From Micromonospora halotolerans (GTDB taxonomy: Bacteria; Actinomycetota; Actinomycetes; Mycobacteriales; Micromonosporaceae): a stretch of 64,000 nt of DNA. The stretch lies in assembly GCF_032108445.1 (NCBI RefSeq), contig NZ_CP134876.1:1116001-1180000 (forward strand). The letters are read 5' to 3'. This document shows, one piece after another, positions 1 through 64,000 of this stretch. Position 1 is the stretch's first letter, and the number at the start of each line of letters is the position of its first letter. The position numbers and the translations under genes are program-made. The notes under the pieces are model-generated. The model was not told the DNA's origin and searched no databases. It worked only from the letters and a program-made list of their open reading frames with translations.

Positions 1-195
1 AGCCAGGACAAGTCGGGCCGGGACGACCACCTGCCGATCCCCACCCGGAGCTGGGACCCGAACGCCGACCACGACAGCTTCCTGGACATCAGCGAGCCGA
101 TCCCGGTGCCCCTCACCGCCTTCGCGGACCGGGCCGGCGCCTGCGACCCCGACCTCTGGCAGGGCATCCGCCGCCTCCCCCACCTGACGGCCTGA
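1..195 (+). CDS. 3' end of an unidentified protein (partial)
   Basis: An open frame runs from the first base to a TGA at 193-195 and encodes the last 64 residues of a protein whose start lies outside the window. The tail is hydrophilic and rich in Asp and Pro, with the segment LPIPTRSWDPNADHD followed by ISEPIPVPL. There is no membrane segment or motif I recognise. Third codon positions are strongly G/C, as expected of a real gene here. It converges on the ADP-ribosylglycohydrolase gene across an 80-bp gap in which I see no clear hairpin. Function unknown. Confidence 0.6.
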   Translation, partial: SQDKSGRDDHLPIPTRSWDPNADHDSFLDISEPIPVPLTAFADRAGACDPDLWQGIRRLPHLTA

Positions 196-274
196 CCACC
201 GCCCGCACCGCGCGACCTGGGCGGTCAAGGCACGCCAGTGTGATCAACAGGAATGGGGCGGTGGGGCGCCCGGC

Positions 275-1288
275 TCAGTCGAGCGGCGCGGCGAGCGCGC
301 TCAGCTGGTCGGCGTACTCGATTCGCATGGACCAGTCGGCGGGCCAGGCCGACATGCCGTGCGCGGCGCCCACGAAGGCGCCGGCCAGGGCCGCGATGGA
401 GTCCGAGTCACCGGCCGTGGTGGCGCCGCGGGCCAGCGCGCCGACCGGGTCGTCGGGGTGGCGCAGCGCGCAGAGCAGCGCGGTGGCCAGCGCCTCCTCG
501 GCGATCCAGCCCTCGCCGGTGAGCCGGCACGGGTCGCCGCCGTCGTCGGGGCGGGCCAGCGCCGCGTCGAGCCGGCCGAGCACCCGCAGGCAGTCGTCCC
601 AGCCCCGGGCCATGAACTCCGCCGGCGTCGGGTCGCCCGAGCGCTGCCACAGGTCGCCGAGCCAGTCGCCCCGGTAGACCGTGCGCTGGGCGTGCGCCCG
701 GTCGGTGAGCAACCCGGGCAGCTCGGGCAGCGCGGCGCCGTCGCGCAGCAGCCGGACCGCGTACGCGGTCAGCTCGCTGGCCGCCAGGCCGGTCGGGTGG
801 CCGTGGGTCAGGCCGGCCTGGAGCTGGGCCAGCCCGGCCAGGGTGTCGAGGTCGGCGTCGAGCAGCCCGACGGGGGTGACCCGCATGTTCGCTCCGCAGC
901 CCTTCGAATCGGCGACCGTCGCGTCCTGCCAGCGGGTCCCCCGGTCCAGCTCGGCGCAGGCGCGCAGGCAGGTCATGCCGGGCGCGCGGTTGTTGTCGGG
1001 GCTGACCGCCCAGTCGAGGAACCGCCGGCGCAGCAACGGCTCCACCGCCTCGGGCGTGAAGGCCGGTGCGTCGTGCAGTGCCCACGCCACCGCGAGCGCC
1101 ATCTGGGTGTCGTCGGTGACCAGCGCCGGGTCACCGGTCAGCTCCCGCGGGCCGGTCGGGCCGTAGCGGCGGACGATCTCGGTGACGGTGAGGAACTCGG
1201 TGGGCTTGCCCAGGGCGTCGCCGTAGGCGAGGCCGAAGAGCGAGCCGGACGCGCGGCGCGGGGCGGATTCGATCACGGTGGCGATCAT
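275..1288 (-). CDS. ADP-ribosylglycohydrolase family protein
   Basis: Predicted 337-residue enzyme of the DraG/ARH family, which removes ADP-ribose from proteins or small molecules using two divalent metal ions. The family signatures are visible: GLAYGDALGKPTEF near residues 19-32, the metal-binding TDDTQ at about 58-62, and GDSDSIAALAGAFVGA from about 293, which supplies the second Asp pair. Length matches the family. The open frame continues upstream to 1615, but that part is low-complexity shadow of the neighbouring VOC gene, so the ATG at 1288 just before the conserved block was chosen. The target substrate cannot be inferred; no ADP-ribosyltransferase lies nearby. Confidence 0.9.
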   Translation of the reverse strand: MIATVIESAPRRASGSLFGLAYGDALGKPTEFLTVTEIVRRYGPTGPRELTGDPALVTDDTQMALAVAWALHDAPAFTPEAVEPLLRRRFLDWAVSPDNNRAPGMTCLRACAELDRGTRWQDATVADSKGCGANMRVTPVGLLDADLDTLAGLAQLQAGLTHGHPTGLAASELTAYAVRLLRDGAALPELPGLLTDRAHAQRTVYRGDWLGDLWQRSGDPTPAEFMARGWDDCLRVLGRLDAALARPDDGGDPCRLTGEGWIAEEALATALLCALRHPDDPVGALARGATTAGDSDSIAALAGAFVGAAHGMSAWPADWSMRIEYADQLSALAAPLD

Positions 1289-1362
1289 GCCCCGCCCGCG
1301 CAAGCCGGGCGCGGCACGCCCATGCGCGCCGGGTGCGGCCCGGCCGCGCAGGCCCGGCGTGG

Positions 1363-1740
1363 TCAGTCCCAGCAGAGGCAGAACGGGTGGCCGGCCGGGT
1401 CGGCGTAGACCCGGAAGCCCTCCCCCTCGCCGGGCAGCCGGCGGGCGCCGAGGGCCAGCGCCGCCTTCTCGGCCATCTCGATGTCGTCGACGGTGACGTC
1501 GAGGTGGAACTGCTGCGGCCGCTCGGGGTCGGGCCAGGCCGGGGCACGCAGGTTGAGCGCCTTCTGGAAGGCGACGCGCGGCTGGTGACCCGGTGGGCCG
1601 CCGAGCACCACCCACTCGTCGCCGTCGGAGTTGTCCTCGATCAGCGGAAGGCCGAGCAGCTCCGCGTAGAAGCCGGCCAGCGCGCGCGGATCAGGGCAGT
1701 CGATCACCACGGAACGCAGCTGTCCAATCATGCCGGTCAT
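1363..1740 (-). CDS. VOC (glyoxalase/bleomycin-resistance fold) family protein
   Basis: Predicted 125-residue single-domain protein with the two beta-alpha-beta-beta-beta modules of the vicinal oxygen chelate fold. N-terminal module: VVIDCPDPRALAGFYAELLG, typical of the family. C-terminal module: FHLDVTVDDIEMAEKAALALGAR followed by GFRVYADPAGHPFCLCW, where the DPAGHPFCL turn is a hallmark of this subgroup. VOC proteins include lyases, dioxygenases and drug-binding proteins, so the family alone does not give a substrate. A second ATG three codons in (1731) is a possible alternative start. It lies 27 bp downstream of the MetE-like gene on the same strand and may be cotranscribed. Confidence 0.88.
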   Translation of the reverse strand: MTGMIGQLRSVVIDCPDPRALAGFYAELLGLPLIEDNSDGDEWVVLGGPPGHQPRVAFQKALNLRAPAWPDPERPQQFHLDVTVDDIEMAEKAALALGARRLPGEGEGFRVYADPAGHPFCLCWD

Positions 1741-1767
1741 CCTGCCCCCGCCGTACGACAGGAAACC

Positions 1768-2772
1768 TCACTCCTCGGCGAGCCGGCGGCCGGCGTCCCG
1801 GCAGGCGGCGAGGACCTCCCGCGCGTACGCCGGGGTGGCCCCGGCCAGGCCGCACGCGGGGGTGACCACCACCTGCTCGGCGAGCCGGCGACGGGGGAAG
1901 CCGAGCTGGTCCCAGACCCGGCGTACCCGGTCGGCGACCTGGGCGGACGTCGGCGCGCGACCGGCCGGCGGCGGCAGCGCGGGCGCGGCGCCGGCCAGCA
2001 GGCCGAACCCGGCGTCGATGGCCTCGCCGAGCGGGTCCAGGTCGGTGACCAGGGCCAGGTCGAGGGCGACGCCGACGGCGCCGGCGGTGCGGATCAGCTC
2101 CAGCGGCACGTCCGGCGCGCAGCAGTGCACCACGGTGGGCACGCCGGCCGCCTCGATCACGCCGCGCAGCAACGCGCGGGCCACCTCGGCCTCGACCGGC
2201 CGGTAGGCGCCCAGGCCGCTCTCGGTGGGCACCCGGCCGGCCAGCACCGCGGGCAGCGACGGCTCGTCGAGCTGGAGCAGCACCGAGGCGTGGGGCAGCC
2301 GCCGGGCCAGCGCCGCCACGTGCCCGCGCAGCCCCTCGGCGAGCGAGCCGGCGAGGTCCCGGACCGCGCCGGGGTCGCGCAGCAGCCGGCCGCCGATCGG
2401 CAGCTCCAGCGAGGCGGCCAGGGTGAACGGACCGGCGGCCTGGACCTTGACCGGGCCGGCGTACTGCTCGGCCTGCTCGGCGAGCTGGTCGAGGTCGCGT
2501 TCCATCAGGTCGCGGGCGCGGCGCAGGTCCTTGCCGGGACGGGGGGCGATCCGCCAGCGCCCCGCGTACAGCTCGACCGGCAGCTCGACGAGGAGCCCGC
2601 CGGTGCGGCCGATCAGGTCGGCGCCGGGGCCGCGGGCGGGCAGCTCCGGCAGGTGCGGCAGGTCGGGCAGCTCACCGAGCACGATGCGCTGCGCCTCGGC
2701 GATATCGGTGCCGGGCAGCGACCCGATGCCGGTCGCCGCCCCGCCGGGCCAGGGCCACCTCTGGTCAGTCAC
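1768..2772 (-). CDS. UROD/MetE-like protein (methionine synthase II family)
   Basis: Predicted 334-residue TIM-barrel protein of the cobalamin-independent methionine synthase C-terminal/uroporphyrinogen decarboxylase superfamily. Visible features are the N-terminal ATGIGSLPGTD, the barrel strand VKVQAAGPFTLAASLELP, LQLDEPSLPAVLAG, and VVHCCAPDVP, which places His and Cys where MetE-type enzymes bind zinc. It is about half the length of full MetE, so it is unlikely to be a complete methionine synthase. Actinobacteria often keep such a gene near mnmA and ligA (Rv3015c is the mycobacterial relative, from memory). Start is GTG at 2772. True activity unknown; methyl transfer is an inference. Confidence 0.8.
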   Translation of the reverse strand: MTDQRWPWPGGAATGIGSLPGTDIAEAQRIVLGELPDLPHLPELPARGPGADLIGRTGGLLVELPVELYAGRWRIAPRPGKDLRRARDLMERDLDQLAEQAEQYAGPVKVQAAGPFTLAASLELPIGGRLLRDPGAVRDLAGSLAEGLRGHVAALARRLPHASVLLQLDEPSLPAVLAGRVPTESGLGAYRPVEAEVARALLRGVIEAAGVPTVVHCCAPDVPLELIRTAGAVGVALDLALVTDLDPLGEAIDAGFGLLAGAAPALPPPAGRAPTSAQVADRVRRVWDQLGFPRRRLAEQVVVTPACGLAGATPAYAREVLAACRDAGRRLAEE

Positions 2773-2929
2773 CGCCGCAGCCTATCCACCACCCCGCCCG
2801 CCGCATCGAGCGAACCCGGCGACAGTCCTGCGGGGCGGCGGTGGGCCCCGCCGGCCTGAGTCGTTCACGTCATCACGTTCGTAGCGTCCGACAGGTTCTC
2901 CGGCTTCTCGCCCGGAGCGGAGCGACGGA

Positions 2930-4003
2930 TCAGCCGGTGATGGTGGCGGAGCCGAGCACCACGTCTCCGGCCGGGTCCGGCCGGTAGGCCACGATCGCCT
3001 GCCCGGCGGCGACCCCGCGTACCGGGCGGCGCAGCTCGGCGCGCAGGCCGTCGGCCGTCAGCTCGACCGTGGCCGGCACCACGTCGCCGTGGGCCCGCAG
3101 CTGCACCTCGCACTCCACCGGTCCGGTGGGCCGCTCGCCGCCGGTCCAGAGCGGGCGGGCGGCGCGGACCTCGGCGACCTCCAGCGCCTCGGCCGGGCCC
3201 ACGGTGACCGTGTTGGTCTTCGGGGTGATGGAGAGCACGTAGCGCGGGCGGCCGTCCGGCGCGGGCCGGTCCAGGTGCAGGCCGCGCCGCTGCCCGACGG
3301 TGTACTGGTAGGCGCCCGTGTGGCTGCCGACGACCGCGCCGGTGAGCGCGTCCACCACCTCGCCGGGGGCCTCGCCGAGCCGCTGGGACAGGAAACCCCG
3401 GGTGTCGCCGTCGGCGATGAAGCAGATGTCGTGCGAGTCGGGCTTGTCGGCCACGGCGAGACCGCGCCGGGCGGCCTCCGCGCGCACCTCCGCCTTGGTC
3501 GAGTCGCCGAGCGGAAAGATCGACCGGTCGAGCTGCGCCCGGGTCAGCACGGCAAGGACGTACGACTGGTCCTTGGCCGCGTCGACGCTGCGGCGCAGCA
3601 GGCCGTCGGGGCCGAGGCGGGCGTGGTGGCCGGTGACCACCGCGTCGAAGCCCAGGGCCACGGCCCGGTCCAGCACCGCCGCGAACTTGATCTTCTCGTT
3701 GCAGCGCAGGCACGGGTTCGGGGTACGGCCGGCCGCGTACTCGGCCACGAAGTCGTCCACCACGTCCTCGTGGAACCGGTCGGCCATGTCCCAGACGTAG
3801 AACGGGATGCCCAGCACGTCGGCGGCGCGGCGGGCGTCCCGGGAGTCCTCCAGGGTGCAGCAGCCCCGGGCGCCGGTGCGGTACGTCTGCGGGTTGCGGG
3901 CCAGCGCCAGGTGCACACCGGTCACGTCGTGCCCGGCCTCCACCGCGCGCGCCGCCGCCACGGCGGAGTCCACCCCGCCCGACATCGCCGCCAGAACCCT
4001 CAC
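2930..4003 (-). CDS. mnmA: tRNA-specific 2-thiouridylase MnmA
   Basis: Predicted 357-residue enzyme that adenylates and thiolates U34 of tRNA-Lys, tRNA-Glu and tRNA-Gln. The PP-loop ATP site is SGGVDS at residues 8-13. The catalytic cysteines are in [12 protein letters not shown] (about 98 and 101) and [10 protein letters not shown] (194). C-terminal beta-barrel motifs such as GQRRGLHL are present. Start is GTG at 4003, directly before the PP-loop strand, with a GGGGAG ribosome site upstream. It lies 37 bp downstream of the cysteine desulfurase gene, which would supply the sulfur, so the pair is almost certainly one operon. Confidence 0.97.
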
Positions 4004-4040
4004 CAGCTCACTCCCCTCGTCATCACCGAGGGTATCCGGC

Positions 4041-5216
4041 TCAGCGGGGGGTGCGGAGGGCGGCCGCGCGGCGGGCCCGCTCCACGGCGCCCGGCAGCGC
4101 GGCGATCAGCGCGTCGACCTCCGCCCTGGTGCTGGTGTGGCCGAGGGTGAAGCGCAGCGACGAACGGGCGCGGTCGTCGTCGGCGCCCATCGCCAGCAGC
4201 ACGTGCGAGGGCTGGGCCACCCCGGCCGAGCAGGCCGAGCCGGTCGAGCAGGCGATGCCCTGGGCGTCCAGGAGCAGCAGCAGCGCGTCCCCCTCGCAGC
4301 CCGGGAACGAGAAGTGCGCGTTGCCGGGGAGCCGGTCGCCCGGGTCGCCGTTGAAGATCACCTCGGGGACCGCCTGCCGGACCCGCTCGACCAGGTCGTC
4401 GCGGAGCGCGGCGACGCGGGCCGCGTACTCCTGCTGGCCCTTCACGGCGGCCTCCACGGCGACCGCGAAGGCGACGATGCCGGCGGTGTCGAGGGTGCCG
4501 GAGCGGACGTCGCGCTCCTGGCCGCCGCCGTGCAGCAGCGGGGTGGCGGCCACGTCGCGGGCCAGCAGCAGCGCGCCGACCCCGGTCGGGCCGCCGAGCT
4601 TGTGGCCGGTGACGGTGAGGGCGGCGGCGCCGCTGGCGGCGAAGTCGACCGGCACCTGGCCGACCGCCTGGATCGCGTCGGTGTGGAACGGCACCCCGTG
4701 CTCGGCGGCGACCGCGGCCAGCTCGGCCACCGGCTGCACGGTGCCCACCTCGTTGTTGGCCCACATCGCGGTGACCAGGGCCACCCGGTCGCTGTGCGCG
4801 GCCAGTTCGGCGCGGAGCCGCTCCGGGTCGAGCCGGCCCGCGGCGTCGACCGGCAGCCAGCCGACCTCGGCGCCCTCGTGCCCGGCCAGCCAGTCCACCG
4901 CGTCCAGCACGGCGTGGTGCTCGACGGCGCTGGAGACCACCCGCACCCGCTCGGCCCGGGCGGCGCGGCGGGCCCAGAAGATGCCCTTCACGGCCAGGTT
5001 GTCGCTCTCCGTGCCACCGCCGGTGAAGATCACCTCGGACGGGCGGGCGCCGAGCACGGCGGCCACCCGCTCCCGGGACTCCTCCACCCGCCGCCGGGCA
5101 CGCCGGCCCGCCGCGTGCAGCGACGACGCGTTGCCCACCTCGCGGGCCGTGGCGACGTACGCCTCGAGTGCCTCGTCGAGCATCGGGGTCGTCGCCGCGT
5201 GATCCAGGTATGCCAT
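4041..5216 (-). CDS. cysteine desulfurase (IscS/NifS family)
   Basis: Predicted 391-residue PLP enzyme that takes sulfur from cysteine as a protein persulfide. N-terminal [10 protein letters not shown] is diagnostic, the PLP lysine is in [12 protein letters not shown] (about residue 206), and the persulfide cysteine is in STGSACSAG (about 329), followed by the usual PSHVLLAMG. Immediately downstream is mnmA, so its main client is probably tRNA 2-thiolation; no iscU or suf gene is nearby. A GTG at 5219 directly precedes the ATG at 5216; the ATG was chosen because the family begins with one or two residues before YLDHAAT. Neither start has a strong ribosome site. Confidence 0.95.
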
Positions 5217-5486
5217 CACCGCTCAGCCTAACGGCCCACCGGCGTGCCGCCCGATGCCGGACCGCCCGTCCGGTGCGGGCCTGGGGGCGGGCGGTCCGGA
5301 CGCTCCGGCCGGCACGCCCCCTGACGACCCGGTCAGCCCGGCGGGCGAGGGGCGGGGGAAGCCACATCGGACGCACCGGCGCGGCCTCCGTCCGCGACCG
5401 GTTGCACCCCGCGCCCGACGAATCTCGGGGAGGTTCCGGGGTACTCGAGGATCTGAGGGATCCCCGGACGCTGCGCTGGTCTTCCT

Positions 5487-5612
5487 TGGGTACCCTGAGC
5501 AAGACGTCGAACAGTTCGACAAACAAGCCCGCCCACTCCGGCGACAGTTTGCTGAGGGGCACCCTGACGGGCTGATCGGCGGGCCGGCTCAGCTCCCCGG
5601 CCCGCCGATCAG
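5487..5612 (+). ncRNA. candidate small RNA or tiny peptide gene in the iscS-etfA gap
   Basis: The 473-bp gap between the desulfurase start and the etfA stop holds no full-size gene. On the plus strand, TACCCT (5491-5496) could be a -10 element. It is followed by a perfect hairpin GTCGAAC-A-GTTCGAC (5506-5520) and, 51 bp later, a strong terminator-like hairpin (5572-5612). A frame from TTG 5487 to TGA 5575 would give a 29-residue Ser/Thr-rich peptide, but it has no ribosome site. The base composition is less GC-rich than the neighbours. The rest of the gap (5220-5486) shows only likely upstream sequence of the desulfurase. Weak call. Confidence 0.3.
5572..5612. terminator. strong symmetric hairpin in the iscS-etfA gap
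   Basis: Perfect 16-nt arms (CTGATCGGCGGGCCGG and its complement) enclose a 9-nt loop at 5588-5596. There is no T-run on either side, as is common in high-GC actinomycetes. It could end a plus-strand small transcript or act as a second terminator behind etfA. Confidence 0.6.
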
Positions 5613-5644
5613 CTCCCTTCCACGGAAGGGCCCGCGACACACAG

Positions 5645-5678
5645 CGAGCCGCCGCCCGGATCACCGGACGGCGGCTCG
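5645..5678 (-). terminator. terminator of the etfBA operon
   Basis: Arms CGAGCCGCCG (5645-5654) and CGGCGGCTCG (5669-5678) pair perfectly around a 14-nt loop that itself contains CCGG pairs. The hairpin starts 14 bp past the etfA stop, the position expected of a factor-independent terminator. Confidence 0.75.
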
Positions 5679-5691
5679 CGTCGTGACGGGG

Positions 5692-6651
5692 TCACTTGCG
5701 CTTGCGGATCTCCTCGGCGGCCTGCGGGACGACCTTGAACAGGTCGCCGACCACGCCGAAGTCGGCCAGCTCGAAGATCGGCGCCTCGGCGTCCTTGTTC
5801 ACCGCGACGATGGTCTTGGAGGTCTGCATGCCGGCCCGGTGCTGGATCGCGCCGGAGATGCCCAGCGCGACGTAGAGCTGCGGGGAGACGGTCTTGCCGG
5901 TCTGGCCCACCTGGAACTGGTGCGGGTAGAAGCCGGAGTCGACCGCCGCGCGGGACGCGCCGACCGCGCCGCCGAGCAGGTCGGCCAGCTCCTCGACCAG
6001 CTTGAAGTTGTCGGCGTTGCCGACGCCGCGACCACCGGAGACGACGACCGACGCCTCGGTGAGCTCCGGGCGGGAGCCCTTCTGCTCGGCGACCCGCTCG
6101 ACGACCTTGGCCAGCTTGTCGGCGTCGGCGACCGACACGGTGAGCTGCTCGACGGCCGGGGTGGCCGCGGCCGGGGCCGGGTTGAGCGAGTTGGGCCGGA
6201 CGGTGACCAGCGGCAGGCCCTTGGTGACCTTGGACTTGACGATGGTGGAGCCGGCGAAGGCGACCTGCGTGGCGGTGCCGTCGGCGGTGAGGGCCACCAC
6301 GTCGGTCAGGATGCCGTTGTCCAGCTTGACGGCCAGGCGGGCGGCGATCTCCTTGCCCTCCTGGGAGGAGGCGAGCAGCACGGCGGCCGGCTGCACCCGC
6401 CGGACCAGCTCGGCCAGCACGGTGGCCTTCGGGGCCACCAGGTAGCCGTCGATCTCCTCACCCTCGGCGGCGTAGATCTTCTCCGCGCCGTACTCGCCCA
6501 GCTTGGCGCTCAGCGCCTCGGCGGCGCCGGCGCCACCGAGCACGACCGCGCTCGGGGTGCCCAGCTCGCGGGCGAGGGTGAGCATCTCCAGGGTGACCTT
6601 CTTGACGCCGAATTCCTTGGTGGCTTCGACGACGACGAGAACCTCAGACAT
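5692..6651 (-). CDS. etfA: electron transfer flavoprotein alpha subunit
   Basis: Predicted 319-residue FixB/EtfA subunit. With EtfB it carries electrons from acyl-CoA and other dehydrogenases to the quinone pool. The C-terminal FAD-binding domain is complete: VSGGRGVG, then [21 protein letters not shown] and [25 protein letters not shown], the classical EtfA signature. The N-terminal [19 protein letters not shown] is the alpha/beta interface domain. Length is normal. It starts 12 bp after etfB and the two form an operon ending in a hairpin. No ETF:quinone oxidoreductase gene is adjacent, so the acceptor must be encoded elsewhere. Confidence 0.97.
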
Positions 6652-6663
6652 GTCCCAGACCTC

Positions 6664-7443
6664 TCACACGAACTTCTCGGTGGCGAGGAACTCGACCAGC
6701 TTCACGCCGCCCTCGCCCTCGTCGGTGATCTTCTCGCCGCCGGAGCGCGGCGGGCGCTTGGTGTGCTCGAGCACGGCGCTGGTGGCGCCGTCGAAGCCCA
6801 CCTCGGCGGGAGCGACGCCCAGGTCACCGAGGGAGAGCGTCTGCACCGGCTTCTTCTTGGCGGCCATGATGCCCTTGAAGGAGGGGTAGCGCGGCTCGTT
6901 GATGGTGTCCCAGACGGAGACGACGGCGGGCGTCGAGGCGGTGACCACCTCGTAGCCCTCCTCGGTCTGCCGCTCGACGGTCAGCGTGGCGCCGTCGACG
7001 GTGAGCTTGCGCGCGCCGGTCAGCGCGGCCACGCCCAGCCGCTCGGCGATCATGTGCGGCATGACCTGGACCCGGCCGTCGGTCGACTCGGCGCCACAGA
7101 TGACCAGGTCGGCGTTGAGCTGCCCCAGGGCGGCGGCGAGCACCTTCGAGGTGGTCACGGCGCAGGACCCGTGCAGGGCGTCGTCCACCACGTGCACGGC
7201 CTTGTCCGGGCCCATGGAGAGCGCCTTGCGGATCGACTCGGTCGCCCGGTCCGGACCCATGGTCAGGACGGTCACCTCGCCGCCGTGCGCCTCCTTGATC
7301 TTCAACGCCTCCTCGATGGCGTACTCGTCCATCTCGTTGATGACGTTGTTCGCCGAACCGCGGTCGACGGTGTTGTCGTCAGGACGCAGGTTGCGGTCCG
7401 CGCCCGAATCGGGCACCTGCTTGACGAGTACGACGATGTTCAT
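6664..7443 (-). CDS. etfB: electron transfer flavoprotein beta subunit
   Basis: Predicted 259-residue FixA/EtfB subunit. N-terminal MNIVVLVKQVPDSGADRNL and NEMDEYAIEEALKIKE are standard, followed by GDxxVxVLTMGPDRA-type AMP-binding sequence and DLVICGAESTDGRVQVMPHMIAERLG. It binds structural AMP and pairs with EtfA. It is the first gene of the etfBA operon; the ATG at 7443 is preceded by AGGAGGG about 15 nt upstream. The 220-bp upstream region is shared with a divergent small gene and contains a Crp-like palindrome. Confidence 0.97.
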   Translation of the reverse strand: MNIVVLVKQVPDSGADRNLRPDDNTVDRGSANNVINEMDEYAIEEALKIKEAHGGEVTVLTMGPDRATESIRKALSMGPDKAVHVVDDALHGSCAVTTSKVLAAALGQLNADLVICGAESTDGRVQVMPHMIAERLGVAALTGARKLTVDGATLTVERQTEEGYEVVTASTPAVVSVWDTINEPRYPSFKGIMAAKKKPVQTLSLGDLGVAPAEVGFDGATSAVLEHTKRPPRSGGEKITDEGEGGVKLVEFLATEKFV

Positions 7444-7602
7444 CGCGCTTCGACGACCCTCCTGTTTGGTGTAGCGATCACTCGCCCGGTCACGGGCGCA
7501 GCCTTGCGCGTGACTTAACGTTCGGTCAACCGCGCGGAGCTGTGCAGTTGCCCACGGGGGCTATGTTACCCGCAAGTAGCATCGCCTCCCCGGCGCCTCA
7601 GA

Positions 7603-7616
7603 GTGACACAGGTCAC
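7603..7616. promoter_or_regulatory. candidate Crp-family binding site
   Basis: GTGACACAGGTCAC matches the GTGA-N6-TCAC core recognised by Crp-type regulators in actinobacteria. It sits in the 222-bp divergent region between etfB and the small gene at 7666, 50 bp upstream of the latter's start. The match is to the core only; flanking bases are not the full TGTGA-N6-TCACA. Confidence 0.45.
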
Positions 7617-7665
7617 CGGGGTCCGTCGCGGCGGGTAAGCTCCCCGAAACAGGGAGGTGACGGAT

Positions 7666-7863
7666 ATGCCAGAAAAGAGCGTTTCGGCGGGACGGCGGTC
7701 CGCGGCGGACGGCCCCCGAACCGCCCGCCGGGCCTGCCGCCGCATGCTCCCGGAGACCTACCGCTGCGCCTGCGGCCGGGTCCGCGACCGCTGCGTCAAG
7801 GCCAGCGTGCGGGCGCTCTGGTCGGCCGAGCCGGTCAGGCCGGCTCGGCCAGCGCGTGCCTGA
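7666..7863 (+). CDS. small basic hypothetical protein with a Cys cluster
   Basis: A 65-residue frame starts at ATG 7666 with an excellent ribosome site, GGAGG at 7653-7657, eight bases upstream. The product is very basic and contains RRACRRMLPETYRCACGRVRDRCVK, a cluster of four cysteines that could bind metal, though the spacing is not one I know. The last 29 bp overlap the 3' end of the convergent gene at 7835. The ribosome site and the isolated position opposite etfB argue that it is real; no homologue is recognised. Confidence 0.5.
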   Translation: MPEKSVSAGRRSAADGPRTARRACRRMLPETYRCACGRVRDRCVKASVRALWSAEPVRPARPARA

Positions 7864-8239
7864 TCTTGTCGATCACCGCGGCCTCGGCCGGCGCGACACC
7901 CCGGTGCGCCTGCGCCACCCGGTCGGCGGCCGCCAGCACCACCGACCGGTACGCCTCGACGTCCCCCGGCGACTTGGTGCGAAGGATCTCCACCGCCCGG
8001 CCCAGCGCCGGCAGCACGGTCGCCTCGACCTCCAGCGCCGAGTCCCGGGGCAGCTGCGGCAACGGACCGGTGGTCAGCGCCTCCTTGACCACCCCGCTGG
8101 CGTCGCCCAGCGCCCCGGACGCGGCGATGCTCTCCCGCACCATTCCCAGCATCCCGGGCACCGCGTTGGACACCAGGAAGACGGCCCCGAAGGCTCCGGT
8201 CTTGAGGGTGAGCTGCTCGTCCGCCGTCAACCGCTCCAT
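7835..8239 (-). CDS. hypothetical protein, alpha-helical
   Basis: A 134-residue protein starting MERLTADEQLTLKTGAFGAVFLVSNAVPGMLGMV. It appears mostly helical and ends in AEAAVIDKIRHALAEPA. There is no recognisable domain; the early stretch GAFGAVFLVSNAVPG is mildly hydrophobic but too short for a convincing membrane span. The ATG at 8239 is preceded in frame by GTG 8245, which forms a GTGA overlap with the stop of the GNAT gene, so the two are translationally coupled whichever start is used. Function unknown. Confidence 0.75.
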   Translation of the reverse strand: MERLTADEQLTLKTGAFGAVFLVSNAVPGMLGMVRESIAASGALGDASGVVKEALTTGPLPQLPRDSALEVEATVLPALGRAVEILRTKSPGDVEAYRSVVLAAADRVAQAHRGVAPAEAAVIDKIRHALAEPA

Positions 8240-8241
8240 GA

Positions 8242-9039
8242 TCACGGAGTGTAGACGTACGGGGTGGTCGTGGTGACCGCAACGAGACCGAGCCGCTCCA
8301 GGATCGGCCGGCTGTCCGGCGAGCAGTCCACCTGTACGAGGGTCTTGCCGCGCTGCTCGCCGAGCCGCGCCCGGTAGGCCACCAGCGCCCGATAGATGCC
8401 CTTGCGCCGCCACTCCGGCAGCGTCGAGCCGCCCCAGAGCGTGGCGAAGCCGGTGCCGCGCAGGTAGCGCACCCAACCGGCGCTCACCACGGTGTCGCCC
8501 GCCTCGGCCACCACGATCGTGATCGACTGCGGGTCGGCCTCGATCTCCCGGGCCAGCCCGGTCACCAGGTGGCTCCGGTCCTCCTGCCAGACCGCCTCTT
8601 CCATGGCGGCGATCCGGCGCAGGTCCTCGTGGCCGGTGACCTCGCGCAGGCGTACCCCCTCGGGCGGGGTCGGGACGGCGGCGGCCAGGGCCGCGACCGG
8701 GCCGACCACGACGGTCTCCAGGTCCTCCGGCACGAAGCCGGCGGCGCGCAACCGGTCGCCCAGGTCGGCCGGCTCGTCGTGCCCGTTGAGCTTCCACTCG
8801 ACCGACTCGCCCCGGGCGCGGAAGAACTCGACCTGCCGGGCGATCAGCGCGTCCAGCTCGGCGCCGGCCAGCCCGTCCAGCGTGCGGTAGGTGAGGAAAC
8901 CGCCCCGGTCCAGGTTGAGGACGCGGAACAGCGGGCCGTCCCGGTCGATGGTCACCCCGGCCGGCACCGGGTCCGGAAGCTCGGGGCGGATCTGGGTGTC
9001 GTAGGCGTCGCGCAGGGTCCGCGCGTCAAGATCGGTCAT
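8242..9039 (-). CDS. GNAT family N-acetyltransferase
   Basis: Predicted 265-residue acetyl-CoA-dependent transferase. The C-terminal half is a GNAT domain: GVRLREVTGHEDLRRIAAMEEAVW (beta1-alpha1), ITIVVAEAGDTVVSAGWVRY (beta3-beta4), and the acetyl-CoA loop STLPEWRRKGIYRALVAYRA, with RRKGIY matching the Q/RxxGxG/A pattern. The first 120 residues form an additional N-terminal domain common to one actinobacterial subfamily. The acceptor substrate cannot be deduced. It is the upstream partner of a two-gene unit with the 7835 gene. Confidence 0.85.
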   Translation of the reverse strand: MTDLDARTLRDAYDTQIRPELPDPVPAGVTIDRDGPLFRVLNLDRGGFLTYRTLDGLAGAELDALIARQVEFFRARGESVEWKLNGHDEPADLGDRLRAAGFVPEDLETVVVGPVAALAAAVPTPPEGVRLREVTGHEDLRRIAAMEEAVWQEDRSHLVTGLAREIEADPQSITIVVAEAGDTVVSAGWVRYLRGTGFATLWGGSTLPEWRRKGIYRALVAYRARLGEQRGKTLVQVDCSPDSRPILERLGLVAVTTTTPYVYTP

Positions 9040-9080
9040 CCCTTCAGGCTAGGCACCGGGCAAAGCGGATAATCGACGAC

Positions 9081-9467
9081 GTGTGGGAGGCGATCAAGGG
9101 CTGGTTCGACCCGCGCGAGCTGCGGTCGGTCGGCAGCAGGCCGGACTACCGCTTCTCGCTGGCCAACGAGCGGACCTTCCTGGCCTGGCTGCGCACCGGG
9201 CTCGCGCTGATCGCCGGTGGGCTGGCCGCCGCCCAGTTCCTCCCCCGGCTCCCCCTGGCCCACCTGCGCGAGGTGATCGCCGTCGCGCTGCTGCTGCTCG
9301 GCGCCACGGTCGCGGTCCGGGCGGTGGACCACTGGGCCCGCACCGAACGGGCCATCCGGCTGGACGAGGAGCTGCCCGCGTCCCGCTTCCCGGCCGTCCT
9401 GGCCCTCGTGGTCGCGCTGGGCGCGCTGGTGCTGGTGGCCGTCGTGCTGGCCCGGGCCCTCGGGTGA
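9081..9467 (+). CDS. YidH/DUF202 family membrane protein
   Basis: Predicted 128-residue integral membrane protein of the DUF202 family. The family hallmark is the conserved cytoplasmic N-terminus DYRFSLANERTFLAWLRTGLALIAGGLA, then three membrane spans at about 40-60, 68-85 and 105-127. Start is GTG at 9081. Its stop overlaps the start of a second DUF202 gene, and such tandem pairs are common in actinobacteria. The biological role of the family is not established. Confidence 0.88.
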   Translation: MWEAIKGWFDPRELRSVGSRPDYRFSLANERTFLAWLRTGLALIAGGLAAAQFLPRLPLAHLREVIAVALLLLGATVAVRAVDHWARTERAIRLDEELPASRFPAVLALVVALGALVLVAVVLARALG

Positions 9468-9763
9468 GCCGGGACCCGGGGCTGCAACCGGAACGCACCC
9501 GGCTGGCCTGGCGGCGGACGCTGCTCGCGGTCACCGCGATCCTGGTGCTGGAACTCCGGCTGGCGTTCACCGGGCGCACGGTCGACGCGCTGCTGGCCGG
9601 ACTGGCGGTGGTCATCTGGTCGGGCGTCCTGCTGGTCGGCTGGCGGCGGGCCACCGGCGTCGGGCCGCGCGGGCCGGAGCGCTGGTCGATCCCGCTCACC
9701 GCGCTGGCGGCGGCCGGGCTCGCGCTGCTGGGCGTGCTGCACGTCCTGCGCGGGCTGCGCTGA
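9464..9763 (+). CDS. DUF202 family membrane protein, second copy
   Basis: Predicted 99-residue protein starting at GTG 9464 in a GTGA overlap with the previous gene. It shares the DUF202 signature in short form, PGLQPERTRLAWRRTLLAV, followed by three hydrophobic segments. The tight coupling implies that the two products are made in similar amounts and possibly act together in the membrane. Confidence 0.85.
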   Translation: MSRDPGLQPERTRLAWRRTLLAVTAILVLELRLAFTGRTVDALLAGLAVVIWSGVLLVGWRRATGVGPRGPERWSIPLTALAAAGLALLGVLHVLRGLR

Positions 9764-9779
9764 GCATCCCCAGTGCGCC

Positions 9780-10199
9780 ATGATGTCCGGCATGGTTCGC
9801 CTCTACGGGCTGCTCTTCCTGGCCCAGCTCGTGCTTGCCGTCTGCGCCCTGATCAGCTGCCTCTCCGCCGAGGAGGGCGAGATCCGCGCGCTGCCCCGGG
9901 TCGCCTGGGTGCTGATCATCCTGTTCTTCCCGCTGGTCGGCTCCATCGCCTGGTTCGTGGCCGGCCGGGAGGCCGGCGCCCGGCGGACGCGGACCGCCTG
10001 GCCCATGGGGAACGGCTTCTCCGAGCAACACCGTCCCCGGCCGGTCGCGCCGGACGACGACCCCGAGTTCCTCTCCTCGCTCGCCGAGCGCAGGCGGGCC
10101 GACGACCAGGAACGCCTCCGCCGCTGGGAGGAGGACCTGCGCCGGCGTGAGGAGGAGCTGCGCCGCGGGCAGGACGACCGGGACCGGCCGGAGGTCTGA
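9780..10199 (+). CDS. PLDc_N domain membrane protein with charged coiled-coil tail
   Basis: Predicted 139-residue protein with two N-terminal membrane spans (YGLLFLAQLVLAVCALISCL and VAWVLIILFFPLVGSIAWFV). The second matches the PLDc_N motif RVAWVLIILFFPLVGSIAWFV seen at the N-terminus of cardiolipin synthases, but the catalytic phospholipase D domains are absent. The tail is soluble and ends in a strongly charged helix (ERLRRWEEDLRRREEELRRG), likely a coiled coil. Such stand-alone PLDc_N proteins are frequent in actinobacteria and have no assigned function. It sits 16 bp after the DUF202 pair. Confidence 0.82.
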   Translation: MMSGMVRLYGLLFLAQLVLAVCALISCLSAEEGEIRALPRVAWVLIILFFPLVGSIAWFVAGREAGARRTRTAWPMGNGFSEQHRPRPVAPDDDPEFLSSLAERRRADDQERLRRWEEDLRRREEELRRGQDDRDRPEV

Positions 10200-10237
10200 G
10201 CGCGGCCGGCGGGCGCCGGGCGGGCACAATCGACGCC

Positions 10238-10483
10238 GTGCGGATCAGCCCGCTCGGCCCCCTGGAGCTGCGCGCCGACACCGGGACGCCGGTGGAGGTC
10301 GGCGGCGCCCGGCTGCACCGGGCCCGGAGGACCTGGTCGAGGTGCGGCTGGACGGGGCCGCGCCGGACGCCCTGCTGCCGCGGCTGCGCGAGCTGGTGGC
10401 GCCGAAGCCGCGCACCAGGCCCTCCGCGTGCGTCGCGTACGTCATCGTTGCTCCCGTCGTTCTGGCTGGTCACCCCACCTTGA
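10238..10483 (+). pseudogene. remnant of a SARP/BTAD-family transcriptional regulator
   Basis: The frame starting GTG 10238 opens VRISPLGPLELRADTGTPVEVGGARL, the characteristic N-terminus of AfsR/SARP activators (usually 250 to over 900 residues), and then immediately loses homology. In the next frame, DALLPRLRELVAPKPR resembles helical sequence of a BTAD domain. The simplest reading is a large internal deletion plus frame disruption that removed the winged-helix DNA-binding domain. The following 120 bp contain the short repeat GGCGCTGAC twice and no gene. Identification rests on family memory, not a search. Confidence 0.55.
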
Positions 10484-10551
10484 GCGACGGCGCTGACGCT
10501 ACGGCGACAGGCGCTGACAGACCGCTGATTTTTCGGTTCCGGGCGCGACGG

Positions 10552-10592
10552 CGCGACCGCCGTCGCCGGTCACCCGGGCGGCGGCGGTCGCG
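10552..10592 (-). terminator. terminator behind the TPP-enzyme gene
   Basis: Arms CGCGACCGCCG (10552-10562) and CGGCGGTCGCG (10582-10592) pair perfectly across a 19-nt loop, starting 10 bp beyond the stop codon of the minus-strand TPP enzyme. Confidence 0.6.
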
Positions 10593-10601
10593 GCGTCGAG
10601 G

Positions 10602-12224
10602 TCAGGCCAGGTTCGACGAGCGGGGGTACGCGTCGGCCGGGTCGGTCAGCACGTTGACCAGGTACGGCACGCCGGCGTCGAACGCGCGGGCCAGGGCCGG
10701 GCCGAGGTCGGCGGCCTTCTCCACCGTCTCGCCCGCACCGCCGAGCGCCTCGACGACCTTGTCGTAGCGCAGCCCGGGCTGCAGGTCGGCGGCCACGTCG
10801 TAGCCGTACATGGCCCGCATGGGGTGCTTCTCCAGGCCCCAGATGCCGTTGTTGCCGACCACGATCACGACCGGGAGCCGCTGGCGGGCCAGCGACTCCA
10901 CGTCCATCAGCGAGAAGCCGGCCGCGCCGTCGCCCATGAGCACGCAGATCTGCCGGTCGGGGTGGCTGACCCGCGCCCCCATGGCGTAGCCCATCCCGGT
11001 GCCCAGGCAGCCGTACGGGCCGGGGTCGAGCCAGGTGCCCGGCTGGGCGGGCTCCAGGTACTTCCCGGCGTACGAGACGAAGTCGCCGCCGTCGCCGATG
11101 GTGATCGCGTCGGGGGCGAGCACCTTGCGCAGCTCGCCGTAGACGCGGGCCGGGCGGATCGGGTCGGTCTCGGCGGCCATCTCCTCGGCGTCGCGCGCCT
11201 TCGCGGCGTCCTCGGCGGTGCGCAGCTGGGCGATCCAGTCGGCGTGGTCGGCCCGGTCACCGGGGTGCTCGGCGAACCCGGTGAGGATCAGCCGCAGGTC
11301 ACCGGCGGGATCGGCGGCCGGCTGGACGTGCCCGGCGCGCTGGCTGGGCGCGTCGACGACGTGCACCACCCGCGCGTCGCCGAAGTCGCCGAAGGCCAGC
11401 CGGAAGTCGAGCGGGGTGCCGACCACCACGACCACGTCGGCGTTCTTGAGGGCGACGCGGCGGGCCTTGGCGAAGGCGAGCGGGTGCTCCGGCGGCAGCG
11501 CGCCGCGGCCCATGCCGTTGGTGAAGACGGGCACCTGGAGCGACTCGGCGGCGGCCCGCAGCGCCTCGACGGCGTCGCCCGCGTACACGTCGGAGCCCGC
11601 GATGATCACCGGCCGGGACGCGGCGGCGATCAGCGCGGCGGCCTTCGCGACCTCGTCCGGGTCGGCCTCGATCGGGGCGGGCGGGGTGACCGCCGGCAGG
11701 TCCGCGTCGCCGACCGAGAAGACGGCCTCCAGGGGGAAGTCGAGGAAGGCCGGGCCGCGGTGCGGGGTGAGCGCGGCGGTGAGGGCCGCGGTGACCGCGC
11801 GCGGGATGTCGTCGGCGCTGAACACCGTCTCGGCGTGCTTGGTGACCGGGGCGACGAGGGGCAGGTGGTCCATCTCCTGGAGGCTGCCGGAGCCCCAGCG
11901 GAACTGCGGGGCCCGCCCGCCGAGCACCAGCACCGGTGAGGCGTTGAAGAAGGCGCTGGTCAGGCCGGAGACGCCGTTGGTGACGCCGGGGCCGGCGGTG
12001 AGCACGGCCAGGCCGGGGCGGCGCTGGAGCTTCGCCACCGCCTCGGCGGCGAAGACGGCGGACTGCTCGTGCCGGACGTCGTAGATCGGGAAGCCGGTCC
12101 GGTGCGCGGCGTCGTAGAGCGGGAAGACGTGCCCCCCGGAGAGGGTGAACATCTCCCGTACGCCGTGCGCGCGCAGCGCCGCGAGGGCCAGCTCGCCGCC
12201 GTGCCCCTCGACCCGTTCCGTCAT
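10602..12224 (-). CDS. thiamine-diphosphate enzyme, acetolactate synthase large-subunit-like
   Basis: Predicted 540-residue three-domain TPP enzyme. The N-terminal domain has the catalytic Glu in DVRHEQSAVFAAEAVAKL and AGPGVTNGVSGL; the middle domain has PVIIAGSDVYAGDA; the C-terminal domain has the TPP-Mg motif VLMGDGAAGFSLMDVESLARQRLPVVIVVGNN (GDG to NN). This resembles acetolactate synthase-like and 2-hydroxyacyl-CoA lyase/oxalyl-CoA decarboxylase-like proteins. There is no ilvN regulatory subunit beside it, so biosynthetic ilvB is unlikely. ATG 12224 is preferred over GTG 12230 because GGGAAG is well spaced only for the former. Confidence 0.85.
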   Translation of the reverse strand: MTERVEGHGGELALAALRAHGVREMFTLSGGHVFPLYDAAHRTGFPIYDVRHEQSAVFAAEAVAKLQRRPGLAVLTAGPGVTNGVSGLTSAFFNASPVLVLGGRAPQFRWGSGSLQEMDHLPLVAPVTKHAETVFSADDIPRAVTAALTAALTPHRGPAFLDFPLEAVFSVGDADLPAVTPPAPIEADPDEVAKAAALIAAASRPVIIAGSDVYAGDAVEALRAAAESLQVPVFTNGMGRGALPPEHPLAFAKARRVALKNADVVVVVGTPLDFRLAFGDFGDARVVHVVDAPSQRAGHVQPAADPAGDLRLILTGFAEHPGDRADHADWIAQLRTAEDAAKARDAEEMAAETDPIRPARVYGELRKVLAPDAITIGDGGDFVSYAGKYLEPAQPGTWLDPGPYGCLGTGMGYAMGARVSHPDRQICVLMGDGAAGFSLMDVESLARQRLPVVIVVGNNGIWGLEKHPMRAMYGYDVAADLQPGLRYDKVVEALGGAGETVEKAADLGPALARAFDAGVPYLVNVLTDPADAYPRSSNLA

Positions 12225-12292
12225 CGCCACTTCCCTTCGTCATGACCGGAGTCACACGCTACTGGCCGGTAGGCGGGATGTGAACCGTTCTC

Positions 12293-12322
12293 GGGTCGGC
12301 GGCGACGGTGGGCCGCCGACCC
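12293..12322 (-). terminator. terminator behind the enoyl-CoA hydratase gene
   Basis: Arms GGGTCGGCGGC and GCCGCCGACCC pair perfectly around an 8-nt loop, starting 12 bp past the stop of the minus-strand crotonase gene at 12334. Confidence 0.7.
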
Positions 12323-12333
12323 GGACCGGCGGT

Positions 12334-13107
12334 TCAGCGGCCGGTGAACCCCGGCTTGCGCTTCTCGACGAACGCGGCCATGCCCTCGCGCCGGTCGTCG
12401 GTGGCGAACAGCGCCGCGAAGAGCTGGCTCTCCCAGGCCAGGCCGGAGTTGAGGTCCATGTCCAGGCCGCCGTCGACGGCCAGCTTGGCCGCCCGCAGCG
12501 CCTGCACCGGGCCGGTCAGGTAGGGCTTCACGTAGGCGACCGCGGCCTCGTAGACCTCGGCGGCCGGGACCACCTTGTCGGCCAGGCCGATCCGCAGCGC
12601 CTCCTCGGCGTCGACCATCCGGCCCGTCATGATCAGGTCCTTGGCGCGGGCCGGGCCGACCAGCCGCGCCAGCCGCTGGGTGCCGCCGGCGCCCGGGATG
12701 ATGCCGAGCTTGATCTCCGGCTGGCCGAGCTTGGCGTCCTCGGCCACGATCCGCCAGTCACAGGCCAGGGCCAGCTCGCAGCCGCCGCCCAGGGCGTACC
12801 CGGTGATCGCGGCGACCACCGGCTTGGGGATCCGGGCGATCGCGCCCAGGGCGCTGGACAGGTCGGCGGCCCGGCCGGACATGTCCACGTAGGACATGTC
12901 GGCCATCTCCTTGATGTCCGCGCCGGCCGCGAAGACCTTCTCGCCGCCGTACACGATGACCGCGCGGACCTCGGCGTCGGCGGTGGCCGCCGCGGCGGCG
13001 GCGCGCAACTCCTCCTGCACCTGGGTGTTGAGCGCGTTCATCGGCGGCCGCTCCAGCCGGATGGTGCCGATGCCGTCCTTCACTTCCAGCCTGACGAACT
13101 CGCTCAC
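12334..13107 (-). CDS. enoyl-CoA hydratase/isomerase (crotonase) family protein
   Basis: Predicted 257-residue crotonase. The oxyanion-hole region [13 protein letters not shown] and the central [13 protein letters not shown] are intact, and both acidic catalytic residues of true hydratases are present: Glu in GGGCELA and Glu in [19 protein letters not shown]. It is therefore probably an active short-chain enoyl-CoA hydratase of fatty-acid oxidation. Start is GTG at 13107. Only the etf genes 5 kb away hint at the same pathway; no acyl-CoA dehydrogenase is adjacent. Confidence 0.93.
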
Positions 13108-13256
13108 GCTGCCCTCACTTCCTCGTCGAAGTCGCGTGCCAACCTTACGACCAGGGTCGTTGGGGTAGACAGTGTGGTGTCGACGGCTCCGGGTCGCTCG
13201 CGGCGTCCGACGCGCCGAACTGGAGTTGTCGCCGCCCCTGCACCGGGAGTGAGGCC

Positions 13257-13790
13257 ATGATCACCTACTACGACGACAAGTCGGTCCAGGTCACCTCCAC
13301 CGCCGTCCGGGTGGACGGGCTCAGCTATCCCCTCGCCGAACTGAGCATGGTGTGGCACCGGCGGGGCGACCGCTCCTGGCGGGTCCTCGCCGGCCGCGGT
13401 GCGATCGGCGCCGCCCTCGCCGGCCCGCTGGTGGCCGCCGTGCTCGGCATCGGGCTGGCGGTCTGGCTGCACCGCTCCGTCGTGGTCACGATCGCCATCG
13501 TCGGGGCGTCCGTGCTGGTCGGCCTCGGCATCGGGCCGCTCGCCGACGTGCTGTTCGAACACCTCGACCGGTCCTACGCCCGCGGCAGCCGCGAGCTGGA
13601 GATGTGGGCGCGCTGGCGGGGCCGGCCGGTGCGGCTGCTGCACACCGGCGACGCGCTGCGCTTCGGCCAGATCTACCGTGCGGTGCAGCGGGCCATGGAG
13701 AGCACGCCCGCCGGCCAGCGCGCCCAGCGCGCCGGTCAGAAGGCGATCGGCACGTCGGGCAGCAACCCGAGGCCACGCAGCAGGCCGTAG
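13257..13790 (+). CDS. DUF6232 family membrane protein
   Basis: Predicted 177-residue protein. It begins with a small beta-rich domain ([40 protein letters not shown]), followed by two adjacent membrane spans (about 50-70 and 74-94) and a basic cytoplasmic tail. This matches DUF6232, a family of actinobacterial proteins of unknown function often found near antibiotic or conflict genes; here it stands alone. Its last 55 bp overlap the convergent NTF2-like gene. Confidence 0.8.
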
Positions 13791-14167
13791 GTGTCCTGCT
13801 CGCCCCAGAACTGGACGATCCGGCCGCCGGCCAGCCGGTACATCTTGCACGCGCTCTGCACCGTGGTGGCCCCGGTGGCGTCGCGCCGGTAGGTCTGCGC
13901 CATCGAGACCACCACCCGGTCCCCGGCCGCGAAGATCTCCAGGATCCGCTGGTCGAGCACCGTCAGCCCGGGCGAGGAGACGGCCGCCTCGGGGTAGCGC
14001 CGCCCGCGCACCGCCGTGCCCGAGCCGTAGATCTCCACGTCCTCGGCGACCACCTCGGCCAGTTCGGCCAGGTCCTTGGTGACGAAGGTCCGCAGATAGC
14101 GCCGGACCACCTCGACGTTGCGCTCCTGCTCGGTGCCGGCCGCCCCGGCCCCGTCCCGGTCCACCAT
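13736..14167 (-). CDS. SnoaL/NTF2-like nuclear transport factor 2 family protein
   Basis: Predicted 143-residue single-domain cone-fold protein. The order RNVEVVRRYLRTFVTKDLAELAEVVAEDVEIYGSG, the GDRVVVSMAQTYR strand and the [22 protein letters not shown]-terminus are typical of SnoaL-like polyketide cyclase/ester-hydrolase-fold proteins. The C-terminal [12 protein letters not shown] matches the common EHFDxxxLLxQLG pattern. Substrate unknown. ATG 14167 was chosen because upstream sequence in the same frame is low-complexity. Confidence 0.82.
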   Translation of the reverse strand: MVDRDGAGAAGTEQERNVEVVRRYLRTFVTKDLAELAEVVAEDVEIYGSGTAVRGRRYPEAAVSSPGLTVLDQRILEIFAAGDRVVVSMAQTYRRDATGATTVQSACKMYRLAGGRIVQFWGEQDTYGLLRGLGLLPDVPIAF

Positions 14168-14293
14168 GCCGGGACGGTACCCCGGCGGCCCCCACCCGCG
14201 CCGCCCTCGGCGCTCGCTTGTCCCGGCGCCGTCGTCGGGCTCACCCGTTCCGCCCTGGACCAGGCGCTCGGCTCGGCCGCCGCGTTCGCCGCC

Positions 14294-14929
14294 GTGCCGG
14301 CCCGCGCCTTCGCGGTGCTCGACGAGGTGGAGACGCTGCTGCGGCGGATCAACGGGGTGGTCGACCGGATCGAGGACACGCTGGCCCGCACCGACCGCGT
14401 GCTGGACGACGCCGACGCGGCGGTCCGGGAGGTGGCCGTGATCAGCGCCGCCGCCACCGAGGCGATCGAGACCGCCACCGGAGTCGCCACGGCCGCCGCC
14501 GCGGTGGTGGGCGAGGCCGACCGGGTGGCGCGGGCGGCGGCCACCCTGGTCGCCGAGGCCGACGTGGTGGCCGCCCGGGCCGCCGGCACGGTGGTCACCG
14601 CCGAGGAGGCGGCCGGCACGGCGGCCGAGCTGCTGGGGGCGTACGAGCCGGCGCTGCGCCGGGCCGCACCCATGGCGACCCGGTTCGTGCAGCAGCTCAG
14701 CCCGGAGGAGGTGACCGCGGCCATCCGGCTGGTCGACGAGCTGCCGAAGCTGAAGGAGCACCTGACCTCGGACGTGCTGCCGATCCTGGCCACCCTGGAC
14801 CGGGTCGGCCCGGATCTGCACGACCTGCTGGCGGTCACCCGGGACCTCAAGCTGGCGGTGGCCGGCATCCCCGGGCTCGGCATGCTGCGCCGGCGGGGCG
14901 AACGCCTCACCGACGAGCCCGTCGACTGA
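14294..14929 (+). CDS. alanine-rich helical (coiled-coil) hypothetical protein
   Basis: At least 211 residues, dominated by long heptad-like Ala-rich helix: repeated segments such as VISAAATEAIETATGVATAAAAVVGEADRVARAAATLVAEADVV. The C-terminal part (LSPEEVTAAIRLVDELPKLKEHLTSDVLPILATLDRVGPDLHDLL) looks like a four-helix unit and resembles phasin-like or chemoreceptor-like helices without a specific match. The first usable GTG in frame is 14294, but the frame is open and plausible upstream from about 14240 (LTRSALDQALGSAAAFA), where only a CTG (14255) is available. The true start is uncertain. Confidence 0.65.
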   Translation: MPARAFAVLDEVETLLRRINGVVDRIEDTLARTDRVLDDADAAVREVAVISAAATEAIETATGVATAAAAVVGEADRVARAAATLVAEADVVAARAAGTVVTAEEAAGTAAELLGAYEPALRRAAPMATRFVQQLSPEEVTAAIRLVDELPKLKEHLTSDVLPILATLDRVGPDLHDLLAVTRDLKLAVAGIPGLGMLRRRGERLTDEPVD

Positions 14930-14934
14930 GCCGG

Positions 14935-15387
14935 TCAGCAGTCGCAGACGGCGGCGGACCGGGGCGCGGTCAGCTCGTCCACCCGCCGCCGCACCGTGCC
15001 GCTCGGGGTGATCACCGGCAGCCCCTCCCGCGCCCAGTACTCGAAGCCGCCGAGCATCTCCTTCACGGGGTGGCCGAGCCGGGCGAACTCCAGCGCGGCC
15101 CGGGTGGCGCCGTTGCAGCCCGGCCCCCAGCAGTACGTCACCACGGTCGACCCGGCCGGCACCAGGTCGGCGGCCCGGTCGGCGATCTCGGCGGTGGGCA
15201 GGTGCAGGGCGCCCGGCAGGTGGCCCTGCCGCCAGGCGGCGTCGCCGCGGGAGTCGACCACGACCAGACCGGGGGTGCCCGCCTCCAGTGCGGCGTGCAC
15301 GTCGCTGACGTCGGTCTCGAAGCTGAGTCGGGCGTGGAAGTGGGCAACGGCGGCGGCCGGGTCGGCCGGCGGCACGGAGAAGGTCAT
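14935..15387 (-). CDS. rhodanese-like domain protein
   Basis: Predicted 150-residue single rhodanese domain. VVVDSRGDAAWRQGHLPGALHLPTAEI is the CH2A motif, and the active loop is YCWGPGCNGATRAAL, with the nucleophilic Cys in CWGPGCNG; this loop type is shared with a subgroup that is usually fused to or paired with regulators. It probably handles sulfane sulfur or acts as a signalling domain. The product ends in two more cysteines (AAVCDC). It is divergent from a GlxA-type regulator 71 bp away, so the two may be co-regulated. Confidence 0.9.
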   Translation of the reverse strand: MTFSVPPADPAAAVAHFHARLSFETDVSDVHAALEAGTPGLVVVDSRGDAAWRQGHLPGALHLPTAEIADRAADLVPAGSTVVTYCWGPGCNGATRAALEFARLGHPVKEMLGGFEYWAREGLPVITPSGTVRRRVDELTAPRSAAVCDC

Positions 15388-15458
15388 GTGCCGATCCTGC
15401 GGCCGGGCGGGACGTCGGCGGGAGTGGCGTGATCGCCCTCCTTCGCTAACATCCCGCC

Positions 15459-16427
15459 ATGACCCCCGTGGAACGGACCGTGGCGGTGCTCGCCTACCCG
15501 GGGATGTCGGTCTTCGAGACCGGCATCGTGACCGAGGTGTTCGGGCTGCCCCGGCCCGAGCTGGACGTCGACTGGTACCGGCTCACCGTCTGCGCCGAGC
15601 GCCCGGGGCCGGTGCCGGTCGTCGGCGGGGCCGCCCTGCACACCCCGTACGGCCTGGAGACGCTCGCCGGGGCCGGCACGGTGATCCTGCCCGGCGTGCC
15701 GGACGTGACCGCCGACCCGTCGCCGGAGCTGGTGGCGGCGCTGCGCCGGGCGCACCGCCGGGGCGCCCGGCTCATGTCGATCTGCTCCGGCGCCTTCGCC
15801 CTGGCCGGCGCCGGCCTGCTCGACGGCCGGCGGGCCACCACCCACTGGCGGTACGCGGACCTGCTGGCCCGCCGCCACCCGGCCGTCACGGTCGACCCGG
15901 ACGTGCTCTACCTGGACGACGGCGACATCCTCACCAGCGCGGGCAGCGCCGCCGGGCTGGACCTCTGCGTGCACGTGGTCCGGCGCGACTTCGGCGCGGC
16001 GGTGGCCAACGCGGTGGCCCGCCGCCTGGTGATCCCGCCGCACCGCGACGGCGGGCAGGCCCAGTTCATCGAGGCGCCGGTGAGCGTGGACCCGGGCGAC
16101 GACCGGATCGCCGCGAGCCTGGCCTGGGCGGTCCGCCACCTGGCCGAGCCGCTGACCGTGGCGGCGCTGGCCCGGCAGGCACACCTGTCCACCCGCAGCT
16201 ACCTGCGGCACTTCGCCCGGGCCACCGGGACCAGCCCGATCCGCTGGCTGATCGACCAGCGGGTGCGGGCCAGCCTGGCCCTGCTGGAGACCACCGACGC
16301 CCCCGTCGCCGAGATCGCGGGGGCGGTGGGCTTCGACAGCCCGGTCACCTACCGGCACCACTTCGGCCGGGCCATGCGGACGTCGCCGTCGGCGTACCGG
16401 CGGGCGTTCCGGGCGGGCGCCGCCTGA
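15459..16427 (+). CDS. GlxA-type AraC family transcriptional regulator
   Basis: Predicted 322-residue regulator. Residues 1-180 form a DJ-1/PfpI domain (TVAVLAYPGMSVFETGIVTEVFGL; nucleophile elbow MSICSGAFALAGAGLLDGRRATTHWRY), and the C-terminus is a double helix-turn-helix of the AraC class (LTVAALARQAHLSTRSYLRHFARATGTSPIRWLIDQRV and IAGAVGFDSPVTYRHHFGRAM). GlxA-type regulators sense small metabolites. The likely local target is the divergent rhodanese gene. Its stop is only 2 bp from the convergent ribokinase stop. Confidence 0.93.
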   Translation: MTPVERTVAVLAYPGMSVFETGIVTEVFGLPRPELDVDWYRLTVCAERPGPVPVVGGAALHTPYGLETLAGAGTVILPGVPDVTADPSPELVAALRRAHRRGARLMSICSGAFALAGAGLLDGRRATTHWRYADLLARRHPAVTVDPDVLYLDDGDILTSAGSAAGLDLCVHVVRRDFGAAVANAVARRLVIPPHRDGGQAQFIEAPVSVDPGDDRIAASLAWAVRHLAEPLTVAALARQAHLSTRSYLRHFARATGTSPIRWLIDQRVRASLALLETTDAPVAEIAGAVGFDSPVTYRHHFGRAMRTSPSAYRRAFRAGAA

Positions 16428-16429
16428 GG

Positions 16430-17329
16430 TCAGTCCGGCCGGCTGAACAGCTCGTCGATCTCCGTCCGGCGGGGCAGCGCCACCGAGGCGCCCAGCTTGC
16501 GGACGCAGGCCGCCCCGGCCGCCGCCGCCCAGTGCACCGCCTCGACCAGCTCGCGCCCCTCGCCCCAGGCCACCGCGAGGGCGGCCGTGAAGGCGTCACC
16601 GGCGGCGGTGGAGTCGACGACGTCGACCTTCACGGCCGGCACGTGCACGGCCGGCCGGTCGCGCTCGACGTACCAGGCGCCCTCACCGCCGAGGGTGAGC
16701 ACCGCCCGGGGCACCAGGTCCAGCAGCGCCGCCGGCTCGTCGCGGCCCCGGCCGGTGAGCGCCCGCGCCTCGGTCTCGTTGACCACCAGCAGGTCGGTCG
16801 CGGCCAGCAGCTCCGCCGGCACCGGCCGGACCGGCGCCGCGTTGAGCACGACCCGGGTGCCGGCCGACCGGGCGGCCAGCGCTGCCGCGGTCACCGTGTC
16901 CACCGGCACCTCCAGCTGCGCGACCAGCACGTCCGCCTCGCGTACGGCGGCCAGTTCGCCCTCGGTGAGGCCGGTGAACGCGTCGTTGGCACCGGGGGTG
17001 ACCAGGATGGCGTGCTCCCCCGCGCCGCCGACCATCACCAGGGCTACGCCGGAGGCGCCGTACACCACCCGGAGGTGGCCGGTGTCGACGCCGGCCGCGG
17101 TGATCCGCGCCTTGAGGGTGACCCCGAAGGCGTCCGAGCCGATCGCGCCGAGGAACACACAGGACCCGCCGGCGCGCACGGCGGCGACGGCCTGGTTGGC
17201 GCCCTTGCCGCCGGGCAGCATGACGAAGTCGTCGCCGAGCACCGTCTCCCCCGGCCGGGGCAGCGCCGCGGCGGTGCCGACCAGGTCCATGTTCGCGCTG
17301 CCCACCACGGCGATCCGGGTCTGCGGCAC
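16430..17329 (-). CDS. rbsK: ribokinase
   Basis: Predicted 299-residue PfkB-family sugar kinase. PfkB signature 1 is visible as VMLPGGKGANQAVAAVRAGG and signature 2 as VDSTAAGDAFTAALAVAWGEG, with the catalytic base Asp in AAGDAF. N-terminal IAVVGSANMDLV and GDDFVMLPGGKGANQA fit ribokinase better than other members. It would phosphorylate ribose to ribose-5-phosphate in the cytosol. No ribose transporter is adjacent. Start is GTG at 17329. Confidence 0.88.
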   Translation of the reverse strand: MPQTRIAVVGSANMDLVGTAAALPRPGETVLGDDFVMLPGGKGANQAVAAVRAGGSCVFLGAIGSDAFGVTLKARITAAGVDTGHLRVVYGASGVALVMVGGAGEHAILVTPGANDAFTGLTEGELAAVREADVLVAQLEVPVDTVTAAALAARSAGTRVVLNAAPVRPVPAELLAATDLLVVNETEARALTGRGRDEPAALLDLVPRAVLTLGGEGAWYVERDRPAVHVPAVKVDVVDSTAAGDAFTAALAVAWGEGRELVEAVHWAAAAGAACVRKLGASVALPRRTEIDELFSRPD

Positions 17330-17349
17330 GGCGTCGGCTCCCGTCCGGC

Positions 17350-18189
17350 TCAGGCGGCGCGCGCGGTCCAGCGCTCGCCGGCCCGCGCGACGACCAGCGG
17401 CAGGCCGAACGTCTTCGACAGGTTGTCGGCGGTGAGTGTCTCGGCGAGCAGGCCCTGCGCCACGATGCCCCCCTCGCGCAGCAGCAGCGCGTGGGTGAAG
17501 CCCGGCGGGATCTCCTCGACGTGGTGGGTGACCAGCACCATGGCCGGGGCGTCCGGGTCGTACGCCAGCTCGGCGAGGCGGGCCACCAGGTCCTCGCGGC
17601 CGCCCAGGTCGAGCCCGGCGGCGGGCTCGTCGAGCAGCAGCAGCTCCGGGTCGGTCATCAGGGCCCGGGCGATCTGCACCCGCTTGCGCTCGCCCTCGGA
17701 GAGCGTGCCGTACGTCCGCTCGGCGAGGTGGCCGACGCCGAGTTGGCCGAGCAGGGCGCGGGCGCGGGCCTCGTCGGTGCGGTCGTAGCTCTCCCGCCAG
17801 CGCCCCACCACCGACCAGGCCGCGGTCACCACGACGTCGGTGACCCGCTCGTCGCCGGGGATCCGCTCGGCGAGCGTGGCGGTGGAGAGGCCGATCCGGG
17901 TCCGCAGCTCGTTGACGTCGGTGCGGCCGATCCGCTCGCCGAGCACGTGCGCCGTGCCGGTGGTCGGGTACAGCCGGCCGGCGGCGAGGTTGAGCAGCGT
18001 GGTCTTGCCGGCGCCGTTCGGGCCGAGCACCACCCAGCGTTCGTCCAGCTCGACCTGCCAGTCGACGTCCTGCACCAGCGTGCTGCCGGAGCGCCGGACG
18101 CCGACACCGTCGAGGCTGACCACCAGATCCGCGTCCACGGGTGCGGGGGCGGGGGCGCCGGCGGCGCCGGGGATCAGGTCACCAGTCAC
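17350..18189 (-). CDS. ABC transporter ATP-binding protein
   Basis: Predicted 279-residue ABC ATPase. Walker A is LGPNGAGKTTLL, the signature is TLSEGERKRVQIARAL, and Walker B is PELLLLDEPAAGLDLGG, with the H-loop LVTHHVEEIPPGFTHALLL. This resembles the single-subunit YfbT/ModF-like actinobacterial ATPase group with no adjacent permease. GTG 18189 is the likely start; an in-frame ATG at 18246 would add 19 residues. The 132-bp intergenic region is shared with a divergent ABC exporter. Confidence 0.85.
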   Translation of the reverse strand: MTGDLIPGAAGAPAPAPVDADLVVSLDGVGVRRSGSTLVQDVDWQVELDERWVVLGPNGAGKTTLLNLAAGRLYPTTGTAHVLGERIGRTDVNELRTRIGLSTATLAERIPGDERVTDVVVTAAWSVVGRWRESYDRTDEARARALLGQLGVGHLAERTYGTLSEGERKRVQIARALMTDPELLLLDEPAAGLDLGGREDLVARLAELAYDPDAPAMVLVTHHVEEIPPGFTHALLLREGGIVAQGLLAETLTADNLSKTFGLPLVVARAGERWTARAA

Positions 18190-18321
18190 CGGTCCATCCA
18201 ACCACGCAGTCGGCACGGTGCCCCCCACGGGCGGCGTCGCGGCCATAGGGTGGGGCGCCGTGTCGTTGGTCACCAATCCGGGAGGACGCCTCATGCCCGA
18301 CCGCTGCCGGGAGGCGTGCGG

Positions 18322-19326
18322 ATGAGCGCGGTCATCGAGATCGCCGGTCTCCGCAAGACGTTCCACACCCTGCGTCATGGGCGCCGGACCGCAGTCGACG
18401 GATTCGACCTGCTGGTCGAGACCGGTCAGGTGCACGGCTTCCTCGGCCCGAACGGCTCGGGGAAGACCACCACGCTGCGCGCCCTGCTCGGGCTGGTCCG
18501 GGCCGACGCGGGGCGGATGACGGTGCTCGGGGCCGAGTCGCCGGACCGGCTGGCCGAGGTGGCCGGGCGGGTCGGTGCGATCGTGGAGAGCCCGCAGTTC
18601 TTCGGCAACTTCACCGCCCACAAGACGCTGCGGCTGCTGGCCCTGGCCGGTGGCGTGCCCACCGCCCGGGTCGACGAGGTGCTGGAGCAGGTGGGCCTGC
18701 GGGACCGGGGCGACGAGCGGGTCAAGGGCTACTCGCTGGGCATGAAGCAGCGCCTCGCGGTCGCCTCGGCGCTGCTCAAGGACCCGGAGCTGCTGATCCT
18801 GGACGAGCCGGCGAACGGCCTGGACCCGGCCGGCATCCGGGAGATGCGGGACCTCACCCGGTCGCTGGCCGCGGCCGGGGTGACCGTGCTGCTCTCCAGC
18901 CACATCCTGGCCGAGATCCAGCTCATCTGCGACCACGTGACGATCATCAGCCGGGGGCGGCGGGTCGCGTACGGGCCGGTGGCGGAGGTGCTGGCCGGCT
19001 TCGACCAGCACCAGTGGCAGGTCCGGGTGGCCGAGCCCGAGCGGGCCGCGGAGCTGCTCGGCCGCGCCGGCATGGCGGTGACCCCGGGCCACGACCACCT
19101 GGTGGTGACCGGGGTCGTCGACCCCGAGCTGATCAGCCGCACGCTGGGCGAGCAGGGCCTCTGGGTGCGGGAGCTGATCCCGCTCCGGCCCGACCTGGAG
19201 AGCGTCTTCCTGGAGCTGACCGGCGGCCACCCGCATCCGGCGCTGCCCCGCCAGGTGGACGGCGCGCCGCCGAACGACGGCGTGATCGACCTGGATGTCC
19301 GGGAGAGCCGGGAGGTGGACGCGTGA
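18322..19326 (+). CDS. ABC-2 type exporter ATP-binding protein
   Basis: Predicted 334-residue ATPase of the drug/lantibiotic exporter class. Walker A FLGPNGSGKTTTLRALLGL, signature YSLGMKQRLAVASALL, Walker B ELLILDEPANGLDPAGI, and switch His in LLSSHILAEIQLICDHV. The C-terminal extension ending in LELTGGHPHPA is typical of the DrrA/BcrA group. It is translationally coupled (GTGA) to a permease gene, forming a complete two-gene exporter. The substrate is unknown. Confidence 0.9.
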   Translation: MSAVIEIAGLRKTFHTLRHGRRTAVDGFDLLVETGQVHGFLGPNGSGKTTTLRALLGLVRADAGRMTVLGAESPDRLAEVAGRVGAIVESPQFFGNFTAHKTLRLLALAGGVPTARVDEVLEQVGLRDRGDERVKGYSLGMKQRLAVASALLKDPELLILDEPANGLDPAGIREMRDLTRSLAAAGVTVLLSSHILAEIQLICDHVTIISRGRRVAYGPVAEVLAGFDQHQWQVRVAEPERAAELLGRAGMAVTPGHDHLVVTGVVDPELISRTLGEQGLWVRELIPLRPDLESVFLELTGGHPHPALPRQVDGAPPNDGVIDLDVRESREVDA

Positions 19327-20333
19327 ACCTCGTCCGTGCCGAGCTGGAGCGGCTGGCCGCCCGCCGTTTCGTCCAGCTCATGATGCTGCTGCTGGTGGCC
19401 GCCTTCGCGGTGACCGTGGCGACCACGCTGGCCGGCTCCCACCGGCCCACCCCGGTGGAGCTGGGCCGCGCCCAGGCGCAGGCCGCCGAGGAGGTGCGCA
19501 ACATGGAGCTGGCGCACGACCGCTGCCTGCGGATCAAGGCCGGCACCGTGACGCCGGACGAGAACGACTACCTGCCGCGGGACTGCGCGCAGATCGACCC
19601 CGCCCTCATGGAGAAGCTGCCGGCCGCGTCCGACTACCTCAGCGGGGTGTTCGTCTTCGCCAACGAGGCCCAACCGCTGCTCTACTTCCTGATCGCGTTC
19701 CTGGCGATGTTCGGGTTCCTGGTGGGCGCCTCCTACATCGGCGCCGACCTGAACTCGGGTGGCGTGGTCAACCTGCTGCTCTGGCGGCCGCGCCGGCTCG
19801 TCGTGCTCGGCGCGAAGCTGGGCACGCTGCTCGGCGGGCTGCTCGGGCTCTCCGCGCTGGCCTCGGTGGCGTACCTGGGGGTGTTCTGGCTGATCGGCGA
19901 GGCCTCCGGGCTCACCGGCCGGCTGAGCGGCGACTTCTGGTCGTCGCTCGCCGCGGTCTGGGTGCGCGGCCTGGTGCTGGTGCTGCTCGCCGCGGCGCTC
20001 GGCTTCGCCATGGCCACGCTCGGCCGGCACACCTCGGCGGCGCTCGGCACGGTGGCCGCCTACCTGGTGGTGTGGGAGCTTGGCGCGCGACTGGTGTTCC
20101 AGATCCTGTCGGTGACCCGCCCGGACCGGTTCATGCTCTCCAGCTACCTGGCGGCGTGGCTCAACGGCGAGGCCCGCTTCTGGGACGCCAGCGCCTGCGA
20201 CTACAGCACCGGTGGCTTCTGCGAGAGCTCCTACACGGTGGGCTGGGTGCCGGGCCTGGTGGTCCTGCTCGGCCTGAGCGCCGCCCTGACCGTGGCGGCC
20301 TTCTCGGTGTTCCGCCGCCGCGACCTGATCTGA
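19323..20333 (+). CDS. ABC-2 type transporter permease
   Basis: Predicted 336-residue membrane protein with about six spans: residues 18-36, then five between about 120 and 330. The large loop between spans 1 and 2 contains a conserved Cys pair, and another Cys-containing extracellular loop (DASACDYSTGGFCESSY) lies near the C-terminus. GADLNSGGVVNLLLWRPRRLVVLGAKL is the usual ABC-2 coupling region. It starts at GTG 19323, overlapping the ATPase stop by 4 bp. A strong hairpin follows at once, ending the operon. Confidence 0.85.
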   Translation: MNLVRAELERLAARRFVQLMMLLLVAAFAVTVATTLAGSHRPTPVELGRAQAQAAEEVRNMELAHDRCLRIKAGTVTPDENDYLPRDCAQIDPALMEKLPAASDYLSGVFVFANEAQPLLYFLIAFLAMFGFLVGASYIGADLNSGGVVNLLLWRPRRLVVLGAKLGTLLGGLLGLSALASVAYLGVFWLIGEASGLTGRLSGDFWSSLAAVWVRGLVLVLLAAALGFAMATLGRHTSAALGTVAAYLVVWELGARLVFQILSVTRPDRFMLSSYLAAWLNGEARFWDASACDYSTGGFCESSYTVGWVPGLVVLLGLSAALTVAAFSVFRRRDLI

Positions 20334-20337
20334 GGGG

Positions 20338-20373
20338 TGCCGGTGCGGTCCCGGAGCCGGGACCGCACCGGCA
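20338..20373 (+). terminator. terminator of the ABC exporter operon
   Basis: Seventeen-nt arms (20338-20354 and 20357-20373) pair perfectly, leaving only AG unpaired at the tip, 4 bp past the permease stop. There is no U-tract, as is usual in this genome. Confidence 0.8.
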
Positions 20374-20445
20374 ACTCCTTGCAGAGATTCGCCACCTCGT
20401 GAAGAATTCCTTCACATGGTGGCACCGGTGACGACGGGCCGGCGG

Positions 20446-21621
20446 TCAGCCGACCGTCGAGCCGAACACCTCGTCGCGGACGGCGTCCAGGGCGGTGCGC
20501 AGCGCCCCGCGCAGGATCGGCTCCTCGGTCAGCCCGGTGCTCACCACCCGCGGCCGGACCAGGGTGATCGCGGCGACCTCGTGCTGCACCCGCTCGGCCA
20601 GCGCCGCCCCGCCGGCCCGCCCCACCTCGCCGGCCAGCACCACCAGCGGCGGGTCGAGCACCACGCAGGTGCTGGCCACCCCGAGCGCCAGCCGGCGCGC
20701 CAGCTCGTCCAGCAGCGGGCCGCCCGCCGGGCCGGCCTCGATCGCCGCACGCACCGCGTCGGCCGCGCCGGCCGCCGCGAACCCGTGCTCCGCGGCCACC
20801 GCCCGGACCGCGTCGGCCCCGGCGAGCTGCTGGAACGCCGGCTTGGCCCGCTTCGACACGTCCCGCGGGATGGGTACGCCGGGCACCGGCAGGTAGCCGA
20901 TCTCGCCGGCCGCGCCGCTGCTGCCGTGGTGCAGCCGCCCGCCCAGCATGATCGCCAGGCCGACGCCGGCGTCCACCCAGACCAGCACGAAGTCCGCCGT
21001 CCCCTGCGCCGCGCCGGACTGCGCCTCGGCCACGGCGGCCAGGTTCACGTCGTTCTCGAAGACCACCGGGGTGTGCAGGTCCTCCCGGAGCGCGGCGAGC
21101 AGGCCGCTGTGCCAGCGGGGCAGGTTGAACGCGAAGGTGATGTCGCCGGTGCCCGGGTCCACCAGGCCCGGGGTGCCGAGGACGATCCGCCGCACGCTGG
21201 ACAGCTCGGCGCCGGCGCTGCTGGCCGCCTGGACCACCGCGTTGTGCACCACGCCGACCGGGTCGTCGGTGTCCTTCGTGGACTGCTCGACCCGGCCGAC
21301 CACCGCACCGGTGATGTCGGCGCAGGCGGCCACCACCCGCTCCGCGCCGACGTCGACACCCACCACGTACGCGCTGCCCGGCCGGACCGCGTAGAGCTGG
21401 GCGTTCGGGCCCCGCCCGCCGGCCTGCTCGCCGACCCGGGCGACCAGGCCGCGCTCCTCCAGCCGTTCGACCAGCTGCGACGCGGTGACCTTGGAGAGCC
21501 CGGTCAGCTCGCCGATCCGCGCCCGGGTCAGCGGCCCCTGCTCGAGGAGCAGCTCCAGCGCCGCGCGGTCGTTGAGCGCCCGCAACAGTCGGGGGGTGCC
21601 GGGCAGCCGGGTCGCACTCAT
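20446..21621 (-). CDS. ROK family transcriptional repressor
   Basis: Predicted 391-residue repressor. An N-terminal MarR-like winged helix (LTRARIGELTGLSKVTASQLVERLEERGLV) precedes a ROK sugar-kinase fold domain. The ROK signature HHGSSGAAGEIGYLPVPG is present, but the usual zinc motif CxCGxxGCxE is absent (the region reads RDVSKRAKPAFQQLAG), so zinc binding is doubtful. It is divergent from a GH3 beta-N-acetylhexosaminidase gene and probably represses it in response to an amino sugar. ATG 21621 has a nearby GAGGA ribosome site. Confidence 0.9.
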   Translation of the reverse strand: MSATRLPGTPRLLRALNDRAALELLLEQGPLTRARIGELTGLSKVTASQLVERLEERGLVARVGEQAGGRGPNAQLYAVRPGSAYVVGVDVGAERVVAACADITGAVVGRVEQSTKDTDDPVGVVHNAVVQAASSAGAELSSVRRIVLGTPGLVDPGTGDITFAFNLPRWHSGLLAALREDLHTPVVFENDVNLAAVAEAQSGAAQGTADFVLVWVDAGVGLAIMLGGRLHHGSSGAAGEIGYLPVPGVPIPRDVSKRAKPAFQQLAGADAVRAVAAEHGFAAAGAADAVRAAIEAGPAGGPLLDELARRLALGVASTCVVLDPPLVVLAGEVGRAGGAALAERVQHEVAAITLVRPRVVSTGLTEEPILRGALRTALDAVRDEVFGSTVG

Positions 21622-21633
21622 GCCACGTCCTCA

Positions 21634-21660
21634 ATTTTCAGTAAGGTTTCAAACCACAAA
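21634..21660. promoter_or_regulatory. candidate ROK operator and promoter
   Basis: An AT-rich island immediately upstream of the ROK gene contains the perfect palindrome GGTTTCAAACC (21645-21655), flanked by AGTAA on one side. It stands out from the surrounding GC-rich sequence and lies between the divergent ROK and GH3 genes, as expected of an autoregulatory operator. Streptomyces ROK operators share the AGTAA-type element (from memory). Confidence 0.45.
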
Positions 21661-21742
21661 ACGCCTGCCGAGGGTGTCCGTTAGCGTATCGGCCACCCCG
21701 ATCCGGGGCTGTCGGACGACCCGGCAGGGAAAGGGGATACTC

Positions 21743-23194
21743 GTGGGGTTGGATGAAGGACTCCGTCGGCTCGCGCTGGGCACCCTGCTGGCGGCGTACC
21801 CCGGCCCGGTCCCGCCCGACTGGGCGGTCGACCTGCTCGCCGAGGGGCTGGCCGGGCACACCCTGTTCGGCACCAACATCCACGACCCGGCCCAGGTGGC
21901 GGCGACCACCGCGGCGCTGCGCGCCGGCCGTCCCGACGTGCTCATCGCGATCGACGAGGAGGGCGGGGACGTCACCCGGCTGGCCCATGCCACCGGCAGC
22001 CCGTACCCGGGCAACGCCGCCCTCGGCGCGGTCGACGACCCGACCCTGACCCGCCAGGTGTACGCGGCCATCGGCGCGGAGCTGGCCGCCCTCGGCATCA
22101 ACCTGGACCTCGCCCCGACCGTCGACGTGAACACCGCCGACGAGAACCCGGTGATCGGCACCCGCTCGTTCGGCGCCGATCCGGTCCGGGTGGCCGTCCA
22201 CTCGGCCGCCGCCGTCGTCGGTCTCCAGTCCGTCGGGGTGGCGGCCTGCGCCAAGCACTTCCCCGGGCACGGCGCGACGGTCGCCGACTCCCACTACGAG
22301 CTGCCGACCGTCGACGTGCCGCCGGCTGTGCTGCGCGAGCGGGACCTGCCGCCGTTCGCCGCGGTGGTCGACGCCGGGGTACGCGCCGTCATGACCGCGC
22401 ACATCCGGGTGCCCGCGCTGACCGGCGACGGTCCGGCCACCTTCAGCCGGGCGGTCCTGGTCGACCTGCTGCGCACCGAGTACGGCTTCACCGGCGCGGT
22501 GATCACCGACGCGCTGGAGATGAAGGGCGCCGCGCTGGCCGCCGGCGGGGTCGGGCCGGCCGCGGTCCGCGCCCTGGCCGCCGGCGCGGACCTGCTCTGC
22601 ATCGGCGCGAAGGTCGACGCCGACCTGGTGGAGCACGTCGTCGAGGAGATCGTCGCCGCGCTCGCCGACGGCCGGCTGGACCGGGCCCGCGTCGAGGAGG
22701 CCGCCGGCCGGGCCGCCGAGCTGGCCGCCTGGACCGGCGCGGCCGGCGCCGCGGCGGAGACCCCGGACGGCCTCGGCTACGCCGCCGCCCTGCGCGCGGT
22801 GCGGGTCGAGGGCGACGTCACCGGCCTGACGGCGCCGCTGGTGGTGCAGGTGCACACCACCTCCACCATCGCCGAGGGGCGGGTCCCGTGGGGGCTGGGC
22901 CCGCACCTGGCCGGGGCGGAGGTGGTCCGTGCGGTTGCCGGCGAGACCGATCCGGACGAGCTGCGCGCTCTCGCCGGGGACCGGCCCGTCGTGCTGGTCG
23001 GTCGCCACCTGCACCGGCTGCCCGGGGCGCGGGAACTGGTCGACGCGCTGGCCGCCACGCACCGGGTGACGGTGGTGGAGATGGGCTGGCCGGGCGGCTG
23101 GCGGCCGGCCGGCGCGCGGGCCTTCGTGACCACGTACGGCGCCAGCCACGCCAACGGCCGCGCGGCGGCACAGGTGCTCGGTCTGGCCGGCTGA
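21743..23194 (+). CDS. glycoside hydrolase family 3, NagZ-like beta-N-acetylhexosaminidase
   Basis: Predicted 483-residue enzyme with the GH3 TIM barrel. IAIDEEGGDVTRL, NLDLAPTVDVN and the NagZ loop KHFPGHGATVADSHYELPTV (catalytic His/Asp dyad in the D-S-H segment) are present, then VITDALEMKGAALAAGG with the nucleophilic Asp in TDALEM. A second domain of about 150 residues follows. There is no signal peptide, so it is cytoplasmic and likely acts on imported GlcNAc oligosaccharides or muropeptide sugars. Start GTG 21743 follows AAGGGGA with good spacing. Probably controlled by the divergent ROK repressor. Confidence 0.9.
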   Translation: MGLDEGLRRLALGTLLAAYPGPVPPDWAVDLLAEGLAGHTLFGTNIHDPAQVAATTAALRAGRPDVLIAIDEEGGDVTRLAHATGSPYPGNAALGAVDDPTLTRQVYAAIGAELAALGINLDLAPTVDVNTADENPVIGTRSFGADPVRVAVHSAAAVVGLQSVGVAACAKHFPGHGATVADSHYELPTVDVPPAVLRERDLPPFAAVVDAGVRAVMTAHIRVPALTGDGPATFSRAVLVDLLRTEYGFTGAVITDALEMKGAALAAGGVGPAAVRALAAGADLLCIGAKVDADLVEHVVEEIVAALADGRLDRARVEEAAGRAAELAAWTGAAGAAAETPDGLGYAAALRAVRVEGDVTGLTAPLVVQVHTTSTIAEGRVPWGLGPHLAGAEVVRAVAGETDPDELRALAGDRPVVLVGRHLHRLPGARELVDALAATHRVTVVEMGWPGGWRPAGARAFVTTYGASHANGRAAAQVLGLAG

Positions 23195-23230
23195 GGTCTG
23201 TCGGGCCCCGTTCCGGGGTACTGCGTCCGG

Positions 23231-24427
23231 ATGACCGCCACCCACCCCTGGCACCGGGCGCTGGCCGACCTGGTCTCCCGGTCCCACCGCGTACCGCCCG
23301 ACGCGCTGCCCGCGACGGTGACGGCGGCGGTGCGGGAGCTCGGCGTGACCATGACCATCTACGTGGTGGACGTCGAGCAGGAGCTGCTGCGCCCGCTGCC
23401 CGAGCCGGGCCGGCCGCTGCCGGACCCGCTGCCCATCGACACCAGCCTGCCCGGCCGCGCCTACACCGAGGTCGCGGTGCGGACCGGGCAGGACGGCCGG
23501 CTCTGGGTCCCCGTGGTCAACGGCACGGCGCGGCTGGGGCTGCTGGAGGTCGGCCTACCGGCCGGGACGGATCCCGAGGACGAGGCCCTGCGGGACGGCT
23601 GCCGCACGATCGCGGGCCTGATCGGTCACCTGATCACCAGCAAGTCGCCGTACGGGGACAGCCTGCAGCGCGCCCGGCGCAGCGAGCCCATGGCGGTCTC
23701 GGCCGAACTGCTCTGGCAACTGCTCCCGCCGCTCACCTTCGCCCTCGACAAGGTCGCCGTCAGCGCGATCCTGGAGCCCTGCTACGAGGTGGGCGGGGAC
23801 GCGTTCGACTACGCGCTGGACGGCGGCCGGCTCGCGCTCGCGGTGCTGGACGGGGTCGGGCACGGGCTGCCGGCGACCCTGACCACCTCGGTCGCGCTCG
23901 CCGCGCTCCGGGCCGCCCGGCGCACCGGCGGCGGACTGGCGGAGCAGATCGCCGCCGTGGAGGCGGCCCTGCGCAGCCAGTGGCGGGACGGGCGGTTCGT
24001 GACCGCCGTCCTGGCCGAGATCGAGGTCGACACGGGGCTGGTCCGGTACGTCAACGCCGGGCACCCGGCCCCGGTGCTGGTGCGCCGGGGACGGGCCGTG
24101 CGCGCCCTGACCGGTGGGCGTCGCCCGCCGCTCGGCCTGGACCTGCCCGGCGACGAACCGGGCGAGGCCCGGCTGGAGCCGGAGGACCGGCTGCTGCTCT
24201 ACACCGACGGTGTGACCGAGGCCCGCGACGCGGCCGGGGAGATGTTCGGCCTGCCCCGGCTCGCCGACCTCGCCGAGCGGCACATCGGCTCGGAGCTGCC
24301 CGCACCGGAGACGCTGCGCCGGCTGAGCCGGGCCGTGGCCGCGTACCGGGGCACCGCCTCCCGCGACGACGCCACCATGGTGCTGGTGGAGTGGTCCGGC
24401 GCGGCGGCGGCCCGGACGGAGCCCTGA
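23231..24427 (+). CDS. SpoIIE-type PP2C phosphatase
   Basis: Predicted 398-residue phosphoserine phosphatase. The N-terminal 150 residues resemble a divergent GAF-like sensor domain (TMTIYVVDVEQELLRPLPEPGR). The C-terminal PP2C/SpoIIE domain has CYEVGGDAFDYALDGGRLALAVLDGVGHGLPA (metal-binding Asp residues), LVRYVNAGHPAPVLVRRG, LLLYTDGVTEARDA, and SRDDATMVLVEW. Such enzymes dephosphorylate STAS anti-anti-sigma factors. A STAS gene lies convergently 8 bp downstream, and is a natural substrate candidate. Confidence 0.93.
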   Translation: MTATHPWHRALADLVSRSHRVPPDALPATVTAAVRELGVTMTIYVVDVEQELLRPLPEPGRPLPDPLPIDTSLPGRAYTEVAVRTGQDGRLWVPVVNGTARLGLLEVGLPAGTDPEDEALRDGCRTIAGLIGHLITSKSPYGDSLQRARRSEPMAVSAELLWQLLPPLTFALDKVAVSAILEPCYEVGGDAFDYALDGGRLALAVLDGVGHGLPATLTTSVALAALRAARRTGGGLAEQIAAVEAALRSQWRDGRFVTAVLAEIEVDTGLVRYVNAGHPAPVLVRRGRAVRALTGGRRPPLGLDLPGDEPGEARLEPEDRLLLYTDGVTEARDAAGEMFGLPRLADLAERHIGSELPAPETLRRLSRAVAAYRGTASRDDATMVLVEWSGAAAARTEP

Positions 24428-24435
24428 GGGGCGGG

Positions 24436-24798
24436 TCAACGCAGGCGGCGCCAGCCGGGCTCCAGGGCGCTGCCGTCGTCGTCCCGTCCGCCCGGCCAAC
24501 CGAGCAGGACGTCCACCGCGGTGATCCGCAGGACCCGGGCCACCGGTGGCTGCGGGTCGGTCACCCGGAGGGTGGCGCCCCGGCCGACCGCCTCCGCGGC
24601 GCCGCGCAGCAGGGCGGCCACCCCGGTCGAGTCGAGGAACGTGACCGCGCCGAGGTCCACCAGGATCTCCACCAGGTCGGGCCGGTCCAGCACGGCGTCG
24701 AGCGCCCGGTCGAACGCGGGGGCCCCGGCCATGTCGAGGTCGCCGACCGGGCTGACGACCAGCCGTCCCGCCCCCGCGTCCCGCGTACCGATCTCCAT
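24436..24798 (-). CDS. STAS-domain anti-sigma factor antagonist
   Basis: Predicted 120-residue SpoIIAA/RsbV-type protein. RLVVSPVGDLDMAGAPAFDRALDA and ILVDLGAVTFLDSTGVAALL are the STAS fold, with the phosphorylatable Ser in DSTGV and two acidic residues before it. It would release a sigma factor by binding a SpoIIAB-like kinase when unphosphorylated. No anti-sigma kinase is adjacent. The gene is convergent with the SpoIIE-type phosphatase, which may reactivate it. Confidence 0.9.
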   Translation of the reverse strand: MEIGTRDAGAGRLVVSPVGDLDMAGAPAFDRALDAVLDRPDLVEILVDLGAVTFLDSTGVAALLRGAAEAVGRGATLRVTDPQPPVARVLRITAVDVLLGWPGGRDDDGSALEPGWRRLR

Positions 24799-24864
24799 GA
24801 TCCGCCCGTCCGCTCCCGATCCACGTCGTCGCGACCATACCGGCCGGGCGCCCCGCCAACGAAC

Positions 24865-24878
24865 TTGAACATGTTCAA
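24865..24878. promoter_or_regulatory. candidate TetR operator O1
   Basis: TTGAACATGTTCAA is a perfect 14-bp palindrome. It lies 44 bp upstream (start to start) of a second palindrome with the same arms, and just upstream of a possible -35 element TTGTCG at 24882. Paired TTGAAC/GTTCAA half-sites with a variable centre strongly suggest repressor binding, most simply by the TetR encoded third in the operon. Confidence 0.7.
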
Positions 24879-24908
24879 ACCTTGTCGTACGCTCAGCCGG
24901 ACAATTAT

Positions 24909-24922
24909 TTGAACGCGTTCAA
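24909..24922. promoter_or_regulatory. candidate TetR operator O2
   Basis: TTGAACGCGTTCAA is a perfect palindrome with the same arms as the 24865 site. It would overlap the -10 region and initiation site of the downstream operon, whose first ATG is at 24937. The preceding bases TTATTT could serve as -10 at 17 bp from TTGTCG. Confidence 0.7.
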
Positions 24923-24936
24923 GAAAGGCGGCGGGG

Positions 24937-25419
24937 ATGGACGTGAAGGTCTGGATGTACCTGGCCTACCTCGCGGTCAGCATCGGGCTGACCGTGTGGG
25001 TGGCCCGGTCGCTCGCCCGCAACGGGCTGGTGTTCCTGGAGGACGTCTTCGCCGACAAGCGGCTGGCCGACGCGGTCAACAGCCTGCTGGTGGTCGGCTT
25101 CTACCTGCTCAACCTCGGCTACGTCACGGTGGCCATGAAGGAGGCCGCCCCGGTGGGCACCACCAGCCAGGCGCTGGAACAGCTGTCCATGAAGGTCGGC
25201 TGGGTGCTGCTGGTCCTCGGCGCCCTGCACTTCTTCAACGTCTTCGCGCTCGGCCGCTACCGGCGCGGGCGGCTGCGCCAGCAGGCGGCGGCCACCCACC
25301 CGCCGCTCGCCCCGGTCGGCTATCTCCCGCCGCAGGGCGGCCCCCGGCCGGCCCACCCGGCCGCACCGGCGCCGGCCGGACCCGCGCCCGGGCAGGCGCC
25401 GCCGGCCACGCCACGATGA
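24937..25419 (+). CDS. membrane protein with Pro-rich tail, first gene of TetR-controlled operon
   Basis: Predicted 160-residue protein. It has three membrane spans (about 5-24, 45-66 and 87-106), separated by charged loops including LEDVFADKRLADAVN and MKEAAPVG, then a cytoplasmic or periplasmic tail rich in Pro and Ala. I recognise no named family. The start has AAAGGCGGCGGGG upstream. Its stop overlaps the DCC gene start (ATGA), so the genes are translationally coupled. Two palindromic operators flank its promoter. Confidence 0.85.
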   Translation: MDVKVWMYLAYLAVSIGLTVWVARSLARNGLVFLEDVFADKRLADAVNSLLVVGFYLLNLGYVTVAMKEAAPVGTTSQALEQLSMKVGWVLLVLGALHFFNVFALGRYRRGRLRQQAAATHPPLAPVGYLPPQGGPRPAHPAAPAPAGPAPGQAPPATPR

Positions 25420-25916
25420 CGTCCGCCCCGGGCGGGCGCCCGACGGATCCCACCGGGCACGGGGCCGGTGGGATCCGCGGGTTCACCGTCCTCTACGACG
25501 CGCACTGCCCGCTGTGCCGGGCCGCCCGGCAGTGGCTCGCGTCGCGCGCCCAGCTCGTACCCCTGGAGTTCGTGCCGGCCGGTTCGGCGGAGGCCCGGCG
25601 GCGCTTCCCCGGGCTCGACCACGACGCCACGCTGCGGGACCTGACCGTGGTGGCCGACACGGGCGCGGTCTACGCGGGCGACGGCGCCTGGTTCGCCTGC
25701 CTCTGGGCCCTGGTTGACCACCGGAGCACCGCCGAGCGGTTGGCCGGCCCACACCTGCTGCCGCTGGCCCGGCGGATGGTGACGACCGCCTCCGCGGCAC
25801 GCGAGCTGGTCCGGGAACCCCGCCCGGACCCGGGATACGGTGACGACGATGACCGAGCAGACTGCGCCGACGACCGCTGCGGGTGGCCCGAGCACCGGGG
25901 CGACGGCCCGGGGTGA
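25416..25916 (+). CDS. DCC (DUF393) family thiol-disulfide oxidoreductase-like protein
   Basis: Predicted 166-residue protein with the DCC motif TVLYDAHCPLCRAARQWLASR (Cys 31 and 34 in CPLC), then ATLRDLTVVADTGAVYAGDGAWFACLWAL, the conserved second part of the family. DCC proteins have a thioredoxin-like fold and are presumed to act on thiols, with few characterised members. The N-terminal 20 residues and the C-terminal acidic tail are variable. The gene is coupled upstream to the membrane protein and overlaps the TetR gene by 68 bp at its 3' end. Confidence 0.88.
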   Translation: MTSAPGGRPTDPTGHGAGGIRGFTVLYDAHCPLCRAARQWLASRAQLVPLEFVPAGSAEARRRFPGLDHDATLRDLTVVADTGAVYAGDGAWFACLWALVDHRSTAERLAGPHLLPLARRMVTTASAARELVREPRPDPGYGDDDDRADCADDRCGWPEHRGDGPG

Positions 25917-26556
25917 GCAGACCCGCCAGCTGATCCTGGACACCGCCATGCGGCTGTTCCGCGAGCGGGGGTACGCGCGCACCACCATGCGCGCCATCGC
26001 CCAGGAGGCCGGCGTGGCGGTGGGCAACGCCTACTACTACTTCGGCTCGAAGGAACACCTGATCCAGGAGTTCTACGCGGAGACCCAGCGGGAACACCGG
26101 GTGGCGGCCGCGCCCGCGCTGGCCCGGGAGCGGGACTTCGCCGCCCGGCTGGGCGCCGTGCTGCACGCCGGCGTGGACGTGCTCACGCCGTACCACTCGT
26201 TCGCCGCCAGCTTCTTCAAGACGGCGGCCGAACCGACCTCGCCGCTCAGTCCGTTCTCCACCGAGTCGTCCGGCCCGCGGGACGCCTCGGTGTCGCTGTT
26301 CCGGGAGGTGCTGGAGGGCTCGGCCGCCACGGTGGACGCCGAACTGCGTGAACCCCTGCCGGAGCTGCTCTGGCTCGGCTACATGGGCGTGGTGCTCTAC
26401 TGGGTGCACGACCGCTCCCCCGACCAGGCCAAGACCCGCCAGCTCATCGACGGCGCGGTCCCGCTGGTCGACCGGCTGGTGAAGCTGTCCCGGCTGCGGG
26501 TGCTGCGCCCCGTGACCCGCCAGGTGGTCGGCCTGATCCACACGCTGCGTCACTGA
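25849..26556 (+). CDS. TetR family transcriptional regulator
   Basis: Predicted 235-residue repressor. The DNA-binding domain is RQLILDTAMRLFRERGYARTTMRAIAQEAGVAVGNAYYYFGSKEHLIQEFY, a textbook TetR helix-turn-helix; the rest is an all-helical ligand domain. An in-frame GTG at 25840 is an alternative start. The first 68 bp overlap the DCC gene in another frame. The two TTGAAC/GTTCAA palindromes at the head of this operon are the obvious candidate binding sites, giving an autorepressed circuit. The ligand is unknown. Confidence 0.93.
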   Translation: MTEQTAPTTAAGGPSTGATARGEQTRQLILDTAMRLFRERGYARTTMRAIAQEAGVAVGNAYYYFGSKEHLIQEFYAETQREHRVAAAPALARERDFAARLGAVLHAGVDVLTPYHSFAASFFKTAAEPTSPLSPFSTESSGPRDASVSLFREVLEGSAATVDAELREPLPELLWLGYMGVVLYWVHDRSPDQAKTRQLIDGAVPLVDRLVKLSRLRVLRPVTRQVVGLIHTLRH

Positions 26557-26631
26557 CCGCCGCACCCGCCCCCATCGGCTGAACCGCAGGTCAAGTCCGC
26601 AACCGGACAGGGGCCAGCAGCCCTTCACCCC

Positions 26632-26660
26632 TTGCTCGGCACGCGGCGGACACTTAGCGT
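26632..26660 (+). promoter_or_regulatory. possible plus-strand promoter in the TetR-GNAT gap
   Basis: TTGCTC (26632-26637) and TAGCGT (26655-26660) are separated by 17 bp, matching the principal sigma-factor pattern. Downstream lies only a short stretch and the 26691 hairpin, so a transcript would be about 60 nt. May be coincidental. Confidence 0.25.
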
Positions 26661-26690
26661 TACCAGGGTCGGGACCTGGGGGGAGAGGCC

Positions 26691-26726
26691 GCGGACCGTG
26701 GATCCGGCCCGGGATTCACGGTCCGC
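26691..26726 (-). terminator. terminator behind the GNAT gene
   Basis: Arms GCGGACCGTG (26691-26700) and CACGGTCCGC (26717-26726) pair perfectly, 12 bp past the minus-strand stop at 26738. Confidence 0.65.
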
Positions 26727-26737
26727 GCCCGCCCCGG

Positions 26738-27403
26738 TCAGCGGGGGAACACCCCGTACGAGGTCCAGCCCCGGTCCGGGAAGCCGGCCGCCTCGGCCAC
26801 CCGCGCGGAGGTGTGGTTGTCGTGGTTGTGCAGATAGGTGGGAATGGCTCCCTCGTCCAGCACCCGCCGGGCCGCCTGGGCGACCAGCCGCCGGGCCAGC
26901 CCCCGCCCCCGCGCCGCCGGCACGGTCCCCACCGCCAGCTCGTGCCCGTACGCGTCGTGCCGTTTGATTCCCGCCCCGGCCAGGTACGCCCCGTCGGCGT
27001 CCCGGACCACCAGCACCTCCCGGTCGAACAGCCGCAGCCAGGGCGGCAGCCCGGGTGTGGTCGGCGCGACCCACTCGCCGGCGTCCGGCAGCGGTGCCGG
27101 TGCGGTGCTCCACCGGAACAGCCCGGCGTGGGTGGTGAAGTCGGGCGTGCCGACCGCCGACGGAAGGGCCGGCAGCAGCCGTTCGCCGGGCCGCTCCCGG
27201 ACCAGGTCCCGCACCAGGCCGGCCCGGTCCGGCGGCACCGAGAGGATCGCGCACGCCGGTGACGCGACCGCGATGGCGGGACGCAGCCGCCCGTCCCAGG
27301 CCGGCCGGGCCCGCCGGTGCGAGCGGACCACGTGCAGCCCGGGACCGGCCGGCCACTGCCCCAACCAGGTCGCCAGGTGCAGGAACAGCCGCCGGTCGAG
27401 CAC
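26738..27403 (-). CDS. GNAT family N-acetyltransferase
   Basis: Predicted 221-residue protein. The C-terminal GNAT domain contains LVVRDADGAYLAGAGIKRHDAYGHELAVGTVPAARGRGLARRLVAQAARRVL, with RGRGLA as the acetyl-CoA loop, followed by PTYLHNHDNHTSARVAEAAGF, the usual final strand-helix. The first 110 residues are a divergent N-terminal domain. Start is GTG 27403; an overlapping ATG in another frame gives no family match. The acceptor is unknown. Confidence 0.82.
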   Translation of the reverse strand: MLDRRLFLHLATWLGQWPAGPGLHVVRSHRRARPAWDGRLRPAIAVASPACAILSVPPDRAGLVRDLVRERPGERLLPALPSAVGTPDFTTHAGLFRWSTAPAPLPDAGEWVAPTTPGLPPWLRLFDREVLVVRDADGAYLAGAGIKRHDAYGHELAVGTVPAARGRGLARRLVAQAARRVLDEGAIPTYLHNHDNHTSARVAEAAGFPDRGWTSYGVFPR

Positions 27404-27519
27404 GTGATCATGGTACGCCCACCGCGGCCCTGCGGCGTGCCGGATCCACCGGGGTGATTGGAGTGCGCGGCGGGCGGGTAGACGACGTCAGAACCGCACC
27501 GACAGCGGCGGGAACCTCA

Positions 27520-27557
27520 GGCATCGATGCCGCGTCATATTCATTTCCATACATGTA
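27520..27557. promoter_or_regulatory. AT-rich palindrome region between divergent genes
   Basis: The 180-bp gap between the GNAT gene and the small gene at 27584 carries GGCATCGATGCC (27520-27531, perfect palindrome), then an unusually AT-rich tract containing TACATGTA (27550-27557). Such tracts are rare in this genome and probably mark one or two promoters with an operator. Confidence 0.35.
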
Positions 27558-27583
27558 CAAGTTTCTCTGGGACGGTAATGGTC

Positions 27584-27769
27584 ATGCCGAATCAGCCGAA
27601 TGACCGGTACCAGCAGGACGCCGAGCAGCGCTGGCGGGCCGTCGACGCCGCCGGGCGGTTCCCGGCGCAGGCCGACTACCGGGGGGCTCGCCGCGGGACG
27701 CTGTCCTGGGCCGAGCTGAACGCGCTGCCGGCGGGCGCCTCGCCCCGGCGCGGCCTCACCGCCCGTTGA
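27584..27769 (+). CDS. small hypothetical protein
   Basis: A 61-residue frame, MPNQPNDRYQQDAEQRWRAVDAAGRFP and onward, ending RGLTAR. It is hydrophilic, with TLSWAELNALPAG near the end, and has no known domain. ATG 27584 was chosen because GGGACGG is about 8 nt upstream; ATG 27578 is an alternative. Codon bias matches real genes. It reads toward the 27869 gene on the same strand, 99 bp away. Confidence 0.55.
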   Translation: MPNQPNDRYQQDAEQRWRAVDAAGRFPAQADYRGARRGTLSWAELNALPAGASPRRGLTAR

Positions 27770-27868
27770 CGCGCCCGACACACCGGGCGCTCCGCACCGA
27801 GCTTTCGCACACCTGTCCTGTAGCGTCTTGTGGTCCGAATCCCGGCTACCACAGGAGAAGCTTCGCGC

Positions 27869-28384
27869 ATGGGCAAGAAGACGATCCACGTCTCCGACTT
27901 CAGCGGCCAGGTGCTGCGCCCCGACGACGAGGTGGTCAAGGTCGTCGTGCTGGAGCACCCGGACCTCGTCGCCGGGCCCGTGCAACTCGACGCCACCCCG
28001 GTCGAGGTGGAGAGCATCGACGACGCGGCGCTGGACGTGGCCGTCGTGGAGATCCACGACCGCCACGGCGGGGGCGAGCCGCGCCGGGTGGTGCTGACCG
28101 CCAGCGAGTTCGACGCCATGGCCACCGACATGCCGATGGCGCAGTTGCTGCGCACCGCCGAGCGGGTCAAGCCGCCCAAGGCCCGGCGCTCCGCCGAGAA
28201 GGTCGACTACGGCACCATCGAGCACGCCGGAAGGCCGCACCGGGGCCGGGTCACCGAGGAGGAGGCGAGACTCGTCCGCGAGCAGCTCGACGAGGTGAAC
28301 AAGCGCCTCGCCGACGCGGGGATCCGCCAGGTCGACCCGGCCGACCCGGAGCACGCGGCCCGCTACGGCTTCCCCACCGCCTGA
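27869..28384 (+). CDS. hypothetical protein with charged C-terminal helix
   Basis: A 171-residue soluble protein. The N-terminal half is strand-rich (TIHVSDFSGQVLRPDDEVVKVVVLEHPDLVAGPVQLDATPVEVESI), the middle has RRVVLTASEFDAMATDMPMAQLL, and the C-terminal part is a basic linker plus a charged helix (EEEARLVREQLDEVNKRLADAG) ending in DPADPEHAARYGF. The tail resembles segments of actinobacterial nucleoid-associated or conjugation-adjacent proteins, but I cannot name the family. ATG follows AGGAGAAG. A perfect 20-bp-arm terminator follows. Confidence 0.8.
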   Translation: MGKKTIHVSDFSGQVLRPDDEVVKVVVLEHPDLVAGPVQLDATPVEVESIDDAALDVAVVEIHDRHGGGEPRRVVLTASEFDAMATDMPMAQLLRTAERVKPPKARRSAEKVDYGTIEHAGRPHRGRVTEEEARLVREQLDEVNKRLADAGIRQVDPADPEHAARYGFPTA

Positions 28385-28388
28385 CGTT

Positions 28389-28433
28389 GCACCGGCCGGG
28401 CACGCGCCCCCGTGGCGCGTGCCCGGCCGGTGC
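28389..28433. terminator. bidirectional terminator
   Basis: Twenty-nt arms (28389-28408 and 28414-28433) pair perfectly around CCCGT. It lies between convergent genes ending at 28384 and 28455 and can serve both. Confidence 0.85.
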
Positions 28434-28454
28434 GGTACCGGGGCCCGGCGCGGG

Positions 28455-29195
28455 TCAGGCCCGCTTGCGGGTGATCTCGGCGAGGGCGCCCTCGACCGCC
28501 GACTCCATGGCCGCCTTCTCCAGCCCGAGCCCGGTGAGCACGCCGTCGCCGGCCTCCTCCTCGAGCAGGGCGAGCAGGATGTGCTCGGTGCCGATGTAGT
28601 TGTGGCCCATCCGCAGCGCCTCCCGGAAGGTCAACTCCAGCACCTTCTTGGCCCGCGCGTCGTAGGGAATCAGGTCCGGGACCGTGTCGGCCTTCGCCGG
28701 CAGGGTCTCGGTGACCGCCTCCCGCAGCCGCTCCAGGGGTACGCCCCGAGCGACGATCAGCGCGGCCGCCAGTCCCTCGGGCTCGGCCAGCAGGCCCAGG
28801 GCGACGTGCCCCGGCGTGATCTCGGCGTTGCCGGCGGCCCGCGCCTCCTCCTGAGAGGACACCACCACGTTGCGGGCCCGCGGAGTGAACCGGCCGAAGC
28901 CGGCGCTCGGGTCGAGGGCCGCCGCCGTCTCGGCCTTCGCGGCGGACCGCTTCTGGGCGGCCTGCTTGCTCACCCCCATGCTGCGGCCGATCTCCGTCCA
29001 CGAGGCCCCCGAGCGGCGGGCCTGGTCGACGAAGTGCCCGATCAGGTGGTCGGCGATGTCGCCCAGGTGGTCGGCGACCAGGACGGCGCCGGCGAGCTGG
29101 TCCAGGGCGTCACCGTGCACCTTCTTGATGCCCTCGATCAGCTCGTCGAGGCGTATCGGTTGGGTCATCTTCAGCGGCTCGATCTCCTCCGTCAT
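28455..29195 (-). CDS. Clp N-domain protein with N-terminal helix-turn-helix
   Basis: Predicted 246-residue protein with no ATPase. Residues 14-90 form a helical region containing SGASWTEIGRSMGVSKQAAQKR, a typical helix-turn-helix. Residues 104-170 and 180-245 match the two Clp_N repeats of ClpC/ClpA (FTPRARNVVVSSQEEARAAGNAEITPGHVALGLL and FREALRMGHNYIGTEHILLALLEEE). Clp_N domains bind substrates or adaptors such as McsB and arginine-phosphorylated proteins, so this may be a regulator that senses proteolysis targets. The gene appears leaderless, with two operator palindromes in its promoter. Confidence 0.88.
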   Translation of the reverse strand: MTEEIEPLKMTQPIRLDELIEGIKKVHGDALDQLAGAVLVADHLGDIADHLIGHFVDQARRSGASWTEIGRSMGVSKQAAQKRSAAKAETAAALDPSAGFGRFTPRARNVVVSSQEEARAAGNAEITPGHVALGLLAEPEGLAAALIVARGVPLERLREAVTETLPAKADTVPDLIPYDARAKKVLELTFREALRMGHNYIGTEHILLALLEEEAGDGVLTGLGLEKAAMESAVEGALAEITRKRA

Positions 29196-29197
29196 GC

Positions 29198-29242
29198 GTC
29201 AACCATAGGTTGACGAAGCGAGGTCGTCAACCACCGGTTGAC
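29198..29242 (-). promoter_or_regulatory. leaderless promoter with two embedded operators
   Basis: On the minus strand, TTGACG (29230-29225) and TATGGT (29207-29202) are 17 bp apart; 6 bases then separate the -10 from the start ATG at 29195, so the transcript would begin at the A of ATG. No ribosome site exists. Two palindromes of the same form, GTCAACC-N3-GGTTGAC at 29198-29214 and 29226-29242, cover the -10 and the -35 respectively. A dimeric repressor on both would block the promoter. Confidence 0.75.
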
Positions 29243-29335
29243 GTTCTCCGGGCGCGCACGACGAAGCGCCCCGGTCCGCGGGTGCGGGCCGGGGCGCAGG
29301 GGGCGTGCGGTCAGGCGAGCGGGGCTGGACAGACA

Positions 29336-29366
29336 TCAGGCCCGGTCCGCGAAGGACCGGGCCTGA
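29336..29366 (-). terminator. terminator of tRNA-Lys copy 1
   Basis: Thirteen-nt arms (TCAGGCCCGGTCC and its complement) with loop GCGAA lie 8 bp past the tRNA 3' end. The hairpin shares its stem sequence with the one behind copy 2. Confidence 0.7.
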
Positions 29367-29374
29367 GTGAACCG

Positions 29375-29447
29375 TGCGCCGCCAGGGACTCGAACCCCGA
29401 ACCCGCGGATTAAGAGTCCGCTGCTCTGCCAGTTGAGCTAGCGGCGC
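29375..29447 (-). tRNA. tRNA-Lys (anticodon CTT), copy 1
   Basis: Full cloverleaf of 73 nt on the minus strand. The acceptor stem is GCGCCGC/GCGGCGC with discriminator A, D-arm TAGCTCAACTGGCAGAGCA, anticodon stem GCGGA/TCCGC with loop CTCTTAA (anticodon CUU), and T-arm GGTTCGAGTCC-type. CCA is not encoded. A -10-like TAACGT lies about 20 bp upstream. It is identical over 73 nt to the copy at 30578. Confidence 0.96.
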
Positions 29448-29529
29448 TCGCCGGCAACGGGAAGCACGTTAACACGCCGCCCACCGGCTCGTTTCAGGGG
29501 CAGCCACCGTCCCAGCGAGGGTGTGGCGG

Positions 29530-30504
29530 CTACGGCCGGATCACCACCCGCCGGCCACGCAGCTCCCCCTGCTCCAGCATCCGGTGCGCCTCACCGACGG
29601 ACGACAACGGCATCGGCACGACCTCGCGCGGGGCCACCCGACCGGCGGCGAGCAGGCGGTTCACCGCGCCCGCCGCCTCGGCCAGCTCGGCGACGGTGGC
29701 GTGCGAGATGACGAAGCCGAGCACGCTGCGGTCGTTCATGTAGAGCGGCCCGGCCGGCAGCACCGGCCGGGCCCGGGCACCGGCCAGCAGCACGATCCGG
29801 CCACGCAGCGCCAGCAGGTCGACGACCGACTCCAGCTCGTTGCGACCCGAGGTGTCCAGGTACACGTCGATGCCGTCGGGGCACACCGACCGCAGCCCGC
29901 TCAGCAGGGCCGGGTCCCGGTAGTCGAGCACCTCGGCGGCGCCGATCCGGCGGCAGTATCCGGCATCGGCCGCCGACGCGGTGGCCACCACCCGGGCGTC
30001 CGCCGCCGCGGCGAGGGTGACGAGCGCCGCGCCGACGTTGCCGGCGGCGCCCGCGACCACGACGGTCTCCCCCGGCCGGAGCCGGCCGTGCACGAACAGC
30101 GCCAGGTACGCCGTGGCGGCCGGGTGCAGCACGGTCACCGCGGTCGCCGGGTCGACCCCGTCGGGCAGCCGGTAGAGCCGGTCCGCCGGCACCACGGCCT
30201 GCTCGGCGGCGGCACCCTGCCGGCCGTCGTGCCCGAGGCTGTTGCACCAGACCAGGTCACCGGGGCGGACGCCGGGCACACCGGGACCGGCCTCGGCGAC
30301 CCGGCCGACCAGGTCGCGGCCGACCACGAACGGCAGCGGCAGCGCCGTGGGGTACGCCCCGGAGCGGACGAAGGTGTCGACGGGGTTGACCGTGGTGGCG
30401 AGCACGTCGACCAGCGCGTCGGTCGGGCCGGGGCGCGGTGCCGGGAGTTCGCCGTACCGGATCTCGGCGGCCGGGCCGGGGCGCTCGATGTAGGCGGCTC
30501 GCAT
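29530..30504 (-). CDS. MDR-family NAD(P)-dependent quinone oxidoreductase-like protein
   Basis: Predicted 324-residue medium-chain dehydrogenase/reductase. The GroES-like N-terminus has VLATTVNPVDTFVRSGAYP and PFVVGRDLVGRVAEAGPGV; the Rossmann domain has ETVVVAGAAGNVGAALVTLAAAADARVVATAS. The zinc-liganding cysteines of alcohol dehydrogenases are absent, so it belongs to the zinc-independent quinone reductase/zeta-crystallin group. It is enclosed by two identical tRNA-Lys genes on the same strand; nothing mobile is visible. Confidence 0.9.
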   Translation of the reverse strand: MRAAYIERPGPAAEIRYGELPAPRPGPTDALVDVLATTVNPVDTFVRSGAYPTALPLPFVVGRDLVGRVAEAGPGVPGVRPGDLVWCNSLGHDGRQGAAAEQAVVPADRLYRLPDGVDPATAVTVLHPAATAYLALFVHGRLRPGETVVVAGAAGNVGAALVTLAAAADARVVATASAADAGYCRRIGAAEVLDYRDPALLSGLRSVCPDGIDVYLDTSGRNELESVVDLLALRGRIVLLAGARARPVLPAGPLYMNDRSVLGFVISHATVAELAEAAGAVNRLLAAGRVAPREVVPMPLSSVGEAHRMLEQGELRGRRVVIRP

Positions 30505-30532
30505 GCCCTCATTCTGGTCGCCGCCAGGCGGG

Positions 30533-30568
30533 AAAAAATTCAGGCCCGGTGCATCGCACCGGGCCTGA
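30533..30568 (-). terminator. intrinsic terminator of tRNA-Lys copy 2
   Basis: Arms TCAGGCCCGGTGC and GCACCGGGCCTGA (loop ATC at 30553-30555) are followed on the minus strand by AATTTTTT, a genuine U-tract. This is the only hairpin noted in the window with a proper U-run of six. Confidence 0.88.
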
Positions 30569-30577
30569 CCTGAAGTG

Positions 30578-30650
30578 TGCGCCGCCAGGGACTCGAACCC
30601 CGAACCCGCGGATTAAGAGTCCGCTGCTCTGCCAGTTGAGCTAGCGGCGC
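30578..30650 (-). tRNA. tRNA-Lys (anticodon CTT), copy 2
   Basis: Identical in all 73 nt to the copy at 29375, with the same anticodon CUU. A -10-like TAAGGT lies about 20 bp upstream, in the same relative position as TAACGT of copy 1, and the 30 bp 5' of both genes are similar (each contains CAACGGGAAG). The transcript ends at a U-tract terminator. Confidence 0.96.
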
Positions 30651-30837
30651 TCGCTGACAACGGGAAGAACCTTAGCACGCACGCCGACCGGGGTTCCAAT
30701 CCGATACCGGGCTCCACCCTTCGGACGAGCTTAACCGGCGAAAGCCCCCAAAATTCGCGTCTGTCCGGTCGAGGGGCGCGGGCGGCGGGCCCTCATGCGG
30801 CACGATGTCCGCCAGGCACGCGAGAACAGAGGTGGGG

Positions 30838-32103
30838 ATGGGCAGGTTCGCGCGGTCCGGGGCGATGGTGGGTGTCCTGGTCCTCACGGCGTCACTGGCA
30901 CTGACCGGGTGCGGTGACGACCAGAAGAAGCCGGCGTTCGTGGCCGGCGCGCAGCAGGGCGACCCGGCGGCGACCGCGTCGCCGGACGCGACGGGCGAGC
31001 CGAGCCGGCCCGCCGTGCCGGCGCTGACGGTGAACCCGGCCGACGGGTCCGACAAGCGCCCGGTCAGCACCGAGATCAGCGCGCGGATCCCGGGTGGCGG
31101 CAAGGTGTCGAAGGTCGTCCTGACGGCCGCCAACGGCGCGACCGTCGCGGGGCGGCTGCGCCGGGACGGCTCGTCCTGGGTGCCGTCGGCTCCGCTGAAG
31201 TACGGGACCCGGTACACCGCCACGGTCACGGGCACCGGCACGGACGGTCAGACCCGGCAGGGCACCAGCAGCTTCACCACGATGGCCAAGCCGAAGTCGA
31301 TGATCGGCTCCGGGCTCTACATGTTCAGCGGCAAGACGTACGGGGTGGCCATGCCGGTGGTCGCCGAGTTCTCGCCGGGCATCCCGAAGAAGGACCGCGC
31401 CGCGATGCAGAAGCGGATGTTCGTGCAGACCGACCCGCCGCAGCCGGGCGCCTGGCACTGGCTCTACAACGGCACGCAGGCGTACTACCGCGCGCCGGAG
31501 TACTGGAAGCCGGGCACCACGATCACGGTCCGGCTGGCGCTGGCCGGGATCCCGCTGAGCAACGGCCGCTACGGCAACGTCGACCGGAGCGCCACCGCCA
31601 AGATCGGGCGCGCGTTCGAGATGAAGGTCGACAACGCGACCAAGCGGATGACCGTGTACGAGAACGGGTCGGTGGTCCGCACCGTGCCGGTGAGCCTGGG
31701 CAAGAAGAGCACCCCCTCCTCCAGCGGCACGATGGTGGTGATGGAGAAGAAGGAGTCCACGGTCTTCGACACCCGGGACGAGCCGGATCCGAGCAACCAG
31801 TACGTCACGAAGATCGACTTCGCTCAGCGGCTGACCTGGGGCGGCGAGTACATCCACGCCGCACCCTGGTCGGAGGGCGTGCAGGGCCGGGTGAACGTCT
31901 CGCACGGCTGCGTGAACGTCTCGATGGCGGACGGCCGGTGGCTCTTCGGCAAGACGCTGGTGGGCGATCCGATCACGGTGAAGGGCACCCCGCGGCGGCT
32001 GGAACCCGGCAACGGCTGGACGGCCTGGAGCATGAGCTGGTCGCAGTTCGTCGCCGGCAGCGCCGTGCCGGTGCCCGAGGGTGGCCAGGGGTCGCCCTTC
32101 TGA
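30838..32103 (+). CDS. L,D-transpeptidase lipoprotein, copy 1
   Basis: Predicted 421-residue exported enzyme that makes 3-3 peptidoglycan cross-links. A signal peptide ends in the lipobox LTGC (Cys 25). Two Ig-like domains (LTVNPADGSDKRPVSTEI... and the MIGSGLYMFSGKTYGVAMPV... segment) precede a YkuD catalytic domain with IHAAPWSEGVQGRVNVSHGCVNVS, the catalytic His and Cys in SHGCVN. This order is that of mycobacterial LdtMt2-type enzymes. ATG 30838 follows GGTGGGG. A paralogue follows 214 bp downstream. Confidence 0.94.
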   Translation: MGRFARSGAMVGVLVLTASLALTGCGDDQKKPAFVAGAQQGDPAATASPDATGEPSRPAVPALTVNPADGSDKRPVSTEISARIPGGGKVSKVVLTAANGATVAGRLRRDGSSWVPSAPLKYGTRYTATVTGTGTDGQTRQGTSSFTTMAKPKSMIGSGLYMFSGKTYGVAMPVVAEFSPGIPKKDRAAMQKRMFVQTDPPQPGAWHWLYNGTQAYYRAPEYWKPGTTITVRLALAGIPLSNGRYGNVDRSATAKIGRAFEMKVDNATKRMTVYENGSVVRTVPVSLGKKSTPSSSGTMVVMEKKESTVFDTRDEPDPSNQYVTKIDFAQRLTWGGEYIHAAPWSEGVQGRVNVSHGCVNVSMADGRWLFGKTLVGDPITVKGTPRRLEPGNGWTAWSMSWSQFVAGSAVPVPEGGQGSPF

Positions 32104-32317
32104 GCAGGCGTAACGTGGGCGGATGCGCCACCGGCGGTGGGTCGTTCGTCCGCGTACCCTCGGGCGGAGGTGGAGACCACTCCGCTCGACAAAGCGCCGC
32201 ACGGTATCAGAATCGTTACATCGCGGGCGGGGTGTTTCGGTTCACTTCCGGCAACGGGTAACCGTTCCGGCGCGTCTGTAAGGACGATGGGACCCGGACC
32301 ACGACTGTGAGGGAAGC

Positions 32318-33622
32318 ATGCGAGCTAGCCAGGACGAGCTGATCCGGGGCGGGGCCCCCCGGCGCGGCGGGCGACGCCGCGTGTTCGCGGCCGCGGTGCT
32401 CGCCGCCGCCATGGCCCTGACCGGCTGCACCAGCGGCGGGGGCGGCGACGGGGACAAGTCGTCGAGCTGGCAGGGCGGCGGCGAGAGCGGCCCGAAGGCG
32501 GCCGCCACCATCACCGAGCCCGCGGCCGACGCCAAGGACGTGCCGGCCTCCACCGCCGTCACCTTCACCACGAAGGAGGCGCAGGAGACCACCGTCGAGC
32601 TGAAGGACTCCGCCGGCAAGGTCGTGGAGGGCCAGCTCGCGAAGGACGGGAAGAGCTGGCTGCCGGACGGCGCGCTGGCCTACGGCGAGACGTACACGGC
32701 CACCGTCACCGCGACCGGCGACGACGGCAAGCCGGCCACCGCGACCAGCACCTTCACCACGATGGCGAAGCCGGGCAAGCAGATCCGGGTGAGCAGCTTC
32801 CTCGGCGACAACCAGGTCGTCGGGGTGGCCATGCCGCTGATCGTCAAGTTCGGCCGGGCCATCCCGGAGGACTACCGCGACGACCTGCAGCGCCGGATGA
32901 CGGTCACCGCGAAGCCGGCCCAGGAGGGCATCTGGCACTGGGTGAGCCCGACCGAGGTGCACTACCGGCCGAAGGCGTTCTGGAAGGCCAACAGCACGGT
33001 GACCTACAAGGTGCAGGCGGGTGGGCTGCCGCTCGGCGACGGCTGGTACGGCCGCTCCGACCTCACCGTCGACATCAAGACCGGCCCGTCGTTCGTGATG
33101 ACCGTGGACAACCGCACCAAGAAGATGACGGTCACCAAGGACGGCAAGGTGATCAAGACGATCCTGGTGAGCCTCGGCAAGAAGAGCACCCCGTCGTCCA
33201 GCGGGACGATGGTGGTGATCGAGAAGCTCCGCCACACGGTCTTCGACACCATGGAGGAGCTGGGCCCCGAGGAGGGCTACCGCACCGAGATCGACTACGC
33301 CCAGCGCCTCACCTGGGGCGGCGAGTTCATCCACGCCGCACCCTGGTCGGAGGGCGTGCAGGGCAGGTCGAACGTGTCGCACGGCTGCGTGAACGTCTCG
33401 ATGAAGGACGGCAACTGGCTCTTCGCCAACACCCGGATGGGTGACCCGATCACGGTGAAGGGCACCGAGCGCAAGCTCCAGAACGGCAACGGCTGGACCG
33501 ACTGGAACATGAGCTGGGACGAGTACGTCAAGGGCAGCGCCGTGCCGTACGAGCCGCCGGCCGCGCCGGGCGACGACACCAGCCCGGGCGCCGACGAGCC
33601 GAGCGTCGAGCCGACCCCCTGA
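32318..33622 (+). CDS. L,D-transpeptidase lipoprotein, copy 2
   Basis: Predicted 434-residue paralogue of the preceding protein: lipobox LTGC (Cys 37), two Ig-like domains, and the same catalytic core IHAAPWSEGVQGRSNVSHGCVNVS. The N-terminal basic segment before the membrane span is longer, and the tail is Pro/Glu-rich. It makes the same 3-3 cross-links; the pair may differ in timing or location. The 214-bp gap before it contains AACGG-GTAA-CCGTT (32253-32266), a possible regulatory palindrome. Two hairpins follow the stop. Confidence 0.94.
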   Translation: MRASQDELIRGGAPRRGGRRRVFAAAVLAAAMALTGCTSGGGGDGDKSSSWQGGGESGPKAAATITEPAADAKDVPASTAVTFTTKEAQETTVELKDSAGKVVEGQLAKDGKSWLPDGALAYGETYTATVTATGDDGKPATATSTFTTMAKPGKQIRVSSFLGDNQVVGVAMPLIVKFGRAIPEDYRDDLQRRMTVTAKPAQEGIWHWVSPTEVHYRPKAFWKANSTVTYKVQAGGLPLGDGWYGRSDLTVDIKTGPSFVMTVDNRTKKMTVTKDGKVIKTILVSLGKKSTPSSSGTMVVIEKLRHTVFDTMEELGPEEGYRTEIDYAQRLTWGGEFIHAAPWSEGVQGRSNVSHGCVNVSMKDGNWLFANTRMGDPITVKGTERKLQNGNGWTDWNMSWDEYVKGSAVPYEPPAAPGDDTSPGADEPSVEPTP

Positions 33623-33636
33623 CCGGCGGGCATCCG

Positions 33637-33668
33637 ACGGCCTCCTCCCACCGGGAGGGGGCCGTTTC
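33637..33668 (+). terminator. terminator of the second L,D-transpeptidase gene
   Basis: Thirteen-nt arms with one T-G pair (33637-33649 and 33653-33665) enclose ACC and are followed by TTT, 14 bp past the stop. Confidence 0.7.
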
Positions 33669-33688
33669 CCGCTTGGCGGACCGGAAAC

Positions 33689-33724
33689 GACGCGAGCCCC
33701 CTCCCGGAGGAGGGGGCTCGCGTC
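33689..33724 (-). terminator. terminator of tRNA-His (possibly bidirectional)
   Basis: Sixteen-nt perfect arms (33689-33704 and 33709-33724) with loop CGGA lie 3 bp past the tRNA-His CCA on the minus strand; they also back up the plus-strand terminator. Confidence 0.8.
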
Positions 33725-33727
33725 ATG

Positions 33728-33804
33728 TGGGGTGACTGATGGGAATTGAACCCACGACAACCGGGACCACAACCCGGTGCTCTGCCAACTGAGCTACAGC
33801 CACC
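33728..33804 (-). tRNA. tRNA-His (anticodon GTG)
   Basis: Cloverleaf on the minus strand with acceptor GTGGCTG/CAGTCAC, an encoded extra 5' G that pairs with discriminator C (the His identity feature), anticodon stem CCGGG/CCCGG and loop TTGTGGT (anticodon GUG). The 3' CCA is encoded at 33730-33728. The 5' leader starts about 29 nt upstream at a TATTAT -10 box. Confidence 0.97.
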
Positions 33805-33843
33805 ATGCTCTCCGCGCCGGTCACCCGGGCGGGGCGCGGACTA

Positions 33844-33849
33844 ATAATA
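33844..33849 (-). promoter_or_regulatory. -10 element of tRNA-His
   Basis: TATTAT on the minus strand, in an otherwise very GC-rich tract, lies about 40 bp upstream of the mature tRNA. No good -35 TTGACA is visible. Confidence 0.5.
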
Positions 33850-33904
33850 GCCACACCCCGGCCGGCCCCGTCCACCGGGTTCGGGCGGCCCCGCCCGGCC
33901 GGGC

Positions 33905-34501
33905 TCAGAGCTGGGCGGCGATGGCCTTGGCGCTCTCCACGTCCGGGCCGGGCAGCGGCACGAAGACGGTCCGCCGGTAGTACTCCAGCTCCCGGATGCT
34001 CTCCCGGATGTCGGCCAGCGCCCGGTGGGCCAGCCCCTTCTGCGGCTGGCCGAAGTACACCCGCGGGTACCAGCGCCGGCACAGCTCCTTGATCGAGGAG
34101 ACGTCGATCATCCGGTAGTGCAGGTGGGCGTCGAGCCGGGGCATGTCACGGGCGATGAAACCCCGGTCGGTGGCGATGGAGTTGCCGCACAGCGGGGCGG
34201 TACGGGGGTCCTTGACGTGGCTGGCGACGTAGTCGAGCACCATGTCCTCGGCCTCGGCCAGGGTGACCGTGGAGCGGCGCACCTCCTCGGTGAGGCCGGA
34301 CTTGCCGTGCATGGTGCGCACGATCTCCGGCATCGCCTCCAGCGCCGCCTCGTCGGCGTGGATGACCACGTCGACGCCCTCTCCAAGCACGTTGAGGTCA
34401 GGATCCGTGACGAGCGCGGCGACCTCGATCAGCCTGTCCCGGCCGAGGTCCAACCCGGTCATCTCACAGTCGATCCAGACGAGAAGATCAGCCACCGCCA
34501 C
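33905..34501 (-). CDS. orn: oligoribonuclease
   Basis: Predicted 198-residue DEDDh exonuclease that degrades RNA dinucleotides. ExoI motif [27 protein letters not shown], ExoII around [19 protein letters not shown], and Exo[27 protein letters not shown] are all intact with the four acidic residues and the His. Length is normal. In actinobacteria Orn also clears pGpG, the c-di-GMP product. Start GTG 34501. It lies 100 bp downstream (by position) from the tRNA-His and faces the GT87 gene. Confidence 0.97.
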
Positions 34502-34569
34502 AGACTACGCGCCGCCGACCCGCCCGCGCCTGAAGCACCCGGGCCCAGGTGGACCGCTAGGGTTTCCCC

Positions 34570-35841
34570 GTGCCAGCCGAACCCGTCGCACCACCAGCCG
34601 TCACCGAGGACGATCCGGGCGGGCGTACGGCCCGTCGGCTGGTCACGGTGGTGGCACTCGCGGCGTTGCTGCCGGCGCTCTACCGTCCGGGCCTCAACCA
34701 CAACTTCCTCGATCTCAAGATCTACATGAGCGCGATGGACTGGTGGCGGGCCGGGCATCCGCTCTACGACTACGTGCAGCCCGACCGGGTCCAGGGCCTG
34801 CTGTACTTCACCTATCCCCCGCTGGCCGGACTGGTGCTGTGGCCGTTCGCGCTCCCGCGGCTCGGCGTCACCATCGCCATCTTCACGGTGCTCACCGTGA
34901 TCGGGGTGGTGGTGACCACCCGCTGGCTGGTGCTGCCCGTGGTGCGGCGGCGCGACCTGCCGAAGATGTTCAGCGTCACGGTGGCCGTGCTGCTGGTCCT
35001 CGCCGTGGAGAGCACCCGCGAGACGATCACCTTCGGCCAGATCAACATGCTGCTGGTGGTGCTGATCCTGGGCGACCTGCTGTTCGCCGTACCCCAGGGG
35101 CGGCGCTGGGCCGGCGTGGGCGTGGGGCTGGCGGCGGCGCTCAAGCTCTTCCCCGGCATCTTCGTGCTCTACCTGCTGGCCACGCGGCGCTGGCGGGCCG
35201 CCGTGGTGGCGGCCGTGACCGCGACGGTGGCCACGCTGCTCGCGGCGGTGGTCGCGCCCCGCGACTCGTGGCGGTTCTGGACCCACGAGCTGTGGGCGAC
35301 CGACCGGGTGGGCCGGACCGACTACACCGGCAACCAGTCGCTGTTCGGCCTGCTCAGCCGGATCACCGCGCCGGACAAGCCGAGCCAGCTGCCCTGGCTG
35401 CTGCTGGCGCTGCTGGTCGCCGGGTACGGGCTGTGGCGGGCCGCCCGGGCGGCGCGGGCCGGGGACGCGCTGGCCGGCCTCACCCTGACCGGCCTGGTCG
35501 GCGGGCTGGTCAGCCCGATCACCTGGACCCACCACCTGTACTGGTTCATCCCGGCGGTGGTGGTGCTGGTCGACGCGGCGCTGGACGCGGACCCGGCCAC
35601 GGTGGAGGGTGCCCGCCGGCGGCGCCGGCTGCTCGTCCTGGCCGCCGGCACCGGCTTCGTGATCGTCTACGGGGTGGTCACCTTCCAGGACTGGGGTGTC
35701 GCCCCGGCGCGCACGGACGATCCGGTGGACTTCGTCGTCCGCAACGCGTACGTCCTGCTCAGCCTGCTGCTGCTGGCCGTGCTGCCGAGTCGCCGCCCGG
35801 TGCGCGAGCCGGCCGGCACCCCGGTCGGAAACAGGCAGTAA
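34570..35841 (+). CDS. GT87 family (DUF2029) polyprenol-phosphate mannosyltransferase-like protein
   Basis: Predicted 423-residue integral membrane glycosyltransferase with about ten spans. The N-terminal loop has LNHNFLDLKIYMSAMDWWRAGHPLYDYVQ, where the conserved Asp after the first span is the GT-C catalytic residue, followed by LYFTYPPLAGLVLWPFA and GQINMLLVVLILGDLL, all typical of the PimE-like GT87 family. It probably adds alpha-mannose to a lipid carrier on the outer face of the membrane. Start GTG 34570. Confidence 0.9.
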   Translation: MPAEPVAPPAVTEDDPGGRTARRLVTVVALAALLPALYRPGLNHNFLDLKIYMSAMDWWRAGHPLYDYVQPDRVQGLLYFTYPPLAGLVLWPFALPRLGVTIAIFTVLTVIGVVVTTRWLVLPVVRRRDLPKMFSVTVAVLLVLAVESTRETITFGQINMLLVVLILGDLLFAVPQGRRWAGVGVGLAAALKLFPGIFVLYLLATRRWRAAVVAAVTATVATLLAAVVAPRDSWRFWTHELWATDRVGRTDYTGNQSLFGLLSRITAPDKPSQLPWLLLALLVAGYGLWRAARAARAGDALAGLTLTGLVGGLVSPITWTHHLYWFIPAVVVLVDAALDADPATVEGARRRRRLLVLAAGTGFVIVYGVVTFQDWGVAPARTDDPVDFVVRNAYVLLSLLLLAVLPSRRPVREPAGTPVGNRQ

Positions 35842-35931
35842 CCGGACACATCTCGCGACAAGCGTCGTTCGGCGCTAATCTGGTCTCAACTACCTCAGGT
35901 TTCTCCCAGGTAGCACCGATCCCCCGGTGAT

Positions 35932-35966
35932 GGTGGCCCTCCGCGTCGGCAGCGCGGAGGGCCACC
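35932..35966. terminator. bidirectional terminator
   Basis: Fourteen-nt arms (GGTGGCCCTCCGCG and its complement) with a 7-nt loop lie between convergent genes ending at 35841 and 35982. Confidence 0.8.
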
Positions 35967-35981
35967 GCCGTAGGGGTCGGG

Positions 35982-36923
35982 TCACTCGTCGACCGGCGTG
36001 GCCGGCCGGACCGGGCGGGGCGTCCCCGCGGTGGTCACCGGGGGCCACGACCAGTCCGGGGCGACCGGCAGGTCGGCCAGGCTCTCGGGCCGCCGGCTCG
36101 GCACCGGACCGATGGCCACGCGGGACCGCTCGGCGGGCCGCGACCCGACCGAGACCAGCTGCCGGTCGGGCAGGGTGGACGGCTCGGCCCGCTGGCCCAG
36201 CCCGCTGAGCGAGCTGACGCCCAGCCGGCCGGCGAGCACCGGAACCTGGTCCGGCTCGACCACGAAGACCACCTCGCGCGGGCGGACCGGGCGCAGCAGC
36301 ACCAGCACGGCGAGCACCACCAGCAGCGTCCCGCCGGCCAGCAGGGCCCAGGCCACGCCGGGGAACCAGCCGGCGCGCAGCTCGGCGCGCAGGTCCAGCG
36401 CCAGGTCGGCCCGCCCGTCCGGCCGCATGACCACCAGGCTCAGCGACCGGCCGGCCAGCTCGGCCGGGCTCCACTCCAGCGCGCCGACGCCCTCGCGTAC
36501 CCAGAGGTCCTGGCCGAGCGGGACGGGGACCGCGGCGCCGGCGGTGGGCGGGTCCAGGCGGACCGGCAGCGGGCCCCGGGACAGCGCCACCCGGCGCACG
36601 GTGGTGTGCGGGACGTCGGCCAGCCACCGTCGCACCTGGTCGGTCGGGGCGAGGCCGAGGAAGGCGGGACCGTCGGCGGTCCGCGCGGTGAGCCGGAGCC
36701 GGGCCTGCCCGGCCCGGGCGACCGGCGCGTCGGCGCGGAGCAGGGCGTCCACGTCGGTCACCACGACCGCGCGGGTGGGGGTGCGGATCGTCTCGAAGCG
36801 GGCGCCGAAGCCGCCGTCCGGGTCGGCGTGCCGGGCGGCGATCCAGAGCCCCGCGCCCGCCAGCAGGGCCGGTAGCCCCACGGTCAACAGCAGCATGCCG
36901 GCGATCGTGCGCACGAAACGCAT
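35982..36923 (-). CDS. hypothetical membrane protein with extracytoplasmic domain
   Basis: Predicted 313-residue protein: an N-terminal span (residues 8-27), an extracytoplasmic domain of about 155 residues (ARFETIRTPTRAVVVTDVDALLRAD...), a second span at about 190-212 (WALLAGGTLLVVLAVLVLL), and a cytoplasmic tail ending in a Pro-rich sequence. I recognise no family; the layout (two spans around an extracellular domain) is common in actinobacterial envelope proteins. Possible role in envelope sensing is inference. Confidence 0.8.
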   Translation of the reverse strand: MRFVRTIAGMLLLTVGLPALLAGAGLWIAARHADPDGGFGARFETIRTPTRAVVVTDVDALLRADAPVARAGQARLRLTARTADGPAFLGLAPTDQVRRWLADVPHTTVRRVALSRGPLPVRLDPPTAGAAVPVPLGQDLWVREGVGALEWSPAELAGRSLSLVVMRPDGRADLALDLRAELRAGWFPGVAWALLAGGTLLVVLAVLVLLRPVRPREVVFVVEPDQVPVLAGRLGVSSLSGLGQRAEPSTLPDRQLVSVGSRPAERSRVAIGPVPSRRPESLADLPVAPDWSWPPVTTAGTPRPVRPATPVDE

Positions 36924-37029
36924 TCGCGTCGTCCCCCTCGGTAGCGAAGTACCCGGCCGACCTTACCGACGCGGGCCGACGATTCGCCGGATATCCACGG
37001 CAAGCACCCGAAGAACCGCGGAACGACCA

Positions 37030-37058
37030 CCGGCCCGCCGGAAGATCCGACGGGCCGG
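37030..37058 (-). terminator. terminator behind the YcnI gene
   Basis: CCGGCCCG (37030-37037) and CGGGCCGG (37051-37058) pair around a 13-nt loop, 14 bp past the minus-strand stop of the copper locus. Confidence 0.6.
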
Positions 37059-37072
37059 CGTGACGGCGCAGG

Positions 37073-37807
37073 TCAGGACTTCGCGGTGGGCTCCCGGCGG
37101 GTACGCAGGAAGGCCAGCCCGCCGAGGATCAGGCCGGCCAGGCCGGCGACCAGACCGGCCACGCCGAACGCGGTGGCCGTGCCGGTGTCGGCGTCGTCGT
37201 CACCGTCGTCGTCGGCAGCGGCGGCCGCCGGGGCGCTCGCGACCGGCGAGGCTGACGCCGAGGCGGCGGCCAGGGTGAGCACCGGCGCCGGGTTCTCCGG
37301 CTCCTCCCCGCCCGGCGTGGGCTCCTCGATCCAGCGCGAGACGTTGCCGTCCGAGTAGGTCTGGAGCACCTTGAACACCATCCGGTCGACCTGCGGCAGC
37401 GGGCCCATCGACACCGGGAACTCCTGGAACTCGCCCGGCTTGACCCCGCCGTTCGGCGCGGCCGTCCAGGTCAGCTTCGAGACCGCCTCGGTGAGCTGGC
37501 TGCCGTGCACCTCGATGGGCGGGTCGACCTTGCGCTTCTCCACCGCGACCGTCCACCCCGGGACCGGCATGGTGGAGACCGAGCCGACCGGGGCGTTCTC
37601 CGGCAGGTTGACCTCCACCTTCGTGGTCGACGCCGTGTCGCTCTCGTTCGGCACCCGGAAGGCGAAGCGGCCGTAACTGCCCTGCATGGCCTCCTGCGGG
37701 TTGACGGTGACGTGCGCCGAGGCCGGCCCGGCCAGGCCGAGCACGGCCGTGGCCACGGCGGCGAGGGTGAGCGCGGCGGCGGTTGCGGGACGCCGGAGAC
37801 GGGTCAT
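37073..37807 (-). CDS. YcnI family (DUF1775) copper-associated secreted protein
   Basis: Predicted 244-residue exported protein. A signal peptide ends in ASA, leaving mature N-terminus HVTVNPQEAMQGSYG; the N-terminal His is the copper ligand of YcnI proteins, which have a cupredoxin-like fold. VKPGEFQEFPVSMGPLP is a conserved family motif. The C-terminus has an acidic stretch and one membrane anchor with a basic tail. It lies 17 bp downstream of copC-copD, consistent with a shared copper uptake or delivery role. Confidence 0.92.
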   Translation of the reverse strand: MTRLRRPATAAALTLAAVATAVLGLAGPASAHVTVNPQEAMQGSYGRFAFRVPNESDTASTTKVEVNLPENAPVGSVSTMPVPGWTVAVEKRKVDPPIEVHGSQLTEAVSKLTWTAAPNGGVKPGEFQEFPVSMGPLPQVDRMVFKVLQTYSDGNVSRWIEEPTPGGEEPENPAPVLTLAAASASASPVASAPAAAAADDDGDDDADTGTATAFGVAGLVAGLAGLILGGLAFLRTRREPTAKS

Positions 37808-37824
37808 GTGGGCGAGCCTTTCGG

Positions 37825-39510
37825 TTACCTGACGGGCACGGTGGCGGTCACCGTGGCCTGGTCGATGTCGGACGTGCGGACGGTGAAGCGGAGCTGCCAC
37901 TGCCCCGCCGCCGGCAGGTTGATCTCGCCGAAGGCGTGGTTGTCGGTCAGCGGAAGCAGCGGGATCGTGATCGGCTCGATGCCGGCCGACGGCAGCGCGG
38001 CGGTGGCCTTCCACTCCTGCACCGGCTGAGGCCGGCTGTCCTTGGGCGTGTACGCGTAGAGGTGCAGCGAGTTGCTGCCGGTCTCGGCCGGGTCCAGCTC
38101 GACCTGCAGCGAGTAGAGCGGGCTGCTCAGCGTGGTGGAGAAGAAGCCGTCCGGGGCGCCGGCCACCGTGGCGGAGGCGGTCCGGGCCGGGGTGGTCTGC
38201 ACCAGGGTCGCCGAGAGGCCGAGCACCACCGCGGTGATCGCCAGCTCGGCCACCACCGCCCGCCGCATGGACCCCGGACGGCCCGCGGCGGTGCGCTTCC
38301 GGACCAGCGCCCGGGAGTACGCGGCCACCGCGATCACCAGCGCGAACAGCACGATCTTGGCGAGCAGCAGCTGCCCGTAGGTGGTGTCGACCAGCGCCTT
38401 CGGCGTGGCCACCTCGATCAGCCCCTGCACGGTCCCGGCGAGCAGCAGCGCGGCCACCGCCAGCGCGGCCCAGCGGGACCAGATCGGCAGGATGGCGTCC
38501 AGCTCCCGCTCGTCGGCCCGGCGCAGCAGGAAGACCGCGAGCATCACCAGGCCACCCAGCCAGACGGCCATGCTGCCGAGGTGCACGGCGTCCACCACCA
38601 CCGAGACGGCGGGCGCGGGCGACGCGGCCGGGTGGCCCGCGAGCGGCCAGGTGAACAGCGCGGCCCCGCCGAGGATGGCCAGGATGAGCCCGTCGGTGCG
38701 GCCGACGGGCCCGGCGAAGAGCGGGCGGAGCAGGAACGCCGCCGCGGCCAGCAGGCCGAGCCGGACCAGGTGCGTGGCGCCGTAGGTGCTGCCCAGCACG
38801 TCGCCGAAGCCGGCGCCGGTGGCGTCGAACAGGCCGCCGCCGTTGGTGTAGGGGACCTGGAGCCACAGCTCGGCGAGCGTGGCCACGGCCAGCAGGCCCA
38901 GCGCCGACCAGGCCAGCCGGGCCGGGCCGCGCCGGGACAGCCGGCGGGGCCAGAGCGCGGCCAGCACCAGCGCCGGGCCGACGAGCAGCAGCAGCCCGAC
39001 GTAGCCGAGGTACTTCGCCACCTTGACCGCGTTGCCCACCACCGCGTTCGCCCGGGTGTCCGCGCCGGTGTCCGTCGGCGGCGTGGACGGCGCGCCGACG
39101 GAGTAGGTGAACGCGCCGGAGACCGGGTGGCTGTCGGCCGAGATCACCCGGTAGCTGACCAGGTAGGTGCCGCGCGCGCCGGACGGGTCCACCGGGATGG
39201 TGACCACCGCGCCCTTGAAGGTGGGCTCGCCCCGGTCGGCCCGGGAGCCGTCGGGCGCGATCACCCGGATCTTGTCGGGGACCTTGCGGACCCCCTCGCT
39301 GAAGGTGATCACCACTTCGGCGGGCGCGCTGGGCACCACGGCCGCGGCGGCGGGGCTGCTGCTCACCAGCACCGCGTGGGCGCTGGCCGGGGTGGCCGGG
39401 GCCAGCAGCAGGGCGACGAGGGTGACCAGCAGGCCGGCGGCGGTCCCCAGCCGGGCGGCCCACGGACGGTCGGCGACGGCCACGGGGCGGCGGCGTACGG
39501 CAGCAGTCAT
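37825..39510 (-). CDS. CopC-CopD fusion copper resistance/import protein
   Basis: Predicted 561-residue protein. The signal peptide ends ATPASA and the mature chain starts HAVLVSSSPA, the copper-binding CopC His-brace; ISADSHPVSGAFTYSVG supplies a second conserved His. A CopD membrane domain of about eight spans follows, with conserved His residues (HLVRLGLLAAAAFL and GHPAASPAPAVSVVVDAVHLG), then a short extracellular C-terminal domain. ATG 39510 was chosen among clustered ATGs (39516, 39519) after GGGAAG. It is the first gene of a unit with ycnI. Confidence 0.92.
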   Translation of the reverse strand: MTAAVRRRPVAVADRPWAARLGTAAGLLVTLVALLLAPATPASAHAVLVSSSPAAAAVVPSAPAEVVITFSEGVRKVPDKIRVIAPDGSRADRGEPTFKGAVVTIPVDPSGARGTYLVSYRVISADSHPVSGAFTYSVGAPSTPPTDTGADTRANAVVGNAVKVAKYLGYVGLLLLVGPALVLAALWPRRLSRRGPARLAWSALGLLAVATLAELWLQVPYTNGGGLFDATGAGFGDVLGSTYGATHLVRLGLLAAAAFLLRPLFAGPVGRTDGLILAILGGAALFTWPLAGHPAASPAPAVSVVVDAVHLGSMAVWLGGLVMLAVFLLRRADERELDAILPIWSRWAALAVAALLLAGTVQGLIEVATPKALVDTTYGQLLLAKIVLFALVIAVAAYSRALVRKRTAAGRPGSMRRAVVAELAITAVVLGLSATLVQTTPARTASATVAGAPDGFFSTTLSSPLYSLQVELDPAETGSNSLHLYAYTPKDSRPQPVQEWKATAALPSAGIEPITIPLLPLTDNHAFGEINLPAAGQWQLRFTVRTSDIDQATVTATVPVR

Positions 39511-39554
39511 GACCATCATGCTTCCCGAACCGTGCGGCCCCCGGCGACCCGGCC

Positions 39555-39683
39555 TCATCCGCGCCCCGGCGCCGGCGCCGTACGCGGCCGGAGCTCCGCC
39601 ACCCGGAGCCGCCGGGCCCGAGCCTGCGGCTCCTTCCCGTCCGGCCGGGCGGAAAGCGCCACGCGCACGTCGTCGCACGTCAT
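39555..39683 (-). CDS. short anti-sigma-factor-like protein, possibly truncated
   Basis: A 42-residue frame starts MTCDDVRVALSARPDGKEP, which resembles the first residues of zinc-binding (zf-HC2) anti-sigma factors. Then, instead of the expected CHxxxC-type core, it goes directly to ARARRLRVAELRPRTAPAPGRG and stops. It lies divergently beside an ECF sigma gene and directly behind an ECF-type promoter, so it may be a vestigial or minimal anti-sigma. It could equally be noise, since the frame is short. No C-terminal membrane anchor is present. Confidence 0.45.
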   Translation of the reverse strand: MTCDDVRVALSARPDGKEPQARARRLRVAELRPRTAPAPGRG

Positions 39684-39690
39684 GAGCGGG

Positions 39691-39719
39691 TAGTCGGCGG
39701 GCGGGTGGAAAAAGTTCCC
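39691..39719 (-). promoter_or_regulatory. candidate ECF sigma factor promoter
   Basis: On the minus strand, GGGAAC (39719-39714) and CGACTA (39696-39691) are 17 bp apart, close to the GGAAC...CGT/CGAC pattern of ECF sigma factors. It sits about 8 bp upstream of the small ORF at 39683, suggesting control by the divergently encoded sigma factor. Confidence 0.45.
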
Positions 39720-39791
39720 GGCGTGGGCGGGACCACGTAATGGGCCGAAGGACCCTGTCCGGCACAGGTACGCCGCGTAACCTCGTCTGTC

Positions 39792-40382
39792 GTGATCCCC
39801 GCCCCGCGCGACACCTCCGCCGGCCGCCCCGCGGCGCCGGCGGGCGAGGCTGCGCGGGACGCCGCGACCGACTGGGCACTGGCCGCCCGGGCGGGTGACC
39901 CGGTGGCCCAGGCCGCCTTCGTCCGGGCCACCCAGGCCGAGGTGTGGCGCTTCGCCGCCGCCCTGGTCGACCCGGACAGCGCGGACGACCTGACCCAGGA
40001 GACGTACCTGCGTGCGTTCCGGGCGCTGCCCGCCTTCGAGGGGCGGTCCACGGCGCGCACCTGGCTGCTCGGCATCGCCCGCCGGGCCTGCGCCGACCAC
40101 CTCCGCACCGTGATCCGCCGCCGGCGGCTGGACGCGCGGCTCGCCGCGCACGCGGCCACCGACCGGCCCCACCCGGACCCGGCCGGGCAGCTCGGCGCCA
40201 CCGACCTGGTCCGCCGGCTCCCCGCCGAACGGCGCTCGGCGTTCGTGCTCACCCAGCTGCTCGGCCTGTCGTACGCCGAGGCCGCCGCGGTGGAGGGGGT
40301 GCCCGTGGGCACCATCCGCTCCCGCGTCGCCCGGGCCCGCGACGATCTGGTCGAGGCCGCCGGCGACGCGTTGACCGGCTGA
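39792..40382 (+). CDS. ECF sigma factor
   Basis: Predicted 196-residue sigma-70-family protein. Region 2 is DPVAQAAFVRATQAEVWRFAAALVDPDSADDLTQETYLRAFRALPAF with the Asp-Asp-Leu-Thr-Gln-Glu core, and region 4 is RLPAERRSAFVLTQLLGLSYAEAAAVEGVPVGTIRSRVARARDDL. Size and composition fit SigC-like actinobacterial ECFs, which have been linked to copper in mycobacteria. The surrounding copper/thiol genes suggest the same stimulus. Start GTG 39792. Confidence 0.93.
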   Translation: MIPAPRDTSAGRPAAPAGEAARDAATDWALAARAGDPVAQAAFVRATQAEVWRFAAALVDPDSADDLTQETYLRAFRALPAFEGRSTARTWLLGIARRACADHLRTVIRRRRLDARLAAHAATDRPHPDPAGQLGATDLVRRLPAERRSAFVLTQLLGLSYAEAAAVEGVPVGTIRSRVARARDDLVEAAGDALTG

Positions 40383-40414
40383 TCGTGGAACTTTCCTCGG
40401 AAACGGGACGACCA

Positions 40415-40936
40415 ATGACCGTGACCGCACCCCCCACCCGGGCCGCCCGCTGGCCCGCCGTCCGGCCCTGGCTCGGCATCGCGGCCCGCCTCGGCCTGGC
40501 CGCCGTCTGGTTGGTCGCCGGCGCCGCCAAGGTCGACGACCTGGCCGCCTCCGGCCGGGCGGTCAACGCCTACCAGGTGATGCCGTACGACCTGGCCACC
40601 GTGATCGGCGCCGCGCTGCCCTTCGTCGAGCTGGCCCTCGGCGTGCTCCTGCTCCTCGGGCTGGCCACCCGGCTCGCCGCCGGCGTCTCCGCGGCACTGC
40701 TGGTCGTCTTCATCGCCGGCATCACCTCGGCCTGGTCCCGTGGCCTGGCCATCGACTGCGGATGCTTCGGCAGCGGCGGGCAGCTCGCCGCCGGCCAGGC
40801 ACCGAGCTACCTCCCGGAGATCCTCCGGGACCTGGGATTCCTGGTACTGGCCGGGTTCCTGCTGACCTGGCCCCGCACCCCGTTCTCCGTGGACGGCTGG
40901 CTGGCGGGCGACACCGTGGAGGTCGACGATGAGTAG
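40415..40936 (+). CDS. MauE/DoxX family redox membrane protein
   Basis: Predicted 173-residue protein with four membrane spans. LGIAARLGLAAVWLVAGAAKVDDLAASGRAVNAYQ and FVELALGVLLLLGLATRLA are typical of the DoxX-like MauE family, and the loop AIDCGCFGSGGQ contains the conserved Cys pair used in disulfide chemistry. It overlaps the DsbA-like gene by 8 bp (start 40929), so the two likely form a membrane-to-periplasm thiol relay. It follows the ECF sigma gene by 32 bp. Confidence 0.88.
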   Translation: MTVTAPPTRAARWPAVRPWLGIAARLGLAAVWLVAGAAKVDDLAASGRAVNAYQVMPYDLATVIGAALPFVELALGVLLLLGLATRLAAGVSAALLVVFIAGITSAWSRGLAIDCGCFGSGGQLAAGQAPSYLPEILRDLGFLVLAGFLLTWPRTPFSVDGWLAGDTVEVDDE

Positions 40937-41645
40937 TCGCAAGGGGCGGAAGAACGCGGCCCAGGTGGTCCGCGCCCAGATCGCCCGGGAAAAGCGGCGC
41001 ACCCGCACGATCTGGACCTCCGTCGCCGCGGTGGTGGTGCTGGTGATCGCCGGTCTGATCGGCTGGACGGTCTACTCCAGCCAGAAGTCGGACACGTTCA
41101 CCACCCCGCCCGGCGCCAACCCGCCCGGCACCGCCATCGTCCTCGGCCAGGGCCCGGTCGCCGTCGACCTCTACGAGGACTACCTCTGCCCGGTCTGCAA
41201 GCAGTTCCAGCAGACCAGCGGCGAGACCATCAACCAGTTGATCAACGAGGACAAGATCCGGGTGAACTTCCACCCGGTGGCCTTCCTCAACCGCTTCTCC
41301 ACCACGGAATACTCCACCCGCTCCTCGGCCGCCGCCGGCTGCGCCGCACAGGGCGGCAAGTTCAAGGAGTTCACCGACCAGCTCTTCGCCCGACAGCCGG
41401 CCGAGGGCAGCGCCGGGCTCAGCGACGACGAGCTGATCGACATCGGCGCGGGCGTCGGGCTCGACCGCGACGACTTCGGCTCCTGCGTGAAGGACGGAAA
41501 ATACAAGGGGTGGACCGAGCACGTCACCGACGACGCCACCAAGTCCGGCGTGACCGGCACCCCGACCATCCGGGTCGACGGCAAGGACGTCACGGACCGC
41601 AGCCCGGAGGGGATCAGGGCGGCCGTGGAGGCGGCCGGCAAGTGA
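40929..41645 (+). CDS. DsbA/thioredoxin-fold membrane-anchored thiol oxidoreductase
   Basis: Predicted 238-residue protein: a basic cytoplasmic N-terminus, one membrane anchor (about residues 29-50), and an extracytoplasmic thioredoxin fold with active site DYLCPVCKQF (Cys 87 and 90) and cis-Pro loop GVTGTPTIRVDG. An additional Cys pair lies in the helical insert. It would oxidise or reduce disulfides outside the membrane, with MauE/DoxX as redox partner. Start ATG 40929. Confidence 0.93.
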   Translation: MSSRKGRKNAAQVVRAQIAREKRRTRTIWTSVAAVVVLVIAGLIGWTVYSSQKSDTFTTPPGANPPGTAIVLGQGPVAVDLYEDYLCPVCKQFQQTSGETINQLINEDKIRVNFHPVAFLNRFSTTEYSTRSSAAAGCAAQGGKFKEFTDQLFARQPAEGSAGLSDDELIDIGAGVGLDRDDFGSCVKDGKYKGWTEHVTDDATKSGVTGTPTIRVDGKDVTDRSPEGIRAAVEAAGK

Positions 41646-42733
41646 TCCCCGCACCGCTGCGGCGGGCCGCCCTGGTGGTCACCGCCGCGCTCACCACCCT
41701 GCTCGCCCTCGCCACCCCGGCCGCCGCGCACGGCGCGGACGCCCCGGACGGCACCGACTACCGCGCCGAGGTCACCGGGATCGCTCCGGCCCGGCCCGGG
41801 CTCACCGCCCGGATGGTCGAGGCCGGCGCCCGCCTCGAACTGACCAACCGCACCGCGGCCGACGTCGAGGTGCTCGGCTACTCCGGCGAGCCGTACCTGC
41901 GGATCGGGCCCGGCGGCGTCTACGAGAACACCCGCTCCCCCGCCACCTACCTCAACCGCACCCTCGCCGGGGACACCCAGCTCCCGCCGGAGGCCGACCC
42001 GGCCGCCGCGCCGGCCTGGCGGCGGATCGCCGACGGGCGCACGGCCCGCTGGCACGACCAGCGGACGCTCTGGCTGGAGTCCGACCCGCCCGTCCAGGTG
42101 GCCGCCGCCCCCGACCGGGAGCAGCGGGTCCGCGACTGGGTGGTGCCGCTGCGCGCCGGCACCGACACCGTCGAGGTACGCGGCACGCTGGACTGGGTGC
42201 CGCCGCCCGACGCGTACCCCTGGTGGGTGACCGCCACCCTCGGCTTCCTGGTGATCGGCGCGGCCGGCCTCGTCCCGGCCGGCACCGCCACCGGCGTCCG
42301 CGCGCTGCGCGGGGTGGGCGCGCTGCTCGCCCTGGGCGGGGCCGCCACCGTGGCGCTCACCGTCGGCAAGGCCCTGGACGCCGGCGCCGCCGGAGCCGGC
42401 GGAGTGCTGCTCAACCTGCTCACCGGGCAGACGTGGACGCTGCTCACCGGGCTCGGCGCGCTCGCCGCCGGCGGCTACACGCTGGCCCGCCGCCCGGCCG
42501 CCGACTTCGCGCTGGCCCTGGTGGGCGCCTGCCTGACCCTGTTCGCCGGCGTGGGGAACCTGGCCGTCCTGTCCCGCTCGGTGGCCCCGGTCGCCGGCCC
42601 GCCCACCCTCGCCCGGGTGCTGGTCACCCTGGCGCTGGCCACCGGCGTCGGCGCGGTCGCCGCCGGCCTCCTGCGCCTGCGCACCGCCTCCCGGGCCGTC
42701 CACGTCACGCCCGCGGCGCCCGCCGCGCGCTGA
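41642..42733 (+). CDS. secreted membrane-anchored protein of a copper locus, mature N-terminal His
   Basis: Predicted 363-residue protein. The signal peptide ends in TPAAA and the mature sequence begins HGADAPDGTDYRAEVTG, another candidate copper-liganding histidine. The soluble domain of about 180 residues (RMVEAGARLELTNRTAADVEVLGYSGEPYLRIGPGGVYENTRSPATYLN) is followed by four or five membrane spans. The family is conserved in actinobacteria but unnamed to me. It is coupled by GTGA to the DsbA gene and ends 2 bp from the convergent nickel-transporter operon. Confidence 0.82.
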   Translation: MIPAPLRRAALVVTAALTTLLALATPAAAHGADAPDGTDYRAEVTGIAPARPGLTARMVEAGARLELTNRTAADVEVLGYSGEPYLRIGPGGVYENTRSPATYLNRTLAGDTQLPPEADPAAAPAWRRIADGRTARWHDQRTLWLESDPPVQVAAAPDREQRVRDWVVPLRAGTDTVEVRGTLDWVPPPDAYPWWVTATLGFLVIGAAGLVPAGTATGVRALRGVGALLALGGAATVALTVGKALDAGAAGAGGVLLNLLTGQTWTLLTGLGALAAGGYTLARRPAADFALALVGACLTLFAGVGNLAVLSRSVAPVAGPPTLARVLVTLALATGVGAVAAGLLRLRTASRAVHVTPAAPAAR

Positions 42734-42734
42734 C

Positions 42735-43496
42735 TCAGGACGGGCGGGGCACGAAACCGTACGGCAGCTCCAGGCGGTGCTCGGCGAGCAGGCGCTCGTC
42801 GGAGAGCAGCTCCAGGGTGGGCGCGTCCGCGACGACCCGGCCGGCGTCCAGGATCACCGAACGGTCGCAGAGCTCCGCCGCGTACGGCAGGTCGTGGGTG
42901 ACCATCAGCAGGGTCACCGGGAGGCCGCGCAGGATCTCCGCCAACTCCCGGCGGGCGGCCGGATCGAGGTTGGACGACGGCTCGTCCAGCACCAGGATCT
43001 CCGGGCGCATGGCCAGCACCGTGGCCACCGCCACCCGGCGGCGCTGCCCGAACGACAGGTGGTGCGGCGCCCGGTCCCGGTGCTCCGCCATCCCCACCGC
43101 GGCGAGCGCCTCGTCCACCCGGGCGGCCAGCTCCGCCCCGCGCAACCCCAGGTTCGCCGGCCCGAACGCGACGTCCTCGGCGACGGTGGGCAGGAAGAGC
43201 TGGTCGTCCGGATCCTGGAAGACGATTCCCACCCGGCGGCGGATCTCGGCCAGCGTGTCCCGGTCCCGGCTCACCGCCAGGCCGCCCACGCTGACCGTCC
43301 CCCCGGTCGGGGTGAGGATGCCGTTGAGGTGCAGCACCAGGGTCGTCTTGCCGGCGCCGTTCGGCCCGAGCAGCGCCACCCGCTCGCCGCGCGGCACGGT
43401 CAGGTCCACCCCGTGCAGGGCGACGTGACCGTCGGGGTACGCGTACCGGACGCCACGGACGTCCAGGGAGGGCGGCTGCTGCACGTACCCGATCAT
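42735..43496 (-). CDS. cbiO: cobalt/nickel ECF transporter ATPase CbiO/NikO-like
   Basis: Predicted 253-residue ATPase of a group I energy-coupling factor transporter. Walker A is LLGPNGAGKTTLVLHLNG, the Q-loop is VGIVFQDPDDQLFLPTVAEDVAFGP, the signature is LSFGQRRRVAVATVL, and Walker B is ILVLDEPSSNLDPAA. It is the last gene of the cbiMNQO-like operon, overlapping the CbiQ gene by 4 bp (ATGA). Confidence 0.93.
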   Translation of the reverse strand: MIGYVQQPPSLDVRGVRYAYPDGHVALHGVDLTVPRGERVALLGPNGAGKTTLVLHLNGILTPTGGTVSVGGLAVSRDRDTLAEIRRRVGIVFQDPDDQLFLPTVAEDVAFGPANLGLRGAELAARVDEALAAVGMAEHRDRAPHHLSFGQRRRVAVATVLAMRPEILVLDEPSSNLDPAARRELAEILRGLPVTLLMVTHDLPYAAELCDRSVILDAGRVVADAPTLELLSDERLLAEHRLELPYGFVPRPS

Positions 43497-44263
43497 GTCA
43501 GGACGAGCGCGACGGCGGCGATGGTGGCCGCGATGGCCGGCACCGTCGCGGCGACCGCCCACTGGCCCGCGGTGGCCGCGCCCGCGCCCTGCCACACCGC
43601 CGGCATCCGGCCCGTGTAGCCACGGGAGACCATGGCCAGGTAGACCCGCTCGCCCCGCTCGAACGCCCGCAGGAACAGCGCGCCGACGCCGGCCGCGAAA
43701 CCGCGGAGCTGCCAGAGGAAGCGCGGGTCGTCGCCCCGCGACATCCGGGCCACCCGCATCCGCCGGGCCTCCCCCACCAGCACGTCCAGGTAGCGCAGCA
43801 TGAACGTGGCGATCTGGGTGAGGATCTGCGGGCACCGCAGCCGGTCCAGGCCCACGATCAGGTCCCGCGTCGTCGTGGTCGCCGCCAGCAGGAGCGACGC
43901 GAGTACGCCGAGCGTGCCCTTGGCCAGGATGTTCCACGCGCCGTGCAGCCCGTCGACGGAGAGGCTCAACCCGGCCACGTCGACCCGCTCCCCGGTGCCG
44001 AAGAACGGCAGCGCGAACGCGAACAGCACGAACGGCAGCTCGATCAGCGCCCGGCCGAGCAGCCAGCGCGGCCCCACCCGGGCCAGCGCCGCCACGGCGA
44101 CGACCAGCAGGGCGTAACCGCCGAAGGCCCAGTACGCCGCCCGGGGCGTGGCGACCACCGCGAGGGTGAACAGCACCATCGCGGCGATCTTCACCTCCGG
44201 CGGGAGGCGGTGCACCGGCGAGGACGACTCGCGGTAGAGCACGTGGGCGTGGCCGGCACCCAT
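43493..44263 (-). CDS. cbiQ: cobalt/nickel ECF transporter transmembrane protein CbiQ/NikQ-like
   Basis: Predicted 256-residue T-component with about five membrane spans. The cytoplasmic coupling helix includes ARRMRVARMSRGDDPRFLWQLRGFAAGVGALFLRAFERGERVYLAMVSRGYTG, containing the two Ala-Arg-Gly-like motifs that contact the ATPase. The N-terminal MGAGHAHVLYRESSSPVHRLPPEVK is His-rich. ATG 44263 is preferred because the open frame upstream is CbiN-like sequence in another frame. Confidence 0.92.
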   Translation of the reverse strand: MGAGHAHVLYRESSSPVHRLPPEVKIAAMVLFTLAVVATPRAAYWAFGGYALLVVAVAALARVGPRWLLGRALIELPFVLFAFALPFFGTGERVDVAGLSLSVDGLHGAWNILAKGTLGVLASLLLAATTTTRDLIVGLDRLRCPQILTQIATFMLRYLDVLVGEARRMRVARMSRGDDPRFLWQLRGFAAGVGALFLRAFERGERVYLAMVSRGYTGRMPAVWQGAGAATAGQWAVAATVPAIAATIAAVALVLT

Positions 44264-44270
44264 CCGGGAC

Positions 44271-44729
44271 TCAGCGGGTGCCGGCGGCGCGCGCCGGACG
44301 CTCGTCGGCCGGGTCGCCGGTGGTGGCGTCGCCGGTCGGGCCGGCCGAACCGGTCCCCGTGCCATCCGCCGTGCCGGTCGCCGTGCCGGCCGCTGGGCCG
44401 CGGCGGCGGGCCAGCCAGAACAGGCCGCCGCCGACGGCGAAGGTGAGCAGCACGCCGAGCACGCCGGACAGGCCGGTGGAGAGGAAGTCGTTGCCCACCC
44501 CGCGCACGCCGTAGTCGGCGAGCGGGCTGTCGGCCAGCTCATGGTCCTTGGCCTGCTGGGCCGGGCAGCTGCCGCCGGTGATCTCGCCGTCGGCGTCGAC
44601 CGTGCAGCCCTTGAGCAGGGAGGAGTCGAGCCCGTCCGGGTGCGCCGAGGCGTAGTTGCTCACCACGCCGGCCAGCAGCAGGGCGACCAGCAGGCCGCCG
44701 AGGACGAACGGCCAGGAACGCCTGCTCAT
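44271..44729 (-). CDS. cbiN: PDGLE-domain accessory subunit (CbiN/NikN-like)
   Basis: Predicted 152-residue protein with two membrane spans and an extracytoplasmic loop. It contains the PDGLE-type sequence NYASAHPDGLDSSLLKGC, and the loop has two Cys. CbiN/NikN subunits are required for metal uptake with CbiM. The tail is a low-complexity Gly/Thr repeat (GTATGTADGTGTGSAGPTG). The gene overlaps CbiM by 4 bp and is followed by CbiQ after 7 bp. Confidence 0.85.
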   Translation of the reverse strand: MSRRSWPFVLGGLLVALLLAGVVSNYASAHPDGLDSSLLKGCTVDADGEITGGSCPAQQAKDHELADSPLADYGVRGVGNDFLSTGLSGVLGVLLTFAVGGGLFWLARRRGPAAGTATGTADGTGTGSAGPTGDATTGDPADERPARAAGTR

Positions 44730-45430
44730 CGGGCACCTCCGGCGACCGGGACGGCGGGAGCCGGCACGGCCGGCTTGAGGGCGCGCAGCGCGTACACCAG
44801 GTCGGGGCGGACCTTGGCGACGGTGACCACGGTGGTCGCGGTGATCAGACCCTCGCCGATGCCGATCAGCAGGTGGACGCCGGCCATCGTGCCGGACAGC
44901 CCGGCCAGGTTGCCGCCCAGGTCGGTGGTGCCGCCCAGCCAGTACTCGAGCACGAACCCCTGCGACGCCACCACGACGCTGACCAGCGCGGAGACGAAGG
45001 CGGTGATGCCGAGCCCGGCCGGCGTGCGCGGGAGCACCCGCAGCAGCAGCGCGATCAGCAGGTAGGCGGCGGCGGTGCCGAGCAGCGCCATGTTGGTGAT
45101 GTTGAGGCCGAGCATGGCCACCCCGCCGTCGCCGAACACCAGCGCCTGCACGACCAGCACCACGGCAACGCAGAGCGCGCCCACCCACGGGCCGACCAGC
45201 AGCGCGGCGAGGGCGCCACCCAGCAGGTGGCCGCTGACCCCGGCCGTGAAGATCGGGAAGTTGAGCATCTGCACGGCGAAGATGAACGCGGCCACCAGGC
45301 CGGCCATCGGCGCGAGCCGGTCGTCGAGGTCACGGCGCCCGCGCAGCACGCAGAAGGTGAGCACGGCCAGCGCGAGGGCCGCGAACACCGCGGCGACGGG
45401 ACCGTCGATGATCCCGTTCGAGATGTGCAT
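44726..45430 (-). CDS. cbiM: cobalt/nickel ECF transporter substrate-binding protein CbiM/NikM-like
   Basis: Predicted 234-residue S-component with about seven spans. The start is set at ATG 45430 so that the protein begins MHISNGIID; CbiM/NikM use the N-terminal amine and His2 to bind metal, and an upstream ATG at 45445 would bury that His. AVQMLNFPIFTAGVSGHLLGGALAALLVGPW is the conserved metal-site helix with further His. First gene of the operon, with a Nur-like box over its promoter. Confidence 0.93.
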   Translation of the reverse strand: MHISNGIIDGPVAAVFAALALAVLTFCVLRGRRDLDDRLAPMAGLVAAFIFAVQMLNFPIFTAGVSGHLLGGALAALLVGPWVGALCVAVVLVVQALVFGDGGVAMLGLNITNMALLGTAAAYLLIALLLRVLPRTPAGLGITAFVSALVSVVVASQGFVLEYWLGGTTDLGGNLAGLSGTMAGVHLLIGIGEGLITATTVVTVAKVRPDLVYALRALKPAVPAPAVPVAGGAR

Positions 45431-45474
45431 CGCCAGGGTTTCCACGGACCGAGCTTATTTGCAGGGCGTCGCTG

Positions 45475-45491
45475 TTGCCAATCCCTTGCAA
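45475..45491. promoter_or_regulatory. candidate Nur (nickel-responsive Fur-family) operator
   Basis: TTGCCA-ATCCC-TTGCAA has the TTGCAA-N5-TTGCAA spacing reported for Streptomyces Nur boxes, with one mismatch. On the minus strand it overlaps a possible -35 TTGGCA that lies 17 bp from ATAAGC, and is about 45 bp upstream of the cbiM start. Nickel-bound Nur would repress uptake, favouring nickel as the cargo. Confidence 0.65.
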
Positions 45492-45568
45492 CAAGCCATG
45501 GTGATCATCACGCGGGCTGGCGCGTCGCCACCCGCCCCGGACCCGGCGACGGCGGTATCGTCTGCGCC

Positions 45569-46039
45569 ATGACCGACCGCCTGAGCCCCGGCGACCCCGC
45601 CCCCGAGTTCACCCTCCCCACCGACAGCGGCGGGACCCTCTCCCTGGCCGGCCTGCGCGGCCGCAAGGTCATCCTGTACGCGTACCCGGCCGCCATGACA
45701 CCCGGCTGCACCAAGCAGGCCTGCGACTTCCGCGACTCCCTCGCCTCGCTCCAGGCCGCCGGCTACGAGGTGGTCGGCATCTCCCCCGACAAGCCCGAGA
45801 AGCTGGCCAAGTTCCGCGACCGCGACGCCATCACCTTCCCGCTGGTCGCCGACACCGACAAGTCGGTGCTCACCGCGTACGGCGCGTTCGGCGAGAAGCA
45901 GATGTACGGCCGCACCGTCACCGGCGTGATCCGCTCGACCTTCGTCGTCGACGAGGACGGGAAGATCGAGCGGGCGCTCTACAACGTCAAGGCCACCGGA
46001 CACGTCGCCAAGCTGCGCCGCGACCTCGGGCTCGACTGA
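45569..46039 (+). CDS. bcp: thioredoxin-dependent thiol peroxidase (Bcp/PrxQ family)
   Basis: Predicted 156-residue peroxiredoxin. AYPAAMTPGCTKQACDFRDSL carries the peroxidatic Cys 47 and the resolving Cys 52 in the Bcp-type CX4C spacing, with the conserved Pro-Thr-like PGCT motif; FGEKQMYGRTVTGVIRSTFVVDEDGKI is standard for PrxQ. It reduces peroxides in the cytosol using thioredoxin. Start ATG 45569; monocistronic and divergent from the nickel operon. Confidence 0.95.
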   Translation: MTDRLSPGDPAPEFTLPTDSGGTLSLAGLRGRKVILYAYPAAMTPGCTKQACDFRDSLASLQAAGYEVVGISPDKPEKLAKFRDRDAITFPLVADTDKSVLTAYGAFGEKQMYGRTVTGVIRSTFVVDEDGKIERALYNVKATGHVAKLRRDLGLD

Positions 46040-46070
46040 GCCTGTCGGAGGGCGCCGTTACCGTCGGCGC

Positions 46071-46992
46071 ATGCCTCGCTACAAGTACTCGCCCGAGCGG
46101 CTGGCGGCAGCGGCGGCGCAGGCGCGCAGCGTGACCGAGGTCATGCGGCTGCTCGGGGTCCGGGTGAGCGGCGGATCGCACGCGCACATCAGCCGCCAGC
46201 TCAAGCGCTTCGGCATCGACACCTCGCACTTCACCGGGAGCGCGCACAACAAGGGGCAGCGCGGCGTGCGGCGCACCACCTCGTCCCAGTTGCTGGTGCG
46301 ACTGCCCGCCGGTTCGCGACGCACGCCCGGCAGCCGGCTGAAATGGGCCCTGGATGACATCGGCGTGCCCGAGGAGTGTGAGGTAGTGCCAGGTCGGTCC
46401 GGTCTGGCGCGGCCGGCCGCTGACCCTCCACGTCGACCACCTCAACGGCGACTTCCTCGACAACCGGCCGCCCAACCTCAGGATCCTCTGTCCGAACTGC
46501 CACAGCCAGACCGACACCTACGCCGGCCGCAACAAGAGCGACGCCCGGCCCCATCCGCCACCACCACCTGACCCGGCGACTCCGGCCGCCGGGGAACGAC
46601 TGCCGGTGGGCCGCGTGGAGGACCTGCTCCGCCAGGTGGAACAGGGAATTCTCGGTCCGGGCGAGGCGGCGCGCCGGATCGGGTGTCATCGCAACCGCGT
46701 GGCCCGGCTCCGGGCGCGTCTGGCCACGCGGGGCAACCTCGCGCCCGCACCCCGGTTTCTTCGGAGCAGCCCGTGGGACGACATCGTGGTGCGGCACGCG
46801 CTGGCAAACCCCGACCTCGGGCCGCGCAAGCTCGCCGATGTCATCCGGGCGGCATCCGGCGGCACGCTGGTGATCAGCCATGGGACGGTGTCGAACGCTC
46901 TGCGGCGGGCCGGACTGCACACCGCCTCGGCGCGACGCTCTAGACTCGGCGGGTCGGCGGGAGTGGCGGAACGGCAGACGCGCAGGCCTTAG
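46071..46992 (+). pseudogene. HNH endonuclease gene with a frameshift, running into tRNA-Leu
   Basis: The first 107 codons from ATG 46071 encode an HTH-like start (SVTEVMRLLGVRVSGGSHAHISRQLKRFGIDTSHFTG) typical of phage/actinobacterial HNH proteins. After GAG GAG TGT GAG at about 46383 the reading frame is lost. One base fewer restores ECEVCQVGPVWRGRPLTLHVDHLNGDFLDN, then NLRILCPNCHSQT, the HNH zinc/catalytic core. The shifted frame continues through two helix-turn-helix-like segments to a TAG at 46990-46992, inside the tRNA anticodon. Either a real frameshift or a sequencing error; the last residues overlap the tRNA. Confidence 0.7.
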
Positions 46993-47042
46993 GAGCCTGT
47001 GTCCGAGAGGACGTGGGGGTTCGAAACCCCCCTCCCGCACCA
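46957..47042 (+). tRNA. tRNA-Leu (anticodon TAG)
   Basis: Class II tRNA of 86 nt including encoded CCA at 47040-47042. The acceptor stem is GCGGGAG/CTCCCGC with discriminator A; the anticodon stem CAGGC/GCCTG closes loop CTTAGGA (anticodon UAG); the long variable arm TGTCCGAGAGGACG-type is present. The -10 element TAGACT (46941-46946) is 10 bp upstream, inside the HNH 3' region. Confidence 0.95.
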
Positions 47043-47107
47043 ACAGCGGTGTCGCGTGGATCACGAAGGCGGGTCGGCGCCGCGTCGGCTCGCGGAGGAT
47101 GGCGGGC

Positions 47108-47638
47108 GTGAACCTGCGTTTCGTCCTCGACCCCGATCTCACCCCCGAGCTGCGCGACCAGATCACCGCGCTCTGGGTGGACGTGACCAACGCCGGTGGC
47201 GCCGTCGGCTTCGTCGCCCCGGTGACCGACGCCGACGTGCGGCCCATGGCCGCGGCGACCTTCGCCGCGATCGCCGACGGGCCGGACCGGCTGCTGGTGG
47301 GCTACGAGGGCGATCGCCTCGTCGGCGTCCTGATCATCGCGGACAACCGGTTCCACCTGAAGACGCACTGGCGGGTGCTGAAGCGGGTCATGGTGCACCC
47401 CGACACGCAGGGACGCGGCTACGGCGCGGCGCTGATGCGCGAGGCCGAGCGGATCGGTCGGGAGCTGGGCCTGGCGGCGCTGCACGTGACCGTCCGGGAC
47501 GGGCTGGGCCTGGGCGGGTTCTACGAGCGCCTCGGGTACCGGGAGGTCGGGCGGCTGCCCGGCGCGCTGCGGCTCGCCCCGGGCGACGACCGGGACGAGG
47601 TCTTCATGTGGCTGGACCTGGGCGCCGACCCGGCCTGA
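47108..47638 (+). CDS. GNAT family N-acetyltransferase
   Basis: Predicted 176-residue GNAT. FVAPVTDADVRPMAAATFAAIADG, RVLKRVMVHPDTQGRGYGAALMREAERIGRELG (acetyl-CoA loop QGRGYGA) and LHVTVRDGLGLGGFYERLGYREVGRLPGAL cover the fold. GTG 47108 is preferred to ATG 47099 because GGAGG at 47094-47098 touches the ATG but is 9 bp from the GTG. It stands 66 bp downstream of the tRNA-Leu. Confidence 0.88.
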   Translation: MNLRFVLDPDLTPELRDQITALWVDVTNAGGAVGFVAPVTDADVRPMAAATFAAIADGPDRLLVGYEGDRLVGVLIIADNRFHLKTHWRVLKRVMVHPDTQGRGYGAALMREAERIGRELGLAALHVTVRDGLGLGGFYERLGYREVGRLPGALRLAPGDDRDEVFMWLDLGADPA

Positions 47639-47679
47639 CCGCCGCCGATGCGAGGTGACCCGGCGGTGCAGGGGCCAGG

Positions 47680-48678
47680 TCAGTCGCAGGCGGCCGTGAC
47701 CGGCGCGGGGGTGGCCGGCGGGGCGGCGGCCGCGTCCCGCACGGCGGGAGTGCCGGGCGGCGCGGTGACCGTCGGGGTGGCGGAGGCGCTCTTCCGGGGG
47801 CTGGGCCGAGCCGAGGGCGAGCGGCGGGGCGTGGCCGATCGGGTCGGCGCGGCGGCGCCGTACATGCGGACCGTGCTGCGCTGGACCTGGCCGGGGAGCA
47901 TCCGGATGCCGGTGGCGGTGGCGCGGTGGCCGTACGCGTCGGTGACGCGGATGGTGTACGGCCCGGGGCCGGCGCCGGAGGCGATGAGCCAGTAGTTGTA
48001 GTCCTGGCGGGTGGCGGCGCGCCAGGAAGCGCCCTGCCGCACGTCGACGGCGCGCAGCGGGTTGCCGTGGTCGCCGATGAGGACGGCGAACCACCACTGC
48101 GAGGCGCCCTCCTTGACGCGGAAGGTGAGCGGGCCGGGCAGTGGCGGGTCGACCACGGCGCGGTAGCTGACCTTGACGATGCCCTGCACCGGGTCGGCGA
48201 TCCGGGCGAACGCCTCGGCGGAGAGGTCGAGGTGGCCGGGTTCGCACTCCGGGCACTGGTCCATGACGAGGACGCGGACGGTTCCCTGGGGGCCGGTGAC
48301 GTCGAGGTGGCCGCCGCAGGAGGTGCCGGCGGCGTATTCGCTGGGGCCGAGGGCGACGTAGAGCCGGTTGGTGGGTGCGGCGGGCCGGGAGCAGTTGCCG
48401 CCGGCGCCCTTCGAGTCGTAAAAGGTCGCCTTTCCGCTGTGGACGGTGCCGTCGAGCGGTGGGGCGGCGGGCAGGGCGCGCGGCGGTGAGGCGGCGCAGG
48501 CGGGGGCGGCGCCGCCGCGTACCGCGAGGGTCACGGCGACCACGGCGGCGAGCGCGGCGAGGCCGCCGGCGGCGAGCCGGCGGCGGGGGCCGGCGGGGGC
48601 GCGGCGGCGGCCGGCCCGGGTGGGTGGGTGCTGGTCGGCGGTGGGCAGGGGGCGGCCGGGTGCGCTGCCGTCGGTCAC
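47680..48678 (-). CDS. secreted expansin-like protein (DPBB plus CBM63-type)
   Basis: Predicted 332-residue exported protein with a basic leader and signal segment (about 35-60). The double-psi beta-barrel has HSGKATFYDSKGAGGNCSRPA, TSCGGHLDVTGPQGTVRVLVMDQCPECEPGHLDLSAEAFARIADP, and the second domain has GASQWWFAVLIGDHGNPLRAVDVRQG, like bacterial expansins such as EXLX1. The tail is a Thr/Ser/Pro linker with a final Cys. Bacterial expansins loosen plant cell walls and lack hydrolytic activity. Start GTG 48678. No cellulose genes nearby. Confidence 0.9.
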   Translation of the reverse strand: MTDGSAPGRPLPTADQHPPTRAGRRRAPAGPRRRLAAGGLAALAAVVAVTLAVRGGAAPACAASPPRALPAAPPLDGTVHSGKATFYDSKGAGGNCSRPAAPTNRLYVALGPSEYAAGTSCGGHLDVTGPQGTVRVLVMDQCPECEPGHLDLSAEAFARIADPVQGIVKVSYRAVVDPPLPGPLTFRVKEGASQWWFAVLIGDHGNPLRAVDVRQGASWRAATRQDYNYWLIASGAGPGPYTIRVTDAYGHRATATGIRMLPGQVQRSTVRMYGAAAPTRSATPRRSPSARPSPRKSASATPTVTAPPGTPAVRDAAAAPPATPAPVTAACD

Positions 48679-48746
48679 GCCGGTCGATGCTGCCGGACCG
48701 GTGGGGCGCCGGACAAGCGGGCTAAGCGAAAGCTAAGGGGGGATCG

Positions 48747-49580
48747 TCACCAGGCGACGCCGATGCCGTCGCCCGGATACCAGTGGCCGGCGGGGGTTTC
48801 CCGGTAGGCGAGGAATTTCCGGCCGGTGCGTTCGGCGTGCTCGGCGAGGACGTTGGTGGCGGTGACGTTGTCGGTGAGGAGCATGGCGCCGGGCGCGAGT
48901 TTCGGTTCGACCGCCTCGAACTCGCTGCGTTCGTGCACCCGGCTGTGGTCGCTGTCGTGCAGGAAGAGGTCGACGGGCCGGTCCAGCGCGCGGATCGAGG
49001 CGACCGAGTCGCCGATGACGAGGTCGACCACGTCGGCCCAGGGGGTGGCCCGGGCCAGGTAGCCGGCCTCGGGGTTGATGTCGAGCGAGGTGACCCGGCC
49101 GGGGTGGCCCTCGGCGGCGTTGCGGAGCAGGGCGGCGGCCAGGACGCAGGTGCCGAGGCCCTTGTCCACTCCGGTCTCCACGACGTGGGTGGGCTTGCGG
49201 GCGCGGACGATGGCGTACCAGCCGATGCGGCGGGCGTAGCGGACCTGCCGGTCGGCCAGGCCGCGGCGGGATGCGGCGGCGGTGGCGGCCTCGATGTGGG
49301 CGCGCAGCTTGTCGTCCTCTTCGATCTCGGCGAACCAGCGGCGTACCTGCCCGACGGGGACGTCGCAGACCACGCTGACGAACCAGGCCAGGTGGTGCCG
49401 GCTGAGCTTGGTCAGCTCGTACGTGTAGTTGTGGTGCTCCCGGGAGGTGAGCAGCCACCGGGCGGAGGTGCGCAGCACCCGGGCGTCGTGCCGGGCGACC
49501 CGGGCCAGGCGCTTCGGGAAGGCGGCGACCGGCGCGAGCGGGGTCCGGGCGATGGCCCGGCGGAGCTTCGTTGCATCCAC
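48747..49580 (-). CDS. class I SAM-dependent methyltransferase (Methyltransf_24-like)
   Basis: Predicted 277-residue methyltransferase. Motif I is THVVETGVDKGLGTCVLAAALL, motif II GRVTSLDINPEAGYL, and motif IV DLFLHDSDHSRVHERSEFEAVEPKLAPGAMLLTDN with the acidic SDHS segment of this family. The N-terminal 100 residues are helical. The class commonly methylates sugars or glycan heads. It borders the EPS locus, so a polysaccharide target is plausible but unproven. Start GTG 49580. Confidence 0.85.
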   Translation of the reverse strand: MDATKLRRAIARTPLAPVAAFPKRLARVARHDARVLRTSARWLLTSREHHNYTYELTKLSRHHLAWFVSVVCDVPVGQVRRWFAEIEEDDKLRAHIEAATAAASRRGLADRQVRYARRIGWYAIVRARKPTHVVETGVDKGLGTCVLAAALLRNAAEGHPGRVTSLDINPEAGYLARATPWADVVDLVIGDSVASIRALDRPVDLFLHDSDHSRVHERSEFEAVEPKLAPGAMLLTDNVTATNVLAEHAERTGRKFLAYRETPAGHWYPGDGIGVAW

Positions 49581-49699
49581 CCGTGCCGTTGTATCAGGTT
49601 CGCGGCATCGGTCGAGAGGAAAGCGCCGAACGGATGGGCGGGGCTGGCCGGTCGGACGAGGGTCCCCGTGACGGAGCGTGAGTCAGTAGCATCGCGACC

Positions 49700-50776
49700 A
49701 TGTCAGATCGCCACCCGCTCGCCTACCCCGACACCCGCTTCCCGTCGTCGGGTGTGGACACCGGCGCGGCGGAGGAGACCCCGGCGCCGGCGCCACGTCG
49801 CCGCCGTGGCCGGCGGATCGCCCTGATCGTGCTGCTGGTGGTGGTGCTGCTCGCCGGCGGTGGCCTGCTGGCGGGCGGCCTGTACTACCGGTCGGTCAAT
49901 TCCTCGATCGACCGGGTGGATGCGTTCACCGGGGTGCCGGAGGGGGCCCGGCCTCAGGTCGTGGCCAAGGGCGCCATGAACATCATGATCCTGGGCAGCG
50001 ACTCCCGCGACCCGGAGAACACCGGGGGTTCCCGGAGCGACACGATCATCCTGGCCCACCTGCCGAAGGACCGGTCGAGCGCACAGCTCATCTCGATCCC
50101 GCGGGACACGTGGACGGCGATCCCGCGGTCCAAGCAGGGCCGGGGCGGCCGGGACGCCAAGATCAACGCGGCGTACGCGTGGGGTGGCGTGCCGCTCATG
50201 GTGCAGACCGTGGAGAAGTTCACCGGCGTGCGCGTCGACCACGTGACCATGGTGGACTTCGCCGGCTTCAAGGAGATCGTGGACGCCCTGGGCGGCATCG
50301 AGATCGACGTGGAGCAGAACTTCACCTCGACCCACTCGCTCGACCCGAGCGGCAAGCGGGAGTTCGTCAAGGGCCGGCAGACGATGGACGGGGCCACCGC
50401 GCTGGACTACGCCCGGGAGCGGTACGCCTTCGCCAACGGCGACTTCACCCGGATCAAGCATCAGCAGCAGGTCATCAAGGCGATCCTCGACAAGGCGGCC
50501 TCCGGCGGCACGCTGAGCAGCCCCACCAAGCTGAACTCGTTCGTCCGGGCCACCGCGAACTCGGTGGCCGTCGACAAGTCGATGTCGCTTGTGGACCTGG
50601 CCATGGAGATGCGCCACCTGCGCAGCGGCAACCTCGGGTTCTACACCTGCCCGGTGAAGGGAACCGGCCGGGTGGGCAGCGAGAGCGTGGTGTTCGCGGA
50701 CTCCGCGAAGGCCAAGACCCTCTTCGACGCGGTCCGCCGCGACTCGGTCCCGGAGATCCTTTCCGCCGATAAGTAG
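49700..50776 (+). CDS. LytR-CpsA-Psr (LCP) family envelope glycopolymer ligase
   Basis: Predicted 358-residue membrane protein. A Pro-rich cytoplasmic N-terminus and one span (about 35-57) lead to an extracytoplasmic LCP domain: NIMILGSDSRDPENTGGSRSDTIILAHLPKDRSSAQLISIPRDTW, INAAYAWGGVPLMVQTVEKFTGVRVDHVTMVDFAGFKEIVDALGGIEIDV, and MDGATALDYARERYAFANGDFTRIKHQQQVIKAIL, with conserved Arg and Asp residues. LCP enzymes attach polyprenyl-linked glycopolymers to peptidoglycan or arabinogalactan. Its place ahead of the sugar transferase implies the local EPS. Confidence 0.95.
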   Translation: MSDRHPLAYPDTRFPSSGVDTGAAEETPAPAPRRRRGRRIALIVLLVVVLLAGGGLLAGGLYYRSVNSSIDRVDAFTGVPEGARPQVVAKGAMNIMILGSDSRDPENTGGSRSDTIILAHLPKDRSSAQLISIPRDTWTAIPRSKQGRGGRDAKINAAYAWGGVPLMVQTVEKFTGVRVDHVTMVDFAGFKEIVDALGGIEIDVEQNFTSTHSLDPSGKREFVKGRQTMDGATALDYARERYAFANGDFTRIKHQQQVIKAILDKAASGGTLSSPTKLNSFVRATANSVAVDKSMSLVDLAMEMRHLRSGNLGFYTCPVKGTGRVGSESVVFADSAKAKTLFDAVRRDSVPEILSADK

Positions 50777-50885
50777 GACGTCGGATTGGCGTCCCGGCTC
50801 TGGCGGCGGGAGCCACGCGCTCATATCCTTCGATCGCCCTCACTGTGCTCGCGCCGGGGAGGGCTGTCACGGGGGAGGATCGACC

Positions 50886-52433
50886 ATGTCAGGCCAACCG
50901 GCTACGACAGAGCCGGCGGCGACCGGTCGCTGGCACGAGTCACCGCAGATGATGATGCGGCGGCCGGAGACGGACAAGGGCACCGGTGTGCCCTCGGCCG
51001 TCCCCGGGGCCCGGTCCGGGAGCGGACCGGCGCCGGCCGCGGAGCCGCGCGCCGGTCTGGACACGACCGCGGTGCTGCCGTACGCCAGTTCCCGGGCCTC
51101 GACGCGCACGCGCTGGCTCCGGGCCTGGATGATGACGGCGCCGGTCGACGTCGTCGCGCTGCTCGCGCCGCTGCTGGTGACCCAGAACTACTGGCGCGGC
51201 ACGCTGGCCAACGCCGTCCTCACGGTGTCCGTCTTCGCGGCCGGTGGGCTCTACCGGGCGCGCCGGCACCTCAGCATCCTGGACGAGCTGCCGAGCCTTT
51301 CCGGGCGGCTGCTGGCCTCGGGGGCGGTGGTCGCCATCGTGGCGGCCTACCGGCACGAATCGGTGCCGTACGTCAGTGGTTTCATGCACGGCGTGGCGCT
51401 CTCCGCGGCCCTCGTGGTGCTGGGGCGGGCGTGCAGCCGGAAGGTGACCCTCGTGGCCCGCCGGCGCCGGTGGGTGGAGCACAACGCGATCGTCGTGGGC
51501 GCCGGCCCGATCGGGGTGGAGCTGGCCCGGCTGCTGCGCCGCTACCCCGAGTACGGTCTGCGCTTCGTGGGCTCCGTCGACACGGCCCCGTCGGACCACG
51601 GGGCGGCGGTCCCGCTGATCGGCACCCTGAACGACCTCGAGCACCTGGCCCGGTTGCTGGAGTGCGAGGTGCTGATCATCGCGGACCCGGACTGTCCCGA
51701 GTCGGTGCTCATGGAGACGCTGCTCCGGCAGGCCGATTCCGCCCGTGACCTGTGGGCGGTGCCACGGCTGTGGGGTTCCCGGTCGCACGGCGGCTACCCC
51801 GACCACATCGGTGCCATCCCGATCGTGAAGATCGGCGACACCACCTTCTCCGGCCCGCGCTGGGCGGTGAAGCGCGCCTCCGACGTGGTCCTCGCCACGA
51901 CGGCGTTGCTGCTGCTGAGCCCGGTGCTGCTGCTGTGCGCGATCGCCACATTCCTCGACGGTGGTCGCGGCATCTTCTTCCATCAGGAGCGGATCGGCCG
52001 CTACGGCAAGCCGTTCCAGGTGGTCAAGTTCCGGTCGATGCGGCCGGTGGACGAGCACGAGTCGCAGACGAACTGGTCCATCGCGCACGACCGGCGGGTC
52101 GGGCCGATCGGGCGGTTCATGCGCCGTACGTCGCTGGACGAGCTGCCCCAGCTGTGGAACATCCTGCGCGGGGAGATGAGCGTGGTGGGGCCCCGGCCCG
52201 AGCGGCCGTACTTCGTGGAGAAGTTCTCCGCCGAGTACCCGAACTACGCGATGCGCCACCGGGTGCCGGTCGGGCTGACCGGGTTGGCCCAGGTCAGCGG
52301 CCTGCGGGGGGACACGCCGATCTCGGACCGGGCGAGGTTCGACAACTACTACATCGAGAACTGGTCACTGTGGCTGGACGTCAAGGTGATCCTGCGGACC
52401 GTCGCGGAGGTGTTCCGGGCGGGCGGGCGCTGA
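50886..52433 (+). CDS. polyprenyl-phosphate sugar-1-phosphate transferase (WcaJ/WbaP-like)
   Basis: Predicted 515-residue initiating transferase. After a 75-residue cytoplasmic extension come four or five spans and a central nucleotide-binding-like domain (NAIVVGAGPIGVELARLLRRYPEYGL), then the C-terminal catalytic domain with KRASDVVLATTALLLLSPVLLL, RIGRYGKPFQVVKFRSMRPV, and RRTSLDELPQLWNILRGEMSVVGPRPERPYFVE, the bacterial sugar transferase signature with the conserved Asp-Glu. It loads the first sugar phosphate onto undecaprenyl phosphate for the EPS repeat. Confidence 0.95.
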   Translation: MSGQPATTEPAATGRWHESPQMMMRRPETDKGTGVPSAVPGARSGSGPAPAAEPRAGLDTTAVLPYASSRASTRTRWLRAWMMTAPVDVVALLAPLLVTQNYWRGTLANAVLTVSVFAAGGLYRARRHLSILDELPSLSGRLLASGAVVAIVAAYRHESVPYVSGFMHGVALSAALVVLGRACSRKVTLVARRRRWVEHNAIVVGAGPIGVELARLLRRYPEYGLRFVGSVDTAPSDHGAAVPLIGTLNDLEHLARLLECEVLIIADPDCPESVLMETLLRQADSARDLWAVPRLWGSRSHGGYPDHIGAIPIVKIGDTTFSGPRWAVKRASDVVLATTALLLLSPVLLLCAIATFLDGGRGIFFHQERIGRYGKPFQVVKFRSMRPVDEHESQTNWSIAHDRRVGPIGRFMRRTSLDELPQLWNILRGEMSVVGPRPERPYFVEKFSAEYPNYAMRHRVPVGLTGLAQVSGLRGDTPISDRARFDNYYIENWSLWLDVKVILRTVAEVFRAGGR

Positions 52434-52440
52434 CCGGTCC

Positions 52441-53700
52441 TCAGTCGACGGTGAGCAGCGGCAGTGGCGTCGCCCGGTAGCCGCCGCCCAGGTAGCGGTC
52501 GGGTTCGGCGTCGAGCACCGAGGCCAGGACCGTGCCGAAGACGTCGCGGAAGTCCACCGTGGCCTTCAGGTCGCCGTCGTCCAGGTCGGTGAGGCTCGGC
52601 TGCTCGCCGTGAAGCCCGCCGGCCACCACCGGCCCGAGGACGAACACCGGCCCGGCCGTCCCGTGGTCGGTGCCCTGGGAGGCGTTGGCGCGTACCCGCC
52701 GGCCGAACTCGCTGTAGACGACCACGGTCACCTGGCGGCCCTCCTCGGTGCGCGCCATCCGGGCCACGAACGCGGACAGCGCGCGGTCGAGCCGGGTGAG
52801 CAGGCTCTCGTGCCCGGCCCGCTCCATGGCGTGGGTGTCGAACCCGTCGAGGCTCACCGAGTAGACCTGGGTGGGCACCCCGGCCTCGACGCAGCGGGCC
52901 ACGAGCGCCAGCTGGGTCTCCAGGACGCTGCGGCTGCCGGGGCCGGTGGTGAGGACCTCCTGCTCGACACCGCCCGGGGTGGGGCTCTGGTGCTGTTCGG
53001 CGTCGCGGACCAGCTGCTCCACCCGGAGCAGGTCGCCGTAGGCGCGCGCCGCGCGGGCCTGCAGCTCCGGCTCGCCGGGCTCCCCCCGGCCGAGGGCGGC
53101 GACGGCGTCGGCGCTGATGCCCGGGGGCAGTTCGAGGCCGCCGACGTTGACGCAGGAACCGGCCCGGGTCTCCCCCGCGAGCACCGGCGGCAGCACCGGT
53201 TCGAAGCTGACCGCGGCCTCCGGGGCGGCCTTCGTGCCGTCGAGCCAGCGGCCCACCCAGCCGGTCGTCACCGGTTCGGCCGGGGACGCGGTCTGCCAGA
53301 TGTCCATGGACCGGAAGTGGCTGCGGTCGGGCCGCGGGTAGCCCGCCCCGAGGACGACCGCCAGCCGCTTCTCGTCCCAGAGCTGCTTCATGCCCCGCAT
53401 GACCGGGTTCAGGCCCAGGGCGTCGTCCAGGTGCAGCACCTTCTCCGGGTCGTACGCCAGCTCCGGCCGCGCATCGTGGTAGGCGGGGTCGGTGTAGGGG
53501 ACGACGGTGTTCAACCCGTCGTTGCCGCCGTAGAGCGTCACGAGGACGAGCTTCTTCGACGGTGCGTCGGCCCGGTCCTGCCCCGCGGTCCGCAGCAGCT
53601 GGGCGAGCCCCATCCCGCCGGCGCCGGCGGCGAGCGCGGCACCCGCGGTGACGCCCGAGGCGAGCAGGAACCGACGTCGGGTCTGTGGGGTCATCGTCAT
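52441..53700 (-). CDS. DUF1501 family Tat-exported protein
   Basis: Predicted 419-residue protein with a twin-arginine leader (TRRRFLLASGVTAGAALAAGAGGMGLAQLL). KLVLVTLYGGNDGLNTVVPYTDPAYHDARPEL, LAVVLGAGYPRPDRSHFRSMDIWQTA and VVYSEFGRRVRANASQGTDHGTAGPVFVLGP are the metal-binding parts of DUF1501, related to the alkaline-phosphatase fold of sulfatases. Biochemical function of DUF1501 is unproven. It is coupled by ATGA to DUF1800, its constant partner across bacteria, and is the last gene of the minus-strand EPS operon. Confidence 0.9.
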   Translation of the reverse strand: MTMTPQTRRRFLLASGVTAGAALAAGAGGMGLAQLLRTAGQDRADAPSKKLVLVTLYGGNDGLNTVVPYTDPAYHDARPELAYDPEKVLHLDDALGLNPVMRGMKQLWDEKRLAVVLGAGYPRPDRSHFRSMDIWQTASPAEPVTTGWVGRWLDGTKAAPEAAVSFEPVLPPVLAGETRAGSCVNVGGLELPPGISADAVAALGRGEPGEPELQARAARAYGDLLRVEQLVRDAEQHQSPTPGGVEQEVLTTGPGSRSVLETQLALVARCVEAGVPTQVYSVSLDGFDTHAMERAGHESLLTRLDRALSAFVARMARTEEGRQVTVVVYSEFGRRVRANASQGTDHGTAGPVFVLGPVVAGGLHGEQPSLTDLDDGDLKATVDFRDVFGTVLASVLDAEPDRYLGGGYRATPLPLLTVD

Positions 53701-54965
53701 GTCACCAGGTATTCCGGACTCGCCAAACCCAGGGTCAACAACTGCCGCCGGTCCTGCGTGCCGCGTAGCACGGCATAGGTGCGATTCGTCCACCGGTCGA
53801 CGCCCAGCAGGTACGCCAGGCTCTCCGGGGTCACCTGGTCGACCGGCGTCTGCTCGGCTACCCGGCCGGCCAGCCGCAGGCGGACCTGCGCGGCGGCGGA
53901 GGTCAACCAGGAGCCGCCGGAGGGCCAGCCGCCCACGTTGGGGGGCGCGAACGGCAGCTGCCCCAGGTTCTCCAGGTCGTGCAGGACGGCCTTGCGGGTC
54001 TCCGCGGGCAGGTTGGCCGGCCGCACACCCAGTTGCCGCAGCGCACCGACGAGCCACTCGACCGGCTGCTTCACCATGGTGCCGGCGGTCGCCTGGAACG
54101 CCTCGTCGGCGAGGAGCACCCGGAGCATGGCCATCGGCGCCGGGAAGGCGCGCGCCATCTTCTCCTGGAGCCCCTTCGGGATGGGCCGGGTGGACGAGCC
54201 GTACCGGAACCAGAGGCGGGCGGCGACGAACCGGGGACAGGCCTCCTGGCTCACCAGCAGGTCGACGAGGCTCTGCGCGGTGAAGTTCCCGGTGCGGCCC
54301 AGGATGCTCTTGCGACCCGGGTCGTGGGCCCGCGGGTCGAACACCGAGCGGCCCATGGTGAGGCTGAACCGCCAGCCGGTCAGCGCCCGCCCGGCCTCCT
54401 TGACGTCCTTCTCGGTGTAGTTGCCGATCCCCAGCAGGAACAGCTCGCACAGCTCGCGGGCGAGGTTCTCGTTGGGCGCCTGCCGGGTGTTGAGGTGCCC
54501 GTCCAGGTAGTGGTTCAGCGCCGCGTCGACGACCATCCGCCGGGCCATCACGGTGAAGTCGGGTGCGCCGCGCAGCGTCCGGTGCTGGCTGAGCATCAGC
54601 TGGGGGCTGCGCACCTTCTTGACCGACGTGGCCCAGTGCCCGTGCCAGAAGAAGACCAGCTTCTCGACCGCCTGGTGGCTGGCCACCGTCATCCGGTTCA
54701 GCCACCACTCGGTGAGCTGCGCGGTCTGCGCGTCGCGGAGGTCCTCCAGCCGAACCTTCTCCTCGTAGGTCAGGTCGTGCTTGCCCGCGTACGCGTCGGG
54801 CCCGAGGTCCGGGACGGGCGCGCCCGTCGCGCCGACGTCCGGGCCGGGCGGGGCGGTCAGACCGGTCAGTGCGGCGGCGTAGCCGGCCTGGCGAGCGGCG
54901 GCCAGCTCGACCGCGGTCGGGCCGAATCCGGCACGCCGCAGCAGCAGGCCGACACTGTCGCTCAT
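53697..54965 (-). CDS. DUF1800 family protein
   Basis: Predicted 422-residue helical protein. The signature segments are LLRRAGFGPTAVELAAARQAGYAAAL, EDLRDAQTAQLTEWWLNRMTVASHQAVEKLVFFWHGHWATS, NENLARELCELFLLGIGNYTEKDVKEAGRALTGWRFS and NVGGWPSGGSWL. There is no convincing signal peptide, so it may be exported with its DUF1501 partner by piggy-back or act in the cytosol. It has no verified activity. Position 27 bp downstream of the flippase-like gene links the pair to the EPS operon. Confidence 0.9.
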   Translation of the reverse strand: MSDSVGLLLRRAGFGPTAVELAAARQAGYAAALTGLTAPPGPDVGATGAPVPDLGPDAYAGKHDLTYEEKVRLEDLRDAQTAQLTEWWLNRMTVASHQAVEKLVFFWHGHWATSVKKVRSPQLMLSQHRTLRGAPDFTVMARRMVVDAALNHYLDGHLNTRQAPNENLARELCELFLLGIGNYTEKDVKEAGRALTGWRFSLTMGRSVFDPRAHDPGRKSILGRTGNFTAQSLVDLLVSQEACPRFVAARLWFRYGSSTRPIPKGLQEKMARAFPAPMAMLRVLLADEAFQATAGTMVKQPVEWLVGALRQLGVRPANLPAETRKAVLHDLENLGQLPFAPPNVGGWPSGGSWLTSAAAQVRLRLAGRVAEQTPVDQVTPESLAYLLGVDRWTNRTYAVLRGTQDRRQLLTLGLASPEYLVT

Positions 54966-54992
54966 GCCGACAACCTTAGCGAGGGCGACCGG

Positions 54993-56249
54993 TCAGGACA
55001 GACCGGTGTCCGACGCGACCGGTGTCGGCCGTGGACGGTCACGGGCCGGCAGCGCGACGAGAACCAGCGAGTAGACGACCATCCCGGCGGCCGACGCGAC
55101 CAGGTAGCCGGACGCTCCGTACTGGACGGTCAGCAGCGGCGCGGCGAGCACCGTCAGGCCGAGCATGACGTAGCGGGCGCGCAGGAGCAGCGCGAACTCG
55201 CCCCGGATGAACCTGCTCAGCGAGCAGCCGTAGGAGAACCCGAGCGCGGTCTTCTCCAGCCCGGCGGCGACCAGGACCCAGCCCACCGGCAGGAACGACA
55301 GCGCGGGGACGAATTCCTGCCCGACGAGCACGGCCAGCCCGAGGGCGGCCGAACCGGCGGCCATGAACGCCCACGCCTGCACCCCGTCCCGCAGGTCCTG
55401 CCGCCGGGTCGTGCCGACGTCGGCCTTGCGCTGGTAGACCAGCACCCGCCGGACGGTGATCGACACGAACGCCAACGGCCCGAACAGCTGCTGGGTGAGG
55501 CGGATGACGCCGAGCGTGGCGGCCTCGGCGACGAACGCGGTGGCCTGCAGGGCGAGCACCGGGGTGAGGCCGACGAGCAGGGCGTCCAGGGAGGCCGCGC
55601 CCATCACGCCCCGCCGGGACCGCACCCAGCCGGGCAGCCCGGCGAAGCGCGGCCGCCGCTCGGGTCGGCCGGCGGCGGCCAGGAGGAACACCACGTTCAC
55701 CACGGTCCAGGACAGGCAGACGGCCAGCGGTGAACGGGTGGCGGCGACCACCAGCACGACAAGCTGCGCGGCCAGCCACGCGGCCGTCTCCAGGAACACG
55801 GACCGGGCGGCGCCGGCCGCCACACCCGCGGCCCGGCCGATGTCCAGCGCGATCGCGAACGGGATGCCGGCCGCGTAGGCGACGGCCAGCTCGATCGACC
55901 CGCCGGACACGGCCAGCGCCGACGCCACCGCCAGGGCCGCGCCGGCGAGCCCGCCGGCGAACGCGGCGGCCACCGACCGCTGGCAGTCCGTCCGCTCGGC
56001 GTTCCGCTCGGCGTGCGCCTCGGCGAGCAGCGTCGCCTCGGCGAGGGACCGCTGCAGGACGCCGCAGGTCAGTTGGAACACCAGCATCGCGGGCGCGGTG
56101 GCGCCGACCGCGGACAGGTCACCGGCGTAGCCGAGGGCCAGGCTGAACACCAGGCTCGTGCCCATGAGGGCCAGTTGCCCGAGGGTCAGGGCGAGCCGGG
56201 CCCAGTTGCGCCCGGCGGCGGCCCGGGGCGGGGCGACCGTCCCGGTCAC
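54993..56249 (-). CDS. polysaccharide flippase-like membrane protein (Wzx-like)
   Basis: Predicted 418-residue protein with 11-12 likely membrane spans (e.g. LALTLGQLALMGTSLVFSLALG; ASLDALLVGLTPVLALQATAFVA; ALGLAVLVGQEFVPALSFLPVGW). The pattern of paired spans resembles MOP-superfamily flippases of the Wzx type, though no strong motif is visible. In its place between a GT4 and DUF1800 it is the natural candidate to flip the lipid-linked repeat unit. Start GTG 56249 overlaps the stop of the GT4 gene by 4 bp. Confidence 0.75.
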   Translation of the reverse strand: MTGTVAPPRAAAGRNWARLALTLGQLALMGTSLVFSLALGYAGDLSAVGATAPAMLVFQLTCGVLQRSLAEATLLAEAHAERNAERTDCQRSVAAAFAGGLAGAALAVASALAVSGGSIELAVAYAAGIPFAIALDIGRAAGVAAGAARSVFLETAAWLAAQLVVLVVAATRSPLAVCLSWTVVNVVFLLAAAGRPERRPRFAGLPGWVRSRRGVMGAASLDALLVGLTPVLALQATAFVAEAATLGVIRLTQQLFGPLAFVSITVRRVLVYQRKADVGTTRRQDLRDGVQAWAFMAAGSAALGLAVLVGQEFVPALSFLPVGWVLVAAGLEKTALGFSYGCSLSRFIRGEFALLLRARYVMLGLTVLAAPLLTVQYGASGYLVASAAGMVVYSLVLVALPARDRPRPTPVASDTGLS

Positions 56250-57460
56250 GGCCGCCGCCCCGCCGTCACGCCGTCCGCGGCGGACAGTGCCCGCCGGGTG
56301 GCGGCCACGACGGCCTGCGGCAGCGTCGTCGCCGCGCCGCCGCCGGGTCCGGCGATCGGGGGCGCCGCGCCCGCGAGGAGCTCACCGAGCGCGGCCGCCG
56401 CCGCGGCCGGGTCCTGGAAGTCGGCGTACGCGTAGACGCCGCCGGACACGGCCGCCGCCTCGGGCAGGCCGCCGAGCGGCGCGACCAGCATCGGCTTCCC
56501 GGTGCGCCCGACCTCGACGGCGACCCGGCCGAACGGCTCCATCCAGCGGGACGGGATGAGGACGACGTCGACCGCGTCGCAGAACGCGTCCACCGTCAGG
56601 TGGCCGGCCAGGTGCAGGTCGACCCCCTCCGAGCGGGCCAGCTCGGCCAGCGTCCGGGTGTAGTCGGGCTGCCCCTCACCGGCGACCAGCATCCGCACCG
56701 GCGTGCCGGTGCTCCGCTGGTGGGCGCCGGCCGTGCGGATGGCCGACTCGATGCCCTTCACCGGGTCGAGACGCCCGAGGTAGCCGACCACGAGCTGGGT
56801 CTCGTCGACGCGCCGGGCCGGGCGTACCGCTTCCGGCGGGCCGACAAGCGGGTAGCCGACGAGGCTCGCCGCCGGGGTGGTCAGGCCCGCCCCGGCGAGT
56901 TCGTCGCGGACGAAGCCGGAGACGCAGACGCCCACCGCGCCGCGCGGAGTGGCGCCCCGCATGATCCCGGCCTTGACCCGGCACTCCCCGCACAGGGTCA
57001 CGCAGGTGCGCGAGTCCTTCAGCCGCGACCGGCGCCAGCACGTGTCGCTCAGGTCGTGGAAGACCCGGACGTACCGCAGGCCGCGCGCCCGCACCCAGCG
57101 GGGCAGCCAGGGCCCGGTGCGGGAGATGTTGGTGGCCACCACGACGTCGGGCCGGAACGTCCGGATCCGCCGGGTCAGGCGGAACGCGACGAGGGGCAGC
57201 AGCCAGGCGGTCAGGAACTCCAGCCCGCGCCGGATCCGGGTGTCCGCGTGCTGCCGCCGGGCGAAGGGCCGCCGGACGGCGTGCACGGTGAGCGGACCGT
57301 CGGCGTACGTGTTGTCGGTGGTGGACGGCACGAAGACCGACACGTCGGCGAAGCCGGCCAGTTCCCGCGCGGCCGCCCGGGCGGAGCGCTCCGCGCCGCC
57401 GACCTCGTCGGGCCACCACCAGTCGGCGAGGACGGCGACCCGGGGCCGTGGTTCAGTCAT
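56246..57460 (-). CDS. GT4 family glycosyltransferase
   Basis: Predicted 404-residue GT-B enzyme. N-terminal VAVLADWWWPDEVGGAERSARAAARELAGFADVSVFVPSTTD; C-terminal nucleotide-sugar half with VVGYLGRLDPVKGIESAIRTAGAHQ, RMLVAGEGQPDY, and LIPSRWMEPFGRVAVEVGRTGKPMLVAPLGGLPE, which holds the EX7E-type acidic pair. A cysteine cluster (CVTLCGECRVKAG) in the middle may bind zinc. It would extend the lipid-linked repeat in the cytosol. The gene overlaps the Wzy-like gene by 8 bp. Confidence 0.93.
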   Translation of the reverse strand: MTEPRPRVAVLADWWWPDEVGGAERSARAAARELAGFADVSVFVPSTTDNTYADGPLTVHAVRRPFARRQHADTRIRRGLEFLTAWLLPLVAFRLTRRIRTFRPDVVVATNISRTGPWLPRWVRARGLRYVRVFHDLSDTCWRRSRLKDSRTCVTLCGECRVKAGIMRGATPRGAVGVCVSGFVRDELAGAGLTTPAASLVGYPLVGPPEAVRPARRVDETQLVVGYLGRLDPVKGIESAIRTAGAHQRSTGTPVRMLVAGEGQPDYTRTLAELARSEGVDLHLAGHLTVDAFCDAVDVVLIPSRWMEPFGRVAVEVGRTGKPMLVAPLGGLPEAAAVSGGVYAYADFQDPAAAAAALGELLAGAAPPIAGPGGGAATTLPQAVVAATRRALSAADGVTAGRRP

Positions 57461-58934
57461 GGGGCGCCATCTCCTCTGTTCGGGTGGGTGCCACGGTCGG
57501 GGGGCCGTGGTCCACCGGTGGGGGCGGTCGGGTCAGCCGCCAGCCCCGGTCGGGCAGGGCGAGCACGCCCACGACGAGCACCGCGAACGCGGCGCCGACG
57601 AACGGGATCTGCGCGCCGAGGGGACCGCGCAGCAGGCCGATCTGGAAGGCGGCGAAGGTGACCGTGAGGGCCGTCCCGAGGCCGGCCGGCGTGGCGCTCA
57701 ACGCGCGGTCGAGCCGCCGGGCGAGCCGCCCGTAGAAGAAGAACAGCACCACCACGCCGACGAAGGCGAACTCCAGGTACGTCTCGGCCCAGAACGGCAG
57801 GGCCAGGTTCTGGAAGGAGTAGCCCCGGCCGGCCGCCACCGCGTTGCCGGCCGGGATGGCCTTCCCCTCCCACCAGGACCGGGGTACCCAGAACAGCAGC
57901 GCGGAGACGAGGTGGTGGCCCCAGCTGTGGCCGTGCACGCGGGCGTAGTAGACGGCGTTCACGGTCTGCTGGAACCCGTCGAAGTCCCACGTGTAGTAGG
58001 CGTCCAGGCCCAACCGGAGGTCGCCGCGCGAGCGCTCGTTGCGGAACAGGTTCGCCAGCGGGTAGAGCACGGCGAGGCCGGTGAGCATGCCGAGCGAGAA
58101 CAGGGTCCGCCAGCGCTGCCGCTCGAACCGCACGATCGCCAGGCCGGCGGCGAGCAGCACGCCGAAGGCGGTGAACCGGTTCGCGGAGAGCGGGTTGTTG
58201 TAGACGACGTTGAGGAGCACCGCGACGGCCGTGGTGCCCAGCAGCACCCACCGTGCCCTCGGTCCGGCGTAACTCCGGCTCCGCCAGCAGAGCAGGCACA
58301 GCACCAGGGCGATCGCGGCGACGGCGGCCGGGAAGGTGCTGAGCAGGCCGAGCAGCGCCAGGTCCTGCCGGCTCTTCAGGCCGGCCTCGGCGATGGCCCG
58401 CTGGAGGTCGTCGCGGCTGCCGAACCGGACGGCCAGGCCGCCGGTCATCGGCAGGCAGACGACGGCCAGCACCGCGGCGGTGACGGTGACCGCCAGCGCC
58501 TTCTCGATGGTGATCCGGGTGCGGGGCGAGGTGTTGGAGCGCGGCGCGGGCAGGCGCCGGGTGTTGCCGGCCCAGTAGGCCAGCACCGCGAACAGGAGGA
58601 TGACCTGCGCGCTGACGTAGTACTGGTCCAGCGGCAGGTCGGGCCAGGGCAGCCGCCGGTCCCGGATCTGCAGCAGCGGCGCGAAGCCCACCCAGACCGT
58701 GACGAAGGCCCAGAACGTCACGGAGACCGGGCTGAACGACGCCGACCGGGTGGTCTGGTAGAGGGCCGTCAGGCACACCGCCACCACGACGAGGCCGAGC
58801 CCGCCGGCGACGGTCGGGCGGGGCAGCACGGTGGTCACGCCGAGGGCCGTGACGACGGCGAGCACCGCGACGGCCACGACCAGGGTGTGGCCGCCCGGCC
58901 TGCGGAGGCGCGGGGTGGCGTCAGGCGGTCTCAT
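57453..58934 (-). CDS. oligosaccharide repeat-unit polymerase (Wzy-like)
   Basis: Predicted 493-residue protein with 10-12 membrane spans and one large extracytoplasmic loop near the C-terminal half (FQQTVNAVYYARVHGHSWGHHLVSALLFWVPRSWWEGKAIPAGNAV), the layout of O-antigen/EPS polymerases. LGLDAYYTWDFDGFQQ precedes the loop. Sequence identity in Wzy proteins is low, so this rests on topology and context between two glycosyltransferases. It overlaps both neighbours (8 bp and 14 bp), showing tight operon structure. Confidence 0.8.
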   Translation of the reverse strand: MRPPDATPRLRRPGGHTLVVAVAVLAVVTALGVTTVLPRPTVAGGLGLVVVAVCLTALYQTTRSASFSPVSVTFWAFVTVWVGFAPLLQIRDRRLPWPDLPLDQYYVSAQVILLFAVLAYWAGNTRRLPAPRSNTSPRTRITIEKALAVTVTAAVLAVVCLPMTGGLAVRFGSRDDLQRAIAEAGLKSRQDLALLGLLSTFPAAVAAIALVLCLLCWRSRSYAGPRARWVLLGTTAVAVLLNVVYNNPLSANRFTAFGVLLAAGLAIVRFERQRWRTLFSLGMLTGLAVLYPLANLFRNERSRGDLRLGLDAYYTWDFDGFQQTVNAVYYARVHGHSWGHHLVSALLFWVPRSWWEGKAIPAGNAVAAGRGYSFQNLALPFWAETYLEFAFVGVVVLFFFYGRLARRLDRALSATPAGLGTALTVTFAAFQIGLLRGPLGAQIPFVGAAFAVLVVGVLALPDRGWRLTRPPPPVDHGPPTVAPTRTEEMAPHD

Positions 58935-60069
58935 CGGCGACCCACGAGGCGACGTTGGCGCGGAAGACCGCGGTGGAGAACCGGGCGGCGTGGGCGTGCA
59001 CCCGGTCCCGGTCCAGGCCGTCGACGTGCCGCAGCATGGCGGCGTACGCCCGGGGGTCGTCCGAGTCGACCAGGAAGCCGGTCTCGCCGTCGACGACCGT
59101 CTCCAGCACCCCGCCCCGGCGCAGCCCCAGCACCGGGGTGCCGCAGGCCATCGCCTCCACCGGGATGATGCCGAAGTCCTCGTGGGTGGGGAAGAGCAGG
59201 CACCGTGCCCCCCAGTACAGCTCGCGGAGCCGGTCCCGGGACGGCTGCCGCTCGAAGGTGACGGGGACGCCGACCCGGGCCGCCTGCCGGCGCAGGGCCT
59301 CCTCCTCCGGCCCCGACCCGGCGATGACCAGCGGCATCCCCGCGGCGTCGGCGATCTCGATCATCAGGTCGAACTTCTTGTACGGGATCCAGCGTCCGAC
59401 GCCGAGCAGGTAGTCGCGGTCCTGCCGGCGCTGCGCGGCCGGGGCGTCGGCGAAGTGGTCCACGTCGACCGGCGGGTGGATGATGCGGGCGTCGCGCTGC
59501 CAGAACCGCTGGATGCGGGCCTGCACCTCGCGGGAGTTGGCGGCGTAGCTGTGCACGTGTCGGCTCAGGCGGACGTCGGCGCCCTGAAGCACGCGCCGGG
59601 GCACGGTCAGCACGCCGTTCGAACCCCGGCCGTCGAAGTCCGGGCTCCACAGGTAGCGGGCCGGCGAGTGGATGTAGCTCAGGTAGCGCGCGTCCGGGGC
59701 GGACCGGAACTTCACGGTGTGCGCGAAGGCGTGGCTCGACGAGATGACCACGTCGAACCGCTCGCTGCTGAGCGTGCGCCAGGTCAGCGGCATGAGCGGC
59801 AACGCCAGCGCCTTGGACCGCCGCAACGGGGTCCGGGCCAGCCACGACTCCTGGAGGTCGAGGCCGCGTCGCGCGTCGCGGTCGCGCCACAGCACGAACC
59901 CCTTCGCGTCGGGCAGCACCTCCTGGATGGCCAGGAAGACGTTCTCCGAGCCGCCGGTGGCGCCGAACCACTCGTGCACGAGGGCGACCGACCGGCCGGC
60001 CAGCAGCGGGCCGCCCGCGCCCCCGCCAGCAGGATCGACCCCGGCGACGTCGCCGTCCCTGCTGATCAT
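58921..60069 (-). CDS. GT4-like glycosyltransferase
   Basis: Predicted 382-residue GT-B enzyme. SVALVHEWFGATGGSENVFLAIQEVLPDA, VISSSHAFAHTVKFRSAPDARYLSYIHSPARYLW, DYLLGVGRWIPYKKFDLMIEIADAAGMPLVIAGSGPEEEALR and LFPTHEDFGIIPVEAMACGTPVLGLRRGGVLETVVDGETGFLV define a retaining GT4 enzyme with the acidic EDFGIIPVE motif. It is similar in organisation to WbaZ-type mannosyl/rhamnosyl transferases (from memory); the sugar is unknown. ATG 60069 follows the acyltransferase stop by 5 bp. Confidence 0.93.
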   Translation of the reverse strand: MISRDGDVAGVDPAGGGAGGPLLAGRSVALVHEWFGATGGSENVFLAIQEVLPDAKGFVLWRDRDARRGLDLQESWLARTPLRRSKALALPLMPLTWRTLSSERFDVVISSSHAFAHTVKFRSAPDARYLSYIHSPARYLWSPDFDGRGSNGVLTVPRRVLQGADVRLSRHVHSYAANSREVQARIQRFWQRDARIIHPPVDVDHFADAPAAQRRQDRDYLLGVGRWIPYKKFDLMIEIADAAGMPLVIAGSGPEEEALRRQAARVGVPVTFERQPSRDRLRELYWGARCLLFPTHEDFGIIPVEAMACGTPVLGLRRGGVLETVVDGETGFLVDSDDPRAYAAMLRHVDGLDRDRVHAHAARFSTAVFRANVASWVADETA

Positions 60070-60074
60070 TCCGC

Positions 60075-63000
60075 TCACCCCATCACCATCTGCAACTGCT
60101 CGTCGAGCCGGGCCGCCAGCGTCCGCGCGTACGTCGCCGTGAGGTGATTCGTGTCGCGGTACACGAGCACCCCACCGATCACCGCCGCGCACCGTTCGGC
60201 GGGACAGATGGCGTCGTTCAGGTCGACCAGCCGTACGCCGGACAGACCCCGCGCCGCGTCCACCTGGAGCGGACCGATGCCCGCCAGGGCCTCGTCGCGG
60301 GGCACCGCGCACCGGGTCAACTCCTCCCGGTGGGCCGACACGCACTCCGCGACGTCCAGCCGCGGCGCCGGGGTGTCCCGCAGCACCACCACGGGGGCGA
60401 TTCCGGCCAGCGACCGCCACGTCCGGCGCATCCCGTCCACCAGCGCGGCGCGCCCCGCCGCACCCTTGAGCGGCCGGCCGTCGCGGTAGGCGGAGTAGTT
60501 GTAGCTGCTCGTCACGACCAGGTTCGGGCGGTCGGCGGCGAGCCGGTCGGGCAGGTCCCGGTTCCACGCCGCGCAGGCGTCGACGGGCCGCTGGCCGTCC
60601 GCGCCGACCACCTCGACGTCGAGGACCGGGCAGCTCGACTTGGTGTACGTCAGCAGCCGCCAGTTCCGCCGTTCCGCCACCGCCCGCAGCGTCGGCACCC
60701 ACTGGGCGGCGTGCGAGTCGCCGACCACGGCGATGGTGACCGTGGCGTCCGGCGGGCCGTACGCGCACCGCAGCACCTCGCGTTCGGTGGAGCCGGCGTG
60801 GCACCGGTCGGCGTAGACCGACGGCAGGTCGTCCCGGGCCACCGCCGGGTCGGGCACCACCGACGGGGCGCGGTCGACGGGCACCCCCGCGCCGGCCGCG
60901 CCGGCCGCGGTCAGCACGGCGGCGCCCGGCGCGTCGGGCACGCCCCCGTTGGCCTGGGGCGGGGCCGGCGCGGTGGCGGCGGTCTGGAAGGCCAGCCCCG
61001 CGCAGACCGACAGCACGGTGCAGGCCGCCCCGACCGCGAGCGCCACCCGGGGCCGCACCGCAAGCCGCGGCGAGTGCCAGACCGGCCGTTCCACCAGCCG
61101 ACTGGTCAGGTACGCGAGCACCACCGAGAGGGCCACGGTGGCGACCACGGCCAGCGTGCCCGGGTCGGGCATCTGCGCCGTGAGGACCACCAGCAGCGGC
61201 CAGTGCCAGAGGTAGAGCGTGTACGAGATCCCGCCGAGGAACTGCATCGGCGGCAACCGCAGGAGCGCGACCGGACCGTACCGCGCGGTGGCCCCGGCGG
61301 CGATGACGAGGGCCGCACCGACGGTGGCGGGCAGCGCCATCGTGCCCGGGAACGGGGTCGAGCTGGTCAGCACCACCGCGGAGGCGGCGATGGCCGCGAC
61401 GCCGAGCCAGCCCGCAACCGCGGCGACCCCGCCGGTCAGCCGCCGGATCGGCGCCAGCGCGAGCAGCGCCCCGACGGCGAGTTCCCACATCCGCGTGGTG
61501 GTGACGAAGTAGGCCCGGCCGGGGTCGGCCTCGACCAGCAGCACCGACCAGGCGAAGGAGGCCGCCCAGACGACGCCCACGGCGACGAACGCGAGGGTGC
61601 GGAACCGGGACGCCGGAGCGCGTCCCCGCCGGGCCAGCCAGGCGACGCCCACCAGCAGCACCGGCCACACGAGGTAGAACTGCTCCTCGACCGCGAGCGA
61701 CCAGTAGTGCTGCACGATGCTCGGCGCCTGGCCGGCGGCGAGGTAGTCGACGGCCTGGTCGGCGAGCCGCCAGTTGACCAGGTAGAGGGCGCTGCTCACC
61801 ACGTCGCCCGCCGTGTCCCGCCAGCGGATGTCCGGCAGCAGGAGGTACGTCAGGGCCACGGCCGCGAGCAGGACGAGCGCGGAGCTGGGCAGCAGGCGCT
61901 TGGCCCGCCTGGCCCAGAACCGGCCGAGCGACAGCCGCCCCCGGGCGGCCACCTCGGCAGCCATCCCGGTGGTGATCAGGTAGCCGGAGATCACGAAGAA
62001 GACGTCCACCCCGACGAAGCCGCCGGAGACGTACGGGACGCCGGCGTGCCAGAGCACCACCAACAGCACGGCGACCGCGCGGAGACCCTCGATGTCCGGG
62101 CGGAACGCGCTGCGGCGCCGCTCGCGGGGCGCCGCAGCGTCGGTGGGCGTCGCCGGCCCGCCGCCGTCGGCCGGCTCGGCCGCCGGCGTGCCGGGTCCCG
62201 CCTCGGGCAGGTGCAGCACCACCGTGTCGTCCAGGGCGGACGGCACGCCCGTCCGGTCCGGGCCGGCGGTGTCCGCCGGCGCCGGCGGCGCGGGCGCCTC
62301 CGTCCGGCGGGCCGCGGGCACGGTCAGCACGAGGGTGTCCTCGGCTGACGACGACACCGGCGGGGCGCTCGGGGCCGGCGGGCCGACCTCCGCCGTGGTG
62401 GGCGGCGGCGCGCCGACGGCCACCGGTTCCGCGTCGGTGCCGGGCCCGACCGGCCGCGGCCGGCGACGGAGCGCGCGCTGCCCGAGGGTCACCGCGCCGA
62501 TGACCAGCACGCCGCCCGCGGCGGAGAGGAGGTACGACCACCAGTCCGCGGCGTTCTCCGTGGCGTCCCCGTCCAGCCGCAGCCGCTCCTGCGCCCGCTG
62601 CCGGTACGCCCGGGCCGCGGCGTGCCCGGGGTCCCGGCCGAGCACGTCGTCGAACCGCTCGATCGCCTGGGAGTAGTGGCCGGCGAAGTAGACGGCCAGG
62701 GCCGACCGGAAGGCGCGGTCGCTCTCGCTCAACCGGTTGTCGACGCCGCTCTGGGCGAGCAGGCGGTCGATGTTGGCGGTGCCGATCAGGTCGCGGATCG
62801 GTTCGCCCTCGGCGGAGGTGTCGGTGTCCAGGAGCGCGACGAGCCGGCCGGCGGAGTCCACCACCGGGCCGCCCCGGGAGTCGGGACCGATCTGGCCGCT
62901 GACTCCGGTGCGGTTGGTCCCGGTACGCCCGATGACCTCGACCGTGCGGTCACGGACGGTCCAGGTGCCGGAGTCGCCGGTGCCCTCGCCGAGCGCGTAG

Positions 63001-63650
63001 CCGAGGATGTCCACCGAGGACCCGGCGCGCAGGTCGGGGTGGTGGGCGAGCTCGACGGCCGGGAGGCCGGCGCGGCGCAGCCTCACCAGTGCCACGTTGC
63101 CGTCCACCGCCGGCAGCGCCTTCGTGACGGCGCCGGCGACGGCCGGGACGGAGCTGTCCCCCGAGGTCGCCGCACCGAACTGGCCGGTCAGCCGCAGGGT
63201 CGGCGCGGTGCCGCGCCGGGCTCCGGTGAACGTGGAGGAGCCCTGGAGGCCGGCGACGAAACCGTCCAGCCGTTCCGCGGGCAGCTCGTTGCGCTGCACC
63301 AGCGTGCGGCCGAGCCGGTAGAGGGCGTTGACCAGCAGCACCTCCCGGCTCGGCTGCACGCAGACCGTGGTGGTCACCACGTAGCCGTCGGGGTTCACCA
63401 CCGCCCCGCTGCACCGGCGCACCACGACCACCTGTTCGGGACGGACCAGAGCGCCCGTGGCGGTGTTCCGGAGGTAGCCGGCGTACCGCGCCTCCAGGAA
63501 GGCGGTCGCCGGGGTGGCCACGGCGACCGCCGGCTCGTTGCGGGCGTACGTCGGCACCGCCGCCGCACCGGGGACGGCGGCGGCACAGCCGATCGCGACG
63601 GTGCCCAGCAGGACGGCGAACCGACGTGCCAGGGCCGTACCAGAGGGCAT
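60075..63650 (-). CDS. fusion: inactive trypsin-like domain, TPR, OafA acyltransferase and SGNH domain
   Basis: Predicted 1191-residue membrane protein. Residues 1-32 are a signal peptide. About 40-280 form a trypsin/DegP-like fold (SGAVVNPDGYVVTTTVCVQ; GNVALVRLRRAG; DSRGGPVVDSAGRLVALLD), but at the catalytic positions His is Val 96, Asp is Asn 185 and Ser is Arg 259. A TPR-like helical region (about 305-355) and a membrane span follow, then a Pro-rich linker. From about 520, an OafA acyltransferase-3 domain (FRPDIEGLRAVAVLLVVLWHAG) has about ten spans, ending in an SGNH domain (VVGDSHAAQWVPTL; DTNHLTATYAR). Likely O-acetylates the EPS. Confidence 0.9.
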   Translation of the reverse strand: MPSGTALARRFAVLLGTVAIGCAAAVPGAAAVPTYARNEPAVAVATPATAFLEARYAGYLRNTATGALVRPEQVVVVRRCSGAVVNPDGYVVTTTVCVQPSREVLLVNALYRLGRTLVQRNELPAERLDGFVAGLQGSSTFTGARRGTAPTLRLTGQFGAATSGDSSVPAVAGAVTKALPAVDGNVALVRLRRAGLPAVELAHHPDLRAGSSVDILGYALGEGTGDSGTWTVRDRTVEVIGRTGTNRTGVSGQIGPDSRGGPVVDSAGRLVALLDTDTSAEGEPIRDLIGTANIDRLLAQSGVDNRLSESDRAFRSALAVYFAGHYSQAIERFDDVLGRDPGHAAARAYRQRAQERLRLDGDATENAADWWSYLLSAAGGVLVIGAVTLGQRALRRRPRPVGPGTDAEPVAVGAPPPTTAEVGPPAPSAPPVSSSAEDTLVLTVPAARRTEAPAPPAPADTAGPDRTGVPSALDDTVVLHLPEAGPGTPAAEPADGGGPATPTDAAAPRERRRSAFRPDIEGLRAVAVLLVVLWHAGVPYVSGGFVGVDVFFVISGYLITTGMAAEVAARGRLSLGRFWARRAKRLLPSSALVLLAAVALTYLLLPDIRWRDTAGDVVSSALYLVNWRLADQAVDYLAAGQAPSIVQHYWSLAVEEQFYLVWPVLLVGVAWLARRGRAPASRFRTLAFVAVGVVWAASFAWSVLLVEADPGRAYFVTTTRMWELAVGALLALAPIRRLTGGVAAVAGWLGVAAIAASAVVLTSSTPFPGTMALPATVGAALVIAAGATARYGPVALLRLPPMQFLGGISYTLYLWHWPLLVVLTAQMPDPGTLAVVATVALSVVLAYLTSRLVERPVWHSPRLAVRPRVALAVGAACTVLSVCAGLAFQTAATAPAPPQANGGVPDAPGAAVLTAAGAAGAGVPVDRAPSVVPDPAVARDDLPSVYADRCHAGSTEREVLRCAYGPPDATVTIAVVGDSHAAQWVPTLRAVAERRNWRLLTYTKSSCPVLDVEVVGADGQRPVDACAAWNRDLPDRLAADRPNLVVTSSYNYSAYRDGRPLKGAAGRAALVDGMRRTWRSLAGIAPVVVLRDTPAPRLDVAECVSAHREELTRCAVPRDEALAGIGPLQVDAARGLSGVRLVDLNDAICPAERCAAVIGGVLVYRDTNHLTATYARTLAARLDEQLQMVMG

Positions 63651-63685
63651 GTCGGAACTCCGCGCGGCGAGGAGGGGTCGGGCGG

Positions 63686-64000
63686 TCAGAAGATCAGGGT
63701 GTCGCGCAGGTGGTTGGCCACCCGGCGCAGCCGACCCGCACCGTCGATCGGGGAGGTCATCCGGAAGACGACCTGACGGTCGATCTGCCCGCTGTTCCCG
63801 CCCCGCCAGTACGCGACGAGCACCAGGCCGTACCGGCGCTCACCGTCGAGCTGGAGCTTGCTGGAGTCGGCGTAGGAGACGAACTGGCCGCCCCGCATCC
63901 ACTGCAGACCCCAGGCCTCCTCCTCCTGGCGCATCGCGGTCTGCCGCCGCACGTCGCACGGCACCGGGCACTCGCGCACGATCAGCTCGCCGCCGATCTG
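63686..64000 (-). CDS. unidentified protein (partial, 5' end beyond window)
   Basis: The reading frame is open from the last base of the window to a stop at 63686 and encodes at least 104 C-terminal residues. An in-frame GTG at 63979 could be mistaken for a start, but codons upstream of it (QIGGELIV) also read through. The sequence contains two Cys in ECPVPCDVRRQ and QFVSYADSSKLQLDGERRYGLVLVAYWR, which looks like a beta-rich extracytoplasmic domain. It is the first gene visible of the EPS operon and lies 35 bp upstream of the acyltransferase. Function unknown. Confidence 0.7.
   Translation of the reverse strand, partial: QIGGELIVRECPVPCDVRRQTAMRQEEEAWGLQWMRGGQFVSYADSSKLQLDGERRYGLVLVAYWRGGNSGQIDRQVVFRMTSPIDGAGRLRRVANHLRDTLIF

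What the first reader, a model, noticed from the sequence alone, without database searches (positions are those of the whole stretch)
60075..63650. A protease-dead trypsin-like domain fused to an OafA acyltransferase and SGNH domain
One 1191-residue protein in an EPS operon joins a signal peptide, a trypsin/DegP-like fold, a TPR-like stretch, an acyltransferase-3 membrane domain and an SGNH esterase-type domain. Against the DegP motifs, all three triad positions are replaced (His to Val 96, Asp to Asn 185, Ser to Arg 259), while the SGNH GDSH and DxxH residues are intact. A consistent loss of all three residues suggests a non-catalytic binding or sensing role that could gate O-acylation of the exopolysaccharide. 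I know of no description of such a fusion, but could not search.
Basis: partly seen in the sequence, partly recalled or inferred. Interest (0 to 1): 0.85.

Follow-up and report, generated by a model that had tools for sequence, protein, structure and literature searches.

The report
Dead protease fused to sugar acyltransferase
A soil bacterium has joined a former protein-cutting enzyme, which has lost its cutting residues but is still kept by selection, to an enzyme that probably decorates secreted sugars, and related bacteria keep the dead enzyme as a separate part of sugar-coat gene clusters, which suggests that it now works as a docking or sensing part.

The parts
60075..63650 (-). fusion gene, 1191 aa: signal peptide - dead trypsin fold - TPR-like helices - TM - linker - AT3 - SGNH
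63555..63650 (-). presumed signal peptide, residues 1-32 (hydrophobic 11-29); GGAG lies 7 bases before the ATG
   Evidence: inference
62742..63554 (-). trypsin fold, residues 33-303; V96 (63363-63365), N185 (63096-63098), R259 (62874-62876) at the triad positions; C80/C97 at C42/C58
62571..62726 (-). three helices, residues 309-360, TPR-like
   Evidence: (under cut-off)
62478..62540 (-). transmembrane helix, about residues 371-391; 1 Lys/Arg before it, 5 within 15 residues after it (positive inside)
62106..62474 (-). fast-evolving linker, residues 393-515, presumed cytoplasmic
62325..62339 (-). motif DTLVL, residues 438-442
62214..62228 (-). motif DTVVL, residues 475-479
61101..62096 (-). AT3 membrane acyltransferase domain, residues 519-850; R524-x10-H535 and R582-x-x-R585 present
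60990..61046 (-). extra hydrophobic helix before the SGNH domain, residues 869-887
60102..60806 (-). SGNH domain, residues 949-1183; GDSH 977-980, DxxH 1166-1169
58921..60078 (-). glycosyltransferase (Glycos_transf_1); a GTG start would overlap the stop of the fusion gene (GTGA); an ATG a few bases on is also possible
57453..58934 (-). Wzy-like oligosaccharide repeat unit polymerase (TIGR04370 E 1.9e-5, 23.8 bits, below its cut-off of 40)
56246..57460 (-). glycosyltransferase
54993..56249 (-). presumed Wzx flippase (no family match; label is inference from place and hydrophobic sequence)
63686..64000 (-). 3' part of the upstream gene (whole frame: L039 4687-6036): kinase-N-lobe-like domain - TM - PsbP-like domain

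Best explanation
The protein is a lineage-specific fusion of two neighbouring genes of one polysaccharide operon: a trypsin-fold membrane protein that is no longer a protease, and an AT3-SGNH O-acyltransferase. Shown: the domain order, the dead triad, its conservation, the separate neighbouring genes in two relatives. Inferred: the dead domain and its helices bind a partner on the outer face of the membrane (a component of the Wzx/Wzy machinery, or the lipid-linked or growing sugar chain) and so hold the acyltransferase where repeat units emerge; the AT3 domain passes an acyl group across the membrane and the SGNH domain puts it on the sugar (as proposed for OafB). The linker with its (D/E)T(V/L)VL motifs is a docking or Thr-phosphorylation site that ties the complex to cytoplasmic regulation, perhaps with the kinase-N-lobe protein encoded just upstream.
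Against: No partner, ligand or phosphorylation has been shown. Motifs are missing in 2 of 13 fusion linkers (P0012, P0013), in 7 of 15 standalone tails of the same clade, and in 13 of 13 other tails long enough to count. The fused rows do not form one clade on the trees, although one clade is not rejected (p-AU 0.096), so the order of fusion and fission is open. P0014 and G163 lack the dead domain and keep AT3-SGNH, so the acyltransferase can apparently do without it. dN/dS rests on one pair of strains. The control windows come from one genome only. Reach beyond the family was not tested: the wider genome searches gave no answer.
Confidence: 0.5

Rival explanations
1. The dead domain senses a ligand and switches the acyltransferase on and off.
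For: One polypeptide; adjacent genes in L041 and L042; a more distant AT3-SGNH gene (30-46% identity) lies on the opposite strand in 10 of 79 further loci, 8 of them 24-223 bases away.
Against: No AT3-SGNH hit in 66 of 79 loci; the module is present without AT3 in five of seven non-fused, window-like operons. The 8 close convergent cases form one clade on the tree, so they count about once.
Confidence: 0.2
2. The dead module and the upstream kinase-N-lobe protein form a degenerate receptor that organises or length-controls Wzx/Wzy assembly; AT3 was joined by accident of gene order.
Against: Wzz proteins occur in 40 of 40 genomes asked, and in G300, G303, G306 and G307 within about 4 kb of the module, so it does not simply replace Wzz. 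Most of those 56 loci carry polysaccharide genes of other kinds than the window's. No functional data.
Confidence: 0.22
3. It is still a protease with unusual catalytic residues.
For: S258 is kept in 13 of 13 fusions and 71 of 79 loci.
Against: S258 lies one place off the nucleophile; His57 and Asp102 are gone too; three distant relatives with intact triads (L056, L058, L119) show what the active form looks like.
Confidence: 0.03
4. The trypsin part is a decaying remnant.
For: Absent altogether in P0014 and G163.
Against: dN/dS 0.14 against 1.24 for the linker of the same gene; C80, V96, C97, N185, S258 and R259 unchanged in 13 of 13 fusions.
Confidence: 0.03

Closest known systems
AT3-SGNH O-acyltransferases (OafA/OafB, OatA; SucT in mycobacteria)
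   Same: AT3 domain with R-x10-H and RxxR, extra helix, SGNH domain with GDSH and DxxH; SucT is the best NCBIfam match
   Different: SucT score 335 bits, cut-off 1275. Signal peptide, dead trypsin domain, helices and TM added in front; the review (PMC9558356, section 4 read; passages) names AT3 alone, C-terminal SGNH and C-terminal alanine racemase, and the words protease, peptidase and trypsin do not occur in its text
HtrA/DegS proteases
   Different: No triad, conserved Cys pair at C42/C58, no PDZ match in Pfam, TPR-like helices and a C-terminal TM instead
MamO (dead HtrA-type protease, magnetosome)
   Same: Trypsin fold that lost catalysis and is kept for binding
   Different: MamO binds metal and works in another pathway (PMC4794232, passages); kinship beyond the fold was not tested
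EssB (dead kinase fold, type VII secretion)
   Same: Kinase-like cytoplasmic domain - TM - extracytoplasmic domain in a membrane machine, as in the gene upstream
   Different: EssB keeps both lobes (PMC3694306, passages); here the model shows the N-lobe only
Wzz co-polymerases
   Same: Large outer domain beside membrane helices, at Wzx/Wzy loci (resemblance recalled)
   Different: No Wzz match in P0001; trypsin fold; Wzz proteins exist in the same genomes

Membership tests
Trypsin_2 / HtrA-type fold | trypsin-like fold | tested here: met
Active S1 protease | His57, Asp102, Ser195 | tested here: not met
   V/N/R in 13 of 13 fusions
HtrA protease | C-terminal PDZ domain | tested here: inconclusive
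   no PDZ match in Pfam at E 1; weak matches can be missed
AT3-SGNH acyltransferase | AT3 domain with R-x10-H and RxxR | tested here: met
AT3-SGNH acyltransferase | SGNH domain with GDSH and DxxH | tested here: met
AT3-SGNH acyltransferase | transfer of an acyl group to a sugar | not testable with these tools
   needs biochemistry
SucT equivalog (NCBIfam NF058601) | score over the curated cut-off | tested here: not met
   334.9 against 1275 bits
TPR protein | TPR repeat over the Pfam cut-off | tested here: not met
   TPR_19 13.9 bits, cut-off 25; helices are there in the model
Wzz co-polymerase | Wzz domain (PF02706) | tested here: not met
   no such match in P0001 at E 1
Ser/Thr kinase (upstream gene) | whole kinase domain (Pfam match, both lobes) | tested here: not met
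   no Pfam match at E 1; model shows N-lobe topology only; weak NCBIfam match to a Ser/Thr kinase, residues 2-59, E 0.047, far below cut-off
Ser/Thr kinase (upstream gene) | VAIK lysine | tested here: not met
   Leu at that place in the 19 sequences aligned

The most novel reading that the evidence does not exclude
Micromonosporaceae control their polysaccharide export with a receptor made of two dead enzymes: a lone kinase N-lobe inside and a dead trypsin-TPR module outside, in one chain in many species or split into two neighbouring genes. It reads the emerging glycan or its machinery and passes the state inward, in the window's clade through (D/E)TVVL tails that are phosphorylated or bound; in the window's lineage the outer half has been fused to the acyltransferase that it steers.
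Probability: 0.15. Interest if true: 0.78.

Novelty: new variant of a known kind. Interest (0 to 1): 0.55.

Why it matters
A family of dead proteases tied to polysaccharide loci appears not to be described: searches for pseudoprotease with trypsin-like and exopolysaccharide (20 of 87 papers listed), AT3 and SGNH architectures (20 of 21 listed), Micromonospora with acyltransferase, trypsin-like and Wzy (3 papers), and acyltransferase, SGNH, trypsin-like, N-terminal and fusion protein together (no paper) showed none in the titles and abstract starts listed. The library holds open-licence papers only. Two different natural fusions of the same module name likely partners (the acyltransferase and the kinase-N-lobe protein) and so give direct, testable predictions.

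Tried and rejected
Sequencing or frame artefact: rejected, 12 other fusion records and a second strain. Active protease in another register: rejected, the Cys pair fixes it. Replacement of Wzz by the dead module: weakened, Wzz lies about 4 kb away in 4 of the 40 genomes asked (40 of the 83 matching genomes were given). One origin of the fusion: left open. Promoter and terminator scan: 0 sigma-70-type promoters, 3 terminator-like sites against a shuffle mean of 1.4 (sd 1.2); not used. Anti-phage families: none at E 0.001 in the three proteins given. PDB sequence search: only weak DegP-type hits (best E 0.098) and, for the upstream protein, nothing useful. Family models for the presumed Wzx: none for the window's protein nor for three relatives, one of them a frame read from a far start. 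Spread beyond the family: not answered (below). A published Actinoplanes sporangium system was looked at as a possible match: in the passages of PMC12691653 I saw no such protein, and in PMC13390465 the words trypsin, protease and DUF1501 do not occur, so it was dropped. A pattern check on the other own-genome trypsin hits found the Ser motif (GNSGG or GDSGG) in 5 of 7 loci (L002, L003, L004, L006, L007); the His match of L002 was clearly off and L001 and L005 gave nothing, so I do not lean on it.

Rows dropped: L055 (G163, match of 37 residues only) before the context counts; G134 and G142 of the 83 matching genomes were not fetched; four stretches are shorter than 20 kb because the contig ends or I asked for less (L048, L051, L081, L098); one of 115 domain hits was too short for the triad count; 6 identical rows before the tree (108 of 114); 58 tails under 15 residues in the motif count. 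The motif was first counted in a narrower form (4 in 19 tails, shuffle mean 0.09) and then widened after seeing the tails, so its numbers are descriptive. The 114 rows partly repeat the same proteins (database record and genome locus). 'Same frame' means no stop between the two matches; start sites were not checked, and in some loci the matched part of the upstream protein is short (L072, 32 residues at a contig end).

Full report
WHAT IS THERE. The frame 60075-63650, minus strand, encodes 1191 residues. Pfam finds Trypsin_2 (80-273), Acyl_transf_3 (519-850) and SGNH (949-1183) above their cut-offs, and a TPR below it. The ATG has GGAG 7 bases upstream; the gene lies 35 bases after the stop of an upstream gene on the same strand. 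Its own stop overlaps a possible GTG start of the next gene, a glycosyltransferase. Then follow a Wzy-like polymerase (TIGR04370 E 1.9e-5, below cut-off), a second glycosyltransferase, a protein presumed to be Wzx (no family match), and DUF1800 and DUF1501 proteins; beyond them on the plus strand a sugar transferase (Bac_transf) and an LCP protein. The named close relatives are Micromonospora, with one record labelled Nonomuraea and one without a name.

SELECTION. Between the window and the same-species strain (L120), dN/dS is 0.14 for the trypsin fold, 0.24 for the helices, 0.28 for AT3, 0.27 for SGNH, 1.24 for the linker; the 23-codon TM shows no amino-acid change and the 32-codon signal peptide 0.93. 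One pair of strains, so rough, but the dead domain is not decaying.

WHERE THE MODULE OCCURS. Of 354 genomes of the family, 83 match residues 1-400, one of them (G163) only by 37 residues around the TM. I fetched up to 20 kb around 80 of the 82 matches in other genomes; G163 was set aside, leaving 79. Of these 79: AT3-SGNH fused 1 (same species), separate and directly downstream on the same strand 2 (L041, L042), on the opposite strand 10 (8 of them 24-223 bases away), none 66. Part of the upstream gene's protein is in the same open frame as the dead module in 56, a separate gene in 7, not found in 16. L041-L046 and L050 hold the module with glycosyltransferases, Wzy and presumed Wzx genes of the window's kind, and only L041 and L042 also have AT3. 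67 of 79 loci hit at least one of nine panel genes (two glycosyltransferases, Wzy, presumed Wzx, sugar transferase, LCP, DUF1501, DUF1800, AT3-SGNH) at 100 bits or more, against 0 of 20 spaced windows of the own genome. The control uses one genome, the loci many. Without the two DUFs and AT3-SGNH the count is 56 of 79. In the larger part of the loci the polysaccharide genes are of other kinds: of neighbours read from three loci, examples are a pyruvyl transferase, a Polysacc_synt flippase, GT2 and Wzy_C proteins.

FUSION HISTORY. The database search gave 12 fusions besides the window's protein and one protein (P0014) with AT3-SGNH but without the trypsin fold (only the 7988 candidates sharing most words were scored). 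On the trees, standalone proteins P0015-P0019 fall among fusions. Holding the fusions together is not rejected (p-AU 0.096). So either one fusion with later splits or several fusions.

THE LINKER. Between TM and AT3 lies a fast-changing, Pro-rich stretch with (D/E)T(V/L)VL motifs: 24 in 13 linkers (11 of 13 have at least one), 23 in 15 standalone tails of the same clade (8 of 15), 0 in 13 other tails of 15 residues or more (58 shorter ones not counted), 6 in 110,796 residues of 317 called genes. The pattern was widened after a first look. Acidic residues at -1 and Leu/Val at +3 are among those enriched at PknA-dependent Thr sites in M. tuberculosis (PMC7164672, passage). Whether these Thr are phosphorylated is unknown.

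MECHANISM. Shown: architecture, dead triad, constraint, locus association, two kinds of natural fusion. From the literature: AT3 is thought to pass an acyl group through the membrane and SGNH to transfer it to the sugar (PMC9833829, passages; PMC9558356, section 4). Inferred: the dead domain binds something on the outer face that belongs to Wzx/Wzy assembly, and the fusion keeps the acyltransferase there. Against a pure gate for acylation: the module mostly occurs without AT3. Against a simple stand-in for Wzz: Wzz proteins occur in 40 of 40 genomes asked, about 4 kb from the module in four.

VERDICT. It is a new variant made of known parts. The wider find is a family of dead proteases at polysaccharide loci that is often joined to a part of a second protein, modelled as a kinase N-lobe.

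Noticed in passing
63686-64000 (rest in L039 4687-6036): Upstream gene: lone PknB-like kinase N-lobe with Leu at the VAIK lysine place, TM, PsbP-like domain; part of it shares a frame with the dead trypsin module in 56 of 79 relatives.
   Followed up: partly
L053, L064, L069, L074, L081, L083, L104, L107 (also L093, L109 further off): A more distant AT3-SGNH gene (30-46% identity) lies on the opposite strand close to the dead-trypsin gene; the eight close ones form one clade.
   Followed up: partly
L055; protein P0014: AT3-SGNH of the same kind without the trypsin fold; P0014 keeps the linker and TM, and G163 (L055) matches around the TM.
   Followed up: partly
52441-54965: DUF1501 and DUF1800 genes belong to the same gene row and occur near the dead trypsin module in 17 and 18 of 79 loci.
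   Followed up: no
L039 6083-13940: The locus abuts a stretch that looks like histidine utilisation (labels recalled from sequence); it is kept beside the module in most of the same-genus loci while the polysaccharide genes differ.
   Followed up: no
P0001 residues 275-277 (62820-62828): A D-x-D after the former Ser loop is invariant or nearly so in the 15 sequences; in some more distant rows the first Asp is replaced. Could be a metal site.
   Followed up: no
P0004: A fusion protein 87% identical over residues 1-500 is labelled Nonomuraea in its source record, among Micromonospora otherwise; mislabel or transfer.
   Followed up: no
L056, L058, L119: Distant relatives with intact catalytic triads, away from the polysaccharide panel genes; candidates for the form the dead family came from.
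   Followed up: partly
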